Source: Rhodospirillaceae bacterium (GTDB lineage Bacteria > Pseudomonadota > Alphaproteobacteria > Dongiales > Dongiaceae). Taken from it: a DNA stretch of 64,000 nucleotides. The notes under the pieces are model-generated. The model was not told where the DNA came from. It saw only the letters and a program-made list of their open reading frames with translations, and made no database searches. The first letter of the stretch is position 1. Each line of letters begins with the position of its first letter. Shown here in pieces: positions 1 through 64,000 of the stretch. The stretch covers positions 1-64,000 of the forward strand of contig SSEL01000037.1 of assembly GCA_008012315.1 (NCBI GenBank). Reading direction: 5' to 3'. Made by a program: the position numbers and the translations under genes.

Positions 1-318
1 GGTCAAGTGTTGGCAAAGCCAGGATCCATTACACCACATACAAGCTTTATGTGCGAAGCCTACATTCTGAAAAAGGAAGAAGGGGGACGTCACACAGCGT
101 TCTTTGCAAACTACCGTCCTCAATTTTACTTCCGGACGACGGACGTGACCGGCATGGTTGCGCTGCCGGAAGGCACGGAAATGGTGATGCCGGGCGACAA
201 CATTGCGATGACGGTGCAGCTGATCGCCCCGATCGCCATGGATGAAGGCCTGCGCTTCGCCATCCGCGAGGGCGGTCGTACCGTCGGCGCCGGCGTCGTC
301 GCCAGCATCATCGAGTAA
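1..318 (+). CDS. tuf: Elongation factor Tu, C-terminal part (5' end outside window)
   Basis: The first 105 codons read in frame from base 1 give the end of EF-Tu, the GTPase that carries aminoacyl-tRNA to the ribosome. What is visible is domain 3, with the family stretch [14 protein letters not shown], then [26 protein letters not shown], a PGDN turn and the usual ending [15 protein letters not shown]. The GTPase domain and domain 2 lie upstream of the window. The gene is followed 103 bases later by tRNA-Trp and secE, the standard alphaproteobacterial arrangement, so it is probably the tuf copy nearest the rpoBC operon. It looks intact up to its TAA stop. Confidence 0.97.
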
Positions 319-421
319 GGGATTTGCCGCGGCCCGATTGGGCTGCGGCATCGACCTTTGGTCGGTTCCGGCGGCGGCGCAAGCGGTCGCCGGATCGGCG
401 TTATAGAGGTTCGGCGCGTTT

Positions 422-497
422 AGGAGTGTAGCTCAACTGGTAGAGCACCGGTCTCCAAAACCGGGGGTTGGGGGTTCGAGCCCCTCCACTCCTGCCA
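422..497 (+). tRNA. tRNA-Trp (anticodon CCA)
   Basis: A complete 76-nt cloverleaf can be folded. Acceptor arms AGGAGTG and CACTCCT close it, the anticodon stem is CCGGT/ACCGG with anticodon CCA at 455-457, the T arm contains GGTTCGAG, and the 3' CCA is encoded (495-497). It lies between tuf and secE, as in many proteobacteria, and is probably cotranscribed with one or both. Confidence 0.97.
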
Positions 498-581
498 GCC
501 GGAGGCACAAGGCGGTTTGATCCGCCGGTCGGCAGGCACTAGGCGTCGAAACGAAACGAGTTGGTAACTGGATCGGGCGAC

Positions 582-779
582 ATGGCAAAAAACAGCCCTG
601 TGGAATTTTTCCGGCAGGTCAACCAGGAACGCAAGAAGGTGACCTGGCCCACCCGTAAGGAAACCACGGTCACGACGATCATGGTCTTCGTGATGGTGGT
701 CTTGGCGTCGGTGTTTTTCCTGCTCGTCGATACGTTGCTGGCCACCGGAGCTGACTGGCTCCTCAGGTTGCGGGGGTAA
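582..779 (+). CDS. secE: Preprotein translocase subunit SecE
   Basis: A 65-residue single-span protein, the short form of SecE usual in alphaproteobacteria. SecE clamps SecY in the inner-membrane protein-export channel. The N-terminal amphipathic part contains the family motif [15 protein letters not shown], followed by one hydrophobic segment (about residues 35-58). The ATG at 582 is preferred over an upstream in-frame alternative at 561 because the family begins directly with MAKNSP-like sequence. It ends 4 bases before nusG, the usual secE-nusG pair. Confidence 0.96.
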
Positions 780-783
780 GTCG

Positions 784-1314
784 ATGGCGTTCCGTTGGTA
801 TGTGGTTCATGTCTATTCCGGCTTCGAGCGCAAGATCGCTCAGTCGGTCCGCGAGCAGGCGGTCCAGAAGGGAATGGACAAGCTGATCTCCGACGTCCTC
901 GTTCCGATGGAGGAAGTCGTCGAGGTCCGGCGCGGCTCGAAAGTCAATGCCGAGCGCAAGTTTTTCCCCGGCTACGTGCTGGTGAAAATGGAATTGACCG
1001 ATGAGACCTGGCATCTGGTGATGAATACGCCGAAGGTGACCGGCTTCCTCGGTGGCAAGGGCAAGCCCTCGCCGATCTCCGAAGCCGAGGCGATGCGGAT
1101 CCTCACCCAGGTGCAGGAAGGCATCGACCGGCCGAAGCGGTCGATTATTTTCGAAGTGGGCGAACAGGTGCGCGTCAATGACGGCCCGTTCACCTCCTTC
1201 ACCGGTCTGGTCGAGGAAGTCGACGAGGAAAAGGGTCGCCTGAAAGTGGCGGTCTCCATCTTCGGGCGCGCGACCCCGGTGGAACTGGAATACTCGCAGG
1301 TCGAAAAGGTCTGA
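784..1314 (+). CDS. nusG: Transcription termination/antitermination protein NusG
   Basis: A 176-residue NusG. It binds the RNA polymerase clamp to suppress pausing and links polymerase to Rho or to ribosomal protein S10. The N-terminal NGN domain starts [16 protein letters not shown] and includes [12 protein letters not shown]; the C-terminal KOW domain (about residues 120-176) contains [17 protein letters not shown]. Length is normal. It starts 4 bases after secE and precedes rplK by 146 bases. Confidence 0.97.
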
Positions 1315-1460
1315 GGCGCCGTCTCAGGCCTTCGCGGCTTTGCGATATCGCCCGGCGACGGATCGCCGGATTTGAGAGCGCGGGAGGCCGGCCAGGGCCG
1401 TACCGCGGAACCGCAACAGAGATCGGTCCTGCTGGCAGGCGGTCTCCATGAGGTTGGAAC

Positions 1461-1892
1461 ATGGCAAAGAAAATTGAAGGCTATATCAAGTTGCAAATCC
1501 CGGCGGGCAAGGCCAATCCCTCGCCGCCGGTCGGTCCTGCGCTGGGTCAGCGCGGCCTGAACATCATGGCGTTCTGCAAGGAATTCAATGCCGCGACGCA
1601 GCAACTGGAAGCGGGCATGCCGATTCCGGTCGTCATCACGGCCTTTTCGGATCGCTCTTTCACCTTCGTCACCAAGACCCCGCCGGTCAGCTACTTCCTC
1701 AAGAAGGCGGCCAAGATCGACAAGGGGTCGCAGACCCCCGGCCGCGGTTCGGCCGGTCAGGTCACGATGACCCAGGTGCGCGAGATCGCCAAGCAGAAGA
1801 TGGCGGATCTCAACGCGCATGACATCGACGCGGCGGCGGAAATGATCCGCGGTTCGGCCCGCTCGATGGGTCTTCAGGTTGTGGAGGGCTAA
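1461..1892 (+). CDS. rplK: 50S ribosomal protein L11
   Basis: A 143-residue L11, which binds the GTPase-associated region of 23S rRNA and is needed for stringent-factor activation. The N-terminal domain carries the proline-rich [23 protein letters not shown] hallmark region and the C-terminal rRNA-binding domain runs from about residue 75. A GAGG sits upstream of the ATG. Only 3 bases separate it from rplA; in many bacteria L1 represses this pair by binding the leader, though I did not identify an L1 site here. Confidence 0.98.
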
Positions 1893-1895
1893 GAA

Positions 1896-2585
1896 ATGGC
1901 CGGCAAGCGTATTAAGAAGGCGTATGAAGGCATCAACCGCGACAGCTTCTACAGCGTCGATGATGCGGTGAAGGTGATCAAGGCGGCGGCCAAGGCGAAG
2001 TTCGACGAGACCATCGAGGTTTCGATGAATCTCGGTATCGATCCGCGCCATGCCGACCAGAACGTCCGTGGCGTCGTGTCGCTGCCGAACGGCACCGGCA
2101 AGACCCTGCGCGTCGCCGTTTTCGCCAAGGGTCCGAAGGCCGAAGCCGCCAAGGCGGCGGGTGCCGATCTGGTGGGCGCCGAAGACCTGGCCGAGAAGGT
2201 CCAGGCCGGCGAGATGAATTTCGACCGCTGCATCGCCACCCCGGACATGATGGTCCTGGTCGGCAAGCTGGGTAAGGTGCTGGGTCCGCGCGGCCTGATG
2301 CCGAACCCGAAGCTCGGCACCGTCACCAATGACGTCGCCGAAGCGGTGAAGGCGGCCAAGGGCGGCCAGGTCGAATTCCGCGCCGAAAAGGCCGGTATCG
2401 TCCATGCCGGCGTCGGCAAGGCGAGCTTCACCGAGCAGGCGCTGGTGGAAAATGTGAAGGCCTTTGTCGGTGCGATCAATCGCGCCAAGCCCACGGGCGC
2501 CAAGGGCACCTATATTCAGAAAGTGTCGCTTTCCTCGACGATGGGCCCCGGCCTGAAGCTGGAAGTCGGCACGCTGGTCGGCTAA
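1896..2585 (+). CDS. rplA: 50S ribosomal protein L1
   Basis: A 229-residue L1 of normal length, the protein of the mobile L1 stalk near the ribosomal E site. The family signature [19 protein letters not shown] is present at about residues 125-145, and the protein ends KLEVGTLVG. It follows rplK by 3 bases in the same operon. The 358 bases after it hold the probable rplJ leader. Confidence 0.98.
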
Positions 2586-2943
2586 GGCCGGCGGCACTTG
2601 AAGTTGGCGGCCCGGCTGCCAATTTTAACGGATTTCGGCGTCGTTTCGGCGGCGTCGGAGGCGGGTGGCGGTTCGCCGTCACCCGATCCTGTCCAAGACT
2701 GCAGGTCTCTGAAGGGCTCCGGCCCGGCGAGATAATGAGCTGATCGCCTGCAATAGACGGGAGTTGACGCGAATTCGTATCAGCCGATGAGGGTTTTCCC
2801 CTCCTAGACTGCGCGGAACGCGGATTGAACTTCTGGGACAGGCACACCGGATCTTCGGTATGCCCAATGGTCATACGGAAGGTCCAGACGTAACGGACCG
2901 TTCCCGCCGCCAGGCGGAGCGATCCAAGTATCGGAGACGAACA
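2586..2943 (+). other. Long untranslated region between rplA and rplJ
   Basis: This 358-base gap has no credible gene. It contains the putative L10-binding leader (about 2695-2765) and a short hairpin (GAGGG, TTTTC loop, CCCTC) at 2789-2803. The rplJ start has a good GGAG at 2933-2936. An in-frame upstream extension to 2860 lacks family similarity and is treated as untranslated. Confidence 0.7.
2695..2765 (+). ncRNA. Putative L10 leader (rplJ autoregulatory RNA)
   Basis: The position, some 180-250 bases before rplJ, matches where L10-(L12) complexes bind their own mRNA in many bacteria. The sequence forms TGCAGG (2700-2705) with CCTGCA (2747-2752), and inside it GGCTC with GAGC, with an internal loop holding TGA and AATGA-type purines that would suit a kink-turn. 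The call rests on position and hand folding only; a covariance-model search for the L10 leader family would settle it. Confidence 0.5.
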
Positions 2944-3462
2944 GTGGACCGATCTGGCAAGCAGGAACTGGTTTCCGAGCTGCATCAGACCATCAGCGAA
3001 GCCAACTTGGTGGTGATCACCAAGCAGAGCGGGCTGACGGTGGCTGAGGTGAGTGACCTCCGCCGCAAGATGCGGGATGCGGGCGCCGGTTTCAAAGTCG
3101 CTAAGAATCGGCTGGCACAGCTCGCTCTGAAAGGCACTAAGCACGAAGGCCTCGACACGTTGCTCAAGGGACCGACCGCAATCGCGTATTCGGCGGATCC
3201 CGTGGCGGCGGCCAAGGTTGCCGTGACTTTCGCCAATAGCAACGAGAAGCTCACCATCGTCGGTGGTTCGATGGGCACCAACCTGATTGACGCCGCTGGC
3301 GTCAAGGCGTTGGCCACCCTGCCGTCGCTCGACGAGCTTCGCGCCAAGTTGCTCGGCATGCTGCAGACCCCGGCGACCCGTGTCGCCACCGTGGTCCAGG
3401 CACCCGCCGGCCAGCTGGCTCGTGTGTTTGGCGCTTATGCCAAGAAGGGCGAGACCGCGTGA
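2944..3462 (+). CDS. rplJ: 50S ribosomal protein L10
   Basis: A 172-residue L10, the base of the ribosomal stalk that holds the L7/L12 dimers. It begins MDRSGKQELVSELHQ, typical of the alphaproteobacterial family, and includes KNRLAQLALKGT and the C-terminal helix that binds L12. The start is GTG at 2944, with GGAG at 2933-2936 seven bases before it. rplL follows after 60 bases. Translation is probably controlled through the upstream leader by the L10-L12 complex. Confidence 0.96.
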   Translation: MDRSGKQELVSELHQTISEANLVVITKQSGLTVAEVSDLRRKMRDAGAGFKVAKNRLAQLALKGTKHEGLDTLLKGPTAIAYSADPVAAAKVAVTFANSNEKLTIVGGSMGTNLIDAAGVKALATLPSLDELRAKLLGMLQTPATRVATVVQAPAGQLARVFGAYAKKGETA

Positions 3463-3522
3463 CGGTCGATCCGCGTAACAGAAGTTCGCATCGCGTAAGA
3501 AGTTAAAGCCTAGGAGATTGAA

Positions 3523-3897
3523 ATGGCTGATTTGCAGAAGTTGGTTGACGAATTGTCGAAGCTGACGGTCCTCGAGGCCGCTGAGCTGTCCAAGAAGCTG
3601 GAAGAGGCTTGGGGCGTTTCCGCCGCCGCGCCGGTCGCCGTGGCCGCCGCTCCCGGCGCCGCTGCTGCCGCTCCGGCAGCCGAGCAGGACGAATTCACCG
3701 TCGTCCTGGTCGATGGTGGCGACAAGAAGATCAACGTGATTAAGGAAGTCCGCGCCATCACCGGTCTGGGTCTGAAGGAAGCCAAGGATCTGGTCGAGGG
3801 TGCGCCGAAGCCGGTGAAGGAAGGCGTCAACAAGGCCGAAGCCAACGAACTGAAGAAGAAGTTGGAAGAAGCCGGCGCCAAGGTCGAGCTGAAGTAA
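3523..3897 (+). CDS. rplL: 50S ribosomal protein L7/L12
   Basis: A 124-residue L7/L12, the acidic multi-copy stalk protein that recruits translational GTPases. The N-terminal dimerisation domain (about 1-33) is joined by an Ala/Pro-rich flexible hinge (about 36-56, from [14 protein letters not shown]-like sequence) to the C-terminal domain with [18 protein letters not shown] and [19 protein letters not shown]. Its length and architecture are normal. A stem-loop follows it before rpoB. Confidence 0.98.
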
Positions 3898-3923
3898 GCT
3901 CCGACCGACCGTCTGTAAGCAGG

Positions 3924-3953
3924 GGAAGCGCCGGTTTTGCGACCGGCGCTTCC
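3924..3953 (+). terminator. Stem-loop in the rplL-rpoB gap (attenuator or processing site)
   Basis: A perfect 12-bp stem (GGAAGCGCCGGT with ACCGGCGCTTCC) closes a 6-base loop 27 bases after the rplL stop. There is no U-run after it, so it is unlikely to be a full intrinsic terminator. In Escherichia coli the same gap holds a partial terminator and an RNase III site that lower rpoBC expression relative to rplL; an equivalent role here is an inference from position. Confidence 0.6.
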
Positions 3954-4109
3954 ACGCCGCTTAATGGATGGCTGTTTGGTTGTGAATCAGGCGCCGCTGA
4001 CCGGCGCTGAAAACATCGGTCGGGTGCTCGTTGCCGGCATGAATGAAGGCGACAGGTATTTGCGATCCGGTCTTGGGCGGATCGAGTTGGAACAGACGAG
4101 GGTCAGCTA

Positions 4110-8271
<4,162 letters not shown>

Positions 8272-8273
<2 letters not shown>

Positions 8274-8397
8274 AGCGCGATCGCCGGAGGTGGAAACGTC
8301 CACCTCCGGCGTGAATCACACTCTCGATATTTTTATGAGGAGACGGATTCACGTGATTATCGAACCACTGCGTTCGTCGATAATCACGATCCGGCTC
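8272..8397 (+). repeat. Double-hairpin palindromic element between rpoB and rpoC
   Basis: The element starts in the rpoB stop codon. The left half is AGAGCGCGATCG followed by hairpin 1 (8282-8293 with 8300-8311, 12 bp) and CGTGAATC. The right half is a mirrored version: GAGACGGATTCACGT (8340-8354), hairpin 2 (8352-8363 with 8377-8388, 12 bp) and ACGATCCGGCTC (8386-8397). A second copy with the same flanks but different hairpin arms lies after purB (50476-50560). It looks like a dispersed intergenic repeat sitting inside the rpoBC transcript. Confidence 0.75.
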
Positions 8398-8414
8398 CGT
8401 CGGATCGCTGTTAG

Positions 8415-12632
<4,218 letters not shown>

Positions 12633-12657
12633 GCCGCTTCCGCCGACAGGCTCAAGC

Positions 12658-12689
12658 AAAAGCCCCGCTGGTTACGGCGGGGCTTTTTT
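12658..12689 (+). terminator. Intrinsic terminator after rpoC
   Basis: GCCCCGC (12662-12668) pairs with GCGGGGC (12677-12683), extended by A-T pairs on the outside, and is followed by six T residues. It ends the rplKAJL-rpoBC transcription block and, read on the other strand (A-run before the stem), could also serve the convergent gene at 12717. Confidence 0.9.
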
Positions 12690-12716
12690 GTTTCCGGCAT
12701 TTTCCGGTTTTGAGAC

Positions 12717-13874
12717 TCAGCCGGCATCCGGCACAGCATCCGGCACAGGTGCTGCCGTTCCGTTCCCGCCTTCTTTTGTCATTTCCATGATGCGCCCGAC
12801 CAGCTTCAGCAGGATACGGCTGCTTTCCTGAATATCGGCGGCATAGCTGTGATAGAGCGGCACGCCGAGCGGCCCCAGGGCTTCCTGGCGGATGACCTCG
12901 GCGCAATTGACGATTTCGTCCAAGGGGGCCAGCAATTCATTGCTCAGTTGCGCGAGCAGCCGCAGCATCGCTGCATGGTGATCCCAGCCATCCGCCGTGT
13001 TGTCGCCGCTTGCCGGCAATGGCGACCGTCGGGGCACCTCCCGCAGTGCAATCGTCAAGGCTGGCTGACCGAGCCGGGTCGTCGTGCGGCCGATAACTTC
13101 AACCGGAATTGCTTTACCGTCCAGGCGATGCAGCCGCGCCGCGACCGGCTTGGCATTGGGCAGGCTGAGTTGCGCCAGCAAATGCTCGATGCGCTGCTCC
13201 TCGTCGCCGGCGGGGGCGGTGCCGTTCATGAAGGCGCCGATCGGCGACCCTGTCAGCAATGTGGCCTCGCAGCGCAGCAGCTCTTCCGCCGCCGGGTTCG
13301 CGGCCTGGATGGTGCCGGTGGAATCCAGCAGCATCAGGGCTTCCGGAGCGGCGTCATAGACGAACCGCGCGAGATCGATGTCATGCTCCTGGACGGTGCT
13401 GATCCAGTATTGATCCACGGCATTCCGCAACCCGCGATGCTCCAGCGCATGGGCGATGTGCAGATCCAGTGTGTTGCGGTTCAGCGGCAGCGCAAGGGCG
13501 TCATCGGCACCGGCATCGATTGCATGGCGCAGATCCTCGGCCGACGGCACCAAGGCGACGATCGCCGCACGCGACAGGCCGATTTCTTGACGCAGCCCGC
13601 GCAAAGCCTCGAAATCGCGGCCGTCCGGGCAGGAGATCAGGATCAGATCCCACAAAGCCCCGCTGATACCGGTCTGCGCCGCTTCGGCAAGCGTTTCGAC
13701 ATGGCGAATTTCCCGCAGACGCCGTTGGGCGAGGCAATCCTGGATGGTCTGCAGCAGATCTTCTTCCCCGGCGATCACCAGGATGCGGCAATCTGCCTCG
13801 GAAGACGAGGTCGCTGGCGTCGTTTCGAGCCAGGAATGGATATACTGCGTCAGCAAAACACGCCCCGTCCCCAA
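12717..13874 (-). CDS. Degenerate receiver-PAS-HisKA sensor-like protein, no ATPase domain
   Basis: A 385-residue signalling relative. Residues about 29-147 resemble a response-regulator receiver, but the phospho-acceptor position is Ser81 (DLILIS) and the conserved Lys before Pro is Leu129. A PAS-like domain (about 170-280, LLDSTGTIQAANPAAEELL) follows. Residues about 300-375 match the HisKA dimerisation domain of alphaproteobacterial kinases (EALGPLG, YAADIQES), but the phospho-His is Asn312 (SNELLAPL instead of SHELRTPL) and the protein stops before any HATPase domain. It probably cannot phosphorylate; a scaffold or decoy role is an inference. The start is TTG with GAGG six bases upstream. 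It is convergent with rpoC and divergent from hpnB. Confidence 0.8.
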   Translation of the reverse strand: MGTGRVLLTQYIHSWLETTPATSSSEADCRILVIAGEEDLLQTIQDCLAQRRLREIRHVETLAEAAQTGISGALWDLILISCPDGRDFEALRGLRQEIGLSRAAIVALVPSAEDLRHAIDAGADDALALPLNRNTLDLHIAHALEHRGLRNAVDQYWISTVQEHDIDLARFVYDAAPEALMLLDSTGTIQAANPAAEELLRCEATLLTGSPIGAFMNGTAPAGDEEQRIEHLLAQLSLPNAKPVAARLHRLDGKAIPVEVIGRTTTRLGQPALTIALREVPRRSPLPASGDNTADGWDHHAAMLRLLAQLSNELLAPLDEIVNCAEVIRQEALGPLGVPLYHSYAADIQESSRILLKLVGRIMEMTKEGGNGTAAPVPDAVPDAG

Positions 13875-14001
13875 TTCTTGCCTCGCCAGTCTGGAGACAA
13901 ACCGTTAAACAAATCTTATGGTTTTGCCGCCGGTAAAGGCGGTGTTTTGCAATGCTAGATTTGGGTGGAGCGGAACGGTTTCGACCGCTATAGCTTCGAT
14001 C

Positions 14002-15174
14002 ATGACGGATATCTGGATCGCCATTGCCGGTCTTCCGGTGGGAATTTGGTTCTACCTGCTGCTCTTTCGCGGCCGCTTCTGGCTGGAATTGCCGAAGCCG
14101 GCGGTTTCGACGGCACCGGAAAGCTGGCCCGCTGTCGCCGCCGTGGTCCCGGCGCGCAATGAGGCCGGCGTGGTCGGCCAGGCGGTTGGCGCCCTGCTGC
14201 GCCAGGATTATCCCGCACCCTTTCGGGTCATCCTGGTGGATGACAACAGCGAAGACGGCACGGCCGCCGAAGCACGGGCCGCGGCCGAGGCGGCCGGGGC
14301 TGGCGATCGCCTGACGGTGGTCTCCGGCAAGCGTCTGGCCCAGGGCTGGACCGGTAAGATGTGGGCCGTGCATCAGGGGCTCGGTGCCCTGGAAAAGGCG
14401 ATGCCCTCGGCGCAATACGTGCTGTTGACCGATGCGGATATCGACCATGCACCGGACAGCCTGCGCAATCTCGTCGCCCGCGCCTGTGCCGGCGATGCGA
14501 AAGCCGGGCGATACAAACTGGTTTCGTTGATGGCGCGGCTGCGCACCGATACCTTTGCCGAGAAGGCGCTGATCCCGGCCTATGTCTTCTTTTTCCAGAT
14601 GCTCTATCCCTTCGCCTGGATCAACGATCCCAAGAGCCGCATGGCGGGTGCCGCCGGCGGCTGCATGTTGGTCGAGCGTAAGGCCCTGAAGGTGGCAGGC
14701 GGCATCGCCGCCATCAAGGATGCGCTGATCGACGATTGCGCCCTCGGCCGGGTGATGAAGAAGCAGGGGCCGATCTGGCTCGGCCTCGCCGACAATGTCT
14801 CCAGCCTGCGCGGCTATCCTGCATGGCGCGATATCTGGATGCTGATCGCGCGCTCGGCCTTCACGCAGCTCAATCATTCGGCCTTGCTGCTGATCGGCTG
14901 CGTGCTGGGAATGGTCTTCACCTATCTGCTGGCGCCGATCCTGACCGCCGATGGCAATGCCGGCAGTCGCGGCCTTGGCGTCATGGCCTGGGCGATGATG
15001 ACGCTCAGCTACCTGCCGACGCTTTACTATTATCGCCGCTCGGTTTTGTGGGCGCCCTTCCTGCCGCTGATCGCCGTCTTCTATCTCTTGGCCACGATGG
15101 ATTCCGCCCGCCGGCATTGGCTGGGCCGCGGCGGCGAGTGGAAAGGCCGCATGCAGGCCAAGAAGACGGCATGA
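14002..15174 (+). CDS. hpnB: Hopene-associated glycosyltransferase HpnB
   Basis: A 390-residue GT2-family glycosyltransferase. An N-terminal membrane segment (about 5-24) is followed by the GT-A fold with VPARNEAG, ILVDDNSEDGT and LLTDADIDHAP (nucleotide-sugar and metal Asp residues), an ALIDDCALG catalytic-region motif, and hydrophobic C-terminal spans. HpnB is repeatedly found beside hopanoid genes, but its substrate is not firmly established. It heads a run hpnB-hpnC-hpnD-hpnE with tight spacing. ATG 14002 fits the family start; an upstream in-frame extension has no similarity. Confidence 0.88.
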   Translation: MTDIWIAIAGLPVGIWFYLLLFRGRFWLELPKPAVSTAPESWPAVAAVVPARNEAGVVGQAVGALLRQDYPAPFRVILVDDNSEDGTAAEARAAAEAAGAGDRLTVVSGKRLAQGWTGKMWAVHQGLGALEKAMPSAQYVLLTDADIDHAPDSLRNLVARACAGDAKAGRYKLVSLMARLRTDTFAEKALIPAYVFFFQMLYPFAWINDPKSRMAGAAGGCMLVERKALKVAGGIAAIKDALIDDCALGRVMKKQGPIWLGLADNVSSLRGYPAWRDIWMLIARSAFTQLNHSALLLIGCVLGMVFTYLLAPILTADGNAGSRGLGVMAWAMMTLSYLPTLYYYRRSVLWAPFLPLIAVFYLLATMDSARRHWLGRGGEWKGRMQAKKTA

Positions 15175-15184
15175 GGATGCGCTG

Positions 15185-16057
15185 ATGGCCATGGCAGAAG
15201 ATATCAGCACGCCCTCGGGCAAGGATACCGGCACCGAGAATTTCCCGGTCGGCTCCATCCTCATCCGGCCGGATCTGCGCAGCCATGTGCATGTCTATTA
15301 TCGCTGGGCGCGCATGGCCGACGATATCGTCGATAATCCCGCCCTCTCGCCGGAGGACAAGATCCGCCGCCTCGATCTCATGGAAGAGGTGCTGCTCGAC
15401 CCGACGCGCCAGGATGTGCCGGTGGCCGTGGCGATGCGCGAAAGCCTGAAGGCGACGAAGCTGGATCCGGTCAATTGCACCGATCTGCTGATCGCCTTTC
15501 GTCTCGACGCCACCAAGCTGCGTTACGACGACTGGGCCGACCTGATGCATTACTGCCGCTATTCGGCCTCGCCGGTCGGCCGCTATCTGCTGACCCTGCA
15601 CGGCGAGGCGCCATCCTCGATGCCGCCCTCGGATGCGCTGTGCAATGCCTTGCAGGTGATCAATCACCTGCAGGATTGCGCACTGGATTATCGCGAGATG
15701 AACCGGGTCTATGTACCGGCGGATCATCTCGCCGCCGCGCGGATCGACGTCACCGCCTTGGATGCGCCGCGCAGCAGCCCCGCCTTGCGCCGGGTGCTGG
15801 ACCGCCTGCTGGATGAGACCGAGGAGCTGATGCAGACGGCGCGCCGCCTGCCAAGCGAGGTGCGTGACCTGCGCATGCGCTGTGAAAGCGCGGTCATCGT
15901 GCGCCTGGCGGATAAATTGATCGAGCTGCTGCGGCGGCAGGATCCGCTGGCCAGGCGGGTGAAGTTGAAGAAGCCGGCGATCGCGCTGGCGACATTGCAG
16001 GGAATCGGCCGCGCGGTGCTGCAGGGCGGGCCGTCACGGAAATCGGGGATGCAATGA
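15185..16057 (+). CDS. hpnC: HpnC, hydroxysqualene synthase of the HpnCDE squalene pathway
   Basis: A 290-residue trans-isoprenyl-diphosphate synthase (squalene/phytoene synthase fold). In the HpnCDE pathway, HpnD makes presqualene diphosphate, HpnC converts it to hydroxysqualene and HpnE reduces that to squalene. The first Asp-rich motif is MADDIVDN and the second region is NHLQDCALDYREMNRVYVP. It starts 10 bases after hpnB and overlaps hpnD by 4 bases (ATGA), so translation is probably coupled. Confidence 0.92.
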   Translation: MAMAEDISTPSGKDTGTENFPVGSILIRPDLRSHVHVYYRWARMADDIVDNPALSPEDKIRRLDLMEEVLLDPTRQDVPVAVAMRESLKATKLDPVNCTDLLIAFRLDATKLRYDDWADLMHYCRYSASPVGRYLLTLHGEAPSSMPPSDALCNALQVINHLQDCALDYREMNRVYVPADHLAAARIDVTALDAPRSSPALRRVLDRLLDETEELMQTARRLPSEVRDLRMRCESAVIVRLADKLIELLRRQDPLARRVKLKKPAIALATLQGIGRAVLQGGPSRKSGMQ

Positions 16058-16905
16058 CGGTCGATATCGATAATGCGCTGACGGAGGAGATCGCCGCCAA
16101 GGTGCGGGCGGCCGGCTCGTCGTTCTACAGCGCCATGCGCCTGCTGGCGCCGGACCGCCGGAATGCGATGTATGCGATCTATGCGTTCTGCCGCGAGGTC
16201 GACGATATCGCCGATGACGACGGTCTCAGCGACCAGGAGCGGCATCGCCGGCTGACCGACTGGCGGATCGAAATCGATCGCCTCTATCGCGGCGAGCCGC
16301 AGCATCCGGTGGCACGTGCTTTGCTGCCTTATGTCCGGATGTTCGATCTGCGGCGCGATGATTTCATCGCCGTCATCGACGGCATGGAGATGGACGCCGT
16401 CGTCATCCAGGCGCCGAGCCTGGCCGAACTCGATCTTTATTGCGACCGGGTGGCGAGTGCGGTCGGTCGCCTCTCGGTACGGGCTTTCGGCTCGCGTGAA
16501 CCGCAGGCCGATACGGTCGCGCATCATCTCGGCCGGGCGCTGCAATTGACCAATATCCTGCGCGATATCAGCGAGGATGCCGCCCGCGACCGGCTCTATC
16601 TGCCGCGTGAAATCCTGCAGCAGCATGGCATCGAGGGGACCCAGCCGCAGGCGGTCCTGACGCATCCGAAATTGCGCGCCGTGTGCCGCGAGATGGCGGC
16701 CAAGGCGGAGGATCATTTCATCAAGGCCCAGGCGGCGATGCGGCAATGCTCCAAGCAGGCGATGCGGCCGGCGGCGGTGATGGGCGCCATGTATCACGCC
16801 ATTCTCGACAAGCTGGTCGCCGCCGATTGGCGCGACCTGACACAGCCGGTATCGGTGCCGAAATGGCGCAAGCTGTGGATCGCCTTGCGCCACGGGTTCC
16901 TTTGA
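16054..16905 (+). CDS. hpnD: HpnD, presqualene diphosphate synthase
   Basis: A 283-residue squalene/phytoene synthase homologue, condensing two farnesyl diphosphates to presqualene diphosphate. It carries SSFYSAMRLLAPDRRNAMYAIYAFCREVDDIADD at the N-terminus (first Asp-rich motif) and LTNILRDISEDAARDRLYLP as the second. The ATG overlaps the hpnC stop and the TGA directly abuts the hpnE ATG, making hpnCDE one translational unit. Confidence 0.94.
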   Translation: MTVDIDNALTEEIAAKVRAAGSSFYSAMRLLAPDRRNAMYAIYAFCREVDDIADDDGLSDQERHRRLTDWRIEIDRLYRGEPQHPVARALLPYVRMFDLRRDDFIAVIDGMEMDAVVIQAPSLAELDLYCDRVASAVGRLSVRAFGSREPQADTVAHHLGRALQLTNILRDISEDAARDRLYLPREILQQHGIEGTQPQAVLTHPKLRAVCREMAAKAEDHFIKAQAAMRQCSKQAMRPAAVMGAMYHAILDKLVAADWRDLTQPVSVPKWRKLWIALRHGFL

Positions 16906-18168
16906 ATGACCAGGGAAAAGACGGTGCCTGGCCGCGTACATATCGTCGGCGCCGGTCTCGCCGGCCTGTCGGCGGCGGCGCGCCTTTGCCGCGCCGGTAA
17001 ACCGGTCATCCTCTATGAAGCGGCGCAGCAGGCCGGTGGTCGTTGCCGCTCCTATGACGACAGCGATCTCGGCTGCCGGCTCGATAACGGCAACCATCTG
17101 ATGGTCACCGGCAATCTCGCTGCCATGGCCTATATCGCCGAGATCGGCGCGGCCTCGACCGTGGTGACGCAGGATATGGCGGTCTATCCCTTCATCGATC
17201 TGCGGACCGGGGAACGCTGGACGGTGCGGCCGACCGAAGGGCGCTTTCCCTGGTGGATCTTCTTCCCCCATCGCCGGGTCGCCGGGACGCGCCTCCGCGA
17301 TTACCTTGCGGTCCTGAAGATGCAGCGGGCCGGCCCCGATGCCACCGTGGCGCAATGTTTCGATCCGGATGCCGTGCTCTATCGCCGGCTATGGTCGCCC
17401 TTGGCGATCGCGGTGCTGAATACTGAACCCGTCAATGCCTCGGCGCAAAGCCTGTGGTCGGTCTTCGCCGAGACCTTCGGCAAGGGCGGCGCGGCCTTGC
17501 ATCCGGTCCTGCCGCGCCTCGGCCTGTCGGAAACCCTGGTCGATCCGGCGCTCGCCATGCTGGCGCAGCGTGGCGGCGAGATCCGCTACGGCCATCGCTT
17601 GCGGGGCCTGGCTTATGAAGGCGACCGTGTCAGCCGGCTCGATTTCGGCAAAATGCAGGTCGATGTCGCCGTTGAAGATGACGTGATCCTGGCGGTGACG
17701 CCATCCGTCGCGGCCGACCTGCTGCCGGATATCACGGCGCCGGATTCCTTCCGCGCCATCGTCAATGCGCATTACCGCTGCGAGGACATCACCGGCGAGC
17801 CGAGCTTCACCGGCGTGATCGGCGGGACCGCGGAATGGGTCTTCAAGAAGCGGGGTATTCTCTCCGTCACCTGCAGCGCCGCCGAGGCGCTGGTTGATCG
17901 CCCGGCCGAGGAATTGGCGCCACTGATCTGGCGTGATGTGGCGAAAGTCCATGGACGCGATGCGGATAAAATGCCGCCCTGGCGCATCGTCAAGGAGAAG
18001 CGCGCGACCTTTGCCGCGACGCCGGAACAGTTGCGCCGCCGGCCGGGTCTGAAGACAGCTTGCAGCAATCTCTGGTTGGCCGGCGACTGGGTCGAAACCG
18101 GCTGGCCGGCGACCATCGAAGGCGCCATCCGCTCGGGTTTCGCCGCAGCCACCGCAGTGGCCGGCTGA
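16906..18168 (+). CDS. hpnE: HpnE, squalene-forming FAD-dependent desaturase/reductase
   Basis: A 420-residue flavoprotein of the amine oxidase/phytoene desaturase group. The N-terminal dinucleotide fold HIVGAGLAGLSAAARL binds FAD, and the C-terminal LWLAGDWVETGWPATIEGAI completes the flavin site. In the HpnCDE route it reduces hydroxysqualene to squalene. The gene starts right at the hpnD stop. The next gene is not squalene-hopene cyclase, so the cyclase must be elsewhere. Confidence 0.93.
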   Translation: MTREKTVPGRVHIVGAGLAGLSAAARLCRAGKPVILYEAAQQAGGRCRSYDDSDLGCRLDNGNHLMVTGNLAAMAYIAEIGAASTVVTQDMAVYPFIDLRTGERWTVRPTEGRFPWWIFFPHRRVAGTRLRDYLAVLKMQRAGPDATVAQCFDPDAVLYRRLWSPLAIAVLNTEPVNASAQSLWSVFAETFGKGGAALHPVLPRLGLSETLVDPALAMLAQRGGEIRYGHRLRGLAYEGDRVSRLDFGKMQVDVAVEDDVILAVTPSVAADLLPDITAPDSFRAIVNAHYRCEDITGEPSFTGVIGGTAEWVFKKRGILSVTCSAAEALVDRPAEELAPLIWRDVAKVHGRDADKMPPWRIVKEKRATFAATPEQLRRRPGLKTACSNLWLAGDWVETGWPATIEGAIRSGFAAATAVAG

Positions 18169-18192
18169 CATGTTACAACATGTTGACGTAAC
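18168..18192 (+). promoter_or_regulatory. Nested inverted repeat upstream of gabD, possible operator
   Basis: Two ACATGT palindromes (18168-18173, 18178-18183) frame a TGTT/AACA dyad, and GTTAC (18172-18176) is mirrored by GTAAC (18188-18192). The cluster lies about 28 bases before the candidate -35 box of gabD, a position suitable for an activator or repressor. No regulator gene is adjacent, so the partner is unknown. Confidence 0.35.
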
Positions 18193-18219
18193 AAGGTATT
18201 CCATGCCTCCCGCCATGCT

Positions 18220-18247
18220 TTGCATTTGCCGGGCCGGGGGCTATACT
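18220..18247 (+). promoter_or_regulatory. Candidate sigma-70 promoter of gabD
   Basis: TTGCAT (18220-18225), a 16-base spacer and TATACT (18242-18247) lie 35 bases before the gabD ATG. The -10 box matches the consensus at five of six positions; the -35 matches at four. This is a reading by eye only. Confidence 0.45.
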
Positions 18248-18281
18248 TCACCATCTTTTTCCCAAACTTACTGAGGTAGTC

Positions 18282-19766
18282 ATGACCCTAGCTGTAGCGA
18301 AGGCTGATGTTGCATTGCCGATCAAGGACAAGGACCTGTTTCGTCAGCAGTGCTACATCAACGGCCAATGGGTGGATGCCGATTCCGGCAAGGCCATCGA
18401 CGTAACCAACCCGGCCACCGGCGAAGTGCTGGGCACGATCCCGAATATGGGCGCTGCCGAAACCCGCCGCGCCATTGAAGCGGCCAATGCCGCCTGGGGC
18501 GCCTGGCGCAAGAAGACGGCGAAGGAGCGTTCCGTCATCCTGCGCAAGTGGTTCAACCTGATGATGGAAAACCAGGACGATCTTGCCACCATCATGACTG
18601 CCGAGCAGGGCAAGCCGCTCGCCGAAGCGAAGGGCGAGGTTTCCTATGCAGCGTCCTTCATCGAATGGTTTGCCGAAGAGGGCAAGCGCATCTATGGCGA
18701 TGTCATTCCGGCGCATCAGGGCGATAAGCGCATCGTCGTCACCAAGGAGCCGATCGGCGTCGTCGCGGCGATCACGCCATGGAATTTCCCCTCCGCCATG
18801 ATCACCCGCAAGGCCGGTCCGGCGCTGGCTGCCGGCTGCCCGATCGTCTTGAAGCCGGCGACCCAGACGCCGTTCTCGGCTTTGGCCCTCGCCGTGCTGG
18901 CGGAGCGCGCCGGTCTCCCGGCCGGCCTGTTCAGCGTCGTTACCGGCTCGGCCTCGGCGATCGGCGGCGAGATGACCGGCAATCCGATCGTCCGCAAGCT
19001 CACCTTCACCGGCTCGACCGAGATCGGCAAGCTGCTGATGCAGCAATCCGCCGCCACGGTGAAGAAGGTGTCGATGGAGCTTGGCGGCAATGCGCCGTTC
19101 ATCGTTTTCGACGATGCCGATCTCGACGCCGCGGTCGAAGGCGCCATCATGTCGAAGTTCCGCAATACCGGCCAGACCTGCGTCTGCGCCAACCGGATCT
19201 ATGTGCAGGATGGCGTCTATGAAGCCTTCGCCGAGAAGCTGAAGGCGGCGGTCGCGAAGATGAAGGTTGGTGACGGCCTGAAGGGCGAAACCCAGCAGGG
19301 CCCGCTGATCGACATGAAGGCGGTGGCCAAGGTCGAGGAACACATTGCCGATGCGACCGGCAAGGGCGCGAAGATTGCGGCTGGTGGCAAGCGTCATGCG
19401 CTCGGCGGCAGCTTCTTCGAACCGACGATCCTGACCGGTGTCACTTCCGATATGGCGGTGGCCCGCGAAGAGACCTTCGGCCCGGTGGCGCCGCTCTTCC
19501 GCTTCAAGACCGAAGAGGAAGTGATCAAACTGGCGAATGACACTGAATTCGGCTTGGCGGCGTATTTCTACAGCCGCGATCTCGGCCGTGTCTGGCGCGT
19601 CGCCGAGCAGGTGGAATACGGCATCGTCGGCATCAATACCGGCATCATCTCCACCGAAGTCGCGCCCTTCGGCGGCGTGAAGGAATCCGGCATCGGCCGC
19701 GAAGGTTCGAAATACGGCATCGAGGATTTCCTCGAGGTCAAATACATGTGCATGGGCGGCATCTGA
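18282..19766 (+). CDS. gabD: Succinate-semialdehyde dehydrogenase (GabD type)
   Basis: A 494-residue NAD(P)-dependent aldehyde dehydrogenase. The substrate is most likely succinate semialdehyde, which is oxidised to succinate in 4-aminobutyrate and polyamine breakdown. Landmarks are PWNFPSAMITRKAGPALAAGC, LTFTGSTEIGK, the general-base region MELGGNAPFIVFDDAD, and the catalytic Cys in GQTCVCANR; the C-terminus ends GIEDFLEVKYMCMGGI, as in GabD. No transaminase (gabT) is adjacent, although a polyamine-type importer lies a few genes downstream. GAGG precedes the ATG, and a strong terminator follows. Confidence 0.9.
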   Translation: MTLAVAKADVALPIKDKDLFRQQCYINGQWVDADSGKAIDVTNPATGEVLGTIPNMGAAETRRAIEAANAAWGAWRKKTAKERSVILRKWFNLMMENQDDLATIMTAEQGKPLAEAKGEVSYAASFIEWFAEEGKRIYGDVIPAHQGDKRIVVTKEPIGVVAAITPWNFPSAMITRKAGPALAAGCPIVLKPATQTPFSALALAVLAERAGLPAGLFSVVTGSASAIGGEMTGNPIVRKLTFTGSTEIGKLLMQQSAATVKKVSMELGGNAPFIVFDDADLDAAVEGAIMSKFRNTGQTCVCANRIYVQDGVYEAFAEKLKAAVAKMKVGDGLKGETQQGPLIDMKAVAKVEEHIADATGKGAKIAAGGKRHALGGSFFEPTILTGVTSDMAVAREETFGPVAPLFRFKTEEEVIKLANDTEFGLAAYFYSRDLGRVWRVAEQVEYGIVGINTGIISTEVAPFGGVKESGIGREGSKYGIEDFLEVKYMCMGGI

Positions 19767-19782
19767 TCCGTCCTGTCGCGTA

Positions 19783-19838
19783 AAACGACCCCCTCGTTCC
19801 GCCGCTTCGCCGCAGCGGGGCGAGGGGGTTTTCGTTTG
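19783..19838 (+). terminator. Intrinsic terminator after gabD
   Basis: CCCCCTCG (19790-19797) pairs with CGAGGGGG (19822-19829), with an inner hairpin-forming loop, preceded by AAAA and followed by TTTTCGTTT. It separates gabD from the ABC genes downstream. Confidence 0.85.
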
Positions 19839-19864
19839 CAGGCTCCCAGATTCCCCAGGCTCTT

Positions 19865-20830
19865 ATGATCGATATTCAGCATCTGACCTATGATTATCCG
19901 GGCCGCCGGGCGCTCGATAACGTCTCGGCGCAGATCGCGCCCTTGACCATCACCGCTCTGGTGGGGCCGAACGGGGCGGGCAAATCCACCTTGCTGCGGA
20001 TCTGTGCTGCCCTCGACCGCCCCTTCGCCGGCTCGGTGACGATCGATGGTCTCGACGTGCATGACGATCCCCGTGCCGCGCATCAGCGCATGGGTTTCCT
20101 GCCGGATTTCTTCGGCCTTTATGATGATCTCACCGTGCAGCAATGCCTGCATTATCGCGCCCGGGCGCAGGGCGTTGTGTCATCCTCGGCCGCCGCCGCG
20201 GCCCAGCGCGCGGCCGAACGTCTGGATTTGACCGATCGCCTGAAGGACAAGGCAGGCACCTTGTCGCGCGGCCTGCGCCAGCGCCTCGCCATCGCCCAGG
20301 CGATCATCCACGATCCCAAGGTGCTGATGCTGGACGAGCCGGCCTCGGGCCTCGATCCCGAAGCCCGCATCGCCTTGGCGGCCGTGCTGCGGCGCCTGCG
20401 CGATGACGGCATGACCATCGTCGTCTCGTCGCATATCCTGGCCGAGCTGGAAGATTATTCGACGCATATGATGATCATCCGCGACGGCCGCCTGGTCGAT
20501 TACGCGCCGATCGGCCACGTGGCGCAGACGCTTGGCCGTGTCCGCCTGCGTCTCGATCTCGCCGATCGCAGCGACGCCCTGGGGGGCGCCTTGCGCCAGG
20601 TCGCCGATCTCACCGTCGTCAGCGACGATGCCGGCCATGCGATCATCGAGATGGCGGATGAACCTTTGGCCCATGCGGCCTTGCTGAAGACGCTGATCGG
20701 CCAGGATTTCAAGATCGCCAGCTTCGCGCCCGACCGGCTCGGCCTTCAGGACGCCTATCTCACCCATGTGAAAAGCGGCGCTGCGCAGAAAGTCACCGCA
20801 GGCGGTTCCGCGGGAGGATCCGTACAGTGA
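19865..20830 (+). CDS. ABC transporter ATP-binding protein (CcmA/exporter type)
   Basis: A 321-residue ATPase with Walker A GPNGAGKST (about 37-45), an ABC signature in the form LSRGLRQRLAIAQA, Walker B VLMLDEPASGLDPEAR and a switch His in VVSSHIL. The ABC domain occupies roughly residues 1-215; the C-terminal 100 residues are an accessory domain like those of ABC-2 exporters. Its stop overlaps the start of the membrane partner by one base, so the two probably form one transporter. The substrate is unknown; drug, lipid or polysaccharide export are all possible. Confidence 0.85.
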   Translation: MIDIQHLTYDYPGRRALDNVSAQIAPLTITALVGPNGAGKSTLLRICAALDRPFAGSVTIDGLDVHDDPRAAHQRMGFLPDFFGLYDDLTVQQCLHYRARAQGVVSSSAAAAAQRAAERLDLTDRLKDKAGTLSRGLRQRLAIAQAIIHDPKVLMLDEPASGLDPEARIALAAVLRRLRDDGMTIVVSSHILAELEDYSTHMMIIRDGRLVDYAPIGHVAQTLGRVRLRLDLADRSDALGGALRQVADLTVVSDDAGHAIIEMADEPLAHAALLKTLIGQDFKIASFAPDRLGLQDAYLTHVKSGAAQKVTAGGSAGGSVQ

Positions 20831-22203
20831 TGGGCAATCCGGAATTCACCCGAAATCTCTGGCTGCAATTCTCCTGGCAGCGCGTCCTCGCGGCGGTGAT
20901 CATCTTCGGCATCATCTATTATGCCGGCACCGCCAGCGGCGAGCTTGCAACATCGACCATGGCCACGGCCGGTCGCTGGCTGTTCAATATCATCATCGGC
21001 CTTTGGGGCACGCGCCGTGCTGCAGACGCCTTGGCCGAGGAAGTCAGCGGCAATACCTGGGAAACCCAGCGCATGTCGGGCCTGTCGGCCTGGCAGATGG
21101 TCTGGGGCAAGCTCCTGGGCGGAACGGCCTATCCCTGGTTCTGCGGCTTGCTCTGCCTGGCCTTGACCGATGTCATCCTGATCCAGGCCGGGGAACGGCT
21201 TTCCGCCATCGCCTTCTTCGATCTTTATTCGGTCCTCAGCGGCGCCCTGGCGCATGCCGTCACGCTCGGTGTCGCCTTGCTCCTGCTGCGCAAGGCACAA
21301 TTACGTCGCCGCCTGATGGTGACTTTTGCCCAGATCTGCGGGCTGATCGCCTTCGCCAATACCATGATCGGCGATATCACCGCGGCATTGCACGGTCCCG
21401 ATATCGTGGCCTGGTTCGGTGCCGTTTATCCTGCCCCCATGTTCTATCTGGTATCGCTGGCGGTCTTCTGCGCCTGGGCCTGGTTCGGTCTCTATCGCCT
21501 GATGCGGGCCGAGCTCCAGTATAGCAACTGGCCCTGGGCCTGGTGTGCCTTCCTGGCCTTTTCGATGATCTATGCCGCCGGTCTTGCCGATCAGCCAGGC
21601 CAGACCATCGCCGCGATCCTTGGCGCGCCGGTCGGCCTCGGCGTCGTCCTGGTCTATGGATCGTTCCTGGCGGAGCCGAAGGATGGCGTGCGCTATCGCT
21701 GGGGATTGGCGGCGCTGCGGCAGGGTAATCTTGCCAAGGCGCTCACTTTCCTGCCGCTCTGGCTGATCACCTATGTCGTGACGACCATCCTTGCTTTGGT
21801 GCTGATCGCGCTGCTGCCGTCGCAGCCAACGGCGGAAATCGGCCAAACCTGGCTGGCAGTCTGGTGGCAGCAATATGGCCCGCATACCCGCATCATGCTG
21901 GCGGTCGGGATTCTGTTCGTCGCGCGTGACCTTTTGTTCCTATTGCTGCTGAATTTCGGCCAGTGGCGGCAGCGCGCCGATATCGCCGGCATCCTGTATC
22001 TGCTGATCGCCTATTTCCCGCTGGCCTGGATCGTGGCCTTTGTCGGCGGGCCGCATCTGCTGTCCCTGGTGCTGCCCTATGATTCCGGCAATGTGGTGCT
22101 GACCTTCGGACCGGCCCTGGTCCAGGTGATCGTCCTCGCCGTCTTCGTGCGCCAGAGATGGCGGGCCCAGGCGGTACCGGATGCCGTGCTCGCAGCCGCC
22201 TGA
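20830..22203 (+). CDS. ABC transporter membrane protein, substrate unknown
   Basis: A 457-residue very hydrophobic protein with about ten predicted membrane spans, starting at ATG 20830 (overlapping the TGA of the ATPase gene; a GTG one codon upstream is possible). It lacks the EAA loop of importers, which suits an ABC-2-like permease. WETQRMSGLSAWQMVWGKLLGG near residue 75-100 resembles the coupling region before the second span of ABC-2 permeases. I do not recognise a specific subfamily, and no neighbouring gene names the substrate. Confidence 0.75.
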   Translation: MGNPEFTRNLWLQFSWQRVLAAVIIFGIIYYAGTASGELATSTMATAGRWLFNIIIGLWGTRRAADALAEEVSGNTWETQRMSGLSAWQMVWGKLLGGTAYPWFCGLLCLALTDVILIQAGERLSAIAFFDLYSVLSGALAHAVTLGVALLLLRKAQLRRRLMVTFAQICGLIAFANTMIGDITAALHGPDIVAWFGAVYPAPMFYLVSLAVFCAWAWFGLYRLMRAELQYSNWPWAWCAFLAFSMIYAAGLADQPGQTIAAILGAPVGLGVVLVYGSFLAEPKDGVRYRWGLAALRQGNLAKALTFLPLWLITYVVTTILALVLIALLPSQPTAEIGQTWLAVWWQQYGPHTRIMLAVGILFVARDLLFLLLLNFGQWRQRADIAGILYLLIAYFPLAWIVAFVGGPHLLSLVLPYDSGNVVLTFGPALVQVIVLAVFVRQRWRAQAVPDAVLAAA

Positions 22204-22215
22204 CGGCGCTGCCGT

Positions 22216-23163
22216 TCAGGACAGCAGTTTTCGTTCGCGCAGCCAGGCTTCGTCGACGGTGCCGGTGGCGATCGTCTCCGCCGGGCCGGCCAGCCGCACA
22301 TCCTCGAAGCGGCCGTTGCCGACCGGCCGGAAATCGATCCGCAATGTGCCGCCGCCGGTCGGCAGGACGGTTACCGGCGATGGCGCTTTCTCCAAGAGAT
22401 GCGCGATCAGGGCCGTGGCGACCGAGCCGGTGCCGCAGGCCAGGGTTTCCGCTTCCACTCCGCGCTCATAGGTCCGCACCCGATACGCATTGGTCCCGCG
22501 TTTCTCGGCGAAGTTGACATTGGCACCGCGCGGGAACCGCGGATGCCGGCGCAGGCCCGGGCCATATTTGGCAACGTCGACGTCGTCGATCCGGCCCGCG
22601 TCGATCTCGTCGGTGAAAATGACGATATGCGGCACGCCGGTATCGATATAGTGGACCGTCCAGGCGCGGCCGTCGCTCTCTACCGTGATGTGCAATTCGG
22701 CCTCGCTGGGCTGCGTCATGCCCAGGCTGATGATGCCGTCGTCGATTCGTGCGCTGATCGGACCTGCTTCGGTTGAAAACAGGGTCTGGTCGCCGATGAT
22801 CCGCAGGTCATGGGCCCGGCGCACCACGCAGCGGGCGCCATTGCCGCACATCTCTCCATCGACGCCGGTCCCGTTGACGTAAGTCATGGTGAAGTCGGCA
22901 TCCTTGCCCTGGCCCGCCTTGCCCCGCGCCATCTTGCCCCGCGCCATCTTGCCACTGGCGATCTCGCCCTTGCCGATCAGAATGAGGCCGTCGCCGCCCA
23001 GACCCTTGCGCCGGTCGCACAGCGCCTGGGCCAATTCGGCCCGTCGGCCGAACCATTTGCCGGCGCGATCATCGATGACCACGAAATCATTGCCGCAACC
23101 ATGCATCCGGGCAAATCGCAGGCTGTTGCCCGTTAAATCGTCGGCTTCCATGCGATCAGGCAT
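22216..23163 (-). CDS. dapF: Diaminopimelate epimerase with pentapeptide-repeat insertion
   Basis: DapF converts LL- to meso-diaminopimelate for lysine and peptidoglycan synthesis. Both active-site Cys residues are present: EMCGNGARC and LACGTGSVATA; the N-terminus has MHGCGNDFVVIDDR. At 315 residues it is longer than usual because residues 67-86 consist of four five-residue units (EIASG, KMARG, KMARG, KAGQG) inserted between GGDGLILIGKG and DADFTMTYVNG. The unit comes from a 15-base tandem repeat at 22906-22965. The start ATG at 23163 is probable; ATG 23151 (MEADDL) is an alternative. It is divergent from the polyamine importer. Confidence 0.93.
   Translation of the reverse strand: MPDRMEADDLTGNSLRFARMHGCGNDFVVIDDRAGKWFGRRAELAQALCDRRKGLGGDGLILIGKGEIASGKMARGKMARGKAGQGKDADFTMTYVNGTGVDGEMCGNGARCVVRRAHDLRIIGDQTLFSTEAGPISARIDDGIISLGMTQPSEAELHITVESDGRAWTVHYIDTGVPHIVIFTDEIDAGRIDDVDVAKYGPGLRRHPRFPRGANVNFAEKRGTNAYRVRTYERGVEAETLACGTGSVATALIAHLLEKAPSPVTVLPTGGGTLRIDFRPVGNGRFEDVRLAGPAETIATGTVDEAWLRERKLLS
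22906..22965 (-). repeat. 15-bp tandem repeat inside dapF
   Basis: Four consecutive 15-base units occur: 22921-22935 and 22936-22950 are identical, and 22906-22920 and 22951-22965 are diverged. Because 15 is a multiple of three, gain or loss of units keeps the frame and only lengthens a surface loop of DapF by five residues at a time. Confidence 0.85.
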
Positions 23164-23336
23164 GTCGATATGTCCCTTTCATGACCGCTGCCGATGGACA
23201 AGGCGGAATAATCTATGCATTATCACATCCAACAAAAGACAAGGGCCAGTGTGTGAGTACTGCCGGAATTTGACGCTAGTATGTTGAATTCGCAAGGCGG
23301 CGCCAAGATCACTGGCTACAGGGTAGGGGGGAGTTC

Positions 23337-24200
23337 TTGGTTCGGGCGGAATACAGGCCATATTTCCTTTTATCGCCTGCGCTCATATCGCTGGCATTGC
23401 TGCTGCTTGCGCCGGTTCTGTTCATCTTCGTCTATTCGTTCTGGCTGCGCGCGGCGAATGGGCAGGATATTCCGGCTTTCCAGTTCGGCAATTGGATCAC
23501 GGTCGGCGGCGATCCCTTCTACTGGTTGGCGCTGCGCGAAACCTTCAAGATTTCCGCCATCACCACCGTCATCTGCATGCTGGTGGGCTATCCGACGGCT
23601 TATTTCCTGGCGCGCTGCCGTTTCAATAACAAGGCACTGCTGCTGTTCCTACTGTTCCTGCCGTTCTGGATTTCCTACATCATCCGTACCTTCGCCTGGA
23701 TCAACGTGCTGGGCAAAAGCGGCTTCGTCAATTCGGTGCTGCTGGGGATCGGCATCATCGATAAGCCGCTCTCGCTGCTCTACAACGATTTCTCGGTGAT
23801 CATGGGCCTGGTCTATTTCCAGCTCCCCTACATGATCATCAATGTCTATGTCAGTCTCGACGGCATCGACCGCAATCTGGAATCGGCGGCCAGGACGCTC
23901 GGCTGCACCGCCTGGCAGACATTCCGCGAAGTGACCTTGCCGCTTTCCCTGCCGGGGCTCGGCGCCGGCAGCCTGCTTTGCTTCGTCCTGGCGGCCGGCA
24001 GCTTCGTCACCCCGCGCCTGCTGGGCGGCACCGACACGCTGTTCTTCTCGCAGCTCATCTATGAAGCCATCATCAGCCAGCTCGACTGGCCGACCGGTTC
24101 GGTCCTGTCGCTGATGCTGCTGCTCTCGCTCGGCATCATCGTCGCGGTCTATAATCGCTTCATGAGCCTCAGCGACATCTATCGGAGTTTCGCGAAATGA
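23337..24200 (+). CDS. Polyamine-type ABC transporter permease (PotB-like)
   Basis: A 287-residue inner-membrane permease of the spermidine/putrescine family with about six spans. The EAA-type cytoplasmic loop is ESAARTLGCTAWQTFREVTLPLSLPG (about residues 181-207). It pairs with the second permease, which it overlaps by 4 bases (ATGA). The start appears to be TTG 23337, with an AGGGGGGAG ribosome-binding run just upstream; no ATG is available before the first span. Substrate assignment within the family (spermidine, putrescine, or another amine or acid) is uncertain. Confidence 0.88.
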   Translation: MVRAEYRPYFLLSPALISLALLLLAPVLFIFVYSFWLRAANGQDIPAFQFGNWITVGGDPFYWLALRETFKISAITTVICMLVGYPTAYFLARCRFNNKALLLFLLFLPFWISYIIRTFAWINVLGKSGFVNSVLLGIGIIDKPLSLLYNDFSVIMGLVYFQLPYMIINVYVSLDGIDRNLESAARTLGCTAWQTFREVTLPLSLPGLGAGSLLCFVLAAGSFVTPRLLGGTDTLFFSQLIYEAIISQLDWPTGSVLSLMLLLSLGIIVAVYNRFMSLSDIYRSFAK

Positions 24201-24997
24201 GCGCCGATCGTCCGGATCTTGGCTGGAACGGGCTGCAGCTGCTGACACTCTGCGTCTATATCTTCATGTTCGCGCCCATTATCGTCGTCGTGCTGCTGGC
24301 GTTCAATTCGGCGCGCACCGGCTCTTTCCCGATGGAAGGATTCAGCTTCGTCTGGTTCGGCAAGCTGTTTGAAAACGCTTCCATCATGGATGCCTTCCAG
24401 ACCTCGCTGGTCCTGGCGGTCACCTCCTCTTTCCTTGCCACGGCAATCGGCGTTATGGCGGCGATTGCGCTCATTCGCTACAGCTTCAAGGGCAAGGCGG
24501 TCATCAACAATCTCCTCAGCCTGCCGCTGCTGATGCCGGAAGTGGTGCTCGGCGTCGCGCTGCTGATGTTCCTCAAGTTTCTCGAACAGCCGCGCAGCTA
24601 CATGCTGCTGTTGCTGGGCCATACCATTCTCTCGCTGCCTTATGTGGTGCTGGTGGTACAGGCGCGTCTGGTCGGCATGCGCCAGCATTACGAGGAAGCG
24701 GCGATGAGCCTCGGTGCCAACCGCCTGCAAACCTTCTTCGCCGTGACCCTGCCCTTGATGGCGCCGGCAGTGCTTGGCGGGTTCCTGTTCGCGGCCACCT
24801 TGTCCTTCGACAACATCACGGCGACCCTGTTCTGGAAGAAGCCGGGCATCGAAACGGTGCCGACCAAGATTTTCGCCATGTTGCGTACCTCGATCAGCCC
24901 CGAGATCAATGCCCTCGGGGCCGTCATGATCGTGATTACCGTCGCCCTGCCACTGGTGGGCGGCTTTGTCGTCCGCCGGTTTGCCAAAGGCAAGTGA
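24197..24997 (+). CDS. Polyamine-type ABC transporter permease (PotC-like)
   Basis: A 266-residue permease with about six spans and an EAA loop EEAAMSLGANRLQTFFAVTLPLMAPAVLGG. It is the second channel half of the importer encoded by 23337-27377. It overlaps the PotB-like gene and is followed after 86 bases by the binding protein. Confidence 0.9.
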   Translation: MSADRPDLGWNGLQLLTLCVYIFMFAPIIVVVLLAFNSARTGSFPMEGFSFVWFGKLFENASIMDAFQTSLVLAVTSSFLATAIGVMAAIALIRYSFKGKAVINNLLSLPLLMPEVVLGVALLMFLKFLEQPRSYMLLLLGHTILSLPYVVLVVQARLVGMRQHYEEAAMSLGANRLQTFFAVTLPLMAPAVLGGFLFAATLSFDNITATLFWKKPGIETVPTKIFAMLRTSISPEINALGAVMIVITVALPLVGGFVVRRFAKGK

Positions 24998-25083
24998 TCG
25001 AGGCAGCGGAGATCAAACCGGGTCGCGGCGACCCGTAACTAACTGGAGCCGACGTCGTGCCGGTTCCTTGATGGGAGGGAAAA

Positions 25084-26238
25084 ATGAAGTTCGGTGACAG
25101 CAAGAAATATGAACGGCTGTTGGAAGCCTATGAGAGCGGTGACATCGACCGCCGCAGCCTGTTGCGTATCATCGGCGCCGCGGCGGCGGTGGTCGGCGTG
25201 GCCGGCGGCCCGCTGGGCAAGCTGACCAAGAGCGCCATGGCCGCGGCACAGAGCATCCGCTTCGACGGCTGGGGCGGCATCGTCTCGGAGGCGTTCCACA
25301 ACAACGCTTTCCCGCCATACACCGAAAAGACCGGCGTCAAGGTGGTCGAAGGTGAATTCGGCGATACCGATGAATTTCTCTCGCTGGTGAAAGCCTCGCA
25401 GCCGGGCGAATACAACGTCTTCCTCGTCAGCGGCGTTTACGACTATTTCCGCTTCTGCCAGGCGGGCTTCGCCTCGCAGATCAATGAGAGCAATATCCCC
25501 AATCTGAAGAACGTCCTCGAACCGACGCTGGTCGCCTTCCGCAATGAATCCGAAGGCAAGCTCTCCGCCGTGCCCTTCGATTACGGCGTGACCGGCCTGG
25601 CCTATAACCGGAAATACATTTCCGACGACGAAGCGAAGTCCAAGGGCGTCAAACTGCTTTGGGACGAGAAGTACAAGGGCAAGATGGCGGGCTATGACAG
25701 CTTCCAGACCCGTCCCTGGATGGCCGCGCTTTATCTCGGCCAGGATCCGCAGGACCCCAGCGATATCAAGGCGATCTGGGATGCCTGCCGCAAGCAGCGC
25801 GAGCTGGTGGTGAAATACTGGAGTTCCGGTCAGGAATTCATCGATCTCTTCGCCAAGGAAGAAATTGTCCTGTCGGACGGCTGGTCCGGCCGCGTCGCCA
25901 GCCTGCAGAATTCCGGCCAGGATATCGGCTTCCTCAGCACGGTGGGCTTCGCCTGGTTGGAAGGCCTCTATGTGCTGAAGGGCTCGCCGATGGAAGAAGC
26001 CGAGCAGCTGCTCAATTTCTGCATCGAGCCGAAAGTGGCGATCGCCATTGCCGAGGGCCAGTTCTATCCGACCTCGCTCGACCCGACGAAGGTGCCGATG
26101 CCGGATTCGGTGAAGAAGCTGCCGGGCTATGACGACACCGGCAAGTTCGAAGGCTATGTCTGGGAGAAGGCCAAATTCTGGTACGATCACCAGGACGAAT
26201 TCAAGAAGGAATGGAGCCGCATCTCCAAGGGCGGCTGA
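25084..26238 (+). CDS. Polyamine-type ABC transporter substrate-binding protein, Tat signal
   Basis: A 384-residue periplasmic binding protein of the PotD/PotF family. Its signal is of twin-arginine type: about 21 polar residues, then DRRSLLRIIGAAAAVVGVAGG and a small-residue cleavage region near AMAAAQS. Export in folded form is therefore likely, which differs from the Sec signals of the enterobacterial PotD and PotF. The mature protein contains the family stretch VPFDYGVTGLAYNRKYIS. A GGAGGGAAAA sequence lies immediately upstream of the ATG. It sits between the two permeases and the ATPase. Confidence 0.9.
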   Translation: MKFGDSKKYERLLEAYESGDIDRRSLLRIIGAAAAVVGVAGGPLGKLTKSAMAAAQSIRFDGWGGIVSEAFHNNAFPPYTEKTGVKVVEGEFGDTDEFLSLVKASQPGEYNVFLVSGVYDYFRFCQAGFASQINESNIPNLKNVLEPTLVAFRNESEGKLSAVPFDYGVTGLAYNRKYISDDEAKSKGVKLLWDEKYKGKMAGYDSFQTRPWMAALYLGQDPQDPSDIKAIWDACRKQRELVVKYWSSGQEFIDLFAKEEIVLSDGWSGRVASLQNSGQDIGFLSTVGFAWLEGLYVLKGSPMEEAEQLLNFCIEPKVAIAIAEGQFYPTSLDPTKVPMPDSVKKLPGYDDTGKFEGYVWEKAKFWYDHQDEFKKEWSRISKGG

Positions 26239-26245
26239 GCCTAAC

Positions 26246-26280
26246 CGGATCGGCCGCAGCACCTTGCGGCGGCCGATCCG
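26246..26280 (+). terminator. Stem-loop between the binding-protein and ATPase genes
   Basis: CGGATCGGCCGC (26246-26257) pairs perfectly with GCGGCCGATCCG (26269-26280) across an 11-base loop. No T-run follows, so it more likely protects the 3' end of the abundant binding-protein message or causes partial termination than ends the operon. Confidence 0.55.
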
Positions 26281-26306
26281 CCTCAGTTTGATCGTTGAAG
26301 CCAGCT

Positions 26307-27377
26307 ATGCCGAGTGACATGAACGCCGTCGAATTGCACCGCATCACCCGCCGTTTTTCCTCCGCCGTCGTTGCGGTCGATAATATCGATCTGACGGTGC
26401 CGGCCGGCGCCTTCGTGACCTTGCTGGGGCCGTCGGGCTGCGGCAAGACCACAACCTTGCGCATGATCGCCGGTCTGGAAACGCCGGATGAAGGCGATGT
26501 CATGATCAAGGGCAATCGCATGAACGAGGTGCCGATCCATCGGCGTAATCTCGGCATGGTGTTTCAGAATTATGCGCTCTTTCCGCATAAGACGATCTAC
26601 GACAACGTCGCTTTCGGTCTCAAATATCGCAATGTCGGCAAGGATGAGATCCGACGCCGGGTGAAGCAGGCGCTTGATATCGTGCGGCTGCCGGGCGTCG
26701 AGGAGCGTTTTCCTGCACAGCTTTCCGGCGGCCAGCAACAGCGCATCGCCCTGGCGCGCGCGCTGGTGATCGAACCCGATGTGCTGCTGCTCGATGAACC
26801 GCTTTCCGCGTTGGATGCCAATCTGCGTGAGGAGATGCGGGTCGAGCTGAAGAATATCCAGCGCCGTATCGGCGTCGCCACGGTCTTCGTGACCCATGAC
26901 CAGGGCGAGGCCCTGGCGATGTCGGATCTCGTTGTGGTGATGAACAAAGGCCATATCGAACAGATGGGCGCACCGACCGAGGTCTATGAGCAGCCGCGCA
27001 GTGAATTCGTGGCTAGCTTCCTCGGCAATGCGAATTTCCTGCCGGCCACGGTCCGCCAGGTGGCATCCGACGGCATCTCAGTCGATCTCGGCGCCGCCGG
27101 GGCGCTGCTGGTTTCCGATGCCGCGCGGCCGGTTTCGCCGGGTGAGGCGGTCAAGGTGGTGGTGCGGGCGGAAAAAATCGACATCGCCCCGCCGGGCAAT
27201 GGCGGGCTGTCGGCCACCGTGGCCGATGTCGACTATCTGGGCTCGATGGCCCGCTATCAGATGGAGCTGCCCGGCGGGCACCGGCTGCTCAGCCTGGTCA
27301 GCCTGAAGGACCGGGCGCTCGAACTGGGGCAATCGGTCTCGCTGCAGATCAATCCCCGGCATTGCCGCATTCTCTAG
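26307..27377 (+). CDS. Polyamine-type ABC transporter ATPase (PotA-like)
   Basis: A 356-residue ATPase that drives the importer. Walker A is GPSGCGKTT, the signature is LSGGQQQRIALARAL, Walker B is LLLDEPLSALD and the switch His is in VFVTHDQGEA. The C-terminal TOBE domain (about residues 250-356) is typical of PotA and MalK-type ATPases. The ATG at 26307 is preferred, with ATG 26319 as an alternative and a TTG at 26295 unlikely. It is the last gene of the importer. Confidence 0.92.
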   Translation: MPSDMNAVELHRITRRFSSAVVAVDNIDLTVPAGAFVTLLGPSGCGKTTTLRMIAGLETPDEGDVMIKGNRMNEVPIHRRNLGMVFQNYALFPHKTIYDNVAFGLKYRNVGKDEIRRRVKQALDIVRLPGVEERFPAQLSGGQQQRIALARALVIEPDVLLLDEPLSALDANLREEMRVELKNIQRRIGVATVFVTHDQGEALAMSDLVVVMNKGHIEQMGAPTEVYEQPRSEFVASFLGNANFLPATVRQVASDGISVDLGAAGALLVSDAARPVSPGEAVKVVVRAEKIDIAPPGNGGLSATVADVDYLGSMARYQMELPGGHRLLSLVSLKDRALELGQSVSLQINPRHCRIL

Positions 27378-27410
27378 AGGCCGTTCCGCGTTTCCTTGAA
27401 TTGCCGAGCG

Positions 27411-27485
27411 GCTCTATCGCTTTGTGATGTCGCATTTTCTTCACGCGGATCGGTAGCCATTTCGCTTGGAAATGCTTTAAGCGAT
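27411..27485 (+). repeat. Palindromic intergenic repeat downstream of the polyamine ATPase gene
   Basis: Outer arms ATCGCTT (27416-27422) and AAGCGAT (27479-27485) enclose inner arms GCATTTTC (27432-27439) and GAAATGC (27469-27475), around a core with CTTCACGCGGATCGGTAGCC. The layout resembles the common palindromic repeat units in alphaproteobacterial intergenic DNA (recalled, not searched). It lies between genes read in the same direction. Confidence 0.6.
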
Positions 27486-27569
27486 TGATCGCCATACGGA
27501 ACCGGCGGCTTTGAACTCCGCCGGCCGGCTGTTAGGATGGCCCCCTCTTATGCTTAATGGGCTAGGCTA

Positions 27570-28934
27570 ATGTCGGATTTCGATTTTGATCTCTTCGTCA
27601 TCGGTGCCGGATCGGGCGGCGTTCGCGCCAGCCGCATGGCATCCAGTTACGGCGCCAAAGTGGCGATCGCCGAGGAAAGCCGGGTCGGCGGCACCTGTGT
27701 GATCCGGGGCTGCGTGCCGAAGAAGCTCATGGTCTATGCCGCGCATTTCCATGAGGATTTCGCCGATGCCGCCGGCTATGGCTGGAGCCTGGGCGAGGCG
27801 CATTTCGACTGGAAGACGCTGATCGCCAATAAGGACCGGGAAATCGACCGGCTGAACGGCATCTACAAGAAGCTGTTGGCCGGCTCGAATGTCGAGCTGA
27901 TCGAGGAACGGGCGGTGCTGGTCGATCGCCACACGGTCGCGGTCGGCGGCAAGCAAATCACCGCCAGGAATATCCTCATTGCCGTCGGCGGCTGGCCGCA
28001 AAAGCCTGATCTGCCGGGGATCGAGCATGCCATCACCTCGAACGAGACCTTCCACCTGCCGGACCTGCCGCATCGGGTCGTTGTCGTTGGCGGCGGCTAT
28101 ATCGCCGTTGAATTCGCCGGCATCTTCAATGGCCTCGGCGCCAAGGTGACGCAGCTTTATCGCGGCGAGCAGATCCTGCGCGGCTTCGATGACGATCTCC
28201 GCCATTTCCTGGCCGACGAATTGCGCAAGAAGGGCATCGATATCCGCGTGAACAGCGATGTCGCTGCGATCGAGAAAACCGCTGGTGGCTATCGCGTGAC
28301 GTTGGAGCACGGCGCGGCGATCGAAGCCGACTGCATCCTCTATGCCACCGGGCGGCGGCCCAAGACTGACGGGCTTGGTTTGGGGGCGGCGGGCGTCGAG
28401 CTCGGCAAGGATGGCGCGGTCAAGGTCGATGCCTATTCCAAAACCAGCATCGACAATATCCATGCGATCGGCGATTGCACCAACCGGGTCAATCTGACGC
28501 CGGTTGCCATCAAGGAAGGCATGGCCTATGCCGATACCGTCTTTGGCAACAAGCCCTGGCCGATGGACCATACCACCATCGCCTCGGCGGTTTTCAGCCA
28601 GCCGCCGGTCGGCACGGTCGGCCTGACCGAGGCCGAGGCGCGCCGCCAATATGGCGCGGTCGACATCTATAAAGCCAATTTTAAGCCGCTGAAGCATACG
28701 CTTAGCGGCCGGGACGAGCGCACCTTGATGAAGCTGGTGGTGGACCGGGCCAGCCAGATCGTGCTCGGCGCCCATATGGCCGGGCTGGATGCCGCCGAGA
28801 TCATTCAGGCCATCGCCATCGCCGTGAAAATGCGGGCGACCAAGGCGCAATTCGACCAAACCGTGGCGATCCATCCGACGGCGGCTGAGGAATTCGTCAC
28901 CATGCGGGTGCCGGAACCCGATCCGGCCGCTTGA
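27570..28934 (+). CDS. gor: Glutathione-disulfide reductase
   Basis: A 454-residue FAD/NADPH disulfide reductase that keeps glutathione reduced. FAD binding is by FVIGAGSGGVRAS; the redox-active pair is in GGTCVIRGCVPKK, and the C-terminal active-site dyad is AIHPTAAEE, both characteristic of glutathione reductase. The NADPH site is VVVVGGGYIAVEFAGI. Normal length. The upstream 192 bases hold a palindromic repeat and the likely promoter; aroG-type DAHP synthase follows after about 143 bases. Confidence 0.93.
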   Translation: MSDFDFDLFVIGAGSGGVRASRMASSYGAKVAIAEESRVGGTCVIRGCVPKKLMVYAAHFHEDFADAAGYGWSLGEAHFDWKTLIANKDREIDRLNGIYKKLLAGSNVELIEERAVLVDRHTVAVGGKQITARNILIAVGGWPQKPDLPGIEHAITSNETFHLPDLPHRVVVVGGGYIAVEFAGIFNGLGAKVTQLYRGEQILRGFDDDLRHFLADELRKKGIDIRVNSDVAAIEKTAGGYRVTLEHGAAIEADCILYATGRRPKTDGLGLGAAGVELGKDGAVKVDAYSKTSIDNIHAIGDCTNRVNLTPVAIKEGMAYADTVFGNKPWPMDHTTIASAVFSQPPVGTVGLTEAEARRQYGAVDIYKANFKPLKHTLSGRDERTLMKLVVDRASQIVLGAHMAGLDAAEIIQAIAIAVKMRATKAQFDQTVAIHPTAAEEFVTMRVPEPDPAA

Positions 28935-28999
28935 CAGGAAAGCCCGCGTACCCGTTAGTTACGCTGGGCCGGGCTGCATTAACCTATCGGTTGGATGCA

Positions 29000-29028
29000 T
29001 TGAAACGCCCGGAAATCGGGCGTATACC
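29000..29028 (+). promoter_or_regulatory. Candidate promoter of DAHP synthase with palindromic spacer
   Basis: TTGAAA (29000-29005), a 17-base spacer and TATACC (29023-29028) lie 50 bases before the start codon. The spacer itself is a perfect dyad, CGCCCG-GAAAT-CGGGCG, so a dimeric repressor bound there would block the promoter directly. A further CGTAC/GTACG dyad (29039-29043, 29051-29055) sits just downstream. Confidence 0.45.
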
Positions 29029-29077
29029 CGGAACATTGCGTACTTAATAGGTACGTTGGTTGAATGAGGAACGAAAG

Positions 29078-30460
29078 ATGACGGCGAAGTGGTCTCCGGA
29101 AAGCTGGCGCGGCAAGCCGATCAGCCAGGTGCCGGAATACCCGGATGCGGGCAAGTTGCTATCGGTGGAAGAGCGTCTGCGCAGTTTCCCGCCGCTGGTT
29201 TTTGCCGGCGAGGCGCGGCGCCTGACCGAGGCGCTGGGCGATGTCGCAGAAGGCAAGGCCTTCCTGCTGCAGGGTGGCGATTGCGCCGAGAGCTTTGCCG
29301 AATTCAGCGCCAACAACATTCGCGATACTTTCCGCGTCCTGCTGCAGATGGCGGTTGTGCTGACCTTTGGCGCCGCCTTGCCGGTGGTGAAGGTGGGCCG
29401 CATGGCCGGGCAGTTCGCCAAGCCGCGTTCGGCCCCGACCGAAAGCATCGACGGTGTCGAGCTGCCGAGCTATCGCGGCGATATCATCAACGGCATCGAT
29501 TTCACGGCGGAAGCCCGCGTGCCGGATCCCGAACGCCTGGTGCAAAGCTACAACCAGTCGGCGGCGACGCTCAATCTGTTGCGCGCTTTCGCCCAGGGTG
29601 GTTTCGCTGACCTGCACAAGGTGCATCGCTGGAATCTCGATTTCGTCGCCGACAGCCCGCTCGGCCACCGCTACAAGGAACTGGCCGACCGCCTGTCCGA
29701 GACGCTGGATTTCATGGCGGCCTGCGGCATCACCTCGGAAACCGTGCCGCAGATCAGCGAGACCGATTTCTTCACCAGCCACGAAGCCCTGCTGCTGAAT
29801 TACGAGCAGGCGCTGACCCGGGTCGATAGCCTGACCGGCAAATGGTATGGCTGCTCCTCGCATATGCTGTGGATCGGCGACCGGACCCGCCAGCCGGACA
29901 GCGCGCATATCGAATTCATGCGCGGCATCAACAACCCGATCGGCATGAAATGCGGTCCGAGCATGGATCCGGACGAGCTGTTGCGTCTGATCGACATCCT
30001 CAATCCGCAGAACATCCCGGGCCGCCTGACCCTGATCGTCCGCATGGGCCATGACAAGGTGGAACAGAAATTCCCGCCGCTGCTGCGCGCCGTGCAGCGC
30101 CATGGCGCGAAGGTCGTCTGGTCCTGCGATCCGATGCATGGCAACACGATCAAGTCCTCGACCGGCTACAAGACCCGGCCGTTCGACCGGATATTGGCCG
30201 AAGTGCGCGGCTTCTTCGCCGTGCATGCGGCCGAAGGCACCCATGCGGGCGGCGTGCATTTCGAAATGACCGGTCAGGACGTCACCGAATGCATCGGCGG
30301 CGCCAAGGCCGTGACCGAGGAAGCGCTGGCGGATCGCTATCATACCCATTGCGATCCGCGTCTGAATGCCAGCCAGGCACTGGAACTGGCTTTCCTCATT
30401 GCCGAGCAGTTGAAGGCGGAACGCCTGTCGCACGGCAACAAGATCGCAGAAGCTTCCTGA
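29078..30460 (+). CDS. 3-deoxy-7-phosphoheptulonate synthase, class II
   Basis: A 460-residue class II (plant-like, AroA-II) DAHP synthase, the first step of the shikimate pathway from erythrose 4-phosphate and phosphoenolpyruvate. Family motifs include [48 protein letters not shown] and [13 protein letters not shown], which supply metal and substrate residues. ATG 29078 is chosen because GAGGA lies seven bases upstream; a TTG 18 bases earlier is less likely. Confidence 0.95.
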
Positions 30461-30539
30461 GGTTTTCAACAGTACTGGCGGCGGTTGCGATCCGCCGCCA
30501 GCCATCATCAGAGCGGCAGGCCGGTGACGGAGAACGATA

Positions 30540-31730
30540 ATGACGGCGGGCGCTGACGGCACCTCGGCGGATAAGACGATCGGCGGCGCGGCGACGCGCC
30601 ACTCTCCCGCGGCCGGTCCGGCCTCGGATCAGATCGCGGCCTGGACCGACCAGTATTTCCTGAAAACCAAGGCGGTCGTCGAGAAATTCGGCGACACCCG
30701 CGTCACCTATGCGGTCTTCATGCGCCGCCCGGTGGTCTCCGCGCCGCGCCTGGCTATCGACTGGCTGCACAAGGTCGCGGCCGAGCGCGACACCAAGTTC
30801 GATATCGACCTGATCTATCCCGAAGGCAAATGGGTGGGGGCGGGCGAGCCGATCCTGTATCTCCGCGGCTCGCTGGTGCATCTCTCCGATCTTGAAACCC
30901 TGTTCCTGCAGAAGCTGGGCCCGGCCTGCGTCGCGGCGTTCAACGCCTATACGATGTGCACCGACCTGCCCAATGTTGCCTTCATCGCCATGGATGCGCG
31001 CCATTGCGCCGGCCTGGAAATGGCGGAACTGATGGCCTATGCGGCCAGCGTCGGCTCCGAACGGGCCCTGCGCAAAGGCGGCGCCAAGGGCTTCATCGGC
31101 AATGCCACGGCCGCCACGGCGCATTATTTCGGCCGCGACCAGGCGCTCGGCACCATGCCGCATGCCCTGATCGGCTATGCCGGTTCGACCTTGCGCGCGG
31201 CCGAGATGTTCCACGACACCTTCCCCGATCAGCCGGTCACGGTGCTGGTGGATTATTTTGCCCGTGAAGTCACCGATGCGCTCGCCGTCTGCCGCCGTTT
31301 CCCGGCGCTGGCGGCGCAGGGCAGGCTGTCGGTGCGGATCGATACGCCGGGCAGCCGCTTCATCGAAGGGGTCGATCCGACGGTTTCCTATGCGGTGCTG
31401 GAACGGCACGTGCCGGAAGCGATTCGCGGTTACCGCAACGAGACGGAATTGCGTCATCTGGTCGGCGCCGGCGTTTCCGCCGCGGCGATCTGGTATATGC
31501 GCGACGCGCTGGACGATGCCGGTTTCCAGAAGGTCGGCATCGTCGCTTCCTCAGGCTTCGATCCGGCGAAATGCAAGGTGATGGCGGAAGCCAATACGCC
31601 GATCGATGTGATCGGCACGGGCTCCTTCCTGCCGCAGCGCTGGACCGAAACTTATGCCACCGCCGACATCATCGAATATAACGGCGTCAAGCGGGTGAAG
31701 GTCGGCCGCGAATTCCTGTTCCCGAAATAA
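30540..31730 (+). CDS. pncB: Nicotinate phosphoribosyltransferase
   Basis: A 396-residue NAPRTase-family enzyme, converting nicotinate and PRPP to nicotinate mononucleotide in NAD salvage. Seen are KWVGAGEPILYLRG in the N-terminal domain, the barrel segment with GGAKGFIGNATAATAHYFG, IGTGSFLPQRW near the C-terminus and VRIDTPGSRF in between. It ends FLFPK. NAD synthetase lies about 560 bases downstream, so two NAD-pathway genes are close together. It follows DAHP synthase by 79 bases. Confidence 0.88.
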   Translation: MTAGADGTSADKTIGGAATRHSPAAGPASDQIAAWTDQYFLKTKAVVEKFGDTRVTYAVFMRRPVVSAPRLAIDWLHKVAAERDTKFDIDLIYPEGKWVGAGEPILYLRGSLVHLSDLETLFLQKLGPACVAAFNAYTMCTDLPNVAFIAMDARHCAGLEMAELMAYAASVGSERALRKGGAKGFIGNATAATAHYFGRDQALGTMPHALIGYAGSTLRAAEMFHDTFPDQPVTVLVDYFAREVTDALAVCRRFPALAAQGRLSVRIDTPGSRFIEGVDPTVSYAVLERHVPEAIRGYRNETELRHLVGAGVSAAAIWYMRDALDDAGFQKVGIVASSGFDPAKCKVMAEANTPIDVIGTGSFLPQRWTETYATADIIEYNGVKRVKVGREFLFPK

Positions 31731-31769
31731 GAGTTTGTTTGGAAAGGCGCTGTGGCGAGTCGTATGCCG

Positions 31770-31833
31770 TGTCTCTCGAAAACCGGCGCGCAGCGGACAT
31801 GAGGTCCGTGCGCACCGGAAGCGCAAAGAGACA
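31770..31833 (+). repeat. Large imperfect inverted repeat between convergent genes
   Basis: Outer arms TGTCTCT (31770-31776) and AGAGACA (31827-31833) enclose a second stem: CCGG-C-GCGCA-G-CGGAC (31783-31798) pairs with GTCCG-TGCGC-A-CCGG (31804-31818), leaving loop ATGAG. There is no T-run on either strand. It could act as a bidirectional mRNA 3' end for pncB and the convergent gene, or be a palindromic repeat. Confidence 0.55.
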
Positions 31834-31858
31834 AGTCAGACTGCCGACACAGTAGACT

Positions 31859-32185
31859 TTACTTGGGCGGGGCGGCGTAAGGCACCTCGACCCAGACGAA
31901 GCCCTGCTGGTTGCTGTTCGGCTTGGTCGTGTATTGCAGCACCCAGGACCGCCCGGTCTTGGTGTCATACATCATGTTGATCCGCGAACTCCCGACATTC
32001 AGGTTGCGGTCGGGCTGGTCCAGCACCATCAGCACGAAACGCTGGCTGACCGGCGCCAGGACCGGTGCATCGGCCGGCATCTGGGGCACGGCTTCCTGGG
32101 CGTAGGCCGGATCGGCCGCTGCCAGGCCCGAAACAGTCCAAAGAGCGGCGAGGGCAGGCAGGATAAGGTGGCGCCGGTTGATCAT
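31859..32185 (-). CDS. Small exported protein, function unknown
   Basis: A 108-residue protein with a clear Sec signal: MINRRHLILPALAALWTVSGLAAADPAYAQEA, with probable cleavage after AYA. The mature part contains NVGSSRINMMYDTKTGRSWVLQYT, which resembles short periplasmic proteins that have no assigned role. No Cys residues, so it is neither a lipoprotein nor a disulfide protein. It is divergent from NAD synthetase and convergent with pncB. I do not recognise the family. Confidence 0.75.
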   Translation of the reverse strand: MINRRHLILPALAALWTVSGLAAADPAYAQEAVPQMPADAPVLAPVSQRFVLMVLDQPDRNLNVGSSRINMMYDTKTGRSWVLQYTTKPNSNQQGFVWVEVPYAAPPK

Positions 32186-32246
32186 GATGCGGGCTCCTGT
32201 CGGGTCTGAAGATGACGAACCTATATCCCCGATCGGCTAAAGTTGA

Positions 32247-32258
32247 CTTAACGTTAAG
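32247..32258 (+). promoter_or_regulatory. Perfect 12-bp palindrome upstream of nadE
   Basis: CTTAACGTTAAG, with another TTAAG at 32264-32268, lies in the 111-base gap between the divergent exported-protein gene and nadE, about 40 bases before the nadE ATG, overlapping a TTGACT. It could be an operator for either gene; nothing adjacent names the regulator. Confidence 0.35.
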
Positions 32259-32296
32259 GCCGGTTAAGTTGCCGGACGGAAAGGAATACGGCCATC

Positions 32297-33985
32297 ATGA
32301 CGGACAGATTGAAGATCGCCTTGGCGCAGCTCAACCCCACGGTGGGCGATCTCAAGGGGAACATGGCGAAGATCCGCCAGGCGCGCGCCAAGGCGGCCGA
32401 AGGCGGCGCCGACCTGGTCCTGTTCACCGAAATGGTGCTGTCCGGCTACCAGATCGAGGATCTGGGCCTGAAGCCCTCTTTCCTGGAAGCCTGCCGCCGG
32501 CACCTCCAGGAGCTTGCCAAGGATACCGCCGATGGTGGCCCGGCCATGATCGTCGGCTCGCCCTGGCTGCAGAGGCCGGAAGACAATGGCGGCGGCCAGG
32601 CGACACCTGGCATCTATAACGGCGCCTTCCTCCTGGCGAATGGCCGGATCGAGGCCAGCCGCTTCAAGCATGAACTGCCGAATTACGAGGTCTTCGATGA
32701 AAAGCGCGTCTTCAGGCAGGGACCGCTGCAGGGGCCGTTCAATGTGAAGGGTGTCCGGATCGGCACGCCGATCTGCGAGGATTTCTGGTTCCCGGATGTC
32801 ACCGAATGCCTGGCTGAATCCGGCACGGAGATCCTGCTCTCGATCAATGCCTCGCCCTTCGAGACCGGCAAGATGGAAGCGCGCCGCACGCATGCGCGCC
32901 GCCGCCAGGTGGAGAACAACCTGCCGATCGTCTATCTCAACCAGGTGGGCGGGCAGGATGACCAGGTTTTCGACGGCGGCTCCTTCGTGCTCGGCCTCGG
33001 CGACGAGCTGCGCTGCCAGTTGCCGATGTTCCGCGAAGCCGTCGTGGTCACCGACTGGACGCGCGGTGCGGATGGCTGGCGATGCGCGCCCTGCAAGGTT
33101 GCCGAACTGCCCGACCGGTTGGGCCAGATCTATGAGGCGATGGTGCTGGGCCTCAAGGATTATGTGGCGAAGAACGGTTTCGGCAGCGTGCTGCTGGGCC
33201 TTTCCGGCGGCATCGATTCCGCGTTGACCGCTGCGGTGGCGGTGGATGCGCTGGGCGCCGACAAGGTGCGGGCGGTCATGATGCCCTCGCCTTATACGTC
33301 GCAGGAAAGCCTGGACGATGCGGCGGCCTGCGCCAGGATGCTCGGCATCGCCTATGACATTGTGTCGATCGAGCCGGCGATGCAGGCTTTCGAGACGATG
33401 CTGAAGCCGCTTTTCGCTGGCAAGGCGGCCGACACGACGGAAGAGAATCTGCAATCCCGCGCCCGTGGCGTGACCTTGATGGCGCTCTCCAACAAATTCG
33501 GCGGCTTGCTGCTGACGACCGGCAACAAATCCGAAGTGGCCTGCGGCTACGCCACGCTTTATGGCGATATGTGCGGTGGCTATTCGGTGCTGAAGGACAT
33601 CTACAAGACCACCGTCTTCGATCTCTGCCGCTGGCGCAACGCGCGGCGGCCGCAGGATGCTCTGGGGCCGGACGGTGCGGTGATGCCCGAGCGCGTCATC
33701 ACCAAGCCGCCTTCGGCCGAGCTGAAGCCGAACCAGACCGACCAGGACACGCTGCCGCCATACGAGGCGCTGGATGATATCCTGGACGGGCTGATCGAGC
33801 AGGACCTGTCGATCGACGAGGTGGCGGCGCGCGGTCACGACCGGGCTCTGGTGGCGCGGGTCTGGCGCATGGTCGATCTCGCGGAGTATAAGCGGCAGCA
33901 GTCGGCCCCCGGCGTCCGGATCGGCCGGCGCAGCTTTGCCAAGGATCGGCGGTACCCGATCACCAACCGCTATCGTGGCGAGTGA
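32297..33985 (+). CDS. nadE: Glutamine-dependent NAD+ synthetase
   Basis: A 562-residue two-domain enzyme. The N-terminal nitrilase-type glutaminase (about 1-260) has Glu in LVLFTEMVLSGY, Lys in FKHELPNYEVFDEKR and the nucleophilic Cys in GTPICEDFW. The C-terminal synthetase domain has the ATP loop LGLSGGIDSALTAAVAVDALG (about residue 297) and TTGNKSEVACGYATLYGDMCGGY. It makes NAD from nicotinate adenine dinucleotide with glutamine as the nitrogen donor. Full length. Confidence 0.96.
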   Translation: MTDRLKIALAQLNPTVGDLKGNMAKIRQARAKAAEGGADLVLFTEMVLSGYQIEDLGLKPSFLEACRRHLQELAKDTADGGPAMIVGSPWLQRPEDNGGGQATPGIYNGAFLLANGRIEASRFKHELPNYEVFDEKRVFRQGPLQGPFNVKGVRIGTPICEDFWFPDVTECLAESGTEILLSINASPFETGKMEARRTHARRRQVENNLPIVYLNQVGGQDDQVFDGGSFVLGLGDELRCQLPMFREAVVVTDWTRGADGWRCAPCKVAELPDRLGQIYEAMVLGLKDYVAKNGFGSVLLGLSGGIDSALTAAVAVDALGADKVRAVMMPSPYTSQESLDDAAACARMLGIAYDIVSIEPAMQAFETMLKPLFAGKAADTTEENLQSRARGVTLMALSNKFGGLLLTTGNKSEVACGYATLYGDMCGGYSVLKDIYKTTVFDLCRWRNARRPQDALGPDGAVMPERVITKPPSAELKPNQTDQDTLPPYEALDDILDGLIEQDLSIDEVAARGHDRALVARVWRMVDLAEYKRQQSAPGVRIGRRSFAKDRRYPITNRYRGE

Positions 33986-34009
33986 AATGTATATGATTTA
34001 CCAGCTTTG

Positions 34010-34100
34010 CCCCTCACCCCGACCCTCTCCCCAGAGGGGCGAGGGAGGTGACGGCTGGACTCCCTCGCCCCGCTTGCGGGGAGAGGGTCGGGGTGAGGGG
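34010..34100 (+). repeat. Nested inverted repeat just before gltX
   Basis: Outer arms 34010-34032 and 34078-34100 are a perfect 23-bp inverted repeat (CCCCTCACCCCGACCC and so on). Inside, GGGGCGAGGGAG (34036-34047) pairs with CTCCCTCGCCCC (34060-34071). Repeats of this form are scattered through many proteobacterial genomes (from memory). The right arm ends 5 bases before the gltX ATG and contains the GAGGGG that must serve as its ribosome-binding site. Confidence 0.85.
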
Positions 34101-34105
34101 TTGGA

Positions 34106-35446
34106 ATGACTATACGTGTACGTTTTGCACCGAGCCCGACCGGCCGGTTGCATGTCGGCAATATCTATATCGCGCTGAACAATTGGCTCTTCGCGAAAAA
34201 GCGGGGCGGCCAGTTCCAGCTCCGCCTGGACGATACCGATCTCGAACGTTCGACAGCCGAATTCGCCGCGGCGATCGAGACCGACCTCAAATGGCTGGGC
34301 CTTACCTGGGACAGCTTCGATCGCCAGACCGAGCGCCTCGCCCGTTACGACGCGGCGGTGGCAAAGCTGAAGGCGACCGGCCGGCTCTATCCCTGCTATG
34401 AAAGCGCCGAGGAATTGCAGCTGCGCCGCAAGGTTCAATTGCAGCAGGGCCGGCCGCCGATCTATGACCGCGCCGCCTTGAAGCTGACGGCGGAAGACCG
34501 TGCCAAGCTCGAAGCGCAGGGCGTCCAGCCCTATTGGCGCTTCAAGCTCGAAGGTCGCGAGGTGACCTGGAGCGACCTGGTGCGCGGGCCGCAGCATGTC
34601 GACGAGACCAGCCAGTCGGATCCGGTCCTGGTCCGCACCAACGGCACCTATCTCTACACCCTGACCTCGGTGGTCGACGATATCGATTTCGGCATCACCC
34701 ATATCATCCGCGGCAACGATCACGTGACCAATACCGGCACGCAGATCCAGATCTTCGAAGCCCTGGGGGCGGGGGCGCCCGACTTCGCCCATCTGCCGCT
34801 GCTGGTGGATGCGGCGGGCGAGGGGCTGTCGAAGCGCCTCGGCTCGCTCTCGATCGGCCAGTTGCGCGACGAAGGGCTGGAGCCGATGTCGATCAACAGC
34901 TATCTCGCCCATATCGGCACCGGCGATCCGGTGCGGCCGGCGGCGCGTCTCGAAGACCTGCTGGCGGATCACGATCTTTCAAAATTCGGCAAGACCTCGC
35001 CGCGTTTCGATCCGGCCGAGCTGGCGCATCTCAATGCCCGTCTGCTGCATGCCTTGCCCTATGACGAAGCGAAGCCGCATCTTGTTGCGCTCGGCCTCGG
35101 CGAGATCGATGCGGCAGTCTGGGAAGCGGCGCGTGCCAATGTGGAGAAGGTCGAGGATGTGAAGCTGTGGCATCAGGTCTGCCGTGGCAACGTGACGCCG
35201 GTCATCGCCGATGCCGGCTTTGCCGCCGCCGCCGCCGAGCTGCTGCCGGCCGAGCCCTGGGACGGCACGACCTGGAATGCCTGGGTCGATCAGGTGAAGA
35301 AGGCGACCGGCCGCAAGGGCAAGGATCTCTTCATGCCCTTGCGCCAGGCCCTGACGGCGTCGGATCATGGGCCGGAACTGAAAGTGCTGCTGCCGCTGAT
35401 CGGCCGCGACCGAGCCTTGCGCCGCCTGAAGGGCGAGACGGCCTGA
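34106..35446 (+). CDS. gltX: Glutamyl-tRNA synthetase
   Basis: A 446-residue class I synthetase. The HIGH-type motif is [12 protein letters not shown] at the N-terminus and the KMSKS-type motif is EGLSKRLGS (about residue 240). Zinc residues of the classical bacterial enzyme are not obvious. Alphaproteobacteria often carry two GluRS genes, one of which may prefer tRNA-Gln; the sequence alone does not say which this is. Translation must start from the repeat-derived GAGGGG. cysS follows after 25 bases. Confidence 0.93.
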
Positions 35447-35471
35447 AGCAAATCGGGAAGAGGGACGACGG

Positions 35472-36860
35472 GTGACCATTCATCTTTACAACACGCTGAC
35501 GCGCGAACGTCAGGTCTTCGAGCCGATCGACCCCAAGAATGTCCGCATGTATGTCTGCGGCCCGACCGTCTATGACTTCGCCCATATCGGCAATGCCCGA
35601 CCCGTCGTTGCCTTCGACGTGCTCGCGCGGCTGCTGCGCCATGTCTATGGCAAGGCGCATGTCACCTATGTCCGCAACATCACCGATGTCGAGGACAAGA
35701 TCATGGATGCGGCGGCCAAGAGCGGCGAGACCATCGCCCAGGTGACGCAGCGCACCACCGAGGCCTTCCACCAGGATATGGGGGCACTGAACGCCCTGCC
35801 GCCGGACAAGGAGCCGCGGGCGACCGCCTATATCGCGCAGATGATTGCGCTGATCGAGACGCTGATCGCCAAGGGCCATGCCTATGCGGCGGAAGGCCAT
35901 GTGCTGTTCAACGTGCCCTCGATGCCTGACTACGGCCGGCTATCGGGCCGCAGCCAGGACGACATGATCGCCGGCGCCCGGGTCGAGGTGGCGCCCTATA
36001 AGAAATATGCCGGCGATTTCGTGCTCTGGAAGCCCAGCACGCCGGACCAGGTCGGCTGGGACAGCCCCTGGGGCCGCGGCCGTCCGGGCTGGCATATCGA
36101 ATGCTCGGCCATGGCGGGCGATCTCCTGGGTGATGTCTTCGATATCCATGGCGGCGGCATCGATCTCATCTTTCCGCATCATGAGAACGAGATCGCGCAG
36201 AGCCGCTGCGCCCATGGCACGACCCATCTCGCGCGCTATTGGCTGCATAACGGCTTCGTCCAGGTGAACGGCCAGAAGATGTCGAAATCGCTCGGCAACT
36301 TCGTCACCGTGCGGCAATTGCTGGAAGAGGGGCATCGCGGCGAGGCCATTCGTTTTGCGCTGCTCTCGGCGCAATACCGCCAGCCGATCGACATCACCCG
36401 CGAGGGCATCAAGGAAGCCAAGGCGATCCTCGACCGCTTCTATGGCGCCTTGCAGAAAGTCGCCGCGCTCAAGGTCGATCCGTCACCGACGGATCATCTG
36501 GTCGCGGCCTTGGCCGATGACCTCAACACACCGCTGGCGATCTCCGAATTGCATGAGCTGCTGAACCGCCTCAACAAGGCGAGCGACGACCAGGAGAAGA
36601 GCGCCATCAAGAGCGCCCTGCTGGGTGCCGGTGCGCTGCTCGGCCTGCTGCAGCAGGATCCCGCCGCCTGGCTGCAGGACACCGCCGGCCTCGATCAAAG
36701 TGGCCTGGATGCAGCAGCGATCGAAGCGGCGATTGCCGCCCGTCAGGCCGCGCGCAAGGCGAAGAATTTTGCCGAGGCCGACCGCATCCGCGACGACCTG
36801 CTCGCCAAGGGTGTCGTGCTGGAAGACGGGCCGCAGGGCACGACCTGGAAGCGGGCGTAA
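35472..36860 (+). CDS. cysS: Cysteinyl-tRNA synthetase
   Basis: A 462-residue class I synthetase. The catalytic zinc Cys and HIGH motif are in MYVCGPTVYDFAHIGNARP, a further zinc ligand Cys in WHIECSAMAGD, with FPHHENEIAQS, and the KMSKS motif is QKMSKSLGNFVTV. Start is GTG 35472, with AGGGA six bases upstream and 25 bases after gltX, so the two synthetase genes are likely cotranscribed. It converges with the FAD oxidoreductase gene, leaving only 5 bases between stops. Confidence 0.96.
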   Translation: MTIHLYNTLTRERQVFEPIDPKNVRMYVCGPTVYDFAHIGNARPVVAFDVLARLLRHVYGKAHVTYVRNITDVEDKIMDAAAKSGETIAQVTQRTTEAFHQDMGALNALPPDKEPRATAYIAQMIALIETLIAKGHAYAAEGHVLFNVPSMPDYGRLSGRSQDDMIAGARVEVAPYKKYAGDFVLWKPSTPDQVGWDSPWGRGRPGWHIECSAMAGDLLGDVFDIHGGGIDLIFPHHENEIAQSRCAHGTTHLARYWLHNGFVQVNGQKMSKSLGNFVTVRQLLEEGHRGEAIRFALLSAQYRQPIDITREGIKEAKAILDRFYGALQKVAALKVDPSPTDHLVAALADDLNTPLAISELHELLNRLNKASDDQEKSAIKSALLGAGALLGLLQQDPAAWLQDTAGLDQSGLDAAAIEAAIAARQAARKAKNFAEADRIRDDLLAKGVVLEDGPQGTTWKRA

Positions 36861-36865
36861 GCGCT

Positions 36866-37963
36866 TCAATACCCGCCGAGGATGCGCCCGACCTGATCGG
36901 CATCGGCCTTGCCGAGCAGGACTTCGGCCAGCATCTCGCCGGCCAGGGCGCCGAATTTGAAGCCATGGCCGGAACAGCCGCTATAGGCGATCAGCCGGCC
37001 GTCATGGTGCAGTTGGAAGCGATCCTCCGGCGCGACGGTGTAGAAGCAGGTCTTGAGATAAAGCTGCCGGTATTGCCCGATCTCGCTGAGATCGCCGCGC
37101 AGGTAGTCGAGGATCGTCTGGGCCTCGTCGAAATCCAATGACATGTCCTTGTCGGGATCGCCCAGGCGGCGATGCGCCGGCACGGCGATCTTGAGATCGC
37201 AGCCATTGACCGGCGGCAGGGCATAGGCGCCGCTGGCGCCGCCGAAATCGACGATCACCGGCGATTGCCGCCAGGCCGCTTCCCATTGCGATGGCGGCGT
37301 CAGATAAAGCACCGCCTGGCGATAGGTGGTCACCTTGCGCGCCAGCGCCGGCACGATATTGCCGATCCAGGCGCCGCCGGCGACCAGGATCCGGTCGCCC
37401 TTGAAGGTCTCGCCGCTTTCGGTGATGACCCGTCCGCTCTCGGCCTCGATCTCGACCACCCGGTGCTTCGGCAGCAGGTCGACGGCGTTCTGACGCAGGT
37501 TGCGGGCAAGGTCGGTGCAGATGCGATCGGCGAACAGCACGCCGCCGCCCGGGGTGAAGATCCCCGTCGCGTGATCCGGCAAAGAAAGCTGCGGCAGGCG
37601 CCCCTGCAGATCGCTTCGGCTCAGTTTTTCATAGGCGACGCCGATGCGCTCCAGCGCGCCGCGGCTGCGGTCGCTCCAATCCCCGTCTTTGGTGCTGATC
37701 GCCAGCACGCCGGTTTCGCTGAACTGGGCCCGGCCGAGACGCCGCCACAGCCGGTTCCAGGCGGCGAGCGCCTGCTCCACCAACTGCCCATAGGCGTCCG
37801 AATCCGGATAGAAGTGGCGGATGATGCGATGCTGGTCGAAGGAAGCGGCCCGGTTGTGCGGGATTTCGCCTTGCTCGATCAGCGTCACATTGGCGCCGTG
37901 ATGGGCGAGATTGAAAGCCGTGCTGAGACCCGTGATGCCGGCGCCGATAACAATGATGTTCAT
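36866..37963 (-). CDS. FAD-dependent amine oxidoreductase (sarcosine oxidase/SolA-like)
   Basis: A 365-residue flavoprotein of the DAO/monomeric sarcosine oxidase group. It starts MNIIVIGAGITGLSTAFNLA (FAD-binding fold) and has the C-terminal family sequence YSGCSGHGFKFG, where the Cys is the usual site of covalent FAD attachment. The substrate is not determined; N-methyl amino acids are typical for the family. The start at 37963 lies 14 bases after the LysE-type gene, with which it probably forms an operon. An open frame extending further upstream reads through the neighbour and is not real. Confidence 0.88.
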   Translation of the reverse strand: MNIIVIGAGITGLSTAFNLAHHGANVTLIEQGEIPHNRAASFDQHRIIRHFYPDSDAYGQLVEQALAAWNRLWRRLGRAQFSETGVLAISTKDGDWSDRSRGALERIGVAYEKLSRSDLQGRLPQLSLPDHATGIFTPGGGVLFADRICTDLARNLRQNAVDLLPKHRVVEIEAESGRVITESGETFKGDRILVAGGAWIGNIVPALARKVTTYRQAVLYLTPPSQWEAAWRQSPVIVDFGGASGAYALPPVNGCDLKIAVPAHRRLGDPDKDMSLDFDEAQTILDYLRGDLSEIGQYRQLYLKTCFYTVAPEDRFQLHHDGRLIAYSGCSGHGFKFGALAGEMLAEVLLGKADADQVGRILGGY

Positions 37964-37977
37964 CGCGCGACGTCTCC

Positions 37978-38625
37978 TCAGCGACGCTCGGCGAAGGCCA
38001 GGCGCAAGGCGAGGCCGACGAAGATTACCGAGGTGAACCGGTTCAGCCATCGCCCGAGGCGGTTGCTGTTGCCGGACAGGCGTTGCTTGAGCAGCCGGGC
38101 CGTGGTGCTGGCCGAGGCGGCAACCACGCAGTTCACCAGCGTGCCGCCGAAATTGAAGATCAGGCCGAGCAGCAGGATCTGCGAGATCGCCGAACCGCGA
38201 TGGGGATCGACGAATTGCGGCAGGAAGGCCAGGATGAACAGCGCGACCTTGGGGTTGAAAAGATTGGTCAGCAGCCCTTCGCCGAACACCCGCAGCAGCG
38301 GGATGCGGGGGAGCACGCTGCCGGCCGCCGGCGCCACAACCGGGCTGCGCCACGCTTTCCAGGCCAGATAGAGCAGATAGCCGGCGCCGAGGATCTTGAT
38401 CAGCAGAAAGGCGGTGGCGGATTGCTGCAGCAGGGCGGCGACGCCCAAAGCGGCCAGCAGGCTGTGGACGAAGCTGCCGGCGGCGATACCGAAACTGGCG
38501 GCGATGCCGGCGCCACGTCCCTGGGTTGCAGCGCGGGCAATGACATAAGTCATATCGGCGCCGGGCGTCAGGTTGAGCGCCAGGCAAGCCAGGATGAAGG
38601 GCCAGAGTTGCGCCGGATCAAGCAT
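37978..38625 (-). CDS. LysE-family amino-acid/metabolite exporter
   Basis: A 215-residue membrane protein with about six spans. It begins LWPFILACLALNLTPGADMTYVIARAA, the RhtB/LysE hallmark LxPGP-like region near residue 20, and has NLFNPKVALFILAFLPQF (NPK motif). Members export amino acids, homoserine or other small molecules; the substrate here is unknown. Pairing with the amine oxidase suggests a shared amine or N-methyl amino-acid substrate, as an inference only. It is divergent from cimA. Confidence 0.9.
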   Translation of the reverse strand: MLDPAQLWPFILACLALNLTPGADMTYVIARAATQGRGAGIAASFGIAAGSFVHSLLAALGVAALLQQSATAFLLIKILGAGYLLYLAWKAWRSPVVAPAAGSVLPRIPLLRVFGEGLLTNLFNPKVALFILAFLPQFVDPHRGSAISQILLLGLIFNFGGTLVNCVVAASASTTARLLKQRLSGNSNRLGRWLNRFTSVIFVGLALRLAFAERR

Positions 38626-38766
38626 TTGGACGTATTTCTCCACTGCAATGACATGCTGGCTGCCATGCACGCGCCGCTTTCCCTCTCCGGCCGGTTTCCT
38701 TGGCCCCGCAGCTTGGTTGACCTCGCCGGGTCGATATGGTGAAACCTGGGGCCAGAGGAAGAAATC

Positions 38767-40359
38767 ATGTCTGACGACAAACGCGTATATCTGTTCGATA
38801 CCACCTTGCGCGACGGGGCGCAAACCCAGGGGGTTGATTTCAGCGTGGGCGACAAAATGGCGATCGCCCAGGCGCTGGACAAGCTGGGGGTCGATTACGT
38901 CGAGGGCGGCTGGCCCGGCGCAAACCCCACCGACGATGCCCTGTTCAACGCGCCGCCGGAATTGAAGTACGCCACTTTCACCGCTTTCGGCATGACCCGC
39001 CGGCCCGGCCGCAGCGCCGCCAACGATCCCGGTCTCAGCGCCCTCATCCAGGCGAAGGCGCCGGCGGTTTGCATGGTGGGCAAGTCCTGGGATTTCCAGG
39101 TCGATGTCGCGCTCGGCATTCCGCGCAGCGAGAATATCGACATGATCGCCGAGAGCGTTGCCCATGCCAAGGAACGCAAATCCGAGGTGATGCTCGATGC
39201 CGAGCATTTCTTCGACGGCTACAAGGCCAATCGGCAATATGCGCTGGATTGCATCCTCGCCGCCTATAAGAACGGCGCGCGCTGGGTCGTGCTCTGCGAC
39301 ACCAATGGCGGCACGCTGCCGCACGAGGTCGAGCGCATCGTCGGCGAGGTCGTCCATCACGTGCCGGGCAGCCATCTCGGCATTCATTGCCATAATGATA
39401 CAGAGAATGCCGTCGCCAATTCGCTGGCCGGCATCCGCGCCGGCATCCGCCAGGTGCAGGGCACATTGAACGGCCTCGGCGAACGCTGTGGCAATGCCAA
39501 TCTGATCTCGCTCATTCCCTCGCTGATGCTGAAGACCGATTTCAAGCTCGGCATCGGCGATGCGGGTCTGGCGCAGCTCACGCATATTTCCCGTCAGCTG
39601 GATGAGCGGCTCAACCGCGCGCCCAATCGTGGCGCTGCCTATGTCGGTGATTCAGCTTTCGCCCATAAAGGCGGATTGCATGTCTCGGCGGTCGAAAAGG
39701 ACCCGCGCACCTACGAGCATATCGAGCCGGGCCTGGTCGGCAACCGCCGCCACATCGTCGTCTCCGACCAATCCGGCCGGGCCAATATCATGGCGCGCTT
39801 CCGTGAGATCGGACTGGCCATCGATGCCCATGACCCGAAGGTCTCGACCCTGGTTGAACGGGTCAAGGTGCGGGAATTCGACGGCTATGCCTATGACGGC
39901 GCGGAAGCCAGTTTCGAATTGCTGGCGCGCCGGGCCCTCGGCCATGTGCCGGATTACTTCCGCCTCAGTCGATTCAGGGTGATGGATGAGCGGCGCTGGA
40001 ATGCGCGCAACGACTTGGTGACGGAATCCGAAGCCACCGTCACGGTCGAGGTGAATGGCAACGAGACGATGACCGTGGCGACCGGCAACGGGCCGGTCAA
40101 TGCGCTCGACACGGCCTTGCGCAAGGCACTGGTGCCGCTTTATCCGGTGCTCGATGATATGCGCCTGGTCGATTTCAAGGTGCGCATCCTGACGCCGCAG
40201 GACGGCACCGAAGCGATCACCCGGGTGATGATCGAAAGCGCCGATGCCAGCGGCGAGCGCTGGACCACGGTCGGTGTCAGCGGCAATATCATCGATGCTT
40301 CCTATGAGGCGTTGAACGATGCCATCACCTGGAAGCTGCTGAAGGCGAGCGCCAATTGA
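38767..40359 (+). CDS. cimA: (R)-citramalate synthase
   Basis: A 530-residue LeuA-superfamily condensing enzyme. The CimA hallmark start is LFDTTLRDGAQTQGVDFSVGDK; the metal-site HCHNDTENAVANS, LVNGLGERCGNANL-type loop (LNGLGERCGNANL) and C-terminal regulatory dimer domain (about 395-530) are present. Citramalate synthase makes citramalate from pyruvate and acetyl-CoA, an isoleucine route that bypasses threonine. It overlaps the TrmJ-like gene by 4 bases. Confidence 0.92.
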   Translation: MSDDKRVYLFDTTLRDGAQTQGVDFSVGDKMAIAQALDKLGVDYVEGGWPGANPTDDALFNAPPELKYATFTAFGMTRRPGRSAANDPGLSALIQAKAPAVCMVGKSWDFQVDVALGIPRSENIDMIAESVAHAKERKSEVMLDAEHFFDGYKANRQYALDCILAAYKNGARWVVLCDTNGGTLPHEVERIVGEVVHHVPGSHLGIHCHNDTENAVANSLAGIRAGIRQVQGTLNGLGERCGNANLISLIPSLMLKTDFKLGIGDAGLAQLTHISRQLDERLNRAPNRGAAYVGDSAFAHKGGLHVSAVEKDPRTYEHIEPGLVGNRRHIVVSDQSGRANIMARFREIGLAIDAHDPKVSTLVERVKVREFDGYAYDGAEASFELLARRALGHVPDYFRLSRFRVMDERRWNARNDLVTESEATVTVEVNGNETMTVATGNGPVNALDTALRKALVPLYPVLDDMRLVDFKVRILTPQDGTEAITRVMIESADASGERWTTVGVSGNIIDASYEALNDAITWKLLKASAN

Positions 40360-41171
40360 CCTCCGAGGAAGCTGCCGCATCAGGGGCCGTCCCACCCTCG
40401 ATCGTCCCGCCGTCGATCGTCCTGCCGGCAATCATTCTGGTGACGCCGCAGATGGGCGAGAATATCGGCGCGGCGGCGCGCGCCATGCTGAATTGCGGCT
40501 TGAGCGACCTGCGCCTGGTGGCGCCGCGCGACGGCTGGCCGAATATCAAGGCGGAGCGCGCGGCGGTCGGCGCCCTGGAGATCATGCCGCCGGTGAAGGT
40601 CTTCGACACCACGGCCGAGGCGATCGCCGATCTCACCCATGTCTATGCCACGACCGCCCGCGACCGGCGCATGGTGAAGCCGATCGTCACCGCCCGCCAT
40701 GCGGCCCGGGAAGCGCGTGCCACGACGGCGAGCGGTGGTCGTGTCGGTTTCCTGTTCGGGCCGGAGCGGACCGGCTTGCTGAACGACGATCTCAGTCTGG
40801 CCGATACGCTGCTGACGGTGCCGCTCAATCCCGACTTCACTTCGCTCAATCTCGGCCAGGCGGTGCTGCTGGTCGGCTATGAATGGTATCAGTCGGGCGA
40901 CGAGACGCCGGGTTCGGTGCTGGAGATGAACGGCTCACTGCCGGCCAGCAAGGATCAACTGGTGAATTTCTTCACCCATTTCGAACGCGAGCTCGATGCC
41001 TGCGGCTTCCTCCGCAACGAGGAAGCACGTCCTAACATGGTGCGCAACCTGCGCAATATGTGGCAGCGCGCCAACCTGACCGAGCAGGAAATCAGGACGC
41101 TGCATGGCGTGGTGAAGGAATTGGCGACCCTGCGCCAGGCCCGTAAATCCGCCAGCGAATCCGGGAAATAG
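40356..41171 (+). CDS. trmJ: TrmJ-like tRNA/rRNA methyltransferase (SPOUT family)
   Basis: A 271-residue SpoU-type methyltransferase. Motif 1 is TPQMGENIGAAARAMLNCG, motif 2 is FLFGPERTGLLNDDL and motif 3 is LNPDFTSLNLGQAVLLVGYE; the last two form the AdoMet-binding knot. Closest is TrmJ, which 2'-O-methylates position 32 of tRNAs. The start is most likely TTG 40356, overlapping the cimA stop (TTGA), because no ATG or GTG precedes motif 1. The N-terminus contains a repeated PPSIV. Confidence 0.88.
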   Translation: MTSEEAAASGAVPPSIVPPSIVLPAIILVTPQMGENIGAAARAMLNCGLSDLRLVAPRDGWPNIKAERAAVGALEIMPPVKVFDTTAEAIADLTHVYATTARDRRMVKPIVTARHAAREARATTASGGRVGFLFGPERTGLLNDDLSLADTLLTVPLNPDFTSLNLGQAVLLVGYEWYQSGDETPGSVLEMNGSLPASKDQLVNFFTHFERELDACGFLRNEEARPNMVRNLRNMWQRANLTEQEIRTLHGVVKELATLRQARKSASESGK

Positions 41172-41242
41172 ACCCTCGGGCATTCGTCCGCCGCCAGCCT
41201 TATCATCACTTTTTAATGTATGCGCGCGACCGTTGCACGCGA

Positions 41243-41272
41243 TTGACAGCCTCGCGCGGTTTTGCCCAAATT
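41243..41272 (+). promoter_or_regulatory. Candidate promoter of the sugar ABC operon
   Basis: TTGACA (41243-41248) is a perfect -35 box; CAAATT (41267-41272) at 18-base spacing is a weak -10. It is 50 bases before the start of the sugar-binding-protein gene, in the 150-base gap after the TrmJ-like gene. Confidence 0.35.
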
Positions 41273-41321
41273 CTAGGAATGTCATCGCAGGAAGAATGAC
41301 GTTTCATGGGAGGCGGGCAAA

Positions 41322-42368
41322 ATGAATTTAAAGAAATTTGCCTTTCTTGGTTTCGGTGCTGCGGTTTATCTGCTGACGCAACAAGCGGCCCTGGCGGCCG
41401 ATGTCGTGGTCGGTGTCTCCTGGTCGAATTTTGAGGAAGAACGCTGGAAGCGCGACGAGGCCGCCATCAAATCGGCGCTCGAAGCTGCCGGCGCGAAATA
41501 CATCAGCGCCGACGCCCAGGCTTCCAATGAGAAACAATTGTCGGATGTCGAAAACCTCATCACCAAGGGTGCCAATGCCCTGATCATCCTGGCCTGGGAT
41601 GCCGATGCCATTCTGCCGGCGGTGCAGAAGGCCAAGGCCGAGGGCATTCCGGTCATCGCTTATGACCGCCTGATCCAGGATCCGAGCGTGTTCTACCTCA
41701 GCTTTGACAATGTCGAAGTCGGCCGCATGCAGGCGCGTGCGGTAGAGAAGCTGAAGCCCGAGGGGAATTACGTTTTCATCAAGGGTGCTGCAACCGATCC
41801 CAATGCCGATTTCCTGCATCAGGGCCAGCTCGAGGTCCTGCAACCGGCGATCGACAGCGGCAAGATCAAAGTGGTGGGCGAGCAATATACCGAAGGCTGG
41901 GCGCCCGAGGTCGCGCAGCGCAACATGGAGCAGATTCTTACCAAGAACAACAACAAGGTCGATGCCGTGGTCGCTGCGAATGACGGGACGGCCGGCGGTG
42001 CTGCCGCGGCGCTGGCGGCGCAGAATCTGGTCGGCATTCCGCTTTCCGGCCAGGACGGCGATATTGCCGCGCTCAACCGCATCGCCCGGGGCGAACAAAC
42101 GGTTTCGGTCTATAAGGATGCCCGCGAGCTTGGCAAGACTGCCGCCGAAATCGCGCTGGCCCTGGCCAAGGGAACCAAGCCGGACGATATCCCCGATGCC
42201 GTCGCGTGGGATAAGGGGCCGAAAAAGATCTCCATCGAATCGAAGTTCCTGACGCCGATCCCGGTCACGCGCGACAATCTCAATCTGGTGATCGAGAGCG
42301 GCTGGGCGACCAAGGAGCAGGTCTGCGCCTCGGTCGATGCGGCCAAGGCGCCGGCCGCTTGCCAATAA
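41322..42368 (+). CDS. Sugar ABC transporter periplasmic binding protein (XylF-like)
   Basis: A 348-residue periplasmic binding protein with a Sec signal ([29 protein letters not shown]). It belongs to the XylF/RbsB family: [52 protein letters not shown] and [15 protein letters not shown]. The Asp in DGTAGG and Asn/Asp of the sugar pocket look intact. The closest family sequence is D-xylose-binding XylF, but the actual sugar cannot be named from sequence alone. First gene of the operon with the permease and ATPase. Confidence 0.88.
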
Positions 42369-42428
42369 GGTTCGGTTGCCTGTCGTGATCGCCGCTCGGG
42401 ATGGCGCGCGTCATAATGCCGAGCATTC

Positions 42429-43682
42429 ATGAAATGGGCGGTCATGAAACGGGGGACCATGCGGCATCTGTTACGTAACCTCGGCATCGATCCGCGATTC
42501 AGTTCGATGGTGCTGGCGCTGGTCGTCATCTGGCTGTGCCTGCAATTCCTGACCGACGGCATCTTTCTGACGCCGCGCAATCTCTACAATCTCTCCATCC
42601 AGACCTGCGTCACGGCGGTCATGGCCTGCGGCATGGTCTTCGTCATCGTCGCCCGCCAGATCGATCTCTCGGTGGGATCGCTGCTCGCCTTTACCGGCAT
42701 GGTGCTGGCTTTCGTCCAGGTCCACGTCTTCGCCGCGGGGCAGGCTCTGGCGGACAGCGATCTTGGCTGGATCATCAGCATTCTCGCCGGCATCGCCGTC
42801 GGCGTCGCGGCCGGCATCTTTCAAGGCATCTGGGTGGCGCTGGCGGGTATTCCGGCTTTCGTCGTGACGCTCGCCGGCTATCTGATGTTTCGCGGCGCGG
42901 CGTTCCTGGTCACCGACGGCCAGACGATTTCGCCCTTGCAGCCGACCTATGAGCGGATCGGTGGCGGGCTGGGCGGCTCGATCGGGCCGACGGCCAGCAG
43001 CGTGCTGGGTATCCTGGCTGCTTTGTGGCTGGTCTTTCATGTCTGGCATACGCGCCGCCAGCGGCGGCGTTATGGCGCGCTGCAGGCGCCGATCTGGGTC
43101 GATGTCTTGAAGGTGATCGCCGGCAGCATGGTGATCGCCGCTTTCGTCTATATGATGAATGCCTATCCCGATCCCAGCAGCCGCGATGCCGAAGGCAATC
43201 GGATCGGCAAGGGGATCGGCATCCCTGTGCTGATCCTTCTCGGCGTCATGATCGTTCTGACCTTCATCGCCACCCGCACGCGTTTCGGCCGCTATGTCTT
43301 TGCCTATGGCGGCAATCCCGAAGCTGCGCTGCTCTCCGGCATCAATACGAAAAGACTGCTGATCGCGATCTTCGCTTTGATGGGGACGCTCAGCGCCGTC
43401 GCCGCCGTGATCACCACGGCGCGGCTCAATGCCGGCGCCAATTCCATGGGCACCTTGCAGGAGCTCTATGTCATCGCCGCGACCGTGATCGGCGGCACGT
43501 CACTTGCCGGTGGCCTGGGATCGATCCCGGGTGCCGTGATCGGCGCGCTGATCATTCAGAGCCTGGATAACGGCATGGTGCTGCTCGATGTGCCGAGCGC
43601 GCAGCGGCAAATTCTCATCGGCCTCATCCTGATCGGCGCCGTCTGGTTCGACACGGCCTATAACAAGAGGGCCGGCCGATGA
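42429..43682 (+). CDS. Sugar ABC transporter permease (XylH-like)
   Basis: A 417-residue inner-membrane permease of the ribose/xylose family with about ten spans and the long form typical of XylH. Landmarks are [25 protein letters not shown] and [32 protein letters not shown] 42429 is likely; ATG 42444 or 42459 are alternatives. It overlaps the ATPase gene by 4 bases (ATGA). Confidence 0.9.
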
Positions 43683-44473
43683 CGGACGCCACGCCCCTGA
43701 TTGAGGTACCCCCGATCGAGGCACCGCTGATCGAGATGCGTGGCGTGTCGAAACGCTTCGGCGGCATCCATGCCGTCAACGACATGTCCTGCGACCTCTA
43801 TCCCGGCGAGGTCGTTGGATTGCTGGGCCATAACGGCGCCGGCAAATCCACGCTGATCAAAGTTCTCGCCGGGGTCTATCCGCCGGATGAGGGTGAAATC
43901 CGCGTCAATGGCGCGCCGGTCGATCTGCGCAATCCGCGTGAGTCGCGCGCCGCCGGCATCGAGACCATTCACCAGACATTGGCGTTGGCGGATAATATCG
44001 ATGCGCCGGGTAATCTGTTCCTCGGCCGTGAATTGCTGACGCCGTTCGGTACATTGGACAGTCATCGCATGGAGCATGAGGCACGCAAGATCATCCAGCG
44101 CCTCAATCCCAATTTCACCGAGATCCTGAAGCCGGTCCGCGCCATGTCGGGCGGCCAGCGCCAGACCGTGGCGATTGCCCGGGCGCTCTATTTTAACGCC
44201 CGCATCCTGATCATGGACGAGCCCTGCGCCGCCTTGGGGCCGGCCGAGACCCGCATGGTGATGGAAACGATCCTGGCCTTGAAGAAGGAAGGCATCGGCA
44301 TCTTTCTGATCAGCCACGACATGCATGACGTCTTCGAGGTGGCCGACCGCGTCACCGTGATGAAGAACGGCAAGCTGGTCGGCACCGAGCGGGTCGCTGA
44401 CATCACGCCCGATGACGTGCTCGGCATGATCATCCTTGGCAAGAAGCCCGGCGGCAACGGCGCAGTGGTTTAA
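43679..44473 (+). CDS. Sugar ABC transporter ATPase, single ABC domain (FrcA-like)
   Basis: A 264-residue ATPase: Walker [10 protein letters not shown], signature [15 protein letters not shown], Walker [12 protein letters not shown] and switch His in LISHDMHDV. XylG and RbsA usually carry two fused ABC domains (about 500 residues); this protein has only one and would act as a homodimer, as FrcA does for fructose. It completes the importer. Its TAA overlaps the stop of the convergent TetR gene (44470-44473). Confidence 0.9.
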
Positions 44474-45210
44474 GGGAAAAGATATCCGGCCAGCAGGCGC
44501 TTCATCTCGGCGATGACCTCCTGGCGCGCCGGACGGTCGCCTTGGCTCATCGCCATGCCGAGCAGACGGTCGCCGACCTCGCAGGCGATGCGCAGGCGCA
44601 GATCCAGCTCCGGCGTCAGCGCGACGCCCAGGACCTGTACCATGTGACGCTTGACCAGCACGGCGACGCCGGCATTCGCCCCGGATTGGCGCTCACGGGT
44701 GCCCTGGCTGATATGCGGGCCGCCATAGGCGATGGTGACGAGATCCGGATGGCGCTCCAGGAAATCGACGAAGGCGTCGATGACGAAGCCCAGCAAATCC
44801 GGCCCATCCATGAAGGCCAGCATGGTCGGCAGGCCTTCGGCCGACAGGCTCTCGCGCGGCAGGTTGCCGAACAAGGCGGCCTGGAATTCCTCCACCCGGC
44901 GCACCGCCAGGGCATCGACGATTGCCTGCTTGTCGGGGAAGAAGCGGTAGAGTGCCCCGACCGAGACGCCGGCCTCGGCGGCGATCTGCGCCGTGGTCAT
45001 CGCCTCGGGCGAGATACCCCGGGCGAGCAGACGCGAGGTCGCCTCGTTGATCTTCTGCACCGTCTCGGTGCTGCGTTCCTGGACCGGCCGCCGCCGGGCG
45101 CGTCCCGATGTCAGCGCGCGCCCGGATGTCAGGCCGTCCTCGTCCCCAAACTCACCCACAGTGACCCATCCATGCCTGGCCGGCCTCGTGCCGGCATCTC
45201 GTGCCGGCAT
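44470..45210 (-). CDS. TetR-family transcriptional regulator
   Basis: About 246 residues from ATG 45210; an ATG at 45279 would give 269. The helix-turn-helix is [32 protein letters not shown], a typical TetR DNA-binding domain, after a long low-complexity basic N-terminus. The C-terminal ligand domain is unassigned. Start 45279 is disfavoured because it would place the coding region across the probable hpnH -35 box. The gene is divergent from hpnH and convergent with the sugar ATPase, so either could be its target. The extreme N-terminus includes a 13-base direct duplication. Confidence 0.85.
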
Positions 45211-45212
45211 CT
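45187..45212 (-). repeat. 13-bp direct tandem duplication at the TetR gene start
   Basis: CGTGCCGGCATCT occurs twice in a row (45187-45199, 45200-45212). Each copy carries one minus-strand ATG, but only the one at 45208-45210 is in frame with the TetR domain. A 13-base unit shifts the frame, so the duplication may have moved the effective start codon. Confidence 0.75.
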
Positions 45213-45233
45213 CGACCCGTTCGCCTCCCTCTA

Positions 45234-45262
45234 TTGACACAAGCGCCGGCTGGGTGCAAAAA
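45234..45262 (+). promoter_or_regulatory. Candidate promoter of hpnH
   Basis: TTGACA (45234-45239), a 17-base spacer and CAAAAA (45257-45262) lie 47 bases before the hpnH ATG. The -35 is a perfect match and the -10 is weak, which would suit control by an activator or by the divergently encoded TetR protein. Confidence 0.4.
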
Positions 45263-45309
45263 CAAGAACGCGACGTCATATTCGTGTTTAGGTAATCGGG
45301 AGAAGCGAG

Positions 45310-46437
45310 ATGGGCATTCCCTTGCGTCAACAGGCCCGCATCGGCGCCTATGTCATTCGCCAGCATCTGGCGCGCCGGCCGCGCTATCCGCTGGTGTTGA
45401 TGCTGGAACCCCTGTTCCGCTGCAATCTTGCCTGCGCCGGCTGCGGCAAGATCGATTACCCGGCCCCGATTCTCAATCAGCGCCTGTCGGTGGAAGACTG
45501 CCTGGGAGCGGTGGATGAATGCGGCGCGCCGGTGGTGGCCATCGCCGGCGGCGAGCCCTTGCTGCACAAGGAAATGCCGCAGATCGTCGAGGGCATCCTG
45601 GCCAAGGGGAAATATGTGATCCTCTGCACCAATGCGCTGCTCCTGGAAAAGAAGCTCGACCAATACACGCCGCATCCCGCTTTCACCTGGGATGTGCATC
45701 TGGATGGCGACCGCGAAATGCACGATCGGGCGGTGTCGCAGGACGGCGTCTATGACAAGGCCGTCGCCGCGATCCGGGCGGCCAAGGCGCGCGGCTTCCA
45801 GGTCAGCATCAATTGCACCTTGTTCGACGGTGCCGAGCCGGACCGCGTCGCCCATTTCTTCGACGAGGTGATGGCGATGGGGGTCAACGGCATCATGACC
45901 TCCCCGGGCTATGCTTATGAGCGGGCACCCGAACAGCAGCATTTCCTCAACCGGCGCAAGACCCGGGATCTTTTCCGGAACATCCTGCGGCGCGGCAAGG
46001 GCAAAGGCTGGCGCTTCAACCAGTCACCGCTGTTCCTCGATTTCCTGGCCGGCAACCAAAGCTATAAATGCACGCCCTGGGGCAAGCCGACGCGCACGGT
46101 GTTCGGCTGGCAGCGGCCCTGCTACCTGCTGGGCGAAGGCTATGCCAAGAGCTATCGCGAGCTGATGGAGACCACCGACTGGGATGCCTATGGCACCGGC
46201 ACCTATGAGAAGTGTGCCGATTGCATGGTGCATTCGGGCTATGAATCGACCGCGGTGATGGACGCCATCAAGCGGCCCTGGAAGGCGTTGTCGGTGATGG
46301 CGCGGGGCATCCGGACGGAAGGCGAGATGGCGCCGGATATCGATCTTTCCCGGCAGCGCCCGGCCGAACATGTCTTTTCCCGCCATGTCGAGGAAACCAT
46401 GGCCCGCTTGCATGCCGGCGGTGGCAACAAACATTAA
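45310..46437 (+). CDS. hpnH: HpnH, hopanoid radical SAM protein (adenosylhopane synthase)
   Basis: A 375-residue radical SAM enzyme. The cluster motif is CNLACAGCGK (CxxxCxxC) after EPLFR, with IAGGEPLLH as the glycine-rich AdoMet motif and a C-terminal SPASM-like Cys set in KCADCMVHSGYE. HpnH adds 5'-deoxyadenosine to diploptene to give adenosylhopane, the first step of side-chained hopanoids. It lies about 27 kb from hpnBCDE, so hopanoid genes are split in this genome. GGGAGAAG precedes the ATG. Confidence 0.95.
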   Translation: MGIPLRQQARIGAYVIRQHLARRPRYPLVLMLEPLFRCNLACAGCGKIDYPAPILNQRLSVEDCLGAVDECGAPVVAIAGGEPLLHKEMPQIVEGILAKGKYVILCTNALLLEKKLDQYTPHPAFTWDVHLDGDREMHDRAVSQDGVYDKAVAAIRAAKARGFQVSINCTLFDGAEPDRVAHFFDEVMAMGVNGIMTSPGYAYERAPEQQHFLNRRKTRDLFRNILRRGKGKGWRFNQSPLFLDFLAGNQSYKCTPWGKPTRTVFGWQRPCYLLGEGYAKSYRELMETTDWDAYGTGTYEKCADCMVHSGYESTAVMDAIKRPWKALSVMARGIRTEGEMAPDIDLSRQRPAEHVFSRHVEETMARLHAGGGNKH

Positions 46438-46497
46438 GGATTACGATCCTATATCGGGGCCGCCGTTTTGCTCGTCCCTCTGATGCAGCGGCTTTCC

Positions 46498-46525
46498 TTG
46501 ACTCTGGCGTCTCGCTGGCTATAGT
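46498..46525 (+). promoter_or_regulatory. Strong candidate promoter of rpsD
   Basis: TTGACT (46498-46503), 16 bases and TATAGT (46520-46525), five of six consensus matches in each box. It lies 115 bases before the rpsD ATG, leaving a long transcribed leader. Confidence 0.6.
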
Positions 46526-46542
46526 CCGCCCGCTCTCGTGCC

Positions 46543-46568
46543 GGGCAGCGCGTCAATCGCTGCTGCCC
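46543..46568 (+). promoter_or_regulatory. Hairpin in the rpsD leader
   Basis: GGGCAGC (46543-46549) pairs with GCTGCCC (46562-46568) across a 12-base loop, and further pairing is possible with the following GC-rich CCGCCGGG/CCGGGCC run. S4 represses its own synthesis in several bacteria through mRNA structure, so this leader is a plausible S4 target; no homologous structure was identified. Confidence 0.4.
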
Positions 46569-46640
46569 AGCCGCCGGGTTTGACCGGGCCGGACAGCCGG
46601 GACACCAACGACATCGCGTCATCGCGGGAAAGGATAAGTT

Positions 46641-47255
46641 ATGAGTAAGCGTATCGAAGCCAAGCACAAAATCGACCGTCGCTTGGGCGTCAATCTCTGG
46701 GGCCGGCCGAAGAGCCCGCTCAACAACCGTGAATATGGCCCCGGCCAGCATGGCCAGCGCCGCAAGAAGCCGACCGATTTCGGCATCCAGTTGATGGCGA
46801 AGCAGCGCCTGCGCGGCTATTACGGCTCGATCGGCGAACGCCAGTTCCGCAAGCTCTATGCCGAAGCCGTGCGCCGTCGTGGCGACACCTCGGAAATGCT
46901 GATCGGCCTGCTGGAAAGCCGCCTGGAAACCGTCGTCTATCGCGCCAAGTTCGTGCCGACCGTCTTCGCCGCCCGGCAGCTCGTCAATCACGGCCATATC
47001 AAGGTCAATGGCAAGCGCGTCAATATCGGCTCCTATCAGCTGAAGGAAGGCGATGTCGTGGAAGTGCGCGAGCGCTCCCGTGACATGGCGCTGGTCATCG
47101 GCGCCACGCAGTCCGGCGAACGCGACGTGCCGGAATATATCGAAGCCGATCACAAGAAGATGACGGCGAAGTATGTGCGCGTGCCGCAGCTCGCCGACGT
47201 GCCCTATCCGGTGACCATGGAACCGCATCTGGTTACGGAATTCTATTCGCGCTGA
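46641..47255 (+). CDS. rpsD: 30S ribosomal protein S4
   Basis: A 204-residue S4, a primary 16S rRNA-binding protein. It begins [26 protein letters not shown], the alphaproteobacterial form, and contains the S4 RNA-binding domain [33 protein letters not shown] (about 90-155). It stands alone, outside the alpha operon, as in other alphaproteobacteria, with its own promoter and a terminator 20 bases after the stop. Confidence 0.98.
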
Positions 47256-47275
47256 TCCTGACGATCGGTGCAGTG

Positions 47276-47302
47276 AAAAGGCCGGCTTTCGCCGGCCTTT
47301 TT
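47276..47302 (+). terminator. Intrinsic terminator after rpsD
   Basis: AGGCCGGC (47279-47286) pairs with GCCGGCCT (47291-47298) across TTTC, flanked by AAAA upstream and TTTTT downstream. Confidence 0.92.
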
Positions 47303-47422
47303 ATTTGCCGCAAGACATTCTTGTTCGATGCGGCAGCATGACCAGCATGCGCTTTCGCGGTTTGACGGTGAGGGGAGCCGCTGTCACAGTCGCCGGCAAA
47401 TTGGGGATACGGGTCGTAGATT

Positions 47423-48355
47423 ATGGGTAAATGGGGCGCGAATCTCGGGCTGCTGATCGTGGCGCTGACCTGGGGCACCGTCATTCCCACCGTCAATTAC
47501 CTGCTGCCCGTCTGGGACCCGTTCTTTCTCGGATCGATCCGTTACGTCGCCGGTGCGCCGCTCCTCATCATCCTGGTCTGGTGGCAGGAAGGATTTCGCG
47601 GCCCGCTGCAGCGGTTCTCCTGGTGGCGGCCGTTCCTGCTCGGCACGATCGGCCTCGGGCTTTTTGCCCCGCTTTATACGGTGGGCGTCGCCCATGCCAA
47701 TCCCATCGTCGCCGCCGTCCTGTCGGCGGCCGGCCCGGTCATTGCCGGCGCGGTTGCCTGGCTGAGTTTCCGGGAGCCGATGGATCGCTGGGTCCTGCCC
47801 TCCATCATCCTCGCGGTCTCGGGCTGTATCCTGGCGACGGTGGATTTCGCCCAACTGCGCTCGGCCCATTCAATCTTCGTGATCCAAGGTGGTGAGATTC
47901 TGATTCTCGCCGCGGCGGCCTGCTGGTCCTGGTATTCGATTGCGGCGCAACGCTGGCTGACCGGCTGGTCGCAACTGCGGATTTCCGCCAGCACCACGAT
48001 CGGCGGCGCACCCATGCTGGTGGCGGTCTATTTCATGGCCGGGCAGGCCGGCTGGTCCCAGGTGCCGCCGGCCCCGCCGCCAGATGGCTGGCATCTCATC
48101 CTGCTATGCTGGCTGACCTTCGCCTCGATCGTGCTTTGCCTGATCCTGTGGAATCACGGCGTGCGGCATCTCGGCGTGGTCGTCGCCACCATGTATCTCA
48201 ACCTCGTGCCGATCGTGTCATTGGTCATTCTCGCTGTCATGGGGGTCGAGCCCAGCCTGGTACAGATGCTCGGCGCGGCCCTGGTCATCTGCGGCATCCT
48301 GTATTCGGAATTTCTGCAATACCGCTATCGCCGGCGCCTGGCTGTGCCCGTGTAA
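47423..48355 (+). CDS. EamA-family (DMT) transporter
   Basis: A 310-residue membrane protein with about ten spans in two EamA repeats, the drug/metabolite transporter fold. Seen are GANLGLLIVALTWGTVIPTVNYLL at the start, VAAVLSAAGPVIAGAVAWLSFREP as the end of repeat one, and NHGVRHLGVVVATMYLNLVPIVSL in repeat two. Substrate unknown. It has the rpsD terminator upstream and a hairpin downstream, so it is probably monocistronic. Confidence 0.88.
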   Translation: MGKWGANLGLLIVALTWGTVIPTVNYLLPVWDPFFLGSIRYVAGAPLLIILVWWQEGFRGPLQRFSWWRPFLLGTIGLGLFAPLYTVGVAHANPIVAAVLSAAGPVIAGAVAWLSFREPMDRWVLPSIILAVSGCILATVDFAQLRSAHSIFVIQGGEILILAAAACWSWYSIAAQRWLTGWSQLRISASTTIGGAPMLVAVYFMAGQAGWSQVPPAPPPDGWHLILLCWLTFASIVLCLILWNHGVRHLGVVVATMYLNLVPIVSLVILAVMGVEPSLVQMLGAALVICGILYSEFLQYRYRRRLAVPV

Positions 48356-48390
48356 GCGAGGTCTTGCCTGCGCAGGTTGTATTATGGTTA

Positions 48391-48425
48391 AGCGGCGGTT
48401 AATTATAACCGGCTGTTTTTGCTCG
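48391..48425 (+). terminator. Probable terminator after the EamA gene
   Basis: CGGTTA and TAACCG pair around a short AT loop in the stretch GGCGGTTAATTATAACCGGCTGTTTTTG; flanking AGC/GCT bases can extend the stem with a bulge, and a five-base T-run follows. Only a moderate stem, but in the right place. The next 50 bases are unusually AT-rich and may hold the promoter of the gene at 48553. Confidence 0.55.
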
Positions 48426-48552
48426 CAAAATTGAATACGAATTTAATCTAATTTTAAATTCCCGCACGCGAAACTTGTTCTCATGAGCCTGGCTTTTGGC
48501 CGGCCAATTGATCGACTGAGACATCGATCGACTGAGACAAGGGAGTCGGGGG

Positions 48553-49068
48553 ATGACTGTCACAGAATACGGTTTCGAGGTTGCATCGACCGATCACGCG
48601 GCCCTGTCGCTGCTGGCCGGCGGCGACGATCTCTTCGATCTCACGCAAGTTGCCGGTGCCGCCGAAACAGTACCGGCCTATACCGCCACTGCCATGGAAA
48701 CCGGCCAATTCTCGGGCCTGGCCGTGGCGGACCATTTGCTGTCAGGCAACCATTGCGAGATGCTGCCGGCACATTTGCTGGTCGCCAGCAACGATCTCAC
48801 GCATGCGGACGAGCAGGTTGCCGCGAAAGCGGCGCATGAAACCGCTCCGGACATCGCTCACGGCACGGCCGTGGCGATACACGGCCCGGCGGATGCGGCG
48901 GCGCTTGCTGCGGCGGATATTTTCGCCGATGCAAGCGGCGATCTGGCCGCCTTCCAGACGGCGGCCGGCGGTGGCCATGCGCCGATGGGCAGCGGCATGT
49001 TCACGCCCTTCAACCCCGCACCGTTGCTGGACGGGCTGCATGCGATGGCGGTGCTCAACCACGATTAA
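48553..49068 (+). CDS. Unrecognised acidic Ala-rich protein
   Basis: A 171-residue protein without signal peptide or membrane span. It is rich in Ala, Asp, His and Gly, and repeats short similar phrases (AAHETAPDIAHGTAVAIHGPADAAALAAADIF). The beginning (EVASTDHAALSLLAGGDDLFDLTQVA) and end (PFNPAPLLDGLHAMAVLNHD) resemble no family I know. It is preceded by an AT-rich region and GGAGTCGGGGG, and lies between an EamA gene and purB on the same strand. It could be a lineage-specific gene; function unknown. Confidence 0.6.
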   Translation: MTVTEYGFEVASTDHAALSLLAGGDDLFDLTQVAGAAETVPAYTATAMETGQFSGLAVADHLLSGNHCEMLPAHLLVASNDLTHADEQVAAKAAHETAPDIAHGTAVAIHGPADAAALAAADIFADASGDLAAFQTAAGGGHAPMGSGMFTPFNPAPLLDGLHAMAVLNHD

Positions 49069-49183
49069 GCCGGGCCGGTTAAGCCCGGCATGCCGGTCAT
49101 GCCGCCGGCTGGACGCGAATTCTGTTGACTTCCCGGTGGTTTGCCGGTGCTTTAGCGCCGCCAAGCGATAGGAGAGGTAGCAG

Positions 49184-50476
49184 ATGATTCCGCGCTATTC
49201 CCGCCCGGAAATGACCCGCATTTGGGAACCCGAAAACCGTTTCCGCATCTGGTTCGAGATCGAGGCCCATGCCTGCGATGCGCTCGCCGAACTGGGCGTG
49301 GTGCCGAAGGAAGCGGCGGCCGAGATCTGGGCCAAGGGCAAATGGGAAATCGCCCGCATCGACGAGATCGAACGCGAGACCAAGCACGATGTCATCGCCT
49401 TCCTGACCAACCTGGCCGAACATGTCGGTCCCTCGGCCCGCTTCGTGCACCAGGGCATGACCTCCTCCGACGTGCTCGATACCTGTCTTGCCGTGCAGTT
49501 GAAGCAGGCGACGGATCTGCTGCTGGCGGATCTCGATCAGGTATTGGCCGCGCTGAAGAAGCGCGCCGTCGAACACAAGCTGACGCCGACCATGGGCCGC
49601 AGCCACGGCATTCATGCCGAGCCGACGACCTTCGGCCTGAAGCTGGCCAGCCATTATGCGGCTTTCAATCGCGCCAGGCAGCGCCTGGTCGCCGCGCGCG
49701 AGGAAATCGCGACCTGCGCCATTTCCGGCGCCGTCGGCACCTTCGCCAATATCGATCCGCGGGTGGAAGCGCATGTCGCCGCCAAGCTCGGCCTGAAGAT
49801 CGAGCCGGTTTCGACCCAGGTGATCCCGCGCGACCGGCATGCCATGTTCTTCGCCGTGCTCGGCGTCATCGCCAGCTCGATCGAGAATCTGGCGACGGAA
49901 GTCCGGCATCTGCAGCGCTCCGAAGTGCGCGAGGCGGAAGAATTCTTCTCGCCGGGCCAGAAGGGCTCCTCGGCCATGCCGCACAAGCGCAATCCGGTCC
50001 TGTCGGAGAACCTGACGGGCCTCGCCCGCATCGTGCGCGCCGCCGTGACCCCGGCACTGGAAAATGTCACGCTCTGGCATGAACGCGATATCTCCCATTC
50101 CTCGGTCGAGCGTGTCTTCGGCCCCGATGCCACCATCGCCCTCGATTTCGCGCTGATGCGTCTCGCCGGCATGGTCGACAAGCTGATCGTCTATCCCGAG
50201 GACATGCAAAAGAATCTGGATCGCTATGGCGGCCTCGTGCATTCGCAGCGCGTGCTGCTGGCGCTGACCCAGGCCGGCATGACGCGTGAGGAGGCCTATC
50301 AGGCGGTGCAGCGCAATGCCATGAAGGTCTGGCTGGAGGGCGCCGATTTCCTGACCGAACTGAAGCAGGACAAGGCGGTGACCGATCGCCTGCCGCTGCC
50401 CCAGATCGAGGAATGTTTCGATCTCGGTTATCACACCAAGAATGTCGATGCGATCTTCAAGCGCGTCTTCGGCTAG
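49184..50476 (+). CDS. purB: Adenylosuccinate lyase
   Basis: A 430-residue fumarase-superfamily lyase used twice in purine synthesis (SAICAR to AICAR, adenylosuccinate to AMP). It starts MIPRYSRPEMTRIWEPENRF and carries the family signature SSAMPHKRNPV (about residues 262-273), TSSDVLDTCLAVQL and MGRSHGIHAEPTTFG with the catalytic His residues. It lies in the same region as purC, purS, purQ and purL. Its stop codon is inside the palindromic repeat that follows. Confidence 0.97.
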   Translation: MIPRYSRPEMTRIWEPENRFRIWFEIEAHACDALAELGVVPKEAAAEIWAKGKWEIARIDEIERETKHDVIAFLTNLAEHVGPSARFVHQGMTSSDVLDTCLAVQLKQATDLLLADLDQVLAALKKRAVEHKLTPTMGRSHGIHAEPTTFGLKLASHYAAFNRARQRLVAAREEIATCAISGAVGTFANIDPRVEAHVAAKLGLKIEPVSTQVIPRDRHAMFFAVLGVIASSIENLATEVRHLQRSEVREAEEFFSPGQKGSSAMPHKRNPVLSENLTGLARIVRAAVTPALENVTLWHERDISHSSVERVFGPDATIALDFALMRLAGMVDKLIVYPEDMQKNLDRYGGLVHSQRVLLALTQAGMTREEAYQAVQRNAMKVWLEGADFLTELKQDKAVTDRLPLPQIEECFDLGYHTKNVDAIFKRVFG

Positions 50477-50560
50477 AGCCGGATCGTTTTAGACGGAATC
50501 GCTTGGCGATTTTGTCTAAAACGTGAATCCGTCTCTCATCAATAAGATAGAGCGCGATCG
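50476..50560 (+). repeat. Palindromic element after purB, second copy of the rpoB-rpoC repeat
   Basis: GAGCCGGATCGT (50476-50487), an 18-bp hairpin (50485-50502 with 50506-50523, two G-T pairs), ACGTGAATCCGTCTC (50521-50535) and AGAGCGCGATCG (50549-50560). These three flanking blocks are identical (reverse-complemented where needed) to blocks of the 8272-8397 element, while the hairpin arms are unrelated. Confidence 0.8.
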
Positions 50561-50578
50561 ACATTTGCCCTGCATAAA

Positions 50579-50613
50579 GGAAACCGGCGGTGCATGACAC
50601 CGCCGGTTTTTTT
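50579..50613 (+). terminator. Terminator between purB and the zeta-subunit gene
   Basis: AAACCGGCGGTG (50581-50592) pairs with CACCGCCGGTTT (50598-50609) around CATGA, followed by a T-run of seven on the plus strand. On the minus strand the stem is followed by TTTCCTTT, so it may work in both directions for the two convergent genes. Confidence 0.9.
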
Positions 50614-50645
50614 ATTCTTACCGTTAGCTGACAGCGCGCTGCTTG

Positions 50646-50969
50646 TCAGGCTTCCGTCATGATCTGCTGATGCGCCGTCTGGAACAGCTCTATCATATGC
50701 TTGCGCAGGCGGTGTTCGCTCATGTCGATGCTGCGCGCCTTGAAATCCGCCAGCACCTTCTGGACCACATCATCATCGCCGGGCTTTTCGAGATCAGCGG
50801 CGACGACGGTCTTGGCATAGGCTTCGGCTTCGCTGCCGTGGATCCCCAACAACTGCGCGGCCCAAAGCCCCAACAGCTTGTTTCGGCGGGCGCTCACCCG
50901 AAACTGCAATTCCTCGTCGTGCTTGAACTTGTTTTCGAAGCTTTGCTCACGGTCATCGAACGTCGACAT
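50646..50969 (-). CDS. F1F0-ATPase inhibitor, zeta subunit (DUF1476)
   Basis: A 107-residue cytosolic protein starting MSTFDDREQSFENKFKHDEELQFRVSARRNKLLGLWAAQLLG. This is the conserved start of the alphaproteobacterial zeta subunit, which blocks ATP hydrolysis by F1 in Paracoccus. The rest is predicted helical (VVQKVLADFKARSIDMSEHRLRKHMIELF). The ATG at 50969 fits the family; an ATG three codons upstream (50978) is possible. It is convergent with purB and divergent from the NRDE gene. Confidence 0.9.
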   Translation of the reverse strand: MSTFDDREQSFENKFKHDEELQFRVSARRNKLLGLWAAQLLGIHGSEAEAYAKTVVAADLEKPGDDDVVQKVLADFKARSIDMSEHRLRKHMIELFQTAHQQIMTEA

Positions 50970-51133
50970 AAAGGGCATTTCCCCAAAAGCATGGATGAGT
51001 GGCTAAAAATGGTTGGCCCCTTGGCCTTCGTCAAGTCTAATAGACAGCATCAGCTGTCAGCGGCCTTGCAGCAGGCTGCGCATATTGGGACCGAAATGCT
51101 TGAGAATCGCGCAAAAGTGCTCGAAAGCGGATC

Positions 51134-51880
51134 ATGTGCAGTGTCATTATTCTGAGACGACCGGATGACGATTGGCCCATCCTTTGGGCCAGCAATCGCG
51201 ATGAAATGGCCGATCGGCCCTGGTCACCGCCAGGACGGCATTGGCCCGATAGGCCGGAAGTCATCGCCGGGCGCGACGATCTGGCGGGCGGCTCGTGGCT
51301 CGGCCTCAACGAAGCCGGGGTGGTCGTCGGCATCCTCAACCGCATGAACACGCTGGGGCCGATGCCGGGCAAGCGCAGCCGGGGCGAACTGGTGCTGGAC
51401 GCCTTGGATTTCGCCGATGCGGCGGATGCGGTCGATATGCTGCAGCAGCTCGATCCCCAGGCCTATCGGCCCTTCAACATGGTGGTGGCTGATAACCGCG
51501 ATGCTTACTGGCTGCGCAATCTCGGCAACGGGGTCGAGGTCGAAGAGCTGCCGCCGGGTATTTCCATGATCACGGCCCGCGACCGCAACGATATCGACAG
51601 TTCCCGGATCCGCCATTACCTGCCGCGCTGGGAGACCGCCAGGGAGCCGGAGCCTGACAGGGGCGAGTGGCGGGACTGGATGGAATTGCTGGGCTCGCGT
51701 GAGGCCGAGCCGGGCGCTACCGTCTTCGATGCCATGAACATCATTTCCAATACCGGCTTCGGCACGGTTTCATCCTCGCTGATCGCCCTGCCGTCGGTGG
51801 CGCATAGCGAGCGCAAGCCGATCTGGAAGTTCTGCGACGGCCACCCCGACAAGGGCGAGTGGTACGATGTGCAGCTCTGA
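51134..51880 (+). CDS. NRDE/TANGO2-family protein
   Basis: A 248-residue protein of the TANGO2 (NRDE) family, found in bacteria and eukaryotes with a role in lipid or heme handling that is still debated. It has the expected start MCSVIILRRPDDDWPILWASNRDEMADRPW (Cys at residue 2, NRDE motif at about 21), GGSWLGLNEAGVVVGILNR and MNIISNTGFGTVSSSLIALP. The N-terminal Cys and fold suggest an Ntn-hydrolase relative. Divergent from the zeta-subunit gene; no operon partner. Confidence 0.9.
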   Translation: MCSVIILRRPDDDWPILWASNRDEMADRPWSPPGRHWPDRPEVIAGRDDLAGGSWLGLNEAGVVVGILNRMNTLGPMPGKRSRGELVLDALDFADAADAVDMLQQLDPQAYRPFNMVVADNRDAYWLRNLGNGVEVEELPPGISMITARDRNDIDSSRIRHYLPRWETAREPEPDRGEWRDWMELLGSREAEPGATVFDAMNIISNTGFGTVSSSLIALPSVAHSERKPIWKFCDGHPDKGEWYDVQL

Positions 51881-52007
51881 ATGTGTTGCGGTTCGATGAC
51901 GGCGCGCTGTTGCAAATCCCGTGATGAGACCTTGCGGGGGACGGATCGGCTGGCTTAAGCTCGGCCGCGAGGGGTGGCGCTTTCATGGCATTGGAAAAGA
52001 GGAACGC

Positions 52008-52334
52008 ATGTTGACGCGCCGGCATTTGTTATCGGGCATTGCATTGGGAACCCTGGTCGTTCCCCTGGCGGCCCGCTCGGCCCTCGCCATCACCCTTGAA
52101 GAAATGCCGAAGCCGCTCAGCGATATGGCGGCCCTGCGGTGCACCACCCAGGCCAGCAACCTGGCAGCGGCGGGCCCGCCCCCGGTCGGCGATCACAGCG
52201 CCTTGCTGGCCAGGATGCGACAGCTGCTCAATGACAAGATCGCGGCCGGCGCCGATCCCGTGACAGCACAGGAAGTCGCGGTCTGCCCGATTTGCGGCTG
52301 CAGCCTGACCGTTACCGCGCAAGCGGCTTTCTAA
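52008..52334 (+). CDS. Small exported protein with CxxCxC motif, function unknown
   Basis: A 108-residue protein with a Tat-like signal: MLTRRHLLSGIALGTLVVPLAARSALA. The mature part is short, with ARMRQLLNDKIAAGADPVTAQEVAVCPICGCSLTVTAQAAF at its end, in which CPICGC could bind a metal or form a disulfide. AGAGGA precedes the ATG at 52008; an upstream in-frame extension lacks a ribosome-binding site. No neighbour names its role. Confidence 0.65.
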   Translation: MLTRRHLLSGIALGTLVVPLAARSALAITLEEMPKPLSDMAALRCTTQASNLAAAGPPPVGDHSALLARMRQLLNDKIAAGADPVTAQEVAVCPICGCSLTVTAQAAF

Positions 52335-52459
52335 ACAATCCGCATGGAATAGATTCCAGGCGCCGGCCGAGAGGGTGATCCTCGGGCATGGCCTCTAACC
52401 TGCTGATCCGTATTGCTATTTTTGCATGCGCTGCGCTGCCGCATAAGGGGCTGCCAACG

Positions 52460-52488
52460 TTGTCATTAGAGGGCCGACCTGCTAGAAG
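52460..52488 (+). promoter_or_regulatory. Candidate promoter of purC
   Basis: TTGTCA (52460-52465), a 17-base spacer and TAGAAG (52483-52488). If used, it gives a leader of about 200 nt before the purC ATG, covering the foldable region downstream. Confidence 0.45.
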
Positions 52489-52575
52489 GATGCGGATTCG
52501 CGCGCGCGGAGTCTTGGCCAGTCCGGAATTTACGTCCCACAGCTGTATCGGCTGGCTGGGGCAGTCGTGAAACAG

Positions 52576-52645
52576 CCGTTCCCGAGAGGGCTCTCCGGGG
52601 ATATCTCCTGGGGGATGTCTTCTGGAGGATGTTCCCGTGGAACGG
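52576..52645 (+). promoter_or_regulatory. Structured leader upstream of purC
   Basis: CCGTTCC (52576-52582) pairs with GGAACGG (52639-52645), closing a domain with an inner CCC-GAGA-GGG hairpin and three similar G-rich phrases (GGGGATATCTCC, GGGGGATGTCTTC, GGAGGATGTTCCC). A second small hairpin, CGGC-CATT-GCCG, follows before the T6 run. It may regulate purine-gene expression by RNA structure; no known riboswitch was recognised. Confidence 0.4.
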
Positions 52646-52692
52646 TCCGAACGGCCATTGCCGCGCCTGCCTGTTTTTTGTGGAGAAACCGG

Positions 52693-53457
52693 ATGTCCCG
52701 CCGTCGCCGTATCTATGAAGGCAAAGCCAAGGTCCTTTTCGAGGGCCCTGAGCCCGGGACCCTGGTCCAGTATTTCAAGGATGATGCCACCGCCTTCAAC
52801 AATCAGAAGAAGGGCACCATCACCGGCAAGGGCGTCCTCAACAACCGGATCTCCGAATATCTGATGACCCGCCTGGGCGAGATCGGCATCCCGACGCATT
52901 TCGTCCGTCGCCTCAATATGCGCGAGCAACTGGTGCGCGAGGTCGAGATCATCCCGCTGGAAGTCGTGGTGCGCAATGTCGCCGCCGGCTCGCTGTCGAA
53001 GCGCTTCGGCATCGTCGAGGGCACGCAGTTGCCGCGCTCGATCGTCGAGTATTATTACAAGTCCGATGAACTCGGCGATCCGATGGTCTCGGAAGAGCAC
53101 ATCACCGCCTTCGGCTGGGCCCAGCCGCAGGATATCGACGAGATCCTGGCGCTGTCGCTGCGGGTCAATGATTTCCTGACCGGCCTCCTCCTCGGCGTCG
53201 GCTTGCGCCTGGTCGATTTCAAGCTCGAATTCGGCCGTCTCTATGAGAACGAGGAAATGCGCATCGTGCTGGCCGATGAGATCAGCCCGGATAATTGCCG
53301 CCTGTGGGATGTGAAGACCAATGAACGGTTGGACAAGGACCGTTTCCGCCGCGATCTCGGCAATGTCGAGGAAGCCTATCAGGAAGTGGCGCGGCGTCTC
53401 GGCATCCTGCCGGAAGGCGGGCCCCGCGACATGAAGGGCCCCTCCACGATGCAATAA
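52693..53457 (+). CDS. purC: Phosphoribosylaminoimidazole-succinocarboxamide synthase
   Basis: A 254-residue SAICAR synthetase, joining Asp to CAIR with ATP in de novo purine synthesis. It begins [36 protein letters not shown], as the family does, and has [28 protein letters not shown] and [17 protein letters not shown] 52693 has TGGAG seven bases upstream; a longer in-frame GTG start at 52567 would include leader sequence and is rejected. First gene of purC-purS-purQ-purL. Confidence 0.96.
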
Positions 53458-53520
53458 CGGTGAGCCCGGGAGCGGCTCGCGATTGATTGACCCTTCGGAC
53501 CGAAAGAGGACTGAACTGAT

Positions 53521-53763
53521 ATGAAGGCCCGTGTGCACGTCACCCTGAAATCCGGCGTTCTCGATCCCCAGGGTCGCGCGATCGCCCATGCGCTCGGCAC
53601 CCTGGGCTTCGACGGCGTCAAGGATGTTCGTCAGGGCAAGTATATCGAGCTCGATCTCGCCGAGACCGACAAGGCCAAGGCAAAGAGCGCCGTCGACCAG
53701 ATGTGCGCCAAATTGCTCGCCAATACGGTGATCGAGAATTACAGCATCGAACTCGTCGACTGA
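53521..53763 (+). CDS. purS: FGAM synthetase subunit PurS
   Basis: An 80-residue small subunit of the three-part formylglycinamidine synthetase, which couples PurQ to PurL. It contains VTLKSGVLDPQGRAIAHALGTLGFDGVKDVRQGKYIELDL, matching the family. Sits 63 bases after purC and 13 before purQ. Confidence 0.96.
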   Translation: MKARVHVTLKSGVLDPQGRAIAHALGTLGFDGVKDVRQGKYIELDLAETDKAKAKSAVDQMCAKLLANTVIENYSIELVD

Positions 53764-53776
53764 CGGGGTGACGACA

Positions 53777-54481
53777 ATGAAAGCTGCCATCGTGGTCTTC
53801 CCCGGTTCGAACCGGGAGCAGGACGCCAAAGCCGCACTCAGCAAAGCCGCCCTCGCCCAAACTCTTGGCACCGAGCCGGTCATGGTCTGGCATCGCGACA
53901 GCGAATTGCCCAAGGTCGATCTGGTTCTCGTCCCCGGCGGGTTCTCCTATGGCGATTATCTGCGCACCGGCGCCATCGCCGCCCATTCGCCGATCCTGCG
54001 CGAGGTCAAGGCGCGGGCGGACAAGGGCATGGCCGTCATCGGCATCTGCAACGGCTTCCAGATCATCACCGAAGCCGGCATGCTGCCCGGCGTGCTGCTG
54101 CGCAATTCGCATCTGAAATTCGTCTGCCGCAACGTGCATCTGAAGGTCGCGACGACCCAGACCCTGTTCACCTCGCGTTACGAGAAGGACCAGGTGCTGA
54201 GCGTCCCGGTGGCGCATCACGACGGCAATTATTTCGTCGATGACAAGACTCTCGGCGAGATGGAAGCCAATGACCAGGTCGCCTTCCGCTATTGCGCGCC
54301 GGACGGCAATGTCGCGATCGAGCACAATCCCAACGGATCGCTGCGCAATATCGCCGGTGTCTTCAATCGCACCAAGAACGTGCTTGGCATGATGCCGCAT
54401 CCGGAAAACGCCATCGATCCTCTGCAGGGTTCGACCGATGGCTTCGCGCTGTTCCAAGGCATGGTGGAGGCGCTGTCGTGA
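53777..54481 (+). CDS. purQ: FGAM synthetase glutaminase subunit PurQ
   Basis: A 234-residue class I glutamine amidotransferase that releases ammonia for PurL. The nucleophilic Cys is in [20 protein letters not shown], and the His/Glu pair is in [11 protein letters not shown]. The substrate channel segment [21 protein letters not shown] is present. ATG 53777 has GGGGTG upstream; a GTG at 53768 is an alternative. It overlaps purL by 4 bases (GTGA). Confidence 0.96.
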
Positions 54482-56682
54482 GTGCCGTGAAGATTACCCC
54501 CGAAATCGTCGCCGAACACGGCCTGACAAGTGACGAATACAAGCTGGTGCTGGAGATCATGGGGCGCGAGCCCTCGATGACCGAGCTCGGCATCTTCTCC
54601 GTCATGTGGTCGGAGCATTGCTCCTATAAGTCCTCCCGCGTCTGGCTGAAGAAGCTGCCGACCAAGGCGCCCTGGGTGATCCAGGGCCCCGGCGAGAATG
54701 CCGGCGTCATCGATATCGGCGATGGCGAGGCCGCCGTCTTCAAGATGGAAAGCCATAACCATCCCAGCTTCATCGAACCCTATCAGGGGGCGGCGACCGG
54801 TGTCGGCGGCATCATGCGCGACGTCTTCACCATGGGTGCGCGGCCGATCGCCAATGTGAATGCGCTCCGCTTCGGCGAGCCGGAAGATCCGAAGACCCGG
54901 CATCTCGTCGCCGGCGTGGTCGCCGGGATCGGCGGCTACGGCAATTGCATGGGCGTGCCGACGGTGGCGGGCGAGGTCAATTTCCACGCCAGCTATAACG
55001 GCAATATCCTGGTCAATGCGATGACCGTGGGCCTTGCCGATGCCGACAAGATCTTCTATTCGGCGGCGGCGGGTCTCGGCAATCCTGTCATCTATGTCGG
55101 CGCCAAGACCGGCCGCGACGGAATCCACGGCGCCACCATGGCCTCGGCTGAATTCACCGATGATTCCGAAGAGAAGCGGCCGACCGTGCAGGTCGGCGAT
55201 CCCTTCACCGAAAAGCTGCTGCTGGAAGCTTGCCTCGAATTGATGGCGACCGATGCCATCGTTGCGATCCAGGATATGGGTGCTGCCGGCCTCACCTCCT
55301 CCTCGGTGGAAATGTCCGACAAGGGCGGCCTTGGCATCGAGCTCGATCTCGACAAGGTGCCGGTGCGCGAGACCGGCATGACGGCCTATGAGATCATGCT
55401 CTCGGAAAGCCAGGAACGCATGCTGATGGTGCTGAAGCCGGATGCGCGCGAGACGGCCCGGGCCATCTTCGAGAAGTGGGAGCTGGATTTCGCCGAGATC
55501 GGTGTGCTGACCGATACCGGCCATCTCGTCCTGAAGAAGAACGGCAAGGTCGAGGCCGATATGCCGGTCTCGCCGCTGGTCGACAAGGCGCCGGTCTATG
55601 AGCGCCCCTGGGTGCCGACCCCGAAGCAGCCGGAAATTGTCGCCGAGGACCTTCCGATACCGGCGGATATTCCCGCCGTGCTGTTGCAGCTTCTCGGCTC
55701 GGCCGATCTCTCCAGCCGCCGCTGGGTCTGGGAACAATACGATCATTTGGTGATGGGCCGCACGGTACAGCGCCCCGGCGGCGATGCCGCGGTGGTGCAG
55801 CTTCCCGGCAAGGCCAAGGGCCTCGCCATCACCAGCGATTGCACGCCGCGTTATTGCTATGCTGACCCGCATCAGGGCGGCGCCCAGGCGGTGGCGGAGA
55901 CTTGGCGCAACATCACCGCGACGGGTGCCAAGCCGCTTGCCATCACCGACAACATGAATTTCGGCAATCCGCAGCGGCCCGAGATCATGGGGCAGTTCGC
56001 CGGCTGCATCGAAGGCATGGCGGAAGCTTGCAAGGTGCTCGACTATCCCGTCATTTCCGGCAATGTTTCGCTCTATAACGAGACCAACGGCAAGGGCATC
56101 CTGCCGACCCCGGTGATTGGCGGCGTCGGTGTGATTGCCGATGTGGCGAAGAGTGTCTCGATCCCCTTCAAGGCGGCGGGTGATGTCGTGTTGCTGATCG
56201 GCGAGACCAAGGGCCATCTCGGCGCCTCGATTTACCTGCGTGAAATTCACGGCCGGGAAGAGGGCGCACCGCCGCCGGTCGATCTCGCCGCCGAACGCCG
56301 CAACGGCGATTTCGTGCGCGGCCTGATCGAAGCCGGTCTGGTGACTGCCAGCCATGATTGCGCCGATGGCGGCCTGCTGGTGACGCTGGCGGAAATGGCC
56401 ATGGCCGGCGGTATCGGTGCCAATATCGCGGTGCCGGCCGGGATGGATTTCGCCCATGCCTATCTCTTCGGCGAGGATCAGGGTCGCTATGTGCTGACGG
56501 TGCCCGGCAAGGATGCCGAAGGCGTCGTCGCCAAGGCCAAGGCGGCCGGCGTGCCGGTCGTCCGGTTGGGTGAAACCGGCGGCGAGAGGCTGGATCTTGG
56601 CCGCCATGGCGCGGTCGATATCACCACGCTAAAATCGACACATGAGGCTTTCTTCCCGCGCCTGATGAGCGCGGTGGAATAA
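54478..56682 (+). CDS. purL: FGAM synthetase large subunit PurL
   Basis: A 734-residue small-form PurL with the ATP-grasp-like AIRS fold, using ammonia from PurQ to make FGAM. Seen are [67 protein letters not shown] and [20 protein letters not shown]. The start is GTG 54478, overlapping the purQ stop. It is followed after 32 bases by bolA, in the order found in many alphaproteobacteria. Confidence 0.96.
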
Positions 56683-56714
56683 GCCGGATCGGGGATGGGA
56701 GAGGGAGAAACACC

Positions 56715-56951
56715 ATGGCGATGGAAGCCAGCGAAATCGCGCGGCTGATCAAGGAAGCCCTGCCGGATGCCCAGGTGACGATCGAGGACCTGCGCGGCGA
56801 TGGCGACCATTACGCCGCTCAGGTCGTGTCGGTAGCCTTTGTCGGCAAGAGCCGTGTGCAGCAGCACCAGATGGTCTATGAGGCGCTGCGCGGCGGCATG
56901 GGCGACAAGCTGCATGCTTTGGCCCTGCAGACCTCCGCACCGAAAGCCTGA
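56715..56951 (+). CDS. BolA-family protein (IbaG-like)
   Basis: A 78-residue BolA/IbaG protein, partner of monothiol glutaredoxins in [2Fe-2S] handling. It shows IARLIKEALPDAQVTIEDLRGDGDHYAAQVVSVAFVGKSRVQQHQMVYEALRG; the FVGKSRVQQHQMVY stretch holds the conserved His that binds the shared cluster. It follows purL in the operon and precedes the rarD and grxD genes; grxD encodes its likely partner. Confidence 0.93.
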   Translation: MAMEASEIARLIKEALPDAQVTIEDLRGDGDHYAAQVVSVAFVGKSRVQQHQMVYEALRGGMGDKLHALALQTSAPKA

Positions 56952-56976
56952 GCCCGGCTCGCCGTTACGGCCGATG

Positions 56977-56999
56977 ATAGCCGGGCTTGTCCCGGCTAT
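56977..56999 (+). repeat. Short palindromic hairpin between bolA and rarD
   Basis: ATAGCCGGG and CCCGGCTAT are a perfect 9-bp stem with loop CTTGT. The motif resembles a simple repeat common in GC-rich proteobacteria. No T-run, so it is not a clear terminator. Confidence 0.55.
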
Positions 57000-57044
57000 T
57001 CTGTTGATGCCGCTATATCGCGCGATGGATCCCGGTTTGCGATC

Positions 57045-57950
57045 ATGACCTCAGCCACCAAACGCGGATTGCTCGCCGCCTTCGCCGCCTATGTCCTGTG
57101 GGGCGCGCTGCCGGTTTATTTCCATGCCGTCGCGGAAATTTCGCCGATGGAAGTGCTGTCTCACCGGGTGATCTGGTCGCTGCTGGTGACCGGCCTCGGC
57201 GTCGCCCTGCTCGGCAACTGGTCGGTACTGCGTTTGCTGGTGAGCTCTCGCCGACGGACGCTGCAATTGGTCGCCACGGTAGCCATGCTGTCGATCAACT
57301 GGCTGACCTATATCTGGTCGGTCGGGAACGACCACGTGATCGAGGCGGGCCTCGGCTATTACATCTGCCCGCTGATGAGTGTCCTGCTGGCGGCCGTGAT
57401 CTTGCGGGAGCGGATATCCTGGGGACAGCTTGCTGGCATTGTCTGCGTCGCCGCGGGCGTGCTGTGGCAGGTTGTGGCGGTCGGGCAGGTGCCCTGGATC
57501 GCCCTCATCCTGGCCGTGACCTTTGCCTTCTACGGCCTGGGCCGCAAGGTCGTCGCCTTGCCCGCCATCCCGGGCCTGTTCGCGGAAACCCTGATGCTGC
57601 TCCCGGTTGCCCTCGCTTATCTCGCCTGGGCCGAAGGCACCGGCCAGGGCCATTTCATCAATGGCGACTGGCATTGGCGGGGCCTCCTCGCCCTGGCCGG
57701 TCCGTTTACCGCCATTCCCCTGCTGCTTTTCGCCGCGGGCGCCAACCGGCTCGATCTGCGAACCCTGGGCTTGATGCAGTATCTTAACCCGACGATGCAG
57801 GTTCTTGTGGCTATTTTCCTATTGGATGAACAGGTCCTGCCAGGCCAGGGCGTTACTTTTCTGCTGATCTGGCTTGGTCTCATTCTGTATTCGCTTTTGC
57901 CCTGGCTGGCGCGCCGGCGGCAAATACCTGAACGGGGTGCTCAGGATTGA
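57045..57950 (+). CDS. rarD: RarD-type EamA transporter
   Basis: A 301-residue ten-span protein of the RarD subfamily of EamA transporters. Features are KRGLLAAFAAYVLWGALPVYFHAVAEISPMEVLSHRVIWS near the start, NWLTYIWSVGNDHVIEAGLGYYICPLMSVLLA and GLMQYLNPTMQVLVAIFLLDE toward the end. RarD was linked to chloramphenicol sensitivity but its substrate is unclear. It separates bolA from grxD, which are usually neighbours. Confidence 0.93.
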   Translation: MTSATKRGLLAAFAAYVLWGALPVYFHAVAEISPMEVLSHRVIWSLLVTGLGVALLGNWSVLRLLVSSRRRTLQLVATVAMLSINWLTYIWSVGNDHVIEAGLGYYICPLMSVLLAAVILRERISWGQLAGIVCVAAGVLWQVVAVGQVPWIALILAVTFAFYGLGRKVVALPAIPGLFAETLMLLPVALAYLAWAEGTGQGHFINGDWHWRGLLALAGPFTAIPLLLFAAGANRLDLRTLGLMQYLNPTMQVLVAIFLLDEQVLPGQGVTFLLIWLGLILYSLLPWLARRRQIPERGAQD

Positions 57951-58022
57951 CTTTCCGGCTGATTGCCTCCATGTACGAAGCAAGCTTCAGATGATGACCT
58001 TCGTTTCTCCAAGGATTAGGCC

Positions 58023-58361
58023 ATGAGCAACCCGGTTTTCGACCGCATTCGCGATGACATCACCAGCAACGACGTCGTGCTTTACATGAAGGGCACGCCG
58101 GTTTTCCCGCAATGCGGCTTCTCGGCTGCGGTGGTGCAGGTGCTGACCCATGTCGGTGTGAAGTTCAAGGGCATCGACGTCCTCACCGATCCCAGCCTGC
58201 GCCAGGGCATCAAGGAATTCGCCAATTGGCCCACCATTCCCCAGCTCTATGTGAAGGGCGAATTCGTCGGCGGCTGCGACATCATCCGTGAAATGTACCA
58301 GTCCGGCGAATTGCAGGAATTGATGCAGACCAAGGGCGTCAGCACCAACCAGGCGGCCTGA
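58023..58361 (+). CDS. grxD: Monothiol glutaredoxin (Grx4 type)
   Basis: A 112-residue monothiol glutaredoxin. The active site is CGFS in GTPVFPQCGFSAAVVQVL, and the glutathione-binding NWPTIPQLYVKGEFVGGCDIIREMY is intact. This family carries [2Fe-2S] clusters and works with BolA-type proteins, one of which is encoded about 1.1 kb upstream. A terminator follows 19 bases after the stop. Confidence 0.96.
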   Translation: MSNPVFDRIRDDITSNDVVLYMKGTPVFPQCGFSAAVVQVLTHVGVKFKGIDVLTDPSLRQGIKEFANWPTIPQLYVKGEFVGGCDIIREMYQSGELQELMQTKGVSTNQAA

Positions 58362-58380
58362 TAGCCTAACGATCCAATTG

Positions 58381-58420
58381 AAAAAAGCCCGGCTGGCAAT
58401 CCAGCCGGGCTTTTTGTTTT
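58381..58420 (+). terminator. Intrinsic terminator after grxD
   Basis: AAAAAGCCCGGCTGG (58382-58396) and CCAGCCGGGCTTTTT (58401-58415) form a 15-bp stem with loop CAAT, followed by GTTTTTT. Because the outer pairs are A-T runs, it can also terminate the convergent gene at 58446. Confidence 0.93.
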
Positions 58421-58445
58421 TTAGTTCGCTTCGGCAGGCGGTCGG

Positions 58446-59231
58446 TCAACCATCCCAGCGATAGGCGGCCATGCTGAGGCTGCCATGGGCGAAGCTGCGG
58501 TGCATCGCGGTCGCTTTCGCATCGCCCATGGAAGCCGCACCCAGCGCCACATGGAGCGGCAGGAGATGATCCTCGCTCGGATGCGCAAGGGGGCCGCCCG
58601 GCGCTTCCTGCCGGTAATTGATCAGCGATCTCGTATCCCCCTCGGCAAGGCGGTCATGCAGCCAGTCGTCGAAACCTTGCGCCCAATCGGGGACAGGGCC
58701 ACCTTGCCAATTGATCTGGCGCAGATTGTGAACCGCGCCGCCGGACGCCAGGATCAGCACCCCGCTGTCGCGCAAGGGGGCGATGGCTTTCCCCAGCGCC
58801 ACGTGATCGGCGGTCGACCCCTGGGAGAGCAGCGACAACTGCACGACGGGAATGTCATGCTGCGGATAGATCAGCAGCAACGGGTTCCAGGCGCCGTGAT
58901 CCAGGCCGCGCTGCGGGGCGAGTTCGGCATCCAGACCGCCGGCGCGGATCAGGCTGGCGGCTTGCCCGGCCAGTTCGGGATCGCCGGGCGCCGGATAATG
59001 AAGCTGATAGAGTTCACGCGGAAAGCCGTAGAAATCGTGAATGGTTTCCGGCTGCGCCGAAGCCGTAAGGCTGGCACGCGGATTATCCCAATGCGCCGAG
59101 ATGCAGAGGATGGCTGTCGGCCGGGGTAACTGGCGGCCGAGGTCCAGCATGAAAGCGCGTGCCGCGATATCCTCGAAAGGCAGCATGGGCGAGCCATGGG
59201 AGACAAACAAGACGGGCAGGCGGTCGGTCAT
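58446..59231 (-). CDS. Class III extradiol dioxygenase (DODA/YgiD-like)
   Basis: A 261-residue LigB-type dioxygenase like E. coli YgiD and plant DOPA dioxygenase. Metal ligands are expected in LFVSHGSPMLPF, ISAHWDNPRASLTASAQPETIHDFYGFP and GLDHGAWNPLLLIYP, all present; IPVVQLSLL and ASGGAVHNLR also match. The physiological substrate is unknown. Start MTDRLP at 59231 is preferred over an in-frame ATG at 59255. It may be the last gene of a minus-strand group sfsA-map-radC-this gene. Confidence 0.9.
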   Translation of the reverse strand: MTDRLPVLFVSHGSPMLPFEDIAARAFMLDLGRQLPRPTAILCISAHWDNPRASLTASAQPETIHDFYGFPRELYQLHYPAPGDPELAGQAASLIRAGGLDAELAPQRGLDHGAWNPLLLIYPQHDIPVVQLSLLSQGSTADHVALGKAIAPLRDSGVLILASGGAVHNLRQINWQGGPVPDWAQGFDDWLHDRLAEGDTRSLINYRQEAPGGPLAHPSEDHLLPLHVALGAASMGDAKATAMHRSFAHGSLSMAAYRWDG

Positions 59232-59300
59232 GAGGAGTGTTCTCCATGGCTTCAAACGGGGGGACTGTAGCCGGTCTCTCTGCCTGCAAGAAGGCCCCTC

Positions 59301-60089
59301 TTAACGCCAATCGTCGATGACACCCATGCTGCGCAGGCTGGCATGGCCTTCTTTGCCGATGATCAGGTGGTCGTGCAGCTTGATGCCGACCACCGTGAGC
59401 GCCTTGCGCACTTCGCGCGTCACCGCAATGTCGTCACGCGACGGCGACGGATCTCCCGTCGGATGGTTGTGGACCAGGATGACGGCGAGTGCGCCATATT
59501 CCAGCGCGCGGGTGACGACCTCGCGCACATAGACCGGCGCATGATTGACGGTACCGATATTCTGGATCTCGTCGGCGATCAGGCGGTTCTTGCCGTCGAG
59601 AAACAGCAGGCGGAATTGTTCGACCTTTTCCTGCGACATCACCGAATGGCAGTAATCGAGCAATTGCTGCCAGGAGCCGAGGATGGGCCGGTTCAAGACC
59701 TCCTGGCGCAACATCAACTGGGCCGCGGCCTGGACGATCTTGATCATGGAAATCGCCGATTCACCGATGCCGTCGAGCTGCTTCAAGGCCGTGGGATCGG
59801 CGGCAATGACGCCGGCGAAGCTGCCGAAGCGGGCGATCAGCTGCTTGGCCAGCGGTTTGACGTCGCGCCGCGGAATCGCCTGCATCAGCACCAGTTCCAG
59901 CACCTCGTAGTCGGCGAGGGCGCTGGGACCGACACCGAGCAGCTTCTGCCGCAGCCGGTCGCGATGGCCGTGATAATGCGGCTTCGGTGAGGGCGGCAGG
60001 CGAGGATCAGTGCCCGCCTCGGACTCGGCATCCACCTGGCCGTTTTCCGGCGGCAGGCTGGCAGGAGCGGTTGGCTCGCGCTGCGACAC
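59301..60089 (-). CDS. radC: RadC-family JAMM protein
   Basis: A 262-residue RadC (UPF0758) protein. The N-terminal helix-hairpin-helix region (about 40-120) includes LDGIGESAISMIKIVQ, and the C-terminal JAMM metalloprotease-like motif is VHNHPTGDPSPSRDD. Its role in DNA repair or replication restart is not settled. The start is GTG 60089, 11 bases after the map stop. Probably translated with map. Confidence 0.93.
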   Translation of the reverse strand: MSQREPTAPASLPPENGQVDAESEAGTDPRLPPSPKPHYHGHRDRLRQKLLGVGPSALADYEVLELVLMQAIPRRDVKPLAKQLIARFGSFAGVIAADPTALKQLDGIGESAISMIKIVQAAAQLMLRQEVLNRPILGSWQQLLDYCHSVMSQEKVEQFRLLFLDGKNRLIADEIQNIGTVNHAPVYVREVVTRALEYGALAVILVHNHPTGDPSPSRDDIAVTREVRKALTVVGIKLHDHLIIGKEGHASLRSMGVIDDWR

Positions 60090-60100
60090 GGGCGGGGGCT

Positions 60101-60931
60101 CTAGCCGTTATATGGCGGTTTGTCCCAACCCTTGGGCGAAAGGGTGAAAATCTCGCAACCGGTTTCGGTCACGGCGACCGAGTGCTCGAATTGTGCCGAG
60201 AGTTTCTTGTCGCGGGTAACGGCGGTCCAGCCGTCATCCAGGATCTTCACGTCATAGCGGCCGGCATTGATCATCGGCTCGACGGTGAAGAACATGCCCG
60301 GCTTCAGCACCGGGCCGGTTCCCTTGCGGCCGAAATGCAGGATGCTCGGTGAATCATGGAACACCCGGCCAAGGCCGTGGCCGCAGAAATCCCGCACGAC
60401 GGAGAAACCCTGCTTCTCGGCAAAGGCCTGGATCGCATAGCCGATATCGCCGACCGTATTGCCGGGCTTCACTTCGGCGATTCCCAGCATCATCGCTTCA
60501 TAGGTGACATCGACCAGTTTCTTCGCCTGCACGCCGACCTTGCCGAGCAGGAACATCCGGCTGGTATCGCCATGCCAGCCATCGAGGATGGTGGTGATGT
60601 CGATATTGAGGATATCGCCATCGGCCAGCTTCTTGGGGCCGGGAATGCCGTGGCAGACGACGTGATTGATCGAGGTGCAGATCGACCGGGGAAAGCCGCG
60701 ATAGTTCAGCGGTGCCGGAATGGCGCCGTGATCGACGATGAAACCATGGCACAGGCGGTCCAGCTCATCCGTCGTCACGCCCGGTACGACATAAGGCGTG
60801 ATGAAGTCGAGCGTCTCGGCGGCCAGCTTACCGGCCTGGCGCATGCCCTCGAAAGCGGCGGCGTCATGAATTTTGATCTTTCGATTGTCGTCGACCCATT
60901 CGTCGGCGACATCCTGCTTCTGCATTGTCAT
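60101..60931 (-). CDS. map: Methionine aminopeptidase, type I
   Basis: A 276-residue dinuclear-metal aminopeptidase that removes the initiator Met. Ligand residues lie in ILNIDITTILDGWHGDTSRMF (two Asp), HGLGRVFHDSP (His), FTVEPMINAGRY (Glu) and AQFEHSVAVTETG (Glu). ATG 60931 is chosen with AAGGA close upstream; ATG 60925 is nearly as likely. It is followed by radC after 11 bases. Confidence 0.95.
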   Translation of the reverse strand: MTMQKQDVADEWVDDNRKIKIHDAAAFEGMRQAGKLAAETLDFITPYVVPGVTTDELDRLCHGFIVDHGAIPAPLNYRGFPRSICTSINHVVCHGIPGPKKLADGDILNIDITTILDGWHGDTSRMFLLGKVGVQAKKLVDVTYEAMMLGIAEVKPGNTVGDIGYAIQAFAEKQGFSVVRDFCGHGLGRVFHDSPSILHFGRKGTGPVLKPGMFFTVEPMINAGRYDVKILDDGWTAVTRDKKLSAQFEHSVAVTETGCEIFTLSPKGWDKPPYNG

Positions 60932-61076
60932 CAGTCCTTGAAACCCGATTTCCATATAGCATAAAGCGCTGAACCAGCGGCGCAACCTTCCTGTGCGGCG
61001 CCCTCGGACCCGACACGCGGCATTCAGGATCGATATGGGAGATAGATGACGGTTTTCCAGGCCGGTTTCCCGGTTC

Positions 61077-61134
61077 GGATCGCTTCAGCCGGTTGGACAA
61101 CGGCGTCTAAATTCGTCTCTCTTCAATGGATTAG
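61077..61134 (+). repeat. Decayed copy of the purB-side palindromic element
   Basis: GGATCG, a weak hairpin core, GTCTAAA, TTCGTCTCTC, TCAAT and GAT-AGC (with gaps) follow the same order as 50481-50552. The pairing arms are largely lost. It lies in the 220-base gap between map and sfsA. Confidence 0.45.
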
Positions 61135-61151
61135 CTGCGGCCGGCCGCCTG

Positions 61152-61877
61152 TTACTGCCGATTAGTCAGGTCGATCGTCACGGCACCTGCCAGTTCGATT
61201 CCTTCAGGACCGATATCGCAGGCATAGGCCAGGATTTCAATGCCGGGCGCCACGGCTTGCAAGGCGGTGAGATAAAGGGGGTCGATATCCCCGGCGATGC
61301 GCAGCGACCGGCAGTCGTCCCGCTGCACCAGGAACAGCAGCACGGCGCGTTTACCCTGCTGGGCAAGCAGGGCCAGTTCCTGCAAATGCCGGGCGCCGCG
61401 CGCGGTGCGGGCGTCGGGAAATTCAGCCAGGCCAGATTGGCGGCTCAGCGTGACGCTTTTCACCTCGACGTAGCAATCGCCCCGTTCCTTGTCGTGCAGA
61501 TGGAAATCAAGCCGCGATTCTGTCCCCACCCTGACCTCACGGCGGATTTCCGCATAGCCGCGCAAGGCGGGAATCCGGCCGGCGCCCAGCGCCTCGGCGA
61601 CGATGCCATTGGCCAGGCCGGTATTGATGCCGACGAAATGCGGGCGCGGCGTATCGCCGCCGGTTTCCACCAATTCCCAGCCATAAGGCAGCTTGCGGGC
61701 GGTACCGCGATGATCGCTGAGCCAGCAGGCGGAACCCGGTTCCGCCAGGCCCATCATCGAGCCGGGATTGGGGCAATGGGCCGTCACCTCGGTGCCATCC
61801 GCCAAGCGGATCTCGGCCAGGAAGCGCTTGTAGCGGCGAATCAGGGTGGCGCGAAGGAGCGGCGCGGAAAAACGCAT
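61152..61877 (-). CDS. sfsA: Sugar fermentation stimulation protein A homologue
   Basis: A 241-residue SfsA. It starts MRFSAPLLRATLIRRYKRFLAEIRLADGTEVTAHCPNPGSMMGL and has RKLPYGWELVE, LDFHL and CYVEVKSVTLSR; the last, with its Asp and Glu-x-Lys, resembles a nuclease-like site of the PD-(D/E)xK fold. E. coli SfsA was described as a DNA-binding regulator of maltose genes, and its true role is uncertain. Located upstream of map on the same strand but 220 bases away. Confidence 0.94.
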   Translation of the reverse strand: MRFSAPLLRATLIRRYKRFLAEIRLADGTEVTAHCPNPGSMMGLAEPGSACWLSDHRGTARKLPYGWELVETGGDTPRPHFVGINTGLANGIVAEALGAGRIPALRGYAEIRREVRVGTESRLDFHLHDKERGDCYVEVKSVTLSRQSGLAEFPDARTARGARHLQELALLAQQGKRAVLLFLVQRDDCRSLRIAGDIDPLYLTALQAVAPGIEILAYACDIGPEGIELAGAVTIDLTNRQ

Positions 61878-61979
61878 GCGGAAATATCCGGTTGACGGTC
61901 GACGGAGCGTGACGGCGACATAGTTGCAACAACCGCCGCTTCACGGCAAGTTAGGCGCCGATTCACGAGAGGTCTGGAG

Positions 61980-62333
61980 ATGCGATATCCGAGGAAATTC
62001 CTGCCCGCAGGGAGGTTTCGGTCTGTGGGGGCAGTTGCGGTGGTGGCGATTCTCGCTGCCTGTACCGGCGCATCGCACCAGACGGTCTGGACCAAGAATG
62101 ACGGCAATCCGGATCAGCGCGACCGCGATCAGCGGGGGTGCGAGGCCTATGCGCGGAGCCAGACCAAAGTGGATAGCGGCATCGACCAGGACCGTGCCGT
62201 CATGGGTGGGGGCACCAATAGCGGCCTCAATCCGACCTTGAACGAGAATATCAACGCCTATTCGACCCAGAAGCGCTATGACGGGTTGGTCAATAGCTGC
62301 ATGACCGATCTCGGTTACCGGCAGGTCAAGTAG
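61980..62333 (+). CDS. Small lipoprotein, function unknown
   Basis: A 117-residue protein with a lipobox: VGAVAVVAILAAC followed by TGAS, so Cys28 is probably lipidated. The mature part has two further Cys residues, GCEAYARSQTKVDSG and NSCMTDLGYRQVK, which could form a disulfide. The layout matches short lipoproteins of alphaproteobacteria without known role. Followed by the CinA-like gene after about 50 bases. Confidence 0.75.
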   Translation: MRYPRKFLPAGRFRSVGAVAVVAILAACTGASHQTVWTKNDGNPDQRDRDQRGCEAYARSQTKVDSGIDQDRAVMGGGTNSGLNPTLNENINAYSTQKRYDGLVNSCMTDLGYRQVK

Positions 62334-62385
62334 GCGGTGCGACGTGAACCGGCGTGAAGTGACGATATAACGAGGCGATGTGATA

Positions 62386-63171
62386 ATGACGGCTGCTCTC
62401 TCAACTGCACCACAACCACGTATCGTCACCGCCGCCGTCCTGGTGATCGGTAATGAAATCCTCTCCGGGCGCACCAAGGACGCCAATCTCAATTACCTGG
62501 CAACGACGCTGACTGAGATCGGCATCCGTTTGATGGAAGCGCGCGTGGTGCCGGATATCGAGGCGACCATCATCGCCGCCGTGAATGAATTGCGCGCCCG
62601 TTACGATCACGTCTTTACCACCGGCGGAATCGGTCCGACGCATGACGATATCACCGCCGCCAGCATCGCCAAGGCCTTCGACCTGCGGCTGATCCGCGAC
62701 GACCGGGCGGTCGATCTTCTCACCCGGCAATATGGCGGGCCGGAGCATCTGACCGAGGCCCGGCTGCGCATGGCCCATGTGCCCGAAGGCGCCGTGCTGA
62801 TCGACAATCCGGTCAGTGCCGCGCCCGGTTTCCAGATTGGCAATGTCTATGTGCTGGCCGGTGTGCCGCGCATCTGCCAGGCGATGTTCGATGGATTGAA
62901 GGGACGGCTGCAAGGCGGCGATAGGGTGTTGTCGCTCACGGTCAGCGCCCATATCGGCGAAGGCGTCATCGCCAAGGATCTCGGCTTGCTGCAGGATCGC
63001 TATGGCGATCTCGATATCGGGTCTTACCCGTATTTCCGCCAGGGCCGCTACGGCGCCAGTTTCGTGATGCGCGGGACCGACCAGGCCCGCCTGGAAGCGG
63101 CGGCGGTCGAATTGCGGGACATCATCCGCCGGCTTGGCGCCGAACCGATCGACGGCGAGCCGGCGGCTTGA
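62386..63171 (+). CDS. CinA-like MoaB/Mog-fold protein (N-terminal domain only)
   Basis: A 261-residue molybdopterin-binding-fold protein of the CinA N-terminal type, with LVIGNEILSGRTKDANLNYLATTLTEIGI and FTTGGIGPTHDDITAASIAKAF. The C-terminal nicotinamide-nucleotide deamidase domain of full CinA (total about 400 residues) is absent, so it is not a complete CinA. Possible role in metabolite hydrolysis is unproven. ATG 62386 is used; GTG 62380 is also possible, with GAGG at 62372-62375. Confidence 0.87.
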   Translation: MTAALSTAPQPRIVTAAVLVIGNEILSGRTKDANLNYLATTLTEIGIRLMEARVVPDIEATIIAAVNELRARYDHVFTTGGIGPTHDDITAASIAKAFDLRLIRDDRAVDLLTRQYGGPEHLTEARLRMAHVPEGAVLIDNPVSAAPGFQIGNVYVLAGVPRICQAMFDGLKGRLQGGDRVLSLTVSAHIGEGVIAKDLGLLQDRYGDLDIGSYPYFRQGRYGASFVMRGTDQARLEAAAVELRDIIRRLGAEPIDGEPAA

Positions 63172-63203
63172 TCACCGGGTTTCTGGTTACGGGGCGTCTC
63201 TGA

Positions 63204-63617
63204 TTACGGGGCGGCGTGCTCGGCCGCGGCGGCGACTTTCAGGATGGTCAGGCGGCGCTCCTCGCCACTGCGGGTATGCCAGTCGATCGACTGGCCTTCG
63301 CTGAGGCCGATCAGCGCCACGCCCACCGGTGTCAGAATCGACAGCCGGTCATCCTCGCCATGCGCCTGATCCGGATAGACCAGTTGCTTGTGGTGAACGT
63401 CGCCGGTGATGTCGTCGCGGAAAGTCACATCCGCTCCCATCACGACCAGCGATCGCGGTAAATCTTCTTTCGGCGCCACCTTGGCCCGGTCCAACTCCTC
63501 CGCCAGCGTTGTGGCGAGATCCGGCTGGCTGCGTTCGATCGCGCTAACCAGATTATCGAGCCGCTCGAAATCGGCGCTGCTTAAGGTAATGGGTGGGCGT
63601 TGGGCATTTTGGGTCAT
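63204..63617 (-). CDS. rnk: Rnk-like regulator of the GreA/GreB C-terminal family
   Basis: A 137-residue protein that lacks the GreA coiled-coil tip and keeps a short N-terminal helix pair (about 1-45) plus the GreA/GreB C-terminal FKBP-like domain (LVVMGADVTFRDDITGD, KQLVYPDQAHGEDDRLSILTPVGVALIGLSEGQSIDW). Rnk binds RNA polymerase and affects nucleoside diphosphate kinase levels. It is convergent with the CinA-like gene. Confidence 0.9.
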   Translation of the reverse strand: MTQNAQRPPITLSSADFERLDNLVSAIERSQPDLATTLAEELDRAKVAPKEDLPRSLVVMGADVTFRDDITGDVHHKQLVYPDQAHGEDDRLSILTPVGVALIGLSEGQSIDWHTRSGEERRLTILKVAAAAEHAAP

Positions 63618-63977
63618 GACGTATGTCTCCCTCAACGACGGTCTAATTGGACTTTTTGAATTGGATGAAGTGGTAAGGAAGATGCCCCGGCGGGCAGAAA
63701 TCAATCGTGCCGAACCGCCGGGGCGACGATGTCCTGTTGCGGGCATCCCCCTTGCATCATTTGATGATCGGTCGGCACGAATTGAGTCATTTAGTAAATG
63801 TGGCAGCCTCCTCGCCGAGTTTCAAGGGCGTGTTGCACGCGGCAAAAAAGGGGAGCTCAGGGGCCAAAAGGACGCCTTGGCTCAATGCTGGACGGGTCGC
63901 CAAGAGGATGATAGAGGATCGGCGGGCGCCGTTTTAAGCTGCCCGACCGGGTCCTTCATCCGGTTGCCGCCTTGCAG
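63618..63977 (+). other. Gap between rnk and tRNA-Leu without a recognisable gene
   Basis: These 360 bases hold no convincing coding region. CCCCGGCGG (63685-63693) and CCGCCGGGG (63715-63723) form a 9-bp stem with a 21-base loop. The 5' part should contain the rnk promoter (minus strand) and the 3' part the tRNA promoter, but I could not identify boxes with confidence. Confidence 0.55.
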
Positions 63978-64000
63978 GCCCGCTTGGTGGAATTGGTAGA
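63978..64000 (+). tRNA. tRNA-Leu, 5' 23 bases only
   Basis: GCCCGCT followed by TGGTGGAATTGGTAGA matches the acceptor 5' strand, T8-G9 and the D-arm of bacterial tRNA-Leu. The rest, including the anticodon and CCA, lies beyond the window, so the isoacceptor is unknown. Confidence 0.85.

Follow-up and report, generated by a model that had tools for sequence, protein, structure and literature searches.

The window, by which we mean the whole 64,000-nucleotide stretch of DNA that was analysed here, carries on its minus strand a gene for a pseudo-histidine kinase, which lies tail-to-tail with rpoC and head-to-head with hpnB. The features at this locus are given below, where g1 stands for the genus of the window organism, and g4 and g7 for two other genera of the same GTDB family.

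8424..12632, plus strand: rpoC, the tail-to-tail neighbour (NCBIfam rpoC_TIGR, above cut-off)
12658-12687: terminator-like hairpin after rpoC, strong, with 13 pairs and a T run
12717..13874, minus strand: pseudo-histidine kinase gene, receiver-PAS-DHp, 385 amino acids from a TTG start (open reading frame, translation, codon score)
12774..12977, minus strand: degenerate HisKA/DHp hairpin, residues 300-367 (HisKA below cut-off; core kept, polar positions lost)
12939..12941, minus strand: Asn312 codon, phospho-His position (His in 6/6 g7 and Lys in 4/4 g4 sequences)
13038..13367, minus strand: PAS domain, residues 170-279 (Pfam PAS_8, 27.5 bits, above cut-off)
13443..13790, minus strand: pseudo-receiver domain, residues 29-144 (Response_reg below cut-off; KdpE 3e-4; model secondary structure; homologous to the g4 receiver)
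13488..13490, minus strand: Leu129 codon, position of the conserved receiver Lys (Glu in 4/4 g4 sequences)
13632..13634, minus strand: Ser81 codon, position of the receiver phospho-Asp (Asp in 4/4 g4 sequences)
13856, minus strand: in-frame TTG, alternative start of the pseudo-histidine kinase gene
13875..14001, no strand: divergent intergenic region between the pseudokinase gene and hpnB (50% G+C vs. 62% for the window)
14002..15174, plus strand: hpnB, hopene-associated glycosyltransferase (NCBIfam HpnB, 515.9 bits, above cut-off)
15185..16057, plus strand: hpnC (NCBIfam HpnC, above cut-off)
16054..16905, plus strand: hpnD (NCBIfam HpnD, above cut-off)
16906..18168, plus strand: hpnE (NCBIfam HpnE, above cut-off)

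The 385-codon frame at 12717-13874 is coding-like, with 0.33 bits per codon vs. -1.31 to 0.04 in the five other frames, and the coding-like codon use extends over all three domains of the protein; the score of hpnB is 0.49. An antisense open frame of 369 codons runs along the plus strand at 12849-13958; with a codon score close to zero, it probably arises as a side effect of codon bias. Only 84 bases separate the rpoC stop codon from the end of the pseudokinase gene, which leaves no room for an ATPase remnant of any length. At the other end, a preliminary description of this DNA had placed the gene head-to-head with hpnB, and the minus-strand gene does adjoin hpnB; what changes is the start of the latter. 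The 28 codons before 14002 score as non-coding (-0.75 bits per codon vs. 0.49 for the remainder), and thus hpnB more likely starts at 14002 than at 13918, which leaves a divergent gap of about 127 bases. No sigma-70-like site was found in this intergenic region (13875..14001), and no response regulator was seen beside the pseudokinase gene.

The identification of a pseudo-histidine kinase with Ser81, Leu129 and Asn312 (residues counted from the TTG start) and no ATPase domain, already made in the preliminary description, is confirmed by alignment and Pfam. The residues named there were correct, but the list of catalytic losses was short. In the receiver, three conserved features of PF00072 have been replaced: the phospho-Asp by Ser81, the acidic pair by Ala35-Gly36 in the alignment, and the Lys by Leu129; Response_reg scores 14.3 bits with a cut-off of 30.2. 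In the HisKA region (15.7 bits, with a cut-off of 26.9), the H-box reads N-E-L-L-A-P, so that the H+3 Arg and the H+4 Thr are gone in addition to the His. HATPase has no Pfam match in the protein at E-values up to 10, and none within 600 bp downstream. The Pfam scan of the protein found no DNA-binding domain either. The DHp hairpin is present with its hydrophobic core, and ten of ten sequences in one alignment carry the hairpin motif E-x-x-G-x-x-G-x-x-x-Y-x-x-Y without change. Judged by these residues, and given what is established about HisKA proteins, the window protein can neither autophosphorylate nor take part in phosphotransfer, and it lacks the usual H+4 phosphatase residue. An AlphaFold2 model built from a two-sequence input, which is weak (mean pLDDT 57, pTM 0.37), runs from a (beta-alpha)5 unit through a PAS-like unit to two long helices, where it ends; receiver and PAS domains are the top Foldseek matches of this weak model, as expected.

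Could this protein be the DivL of the organism? The genome has 52 HisKA matches (E-values up to 0.01), 49 of them with an HATPase_c match within 600 bases downstream; the three that lack one are the window gene and two weak matches whose frames have 231 and 219 codons. The letter at the His site was read in the 30 of these 52 that have extracted loci, and it is His in 29. The remaining one, L128 (contig C60, 157714-157917, minus strand), has Tyr at that site. Among solved structures it is closest to DivL 4q20 (E-value 6e-35), and L128 is most likely the genome's own DivL. The idea that the window gene is DivL itself is rejected: L128 is the one whose best structural match is 4q20, and the window gene falls with genes of g7 and g4 in both position and tree. 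With L128 already a Tyr-type DivL candidate, the window gene is therefore a second, different pseudo-histidine kinase of this genome.

Our sample of the GTDB family has 17 genomes from 7 genera, with the window genus represented by one genome. The orthologous gene, which we call X, was found in 11 of the 17, namely the window, all four g4 genomes and six of the seven g7 genomes. The order rpoC-X-hpnB is contiguous in the window and in the g7 genomes G006, G009, G011 and G013. In G015 and G016, also g7, rpoC is followed by X, where the contig stops, and hpnB is found close to the end of a different contig. The seventh, G014, has rpoC and hpnB 187 bases apart with nothing between them (L078, about 7979-8166); it has lost the kinase gene, which is thus dispensable there. 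In three g4 genomes (G003, G007 and G010), X and hpnB are divergent and are separated by one to three other genes. These are an EamA transporter confirmed by domain scan in G007; a putative EamA, from reading of the sequence, and a scanned TetR regulator in G003; and, all three putative and read in the same way, EamA, a TetR-like frame and a methyltransferase-like frame in G010. Also in g4, the EamA transporter of locus L065 (7522-8469, minus strand) is the gene immediately upstream of hpnB and has the same orientation. In G012, the fourth g4 genome, X and hpnB are on different contigs. X was not seen in the stretch around hpnB in G001, G004, G005 or G008, and the best hpnB match of G002 is weak. 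The pairing with hpnB, which the preliminary description had singled out, is thus borne out as a position beside hpnB kept in three genera. Moreover, because X stays near hpnB in g4 and the examined g4 stretches have no rpoC match, the positional link looks stronger to hpnB than to rpoC.

In g7, X is a PAS-HisKA-HATPase kinase without a receiver. Its H-E-L-R-T-P is kept in six of six sequences, and both HisKA and HATPase_c are above the Pfam cut-off in the four that were scanned. In g4, X has the receiver-PAS-DHp layout plus a decayed ATPase domain, and reads K-E-V-T-T-R in four of four, with Lys for His; of two g4 proteins scanned with Pfam, HisKA is seen in neither, and HATPase_c reaches 12.7 bits (below cut-off) in one and is absent in the other. 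In the g4 receiver, the phospho-Asp is still there, but the acidic pair is gone and Glu stands in place of Lys. The idea that Asn312, Ser81 and the truncated end might be conserved does not hold up, as they are common to no orthologue seen: g4 has Lys, Asp and the decayed ATPase domain.

Among 385 genomes sampled from the class, we found no orthologue with the full layout outside the family, and the best matches are PAS-kinase or receiver-PAS proteins. A scan of contigs with the g1 and g4 alignment gave two loci, a MAG contig matching G007 (L083) and a weak match in Rhizobium. Receiver proteins of about 350 amino acids from other families were considered as fellow truncated pseudokinases and rejected; the four examined have intact receivers and are putative receiver-cyclase proteins. 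Two other loci, L139 and L140 (in G114 and G055), have intact receivers and a g4-like linker before a PAS domain in what read as putative GGDEF/EAL proteins. The comparison suggests that receiver-PAS proteins of the G114/G055 type may have been the source of the receiver-linker module.

The history of the gene can be followed with two trees. In the tree of HpnB-E, g1 is sister to g4 with support 100, and g7 comes next with 98. The PAS-DHp tree (43 sequences) sets g1, g4 and g7 apart from other kinases with support 79 and joins g1 with g4 with 80, which are moderate supports. The other kinases in this tree come from 64 other loci offered to the profile, of which 32 had sufficient coverage and were kept; the tree includes the duplicate loci L094 and L098, which were removed from the DHp column comparisons. 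The branch of g4 is 2.2 substitutions per site long vs. 0.67 for g1, and the window DHp is 46-51% identical to that of g7 and 28% to that of g4, as expected if g4 is the one that changed most. Receiver, linker (36-40% identity) and PAS are common to g1 and g4. The most economical history gives the common ancestor a PAS kinase and the ancestor shared by g1 and g4 a receiver-PAS-DHp form. Since the site residue is Asn in the window and Lys in g4, the dead state may have been reached twice, with the His lost to Asn in g1 and to Lys in g4; for the same reason, that the present residues differ, the loss of the His may have come before or after the g1/g4 split.

Is there selection on a kinase that is dead? 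We calculated dN/dS by the simple NG86 method within g4 and within g7 only, because synonymous change is saturated between genera. In the four g4 genomes, the whole-gene dN/dS is 0.125-0.425, vs. 0.097-0.350 for hpnB in the same pairs, and all upper bootstrap bounds for the whole gene are at or below 0.55. The dead kinase of g4 is under purifying selection. The dN/dS check that the preliminary description had proposed is answered in this way at the level of g4. By domain, the DHp has the lowest dN/dS of the four (0.02-0.05) in three of the six g4 pairs, those without G012; in the three pairs with G012, the DHp value of 0.17-0.39 is not the lowest of the four domains, and its intervals are wide, reaching as high as 1.10. 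Invariant positions number 54/63 in the DHp, 79/109 in the PAS, 72/124 in the receiver and 85/146 in the ATPase region. By this measure, the dead phospho-acceptor domain is the best-kept part of the g4 protein.

For the window copy, we compared rates with g7. In the PAS-DHp region, where the window was set against four of the six g7 sequences with seven outgroups, g1 has more changes of its own than g7 in 28/28 comparisons, and p is below 0.05 in 14/28, the comparisons not being independent. By domain, against G013 with four outgroups, the DHp has 15-16 own changes in the window vs. 4-5 in g7, and the PAS has 7-9 in the window vs. 12-15 in g7. The rate excess of the window lies wholly in the DHp, and its PAS is no faster than that of g7. 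As for what changed, the window DHp keeps 24/25 hydrophobic columns, exactly as g7 does (24/25), in agreement with the earlier view that the core is kept, and 9/10 of its changed hydrophobic columns remain hydrophobic. On the other hand, it keeps 11/28 conserved polar columns vs. 20/28 in g7 (p 0.03). The hydrophobic test is lenient, as any of nine residues counts while a polar column needs identity, and the fair comparison is the one with g7 under the same rule. Read from these columns, the window DHp has shed polar catalytic and docking residues and has kept its hydrophobic core.

Our best explanation, which we hold at about even chances, is that the window gene belongs to an old pseudo-histidine-kinase lineage and has been kept as a PAS-sensing dimer acting by protein contact. 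Support is good at the level of the lineage, and moderate for the window copy. The lineage would descend from an hpn-linked PAS sensor kinase, and the window protein would be a soluble, non-catalytic dimer; the remaining PAS and a helical hairpin with its core fit a dimer working by contact. The PAS would still answer a cue, and would thereby alter the DHp four-helix bundle. The output would then be a protein contact and not phosphotransfer, most likely one in which the DHp pairs with a second copy of itself or with its counterpart in an intact kinase in the manner of RetS and GacS, and probably not the docking of a response regulator in the manner of DivL. Signal, target, and homo- or heterodimer state are all part of what we infer.

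The proposed analogy is with RetS of Pseudomonas, which works by DHp-DHp contact with an intact kinase: according to PMC12148439, RetS replaces the DHp partner of GacS and forms a DHp heterodimer. The kinase domain of RetS matches the family profile, but RetS is a membrane kinase with an intact ATPase-type domain. Another likeness is with the ChrS pseudokinase of Corynebacterium, which has lost a working CA domain by frameshift and whose DHp is still needed: without the ATPase domain it raises heme tolerance only when the DHp is present, and the two-hybrid assays described in the same source saw no heterodimer of the truncated ChrS (PMC9491836). ChrS, however, arose in laboratory evolution, and the likeness is one of function. 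The PAS histidine kinase of g7 between rpoC and hpnB is a syntenic orthologue, similar in its DHp, with His, Arg, Thr and ATPase domain intact and no receiver.

The evidence also has to be weighed for other readings, starting with decay. The lineage may once have functioned as a pseudokinase or kinase, with the window copy, its ATPase domain lost, now on its way out; we regard this as rather unlikely. The ATPase domain is cleanly absent, the DHp is accelerated, the gene has been lost in G014, the sample has only one genome of g1, and the codon score is below that of hpnB, all of which would fit. The open frame of 385 codons, the coding-like codons in all three domains, a PAS that is not accelerated, the kept core and the kept position argue for a maintained gene, yet every one of them is also compatible with a recent loss. 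The preliminary description had held that orthologues with an intact His and HATPase domain would make this a recent pseudogene or a truncation. Such orthologues do exist in g7, but the recent decay of an intact kinase into a pseudogene is rejected as the sole account, because the sister genus g4 is also dead and under constraint.

A DivL-like adaptor, in which a phosphorylated single-domain response regulator docks on the dead DHp and its information is relayed to another kinase, is improbable. DivL also joins a PAS to a DHp of the same broad kind, has a non-phosphorylatable His site, and functions without its ATPase domain (PMC4211667), and the window DHp belongs to the DivJ/PdhS type (NCBIfam DivJ at 2.7e-8, well under the curated cut-off). 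However, DivL binds DivK~P via R553, T557, Y562 and H579 (PMC4211667), and the first three, mapped through the alignment of L128, correspond to Leu315, Asp319 and Cys324 in the window protein, and to Thr, Asp and Asn in g4. These docking residues are lost, and the genome encodes a Tyr-type DivL of its own (L128), so a response regulator is unlikely to dock in the DivL way, which weakens the earlier suggestion of response regulator binding. The window protein differs from DivL also in its locus and its N-terminal receiver. More improbable still is a local regulator that acts through a dedicated partner on the divergent hpn operon, so that lipid synthesis follows the PAS signal. All three genera retain the divergent position, g4 despite a changed rpoC neighbourhood, but one to three genes intervene in g4, the protein has no DNA-binding domain, no response regulator is seen beside the gene, and the literature gave no link between hpnB or hopanoids and a histidine kinase, including among the matches listed in a wider search. 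The link to membrane lipid control that had been raised for this gene has the kept position in its favour, and is only positional.

We return to the contact-acting dimer and to what it would mean. HisKA domains that lack the phospho-His are rare, at 722 of 76,471 (0.9%), and receivers that have the fold without Asp and Lys make up about 6% of bacterial receivers (PMC12632262). The window pseudo-receiver is of this sort, but here it is fused to a dead kinase. The window protein is a known kind in a new form: a receiver, a PAS and a DHp with both phosphate-handling domains dead.

To our knowledge, few His-less HisKA domains have a traced evolutionary path. We suggest, tentatively, that a kinase of this family became a phosphate-free sensor: a switchable dimer, dead in its receiver and DHp but live in its PAS, that would pair with intact kinases or titrate them. 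It is possible, though doubtful, that the three genera present the steps side by side, with g7 working, g4 full-length and dead under purifying selection, and the window stripped down without the ATPase domain. The syntenic orthologues are found in three states: active, dead at full length, and dead and truncated. Why does a kinase fold stay once its chemistry is gone? A family with these three states allows that question to be put to a direct test.
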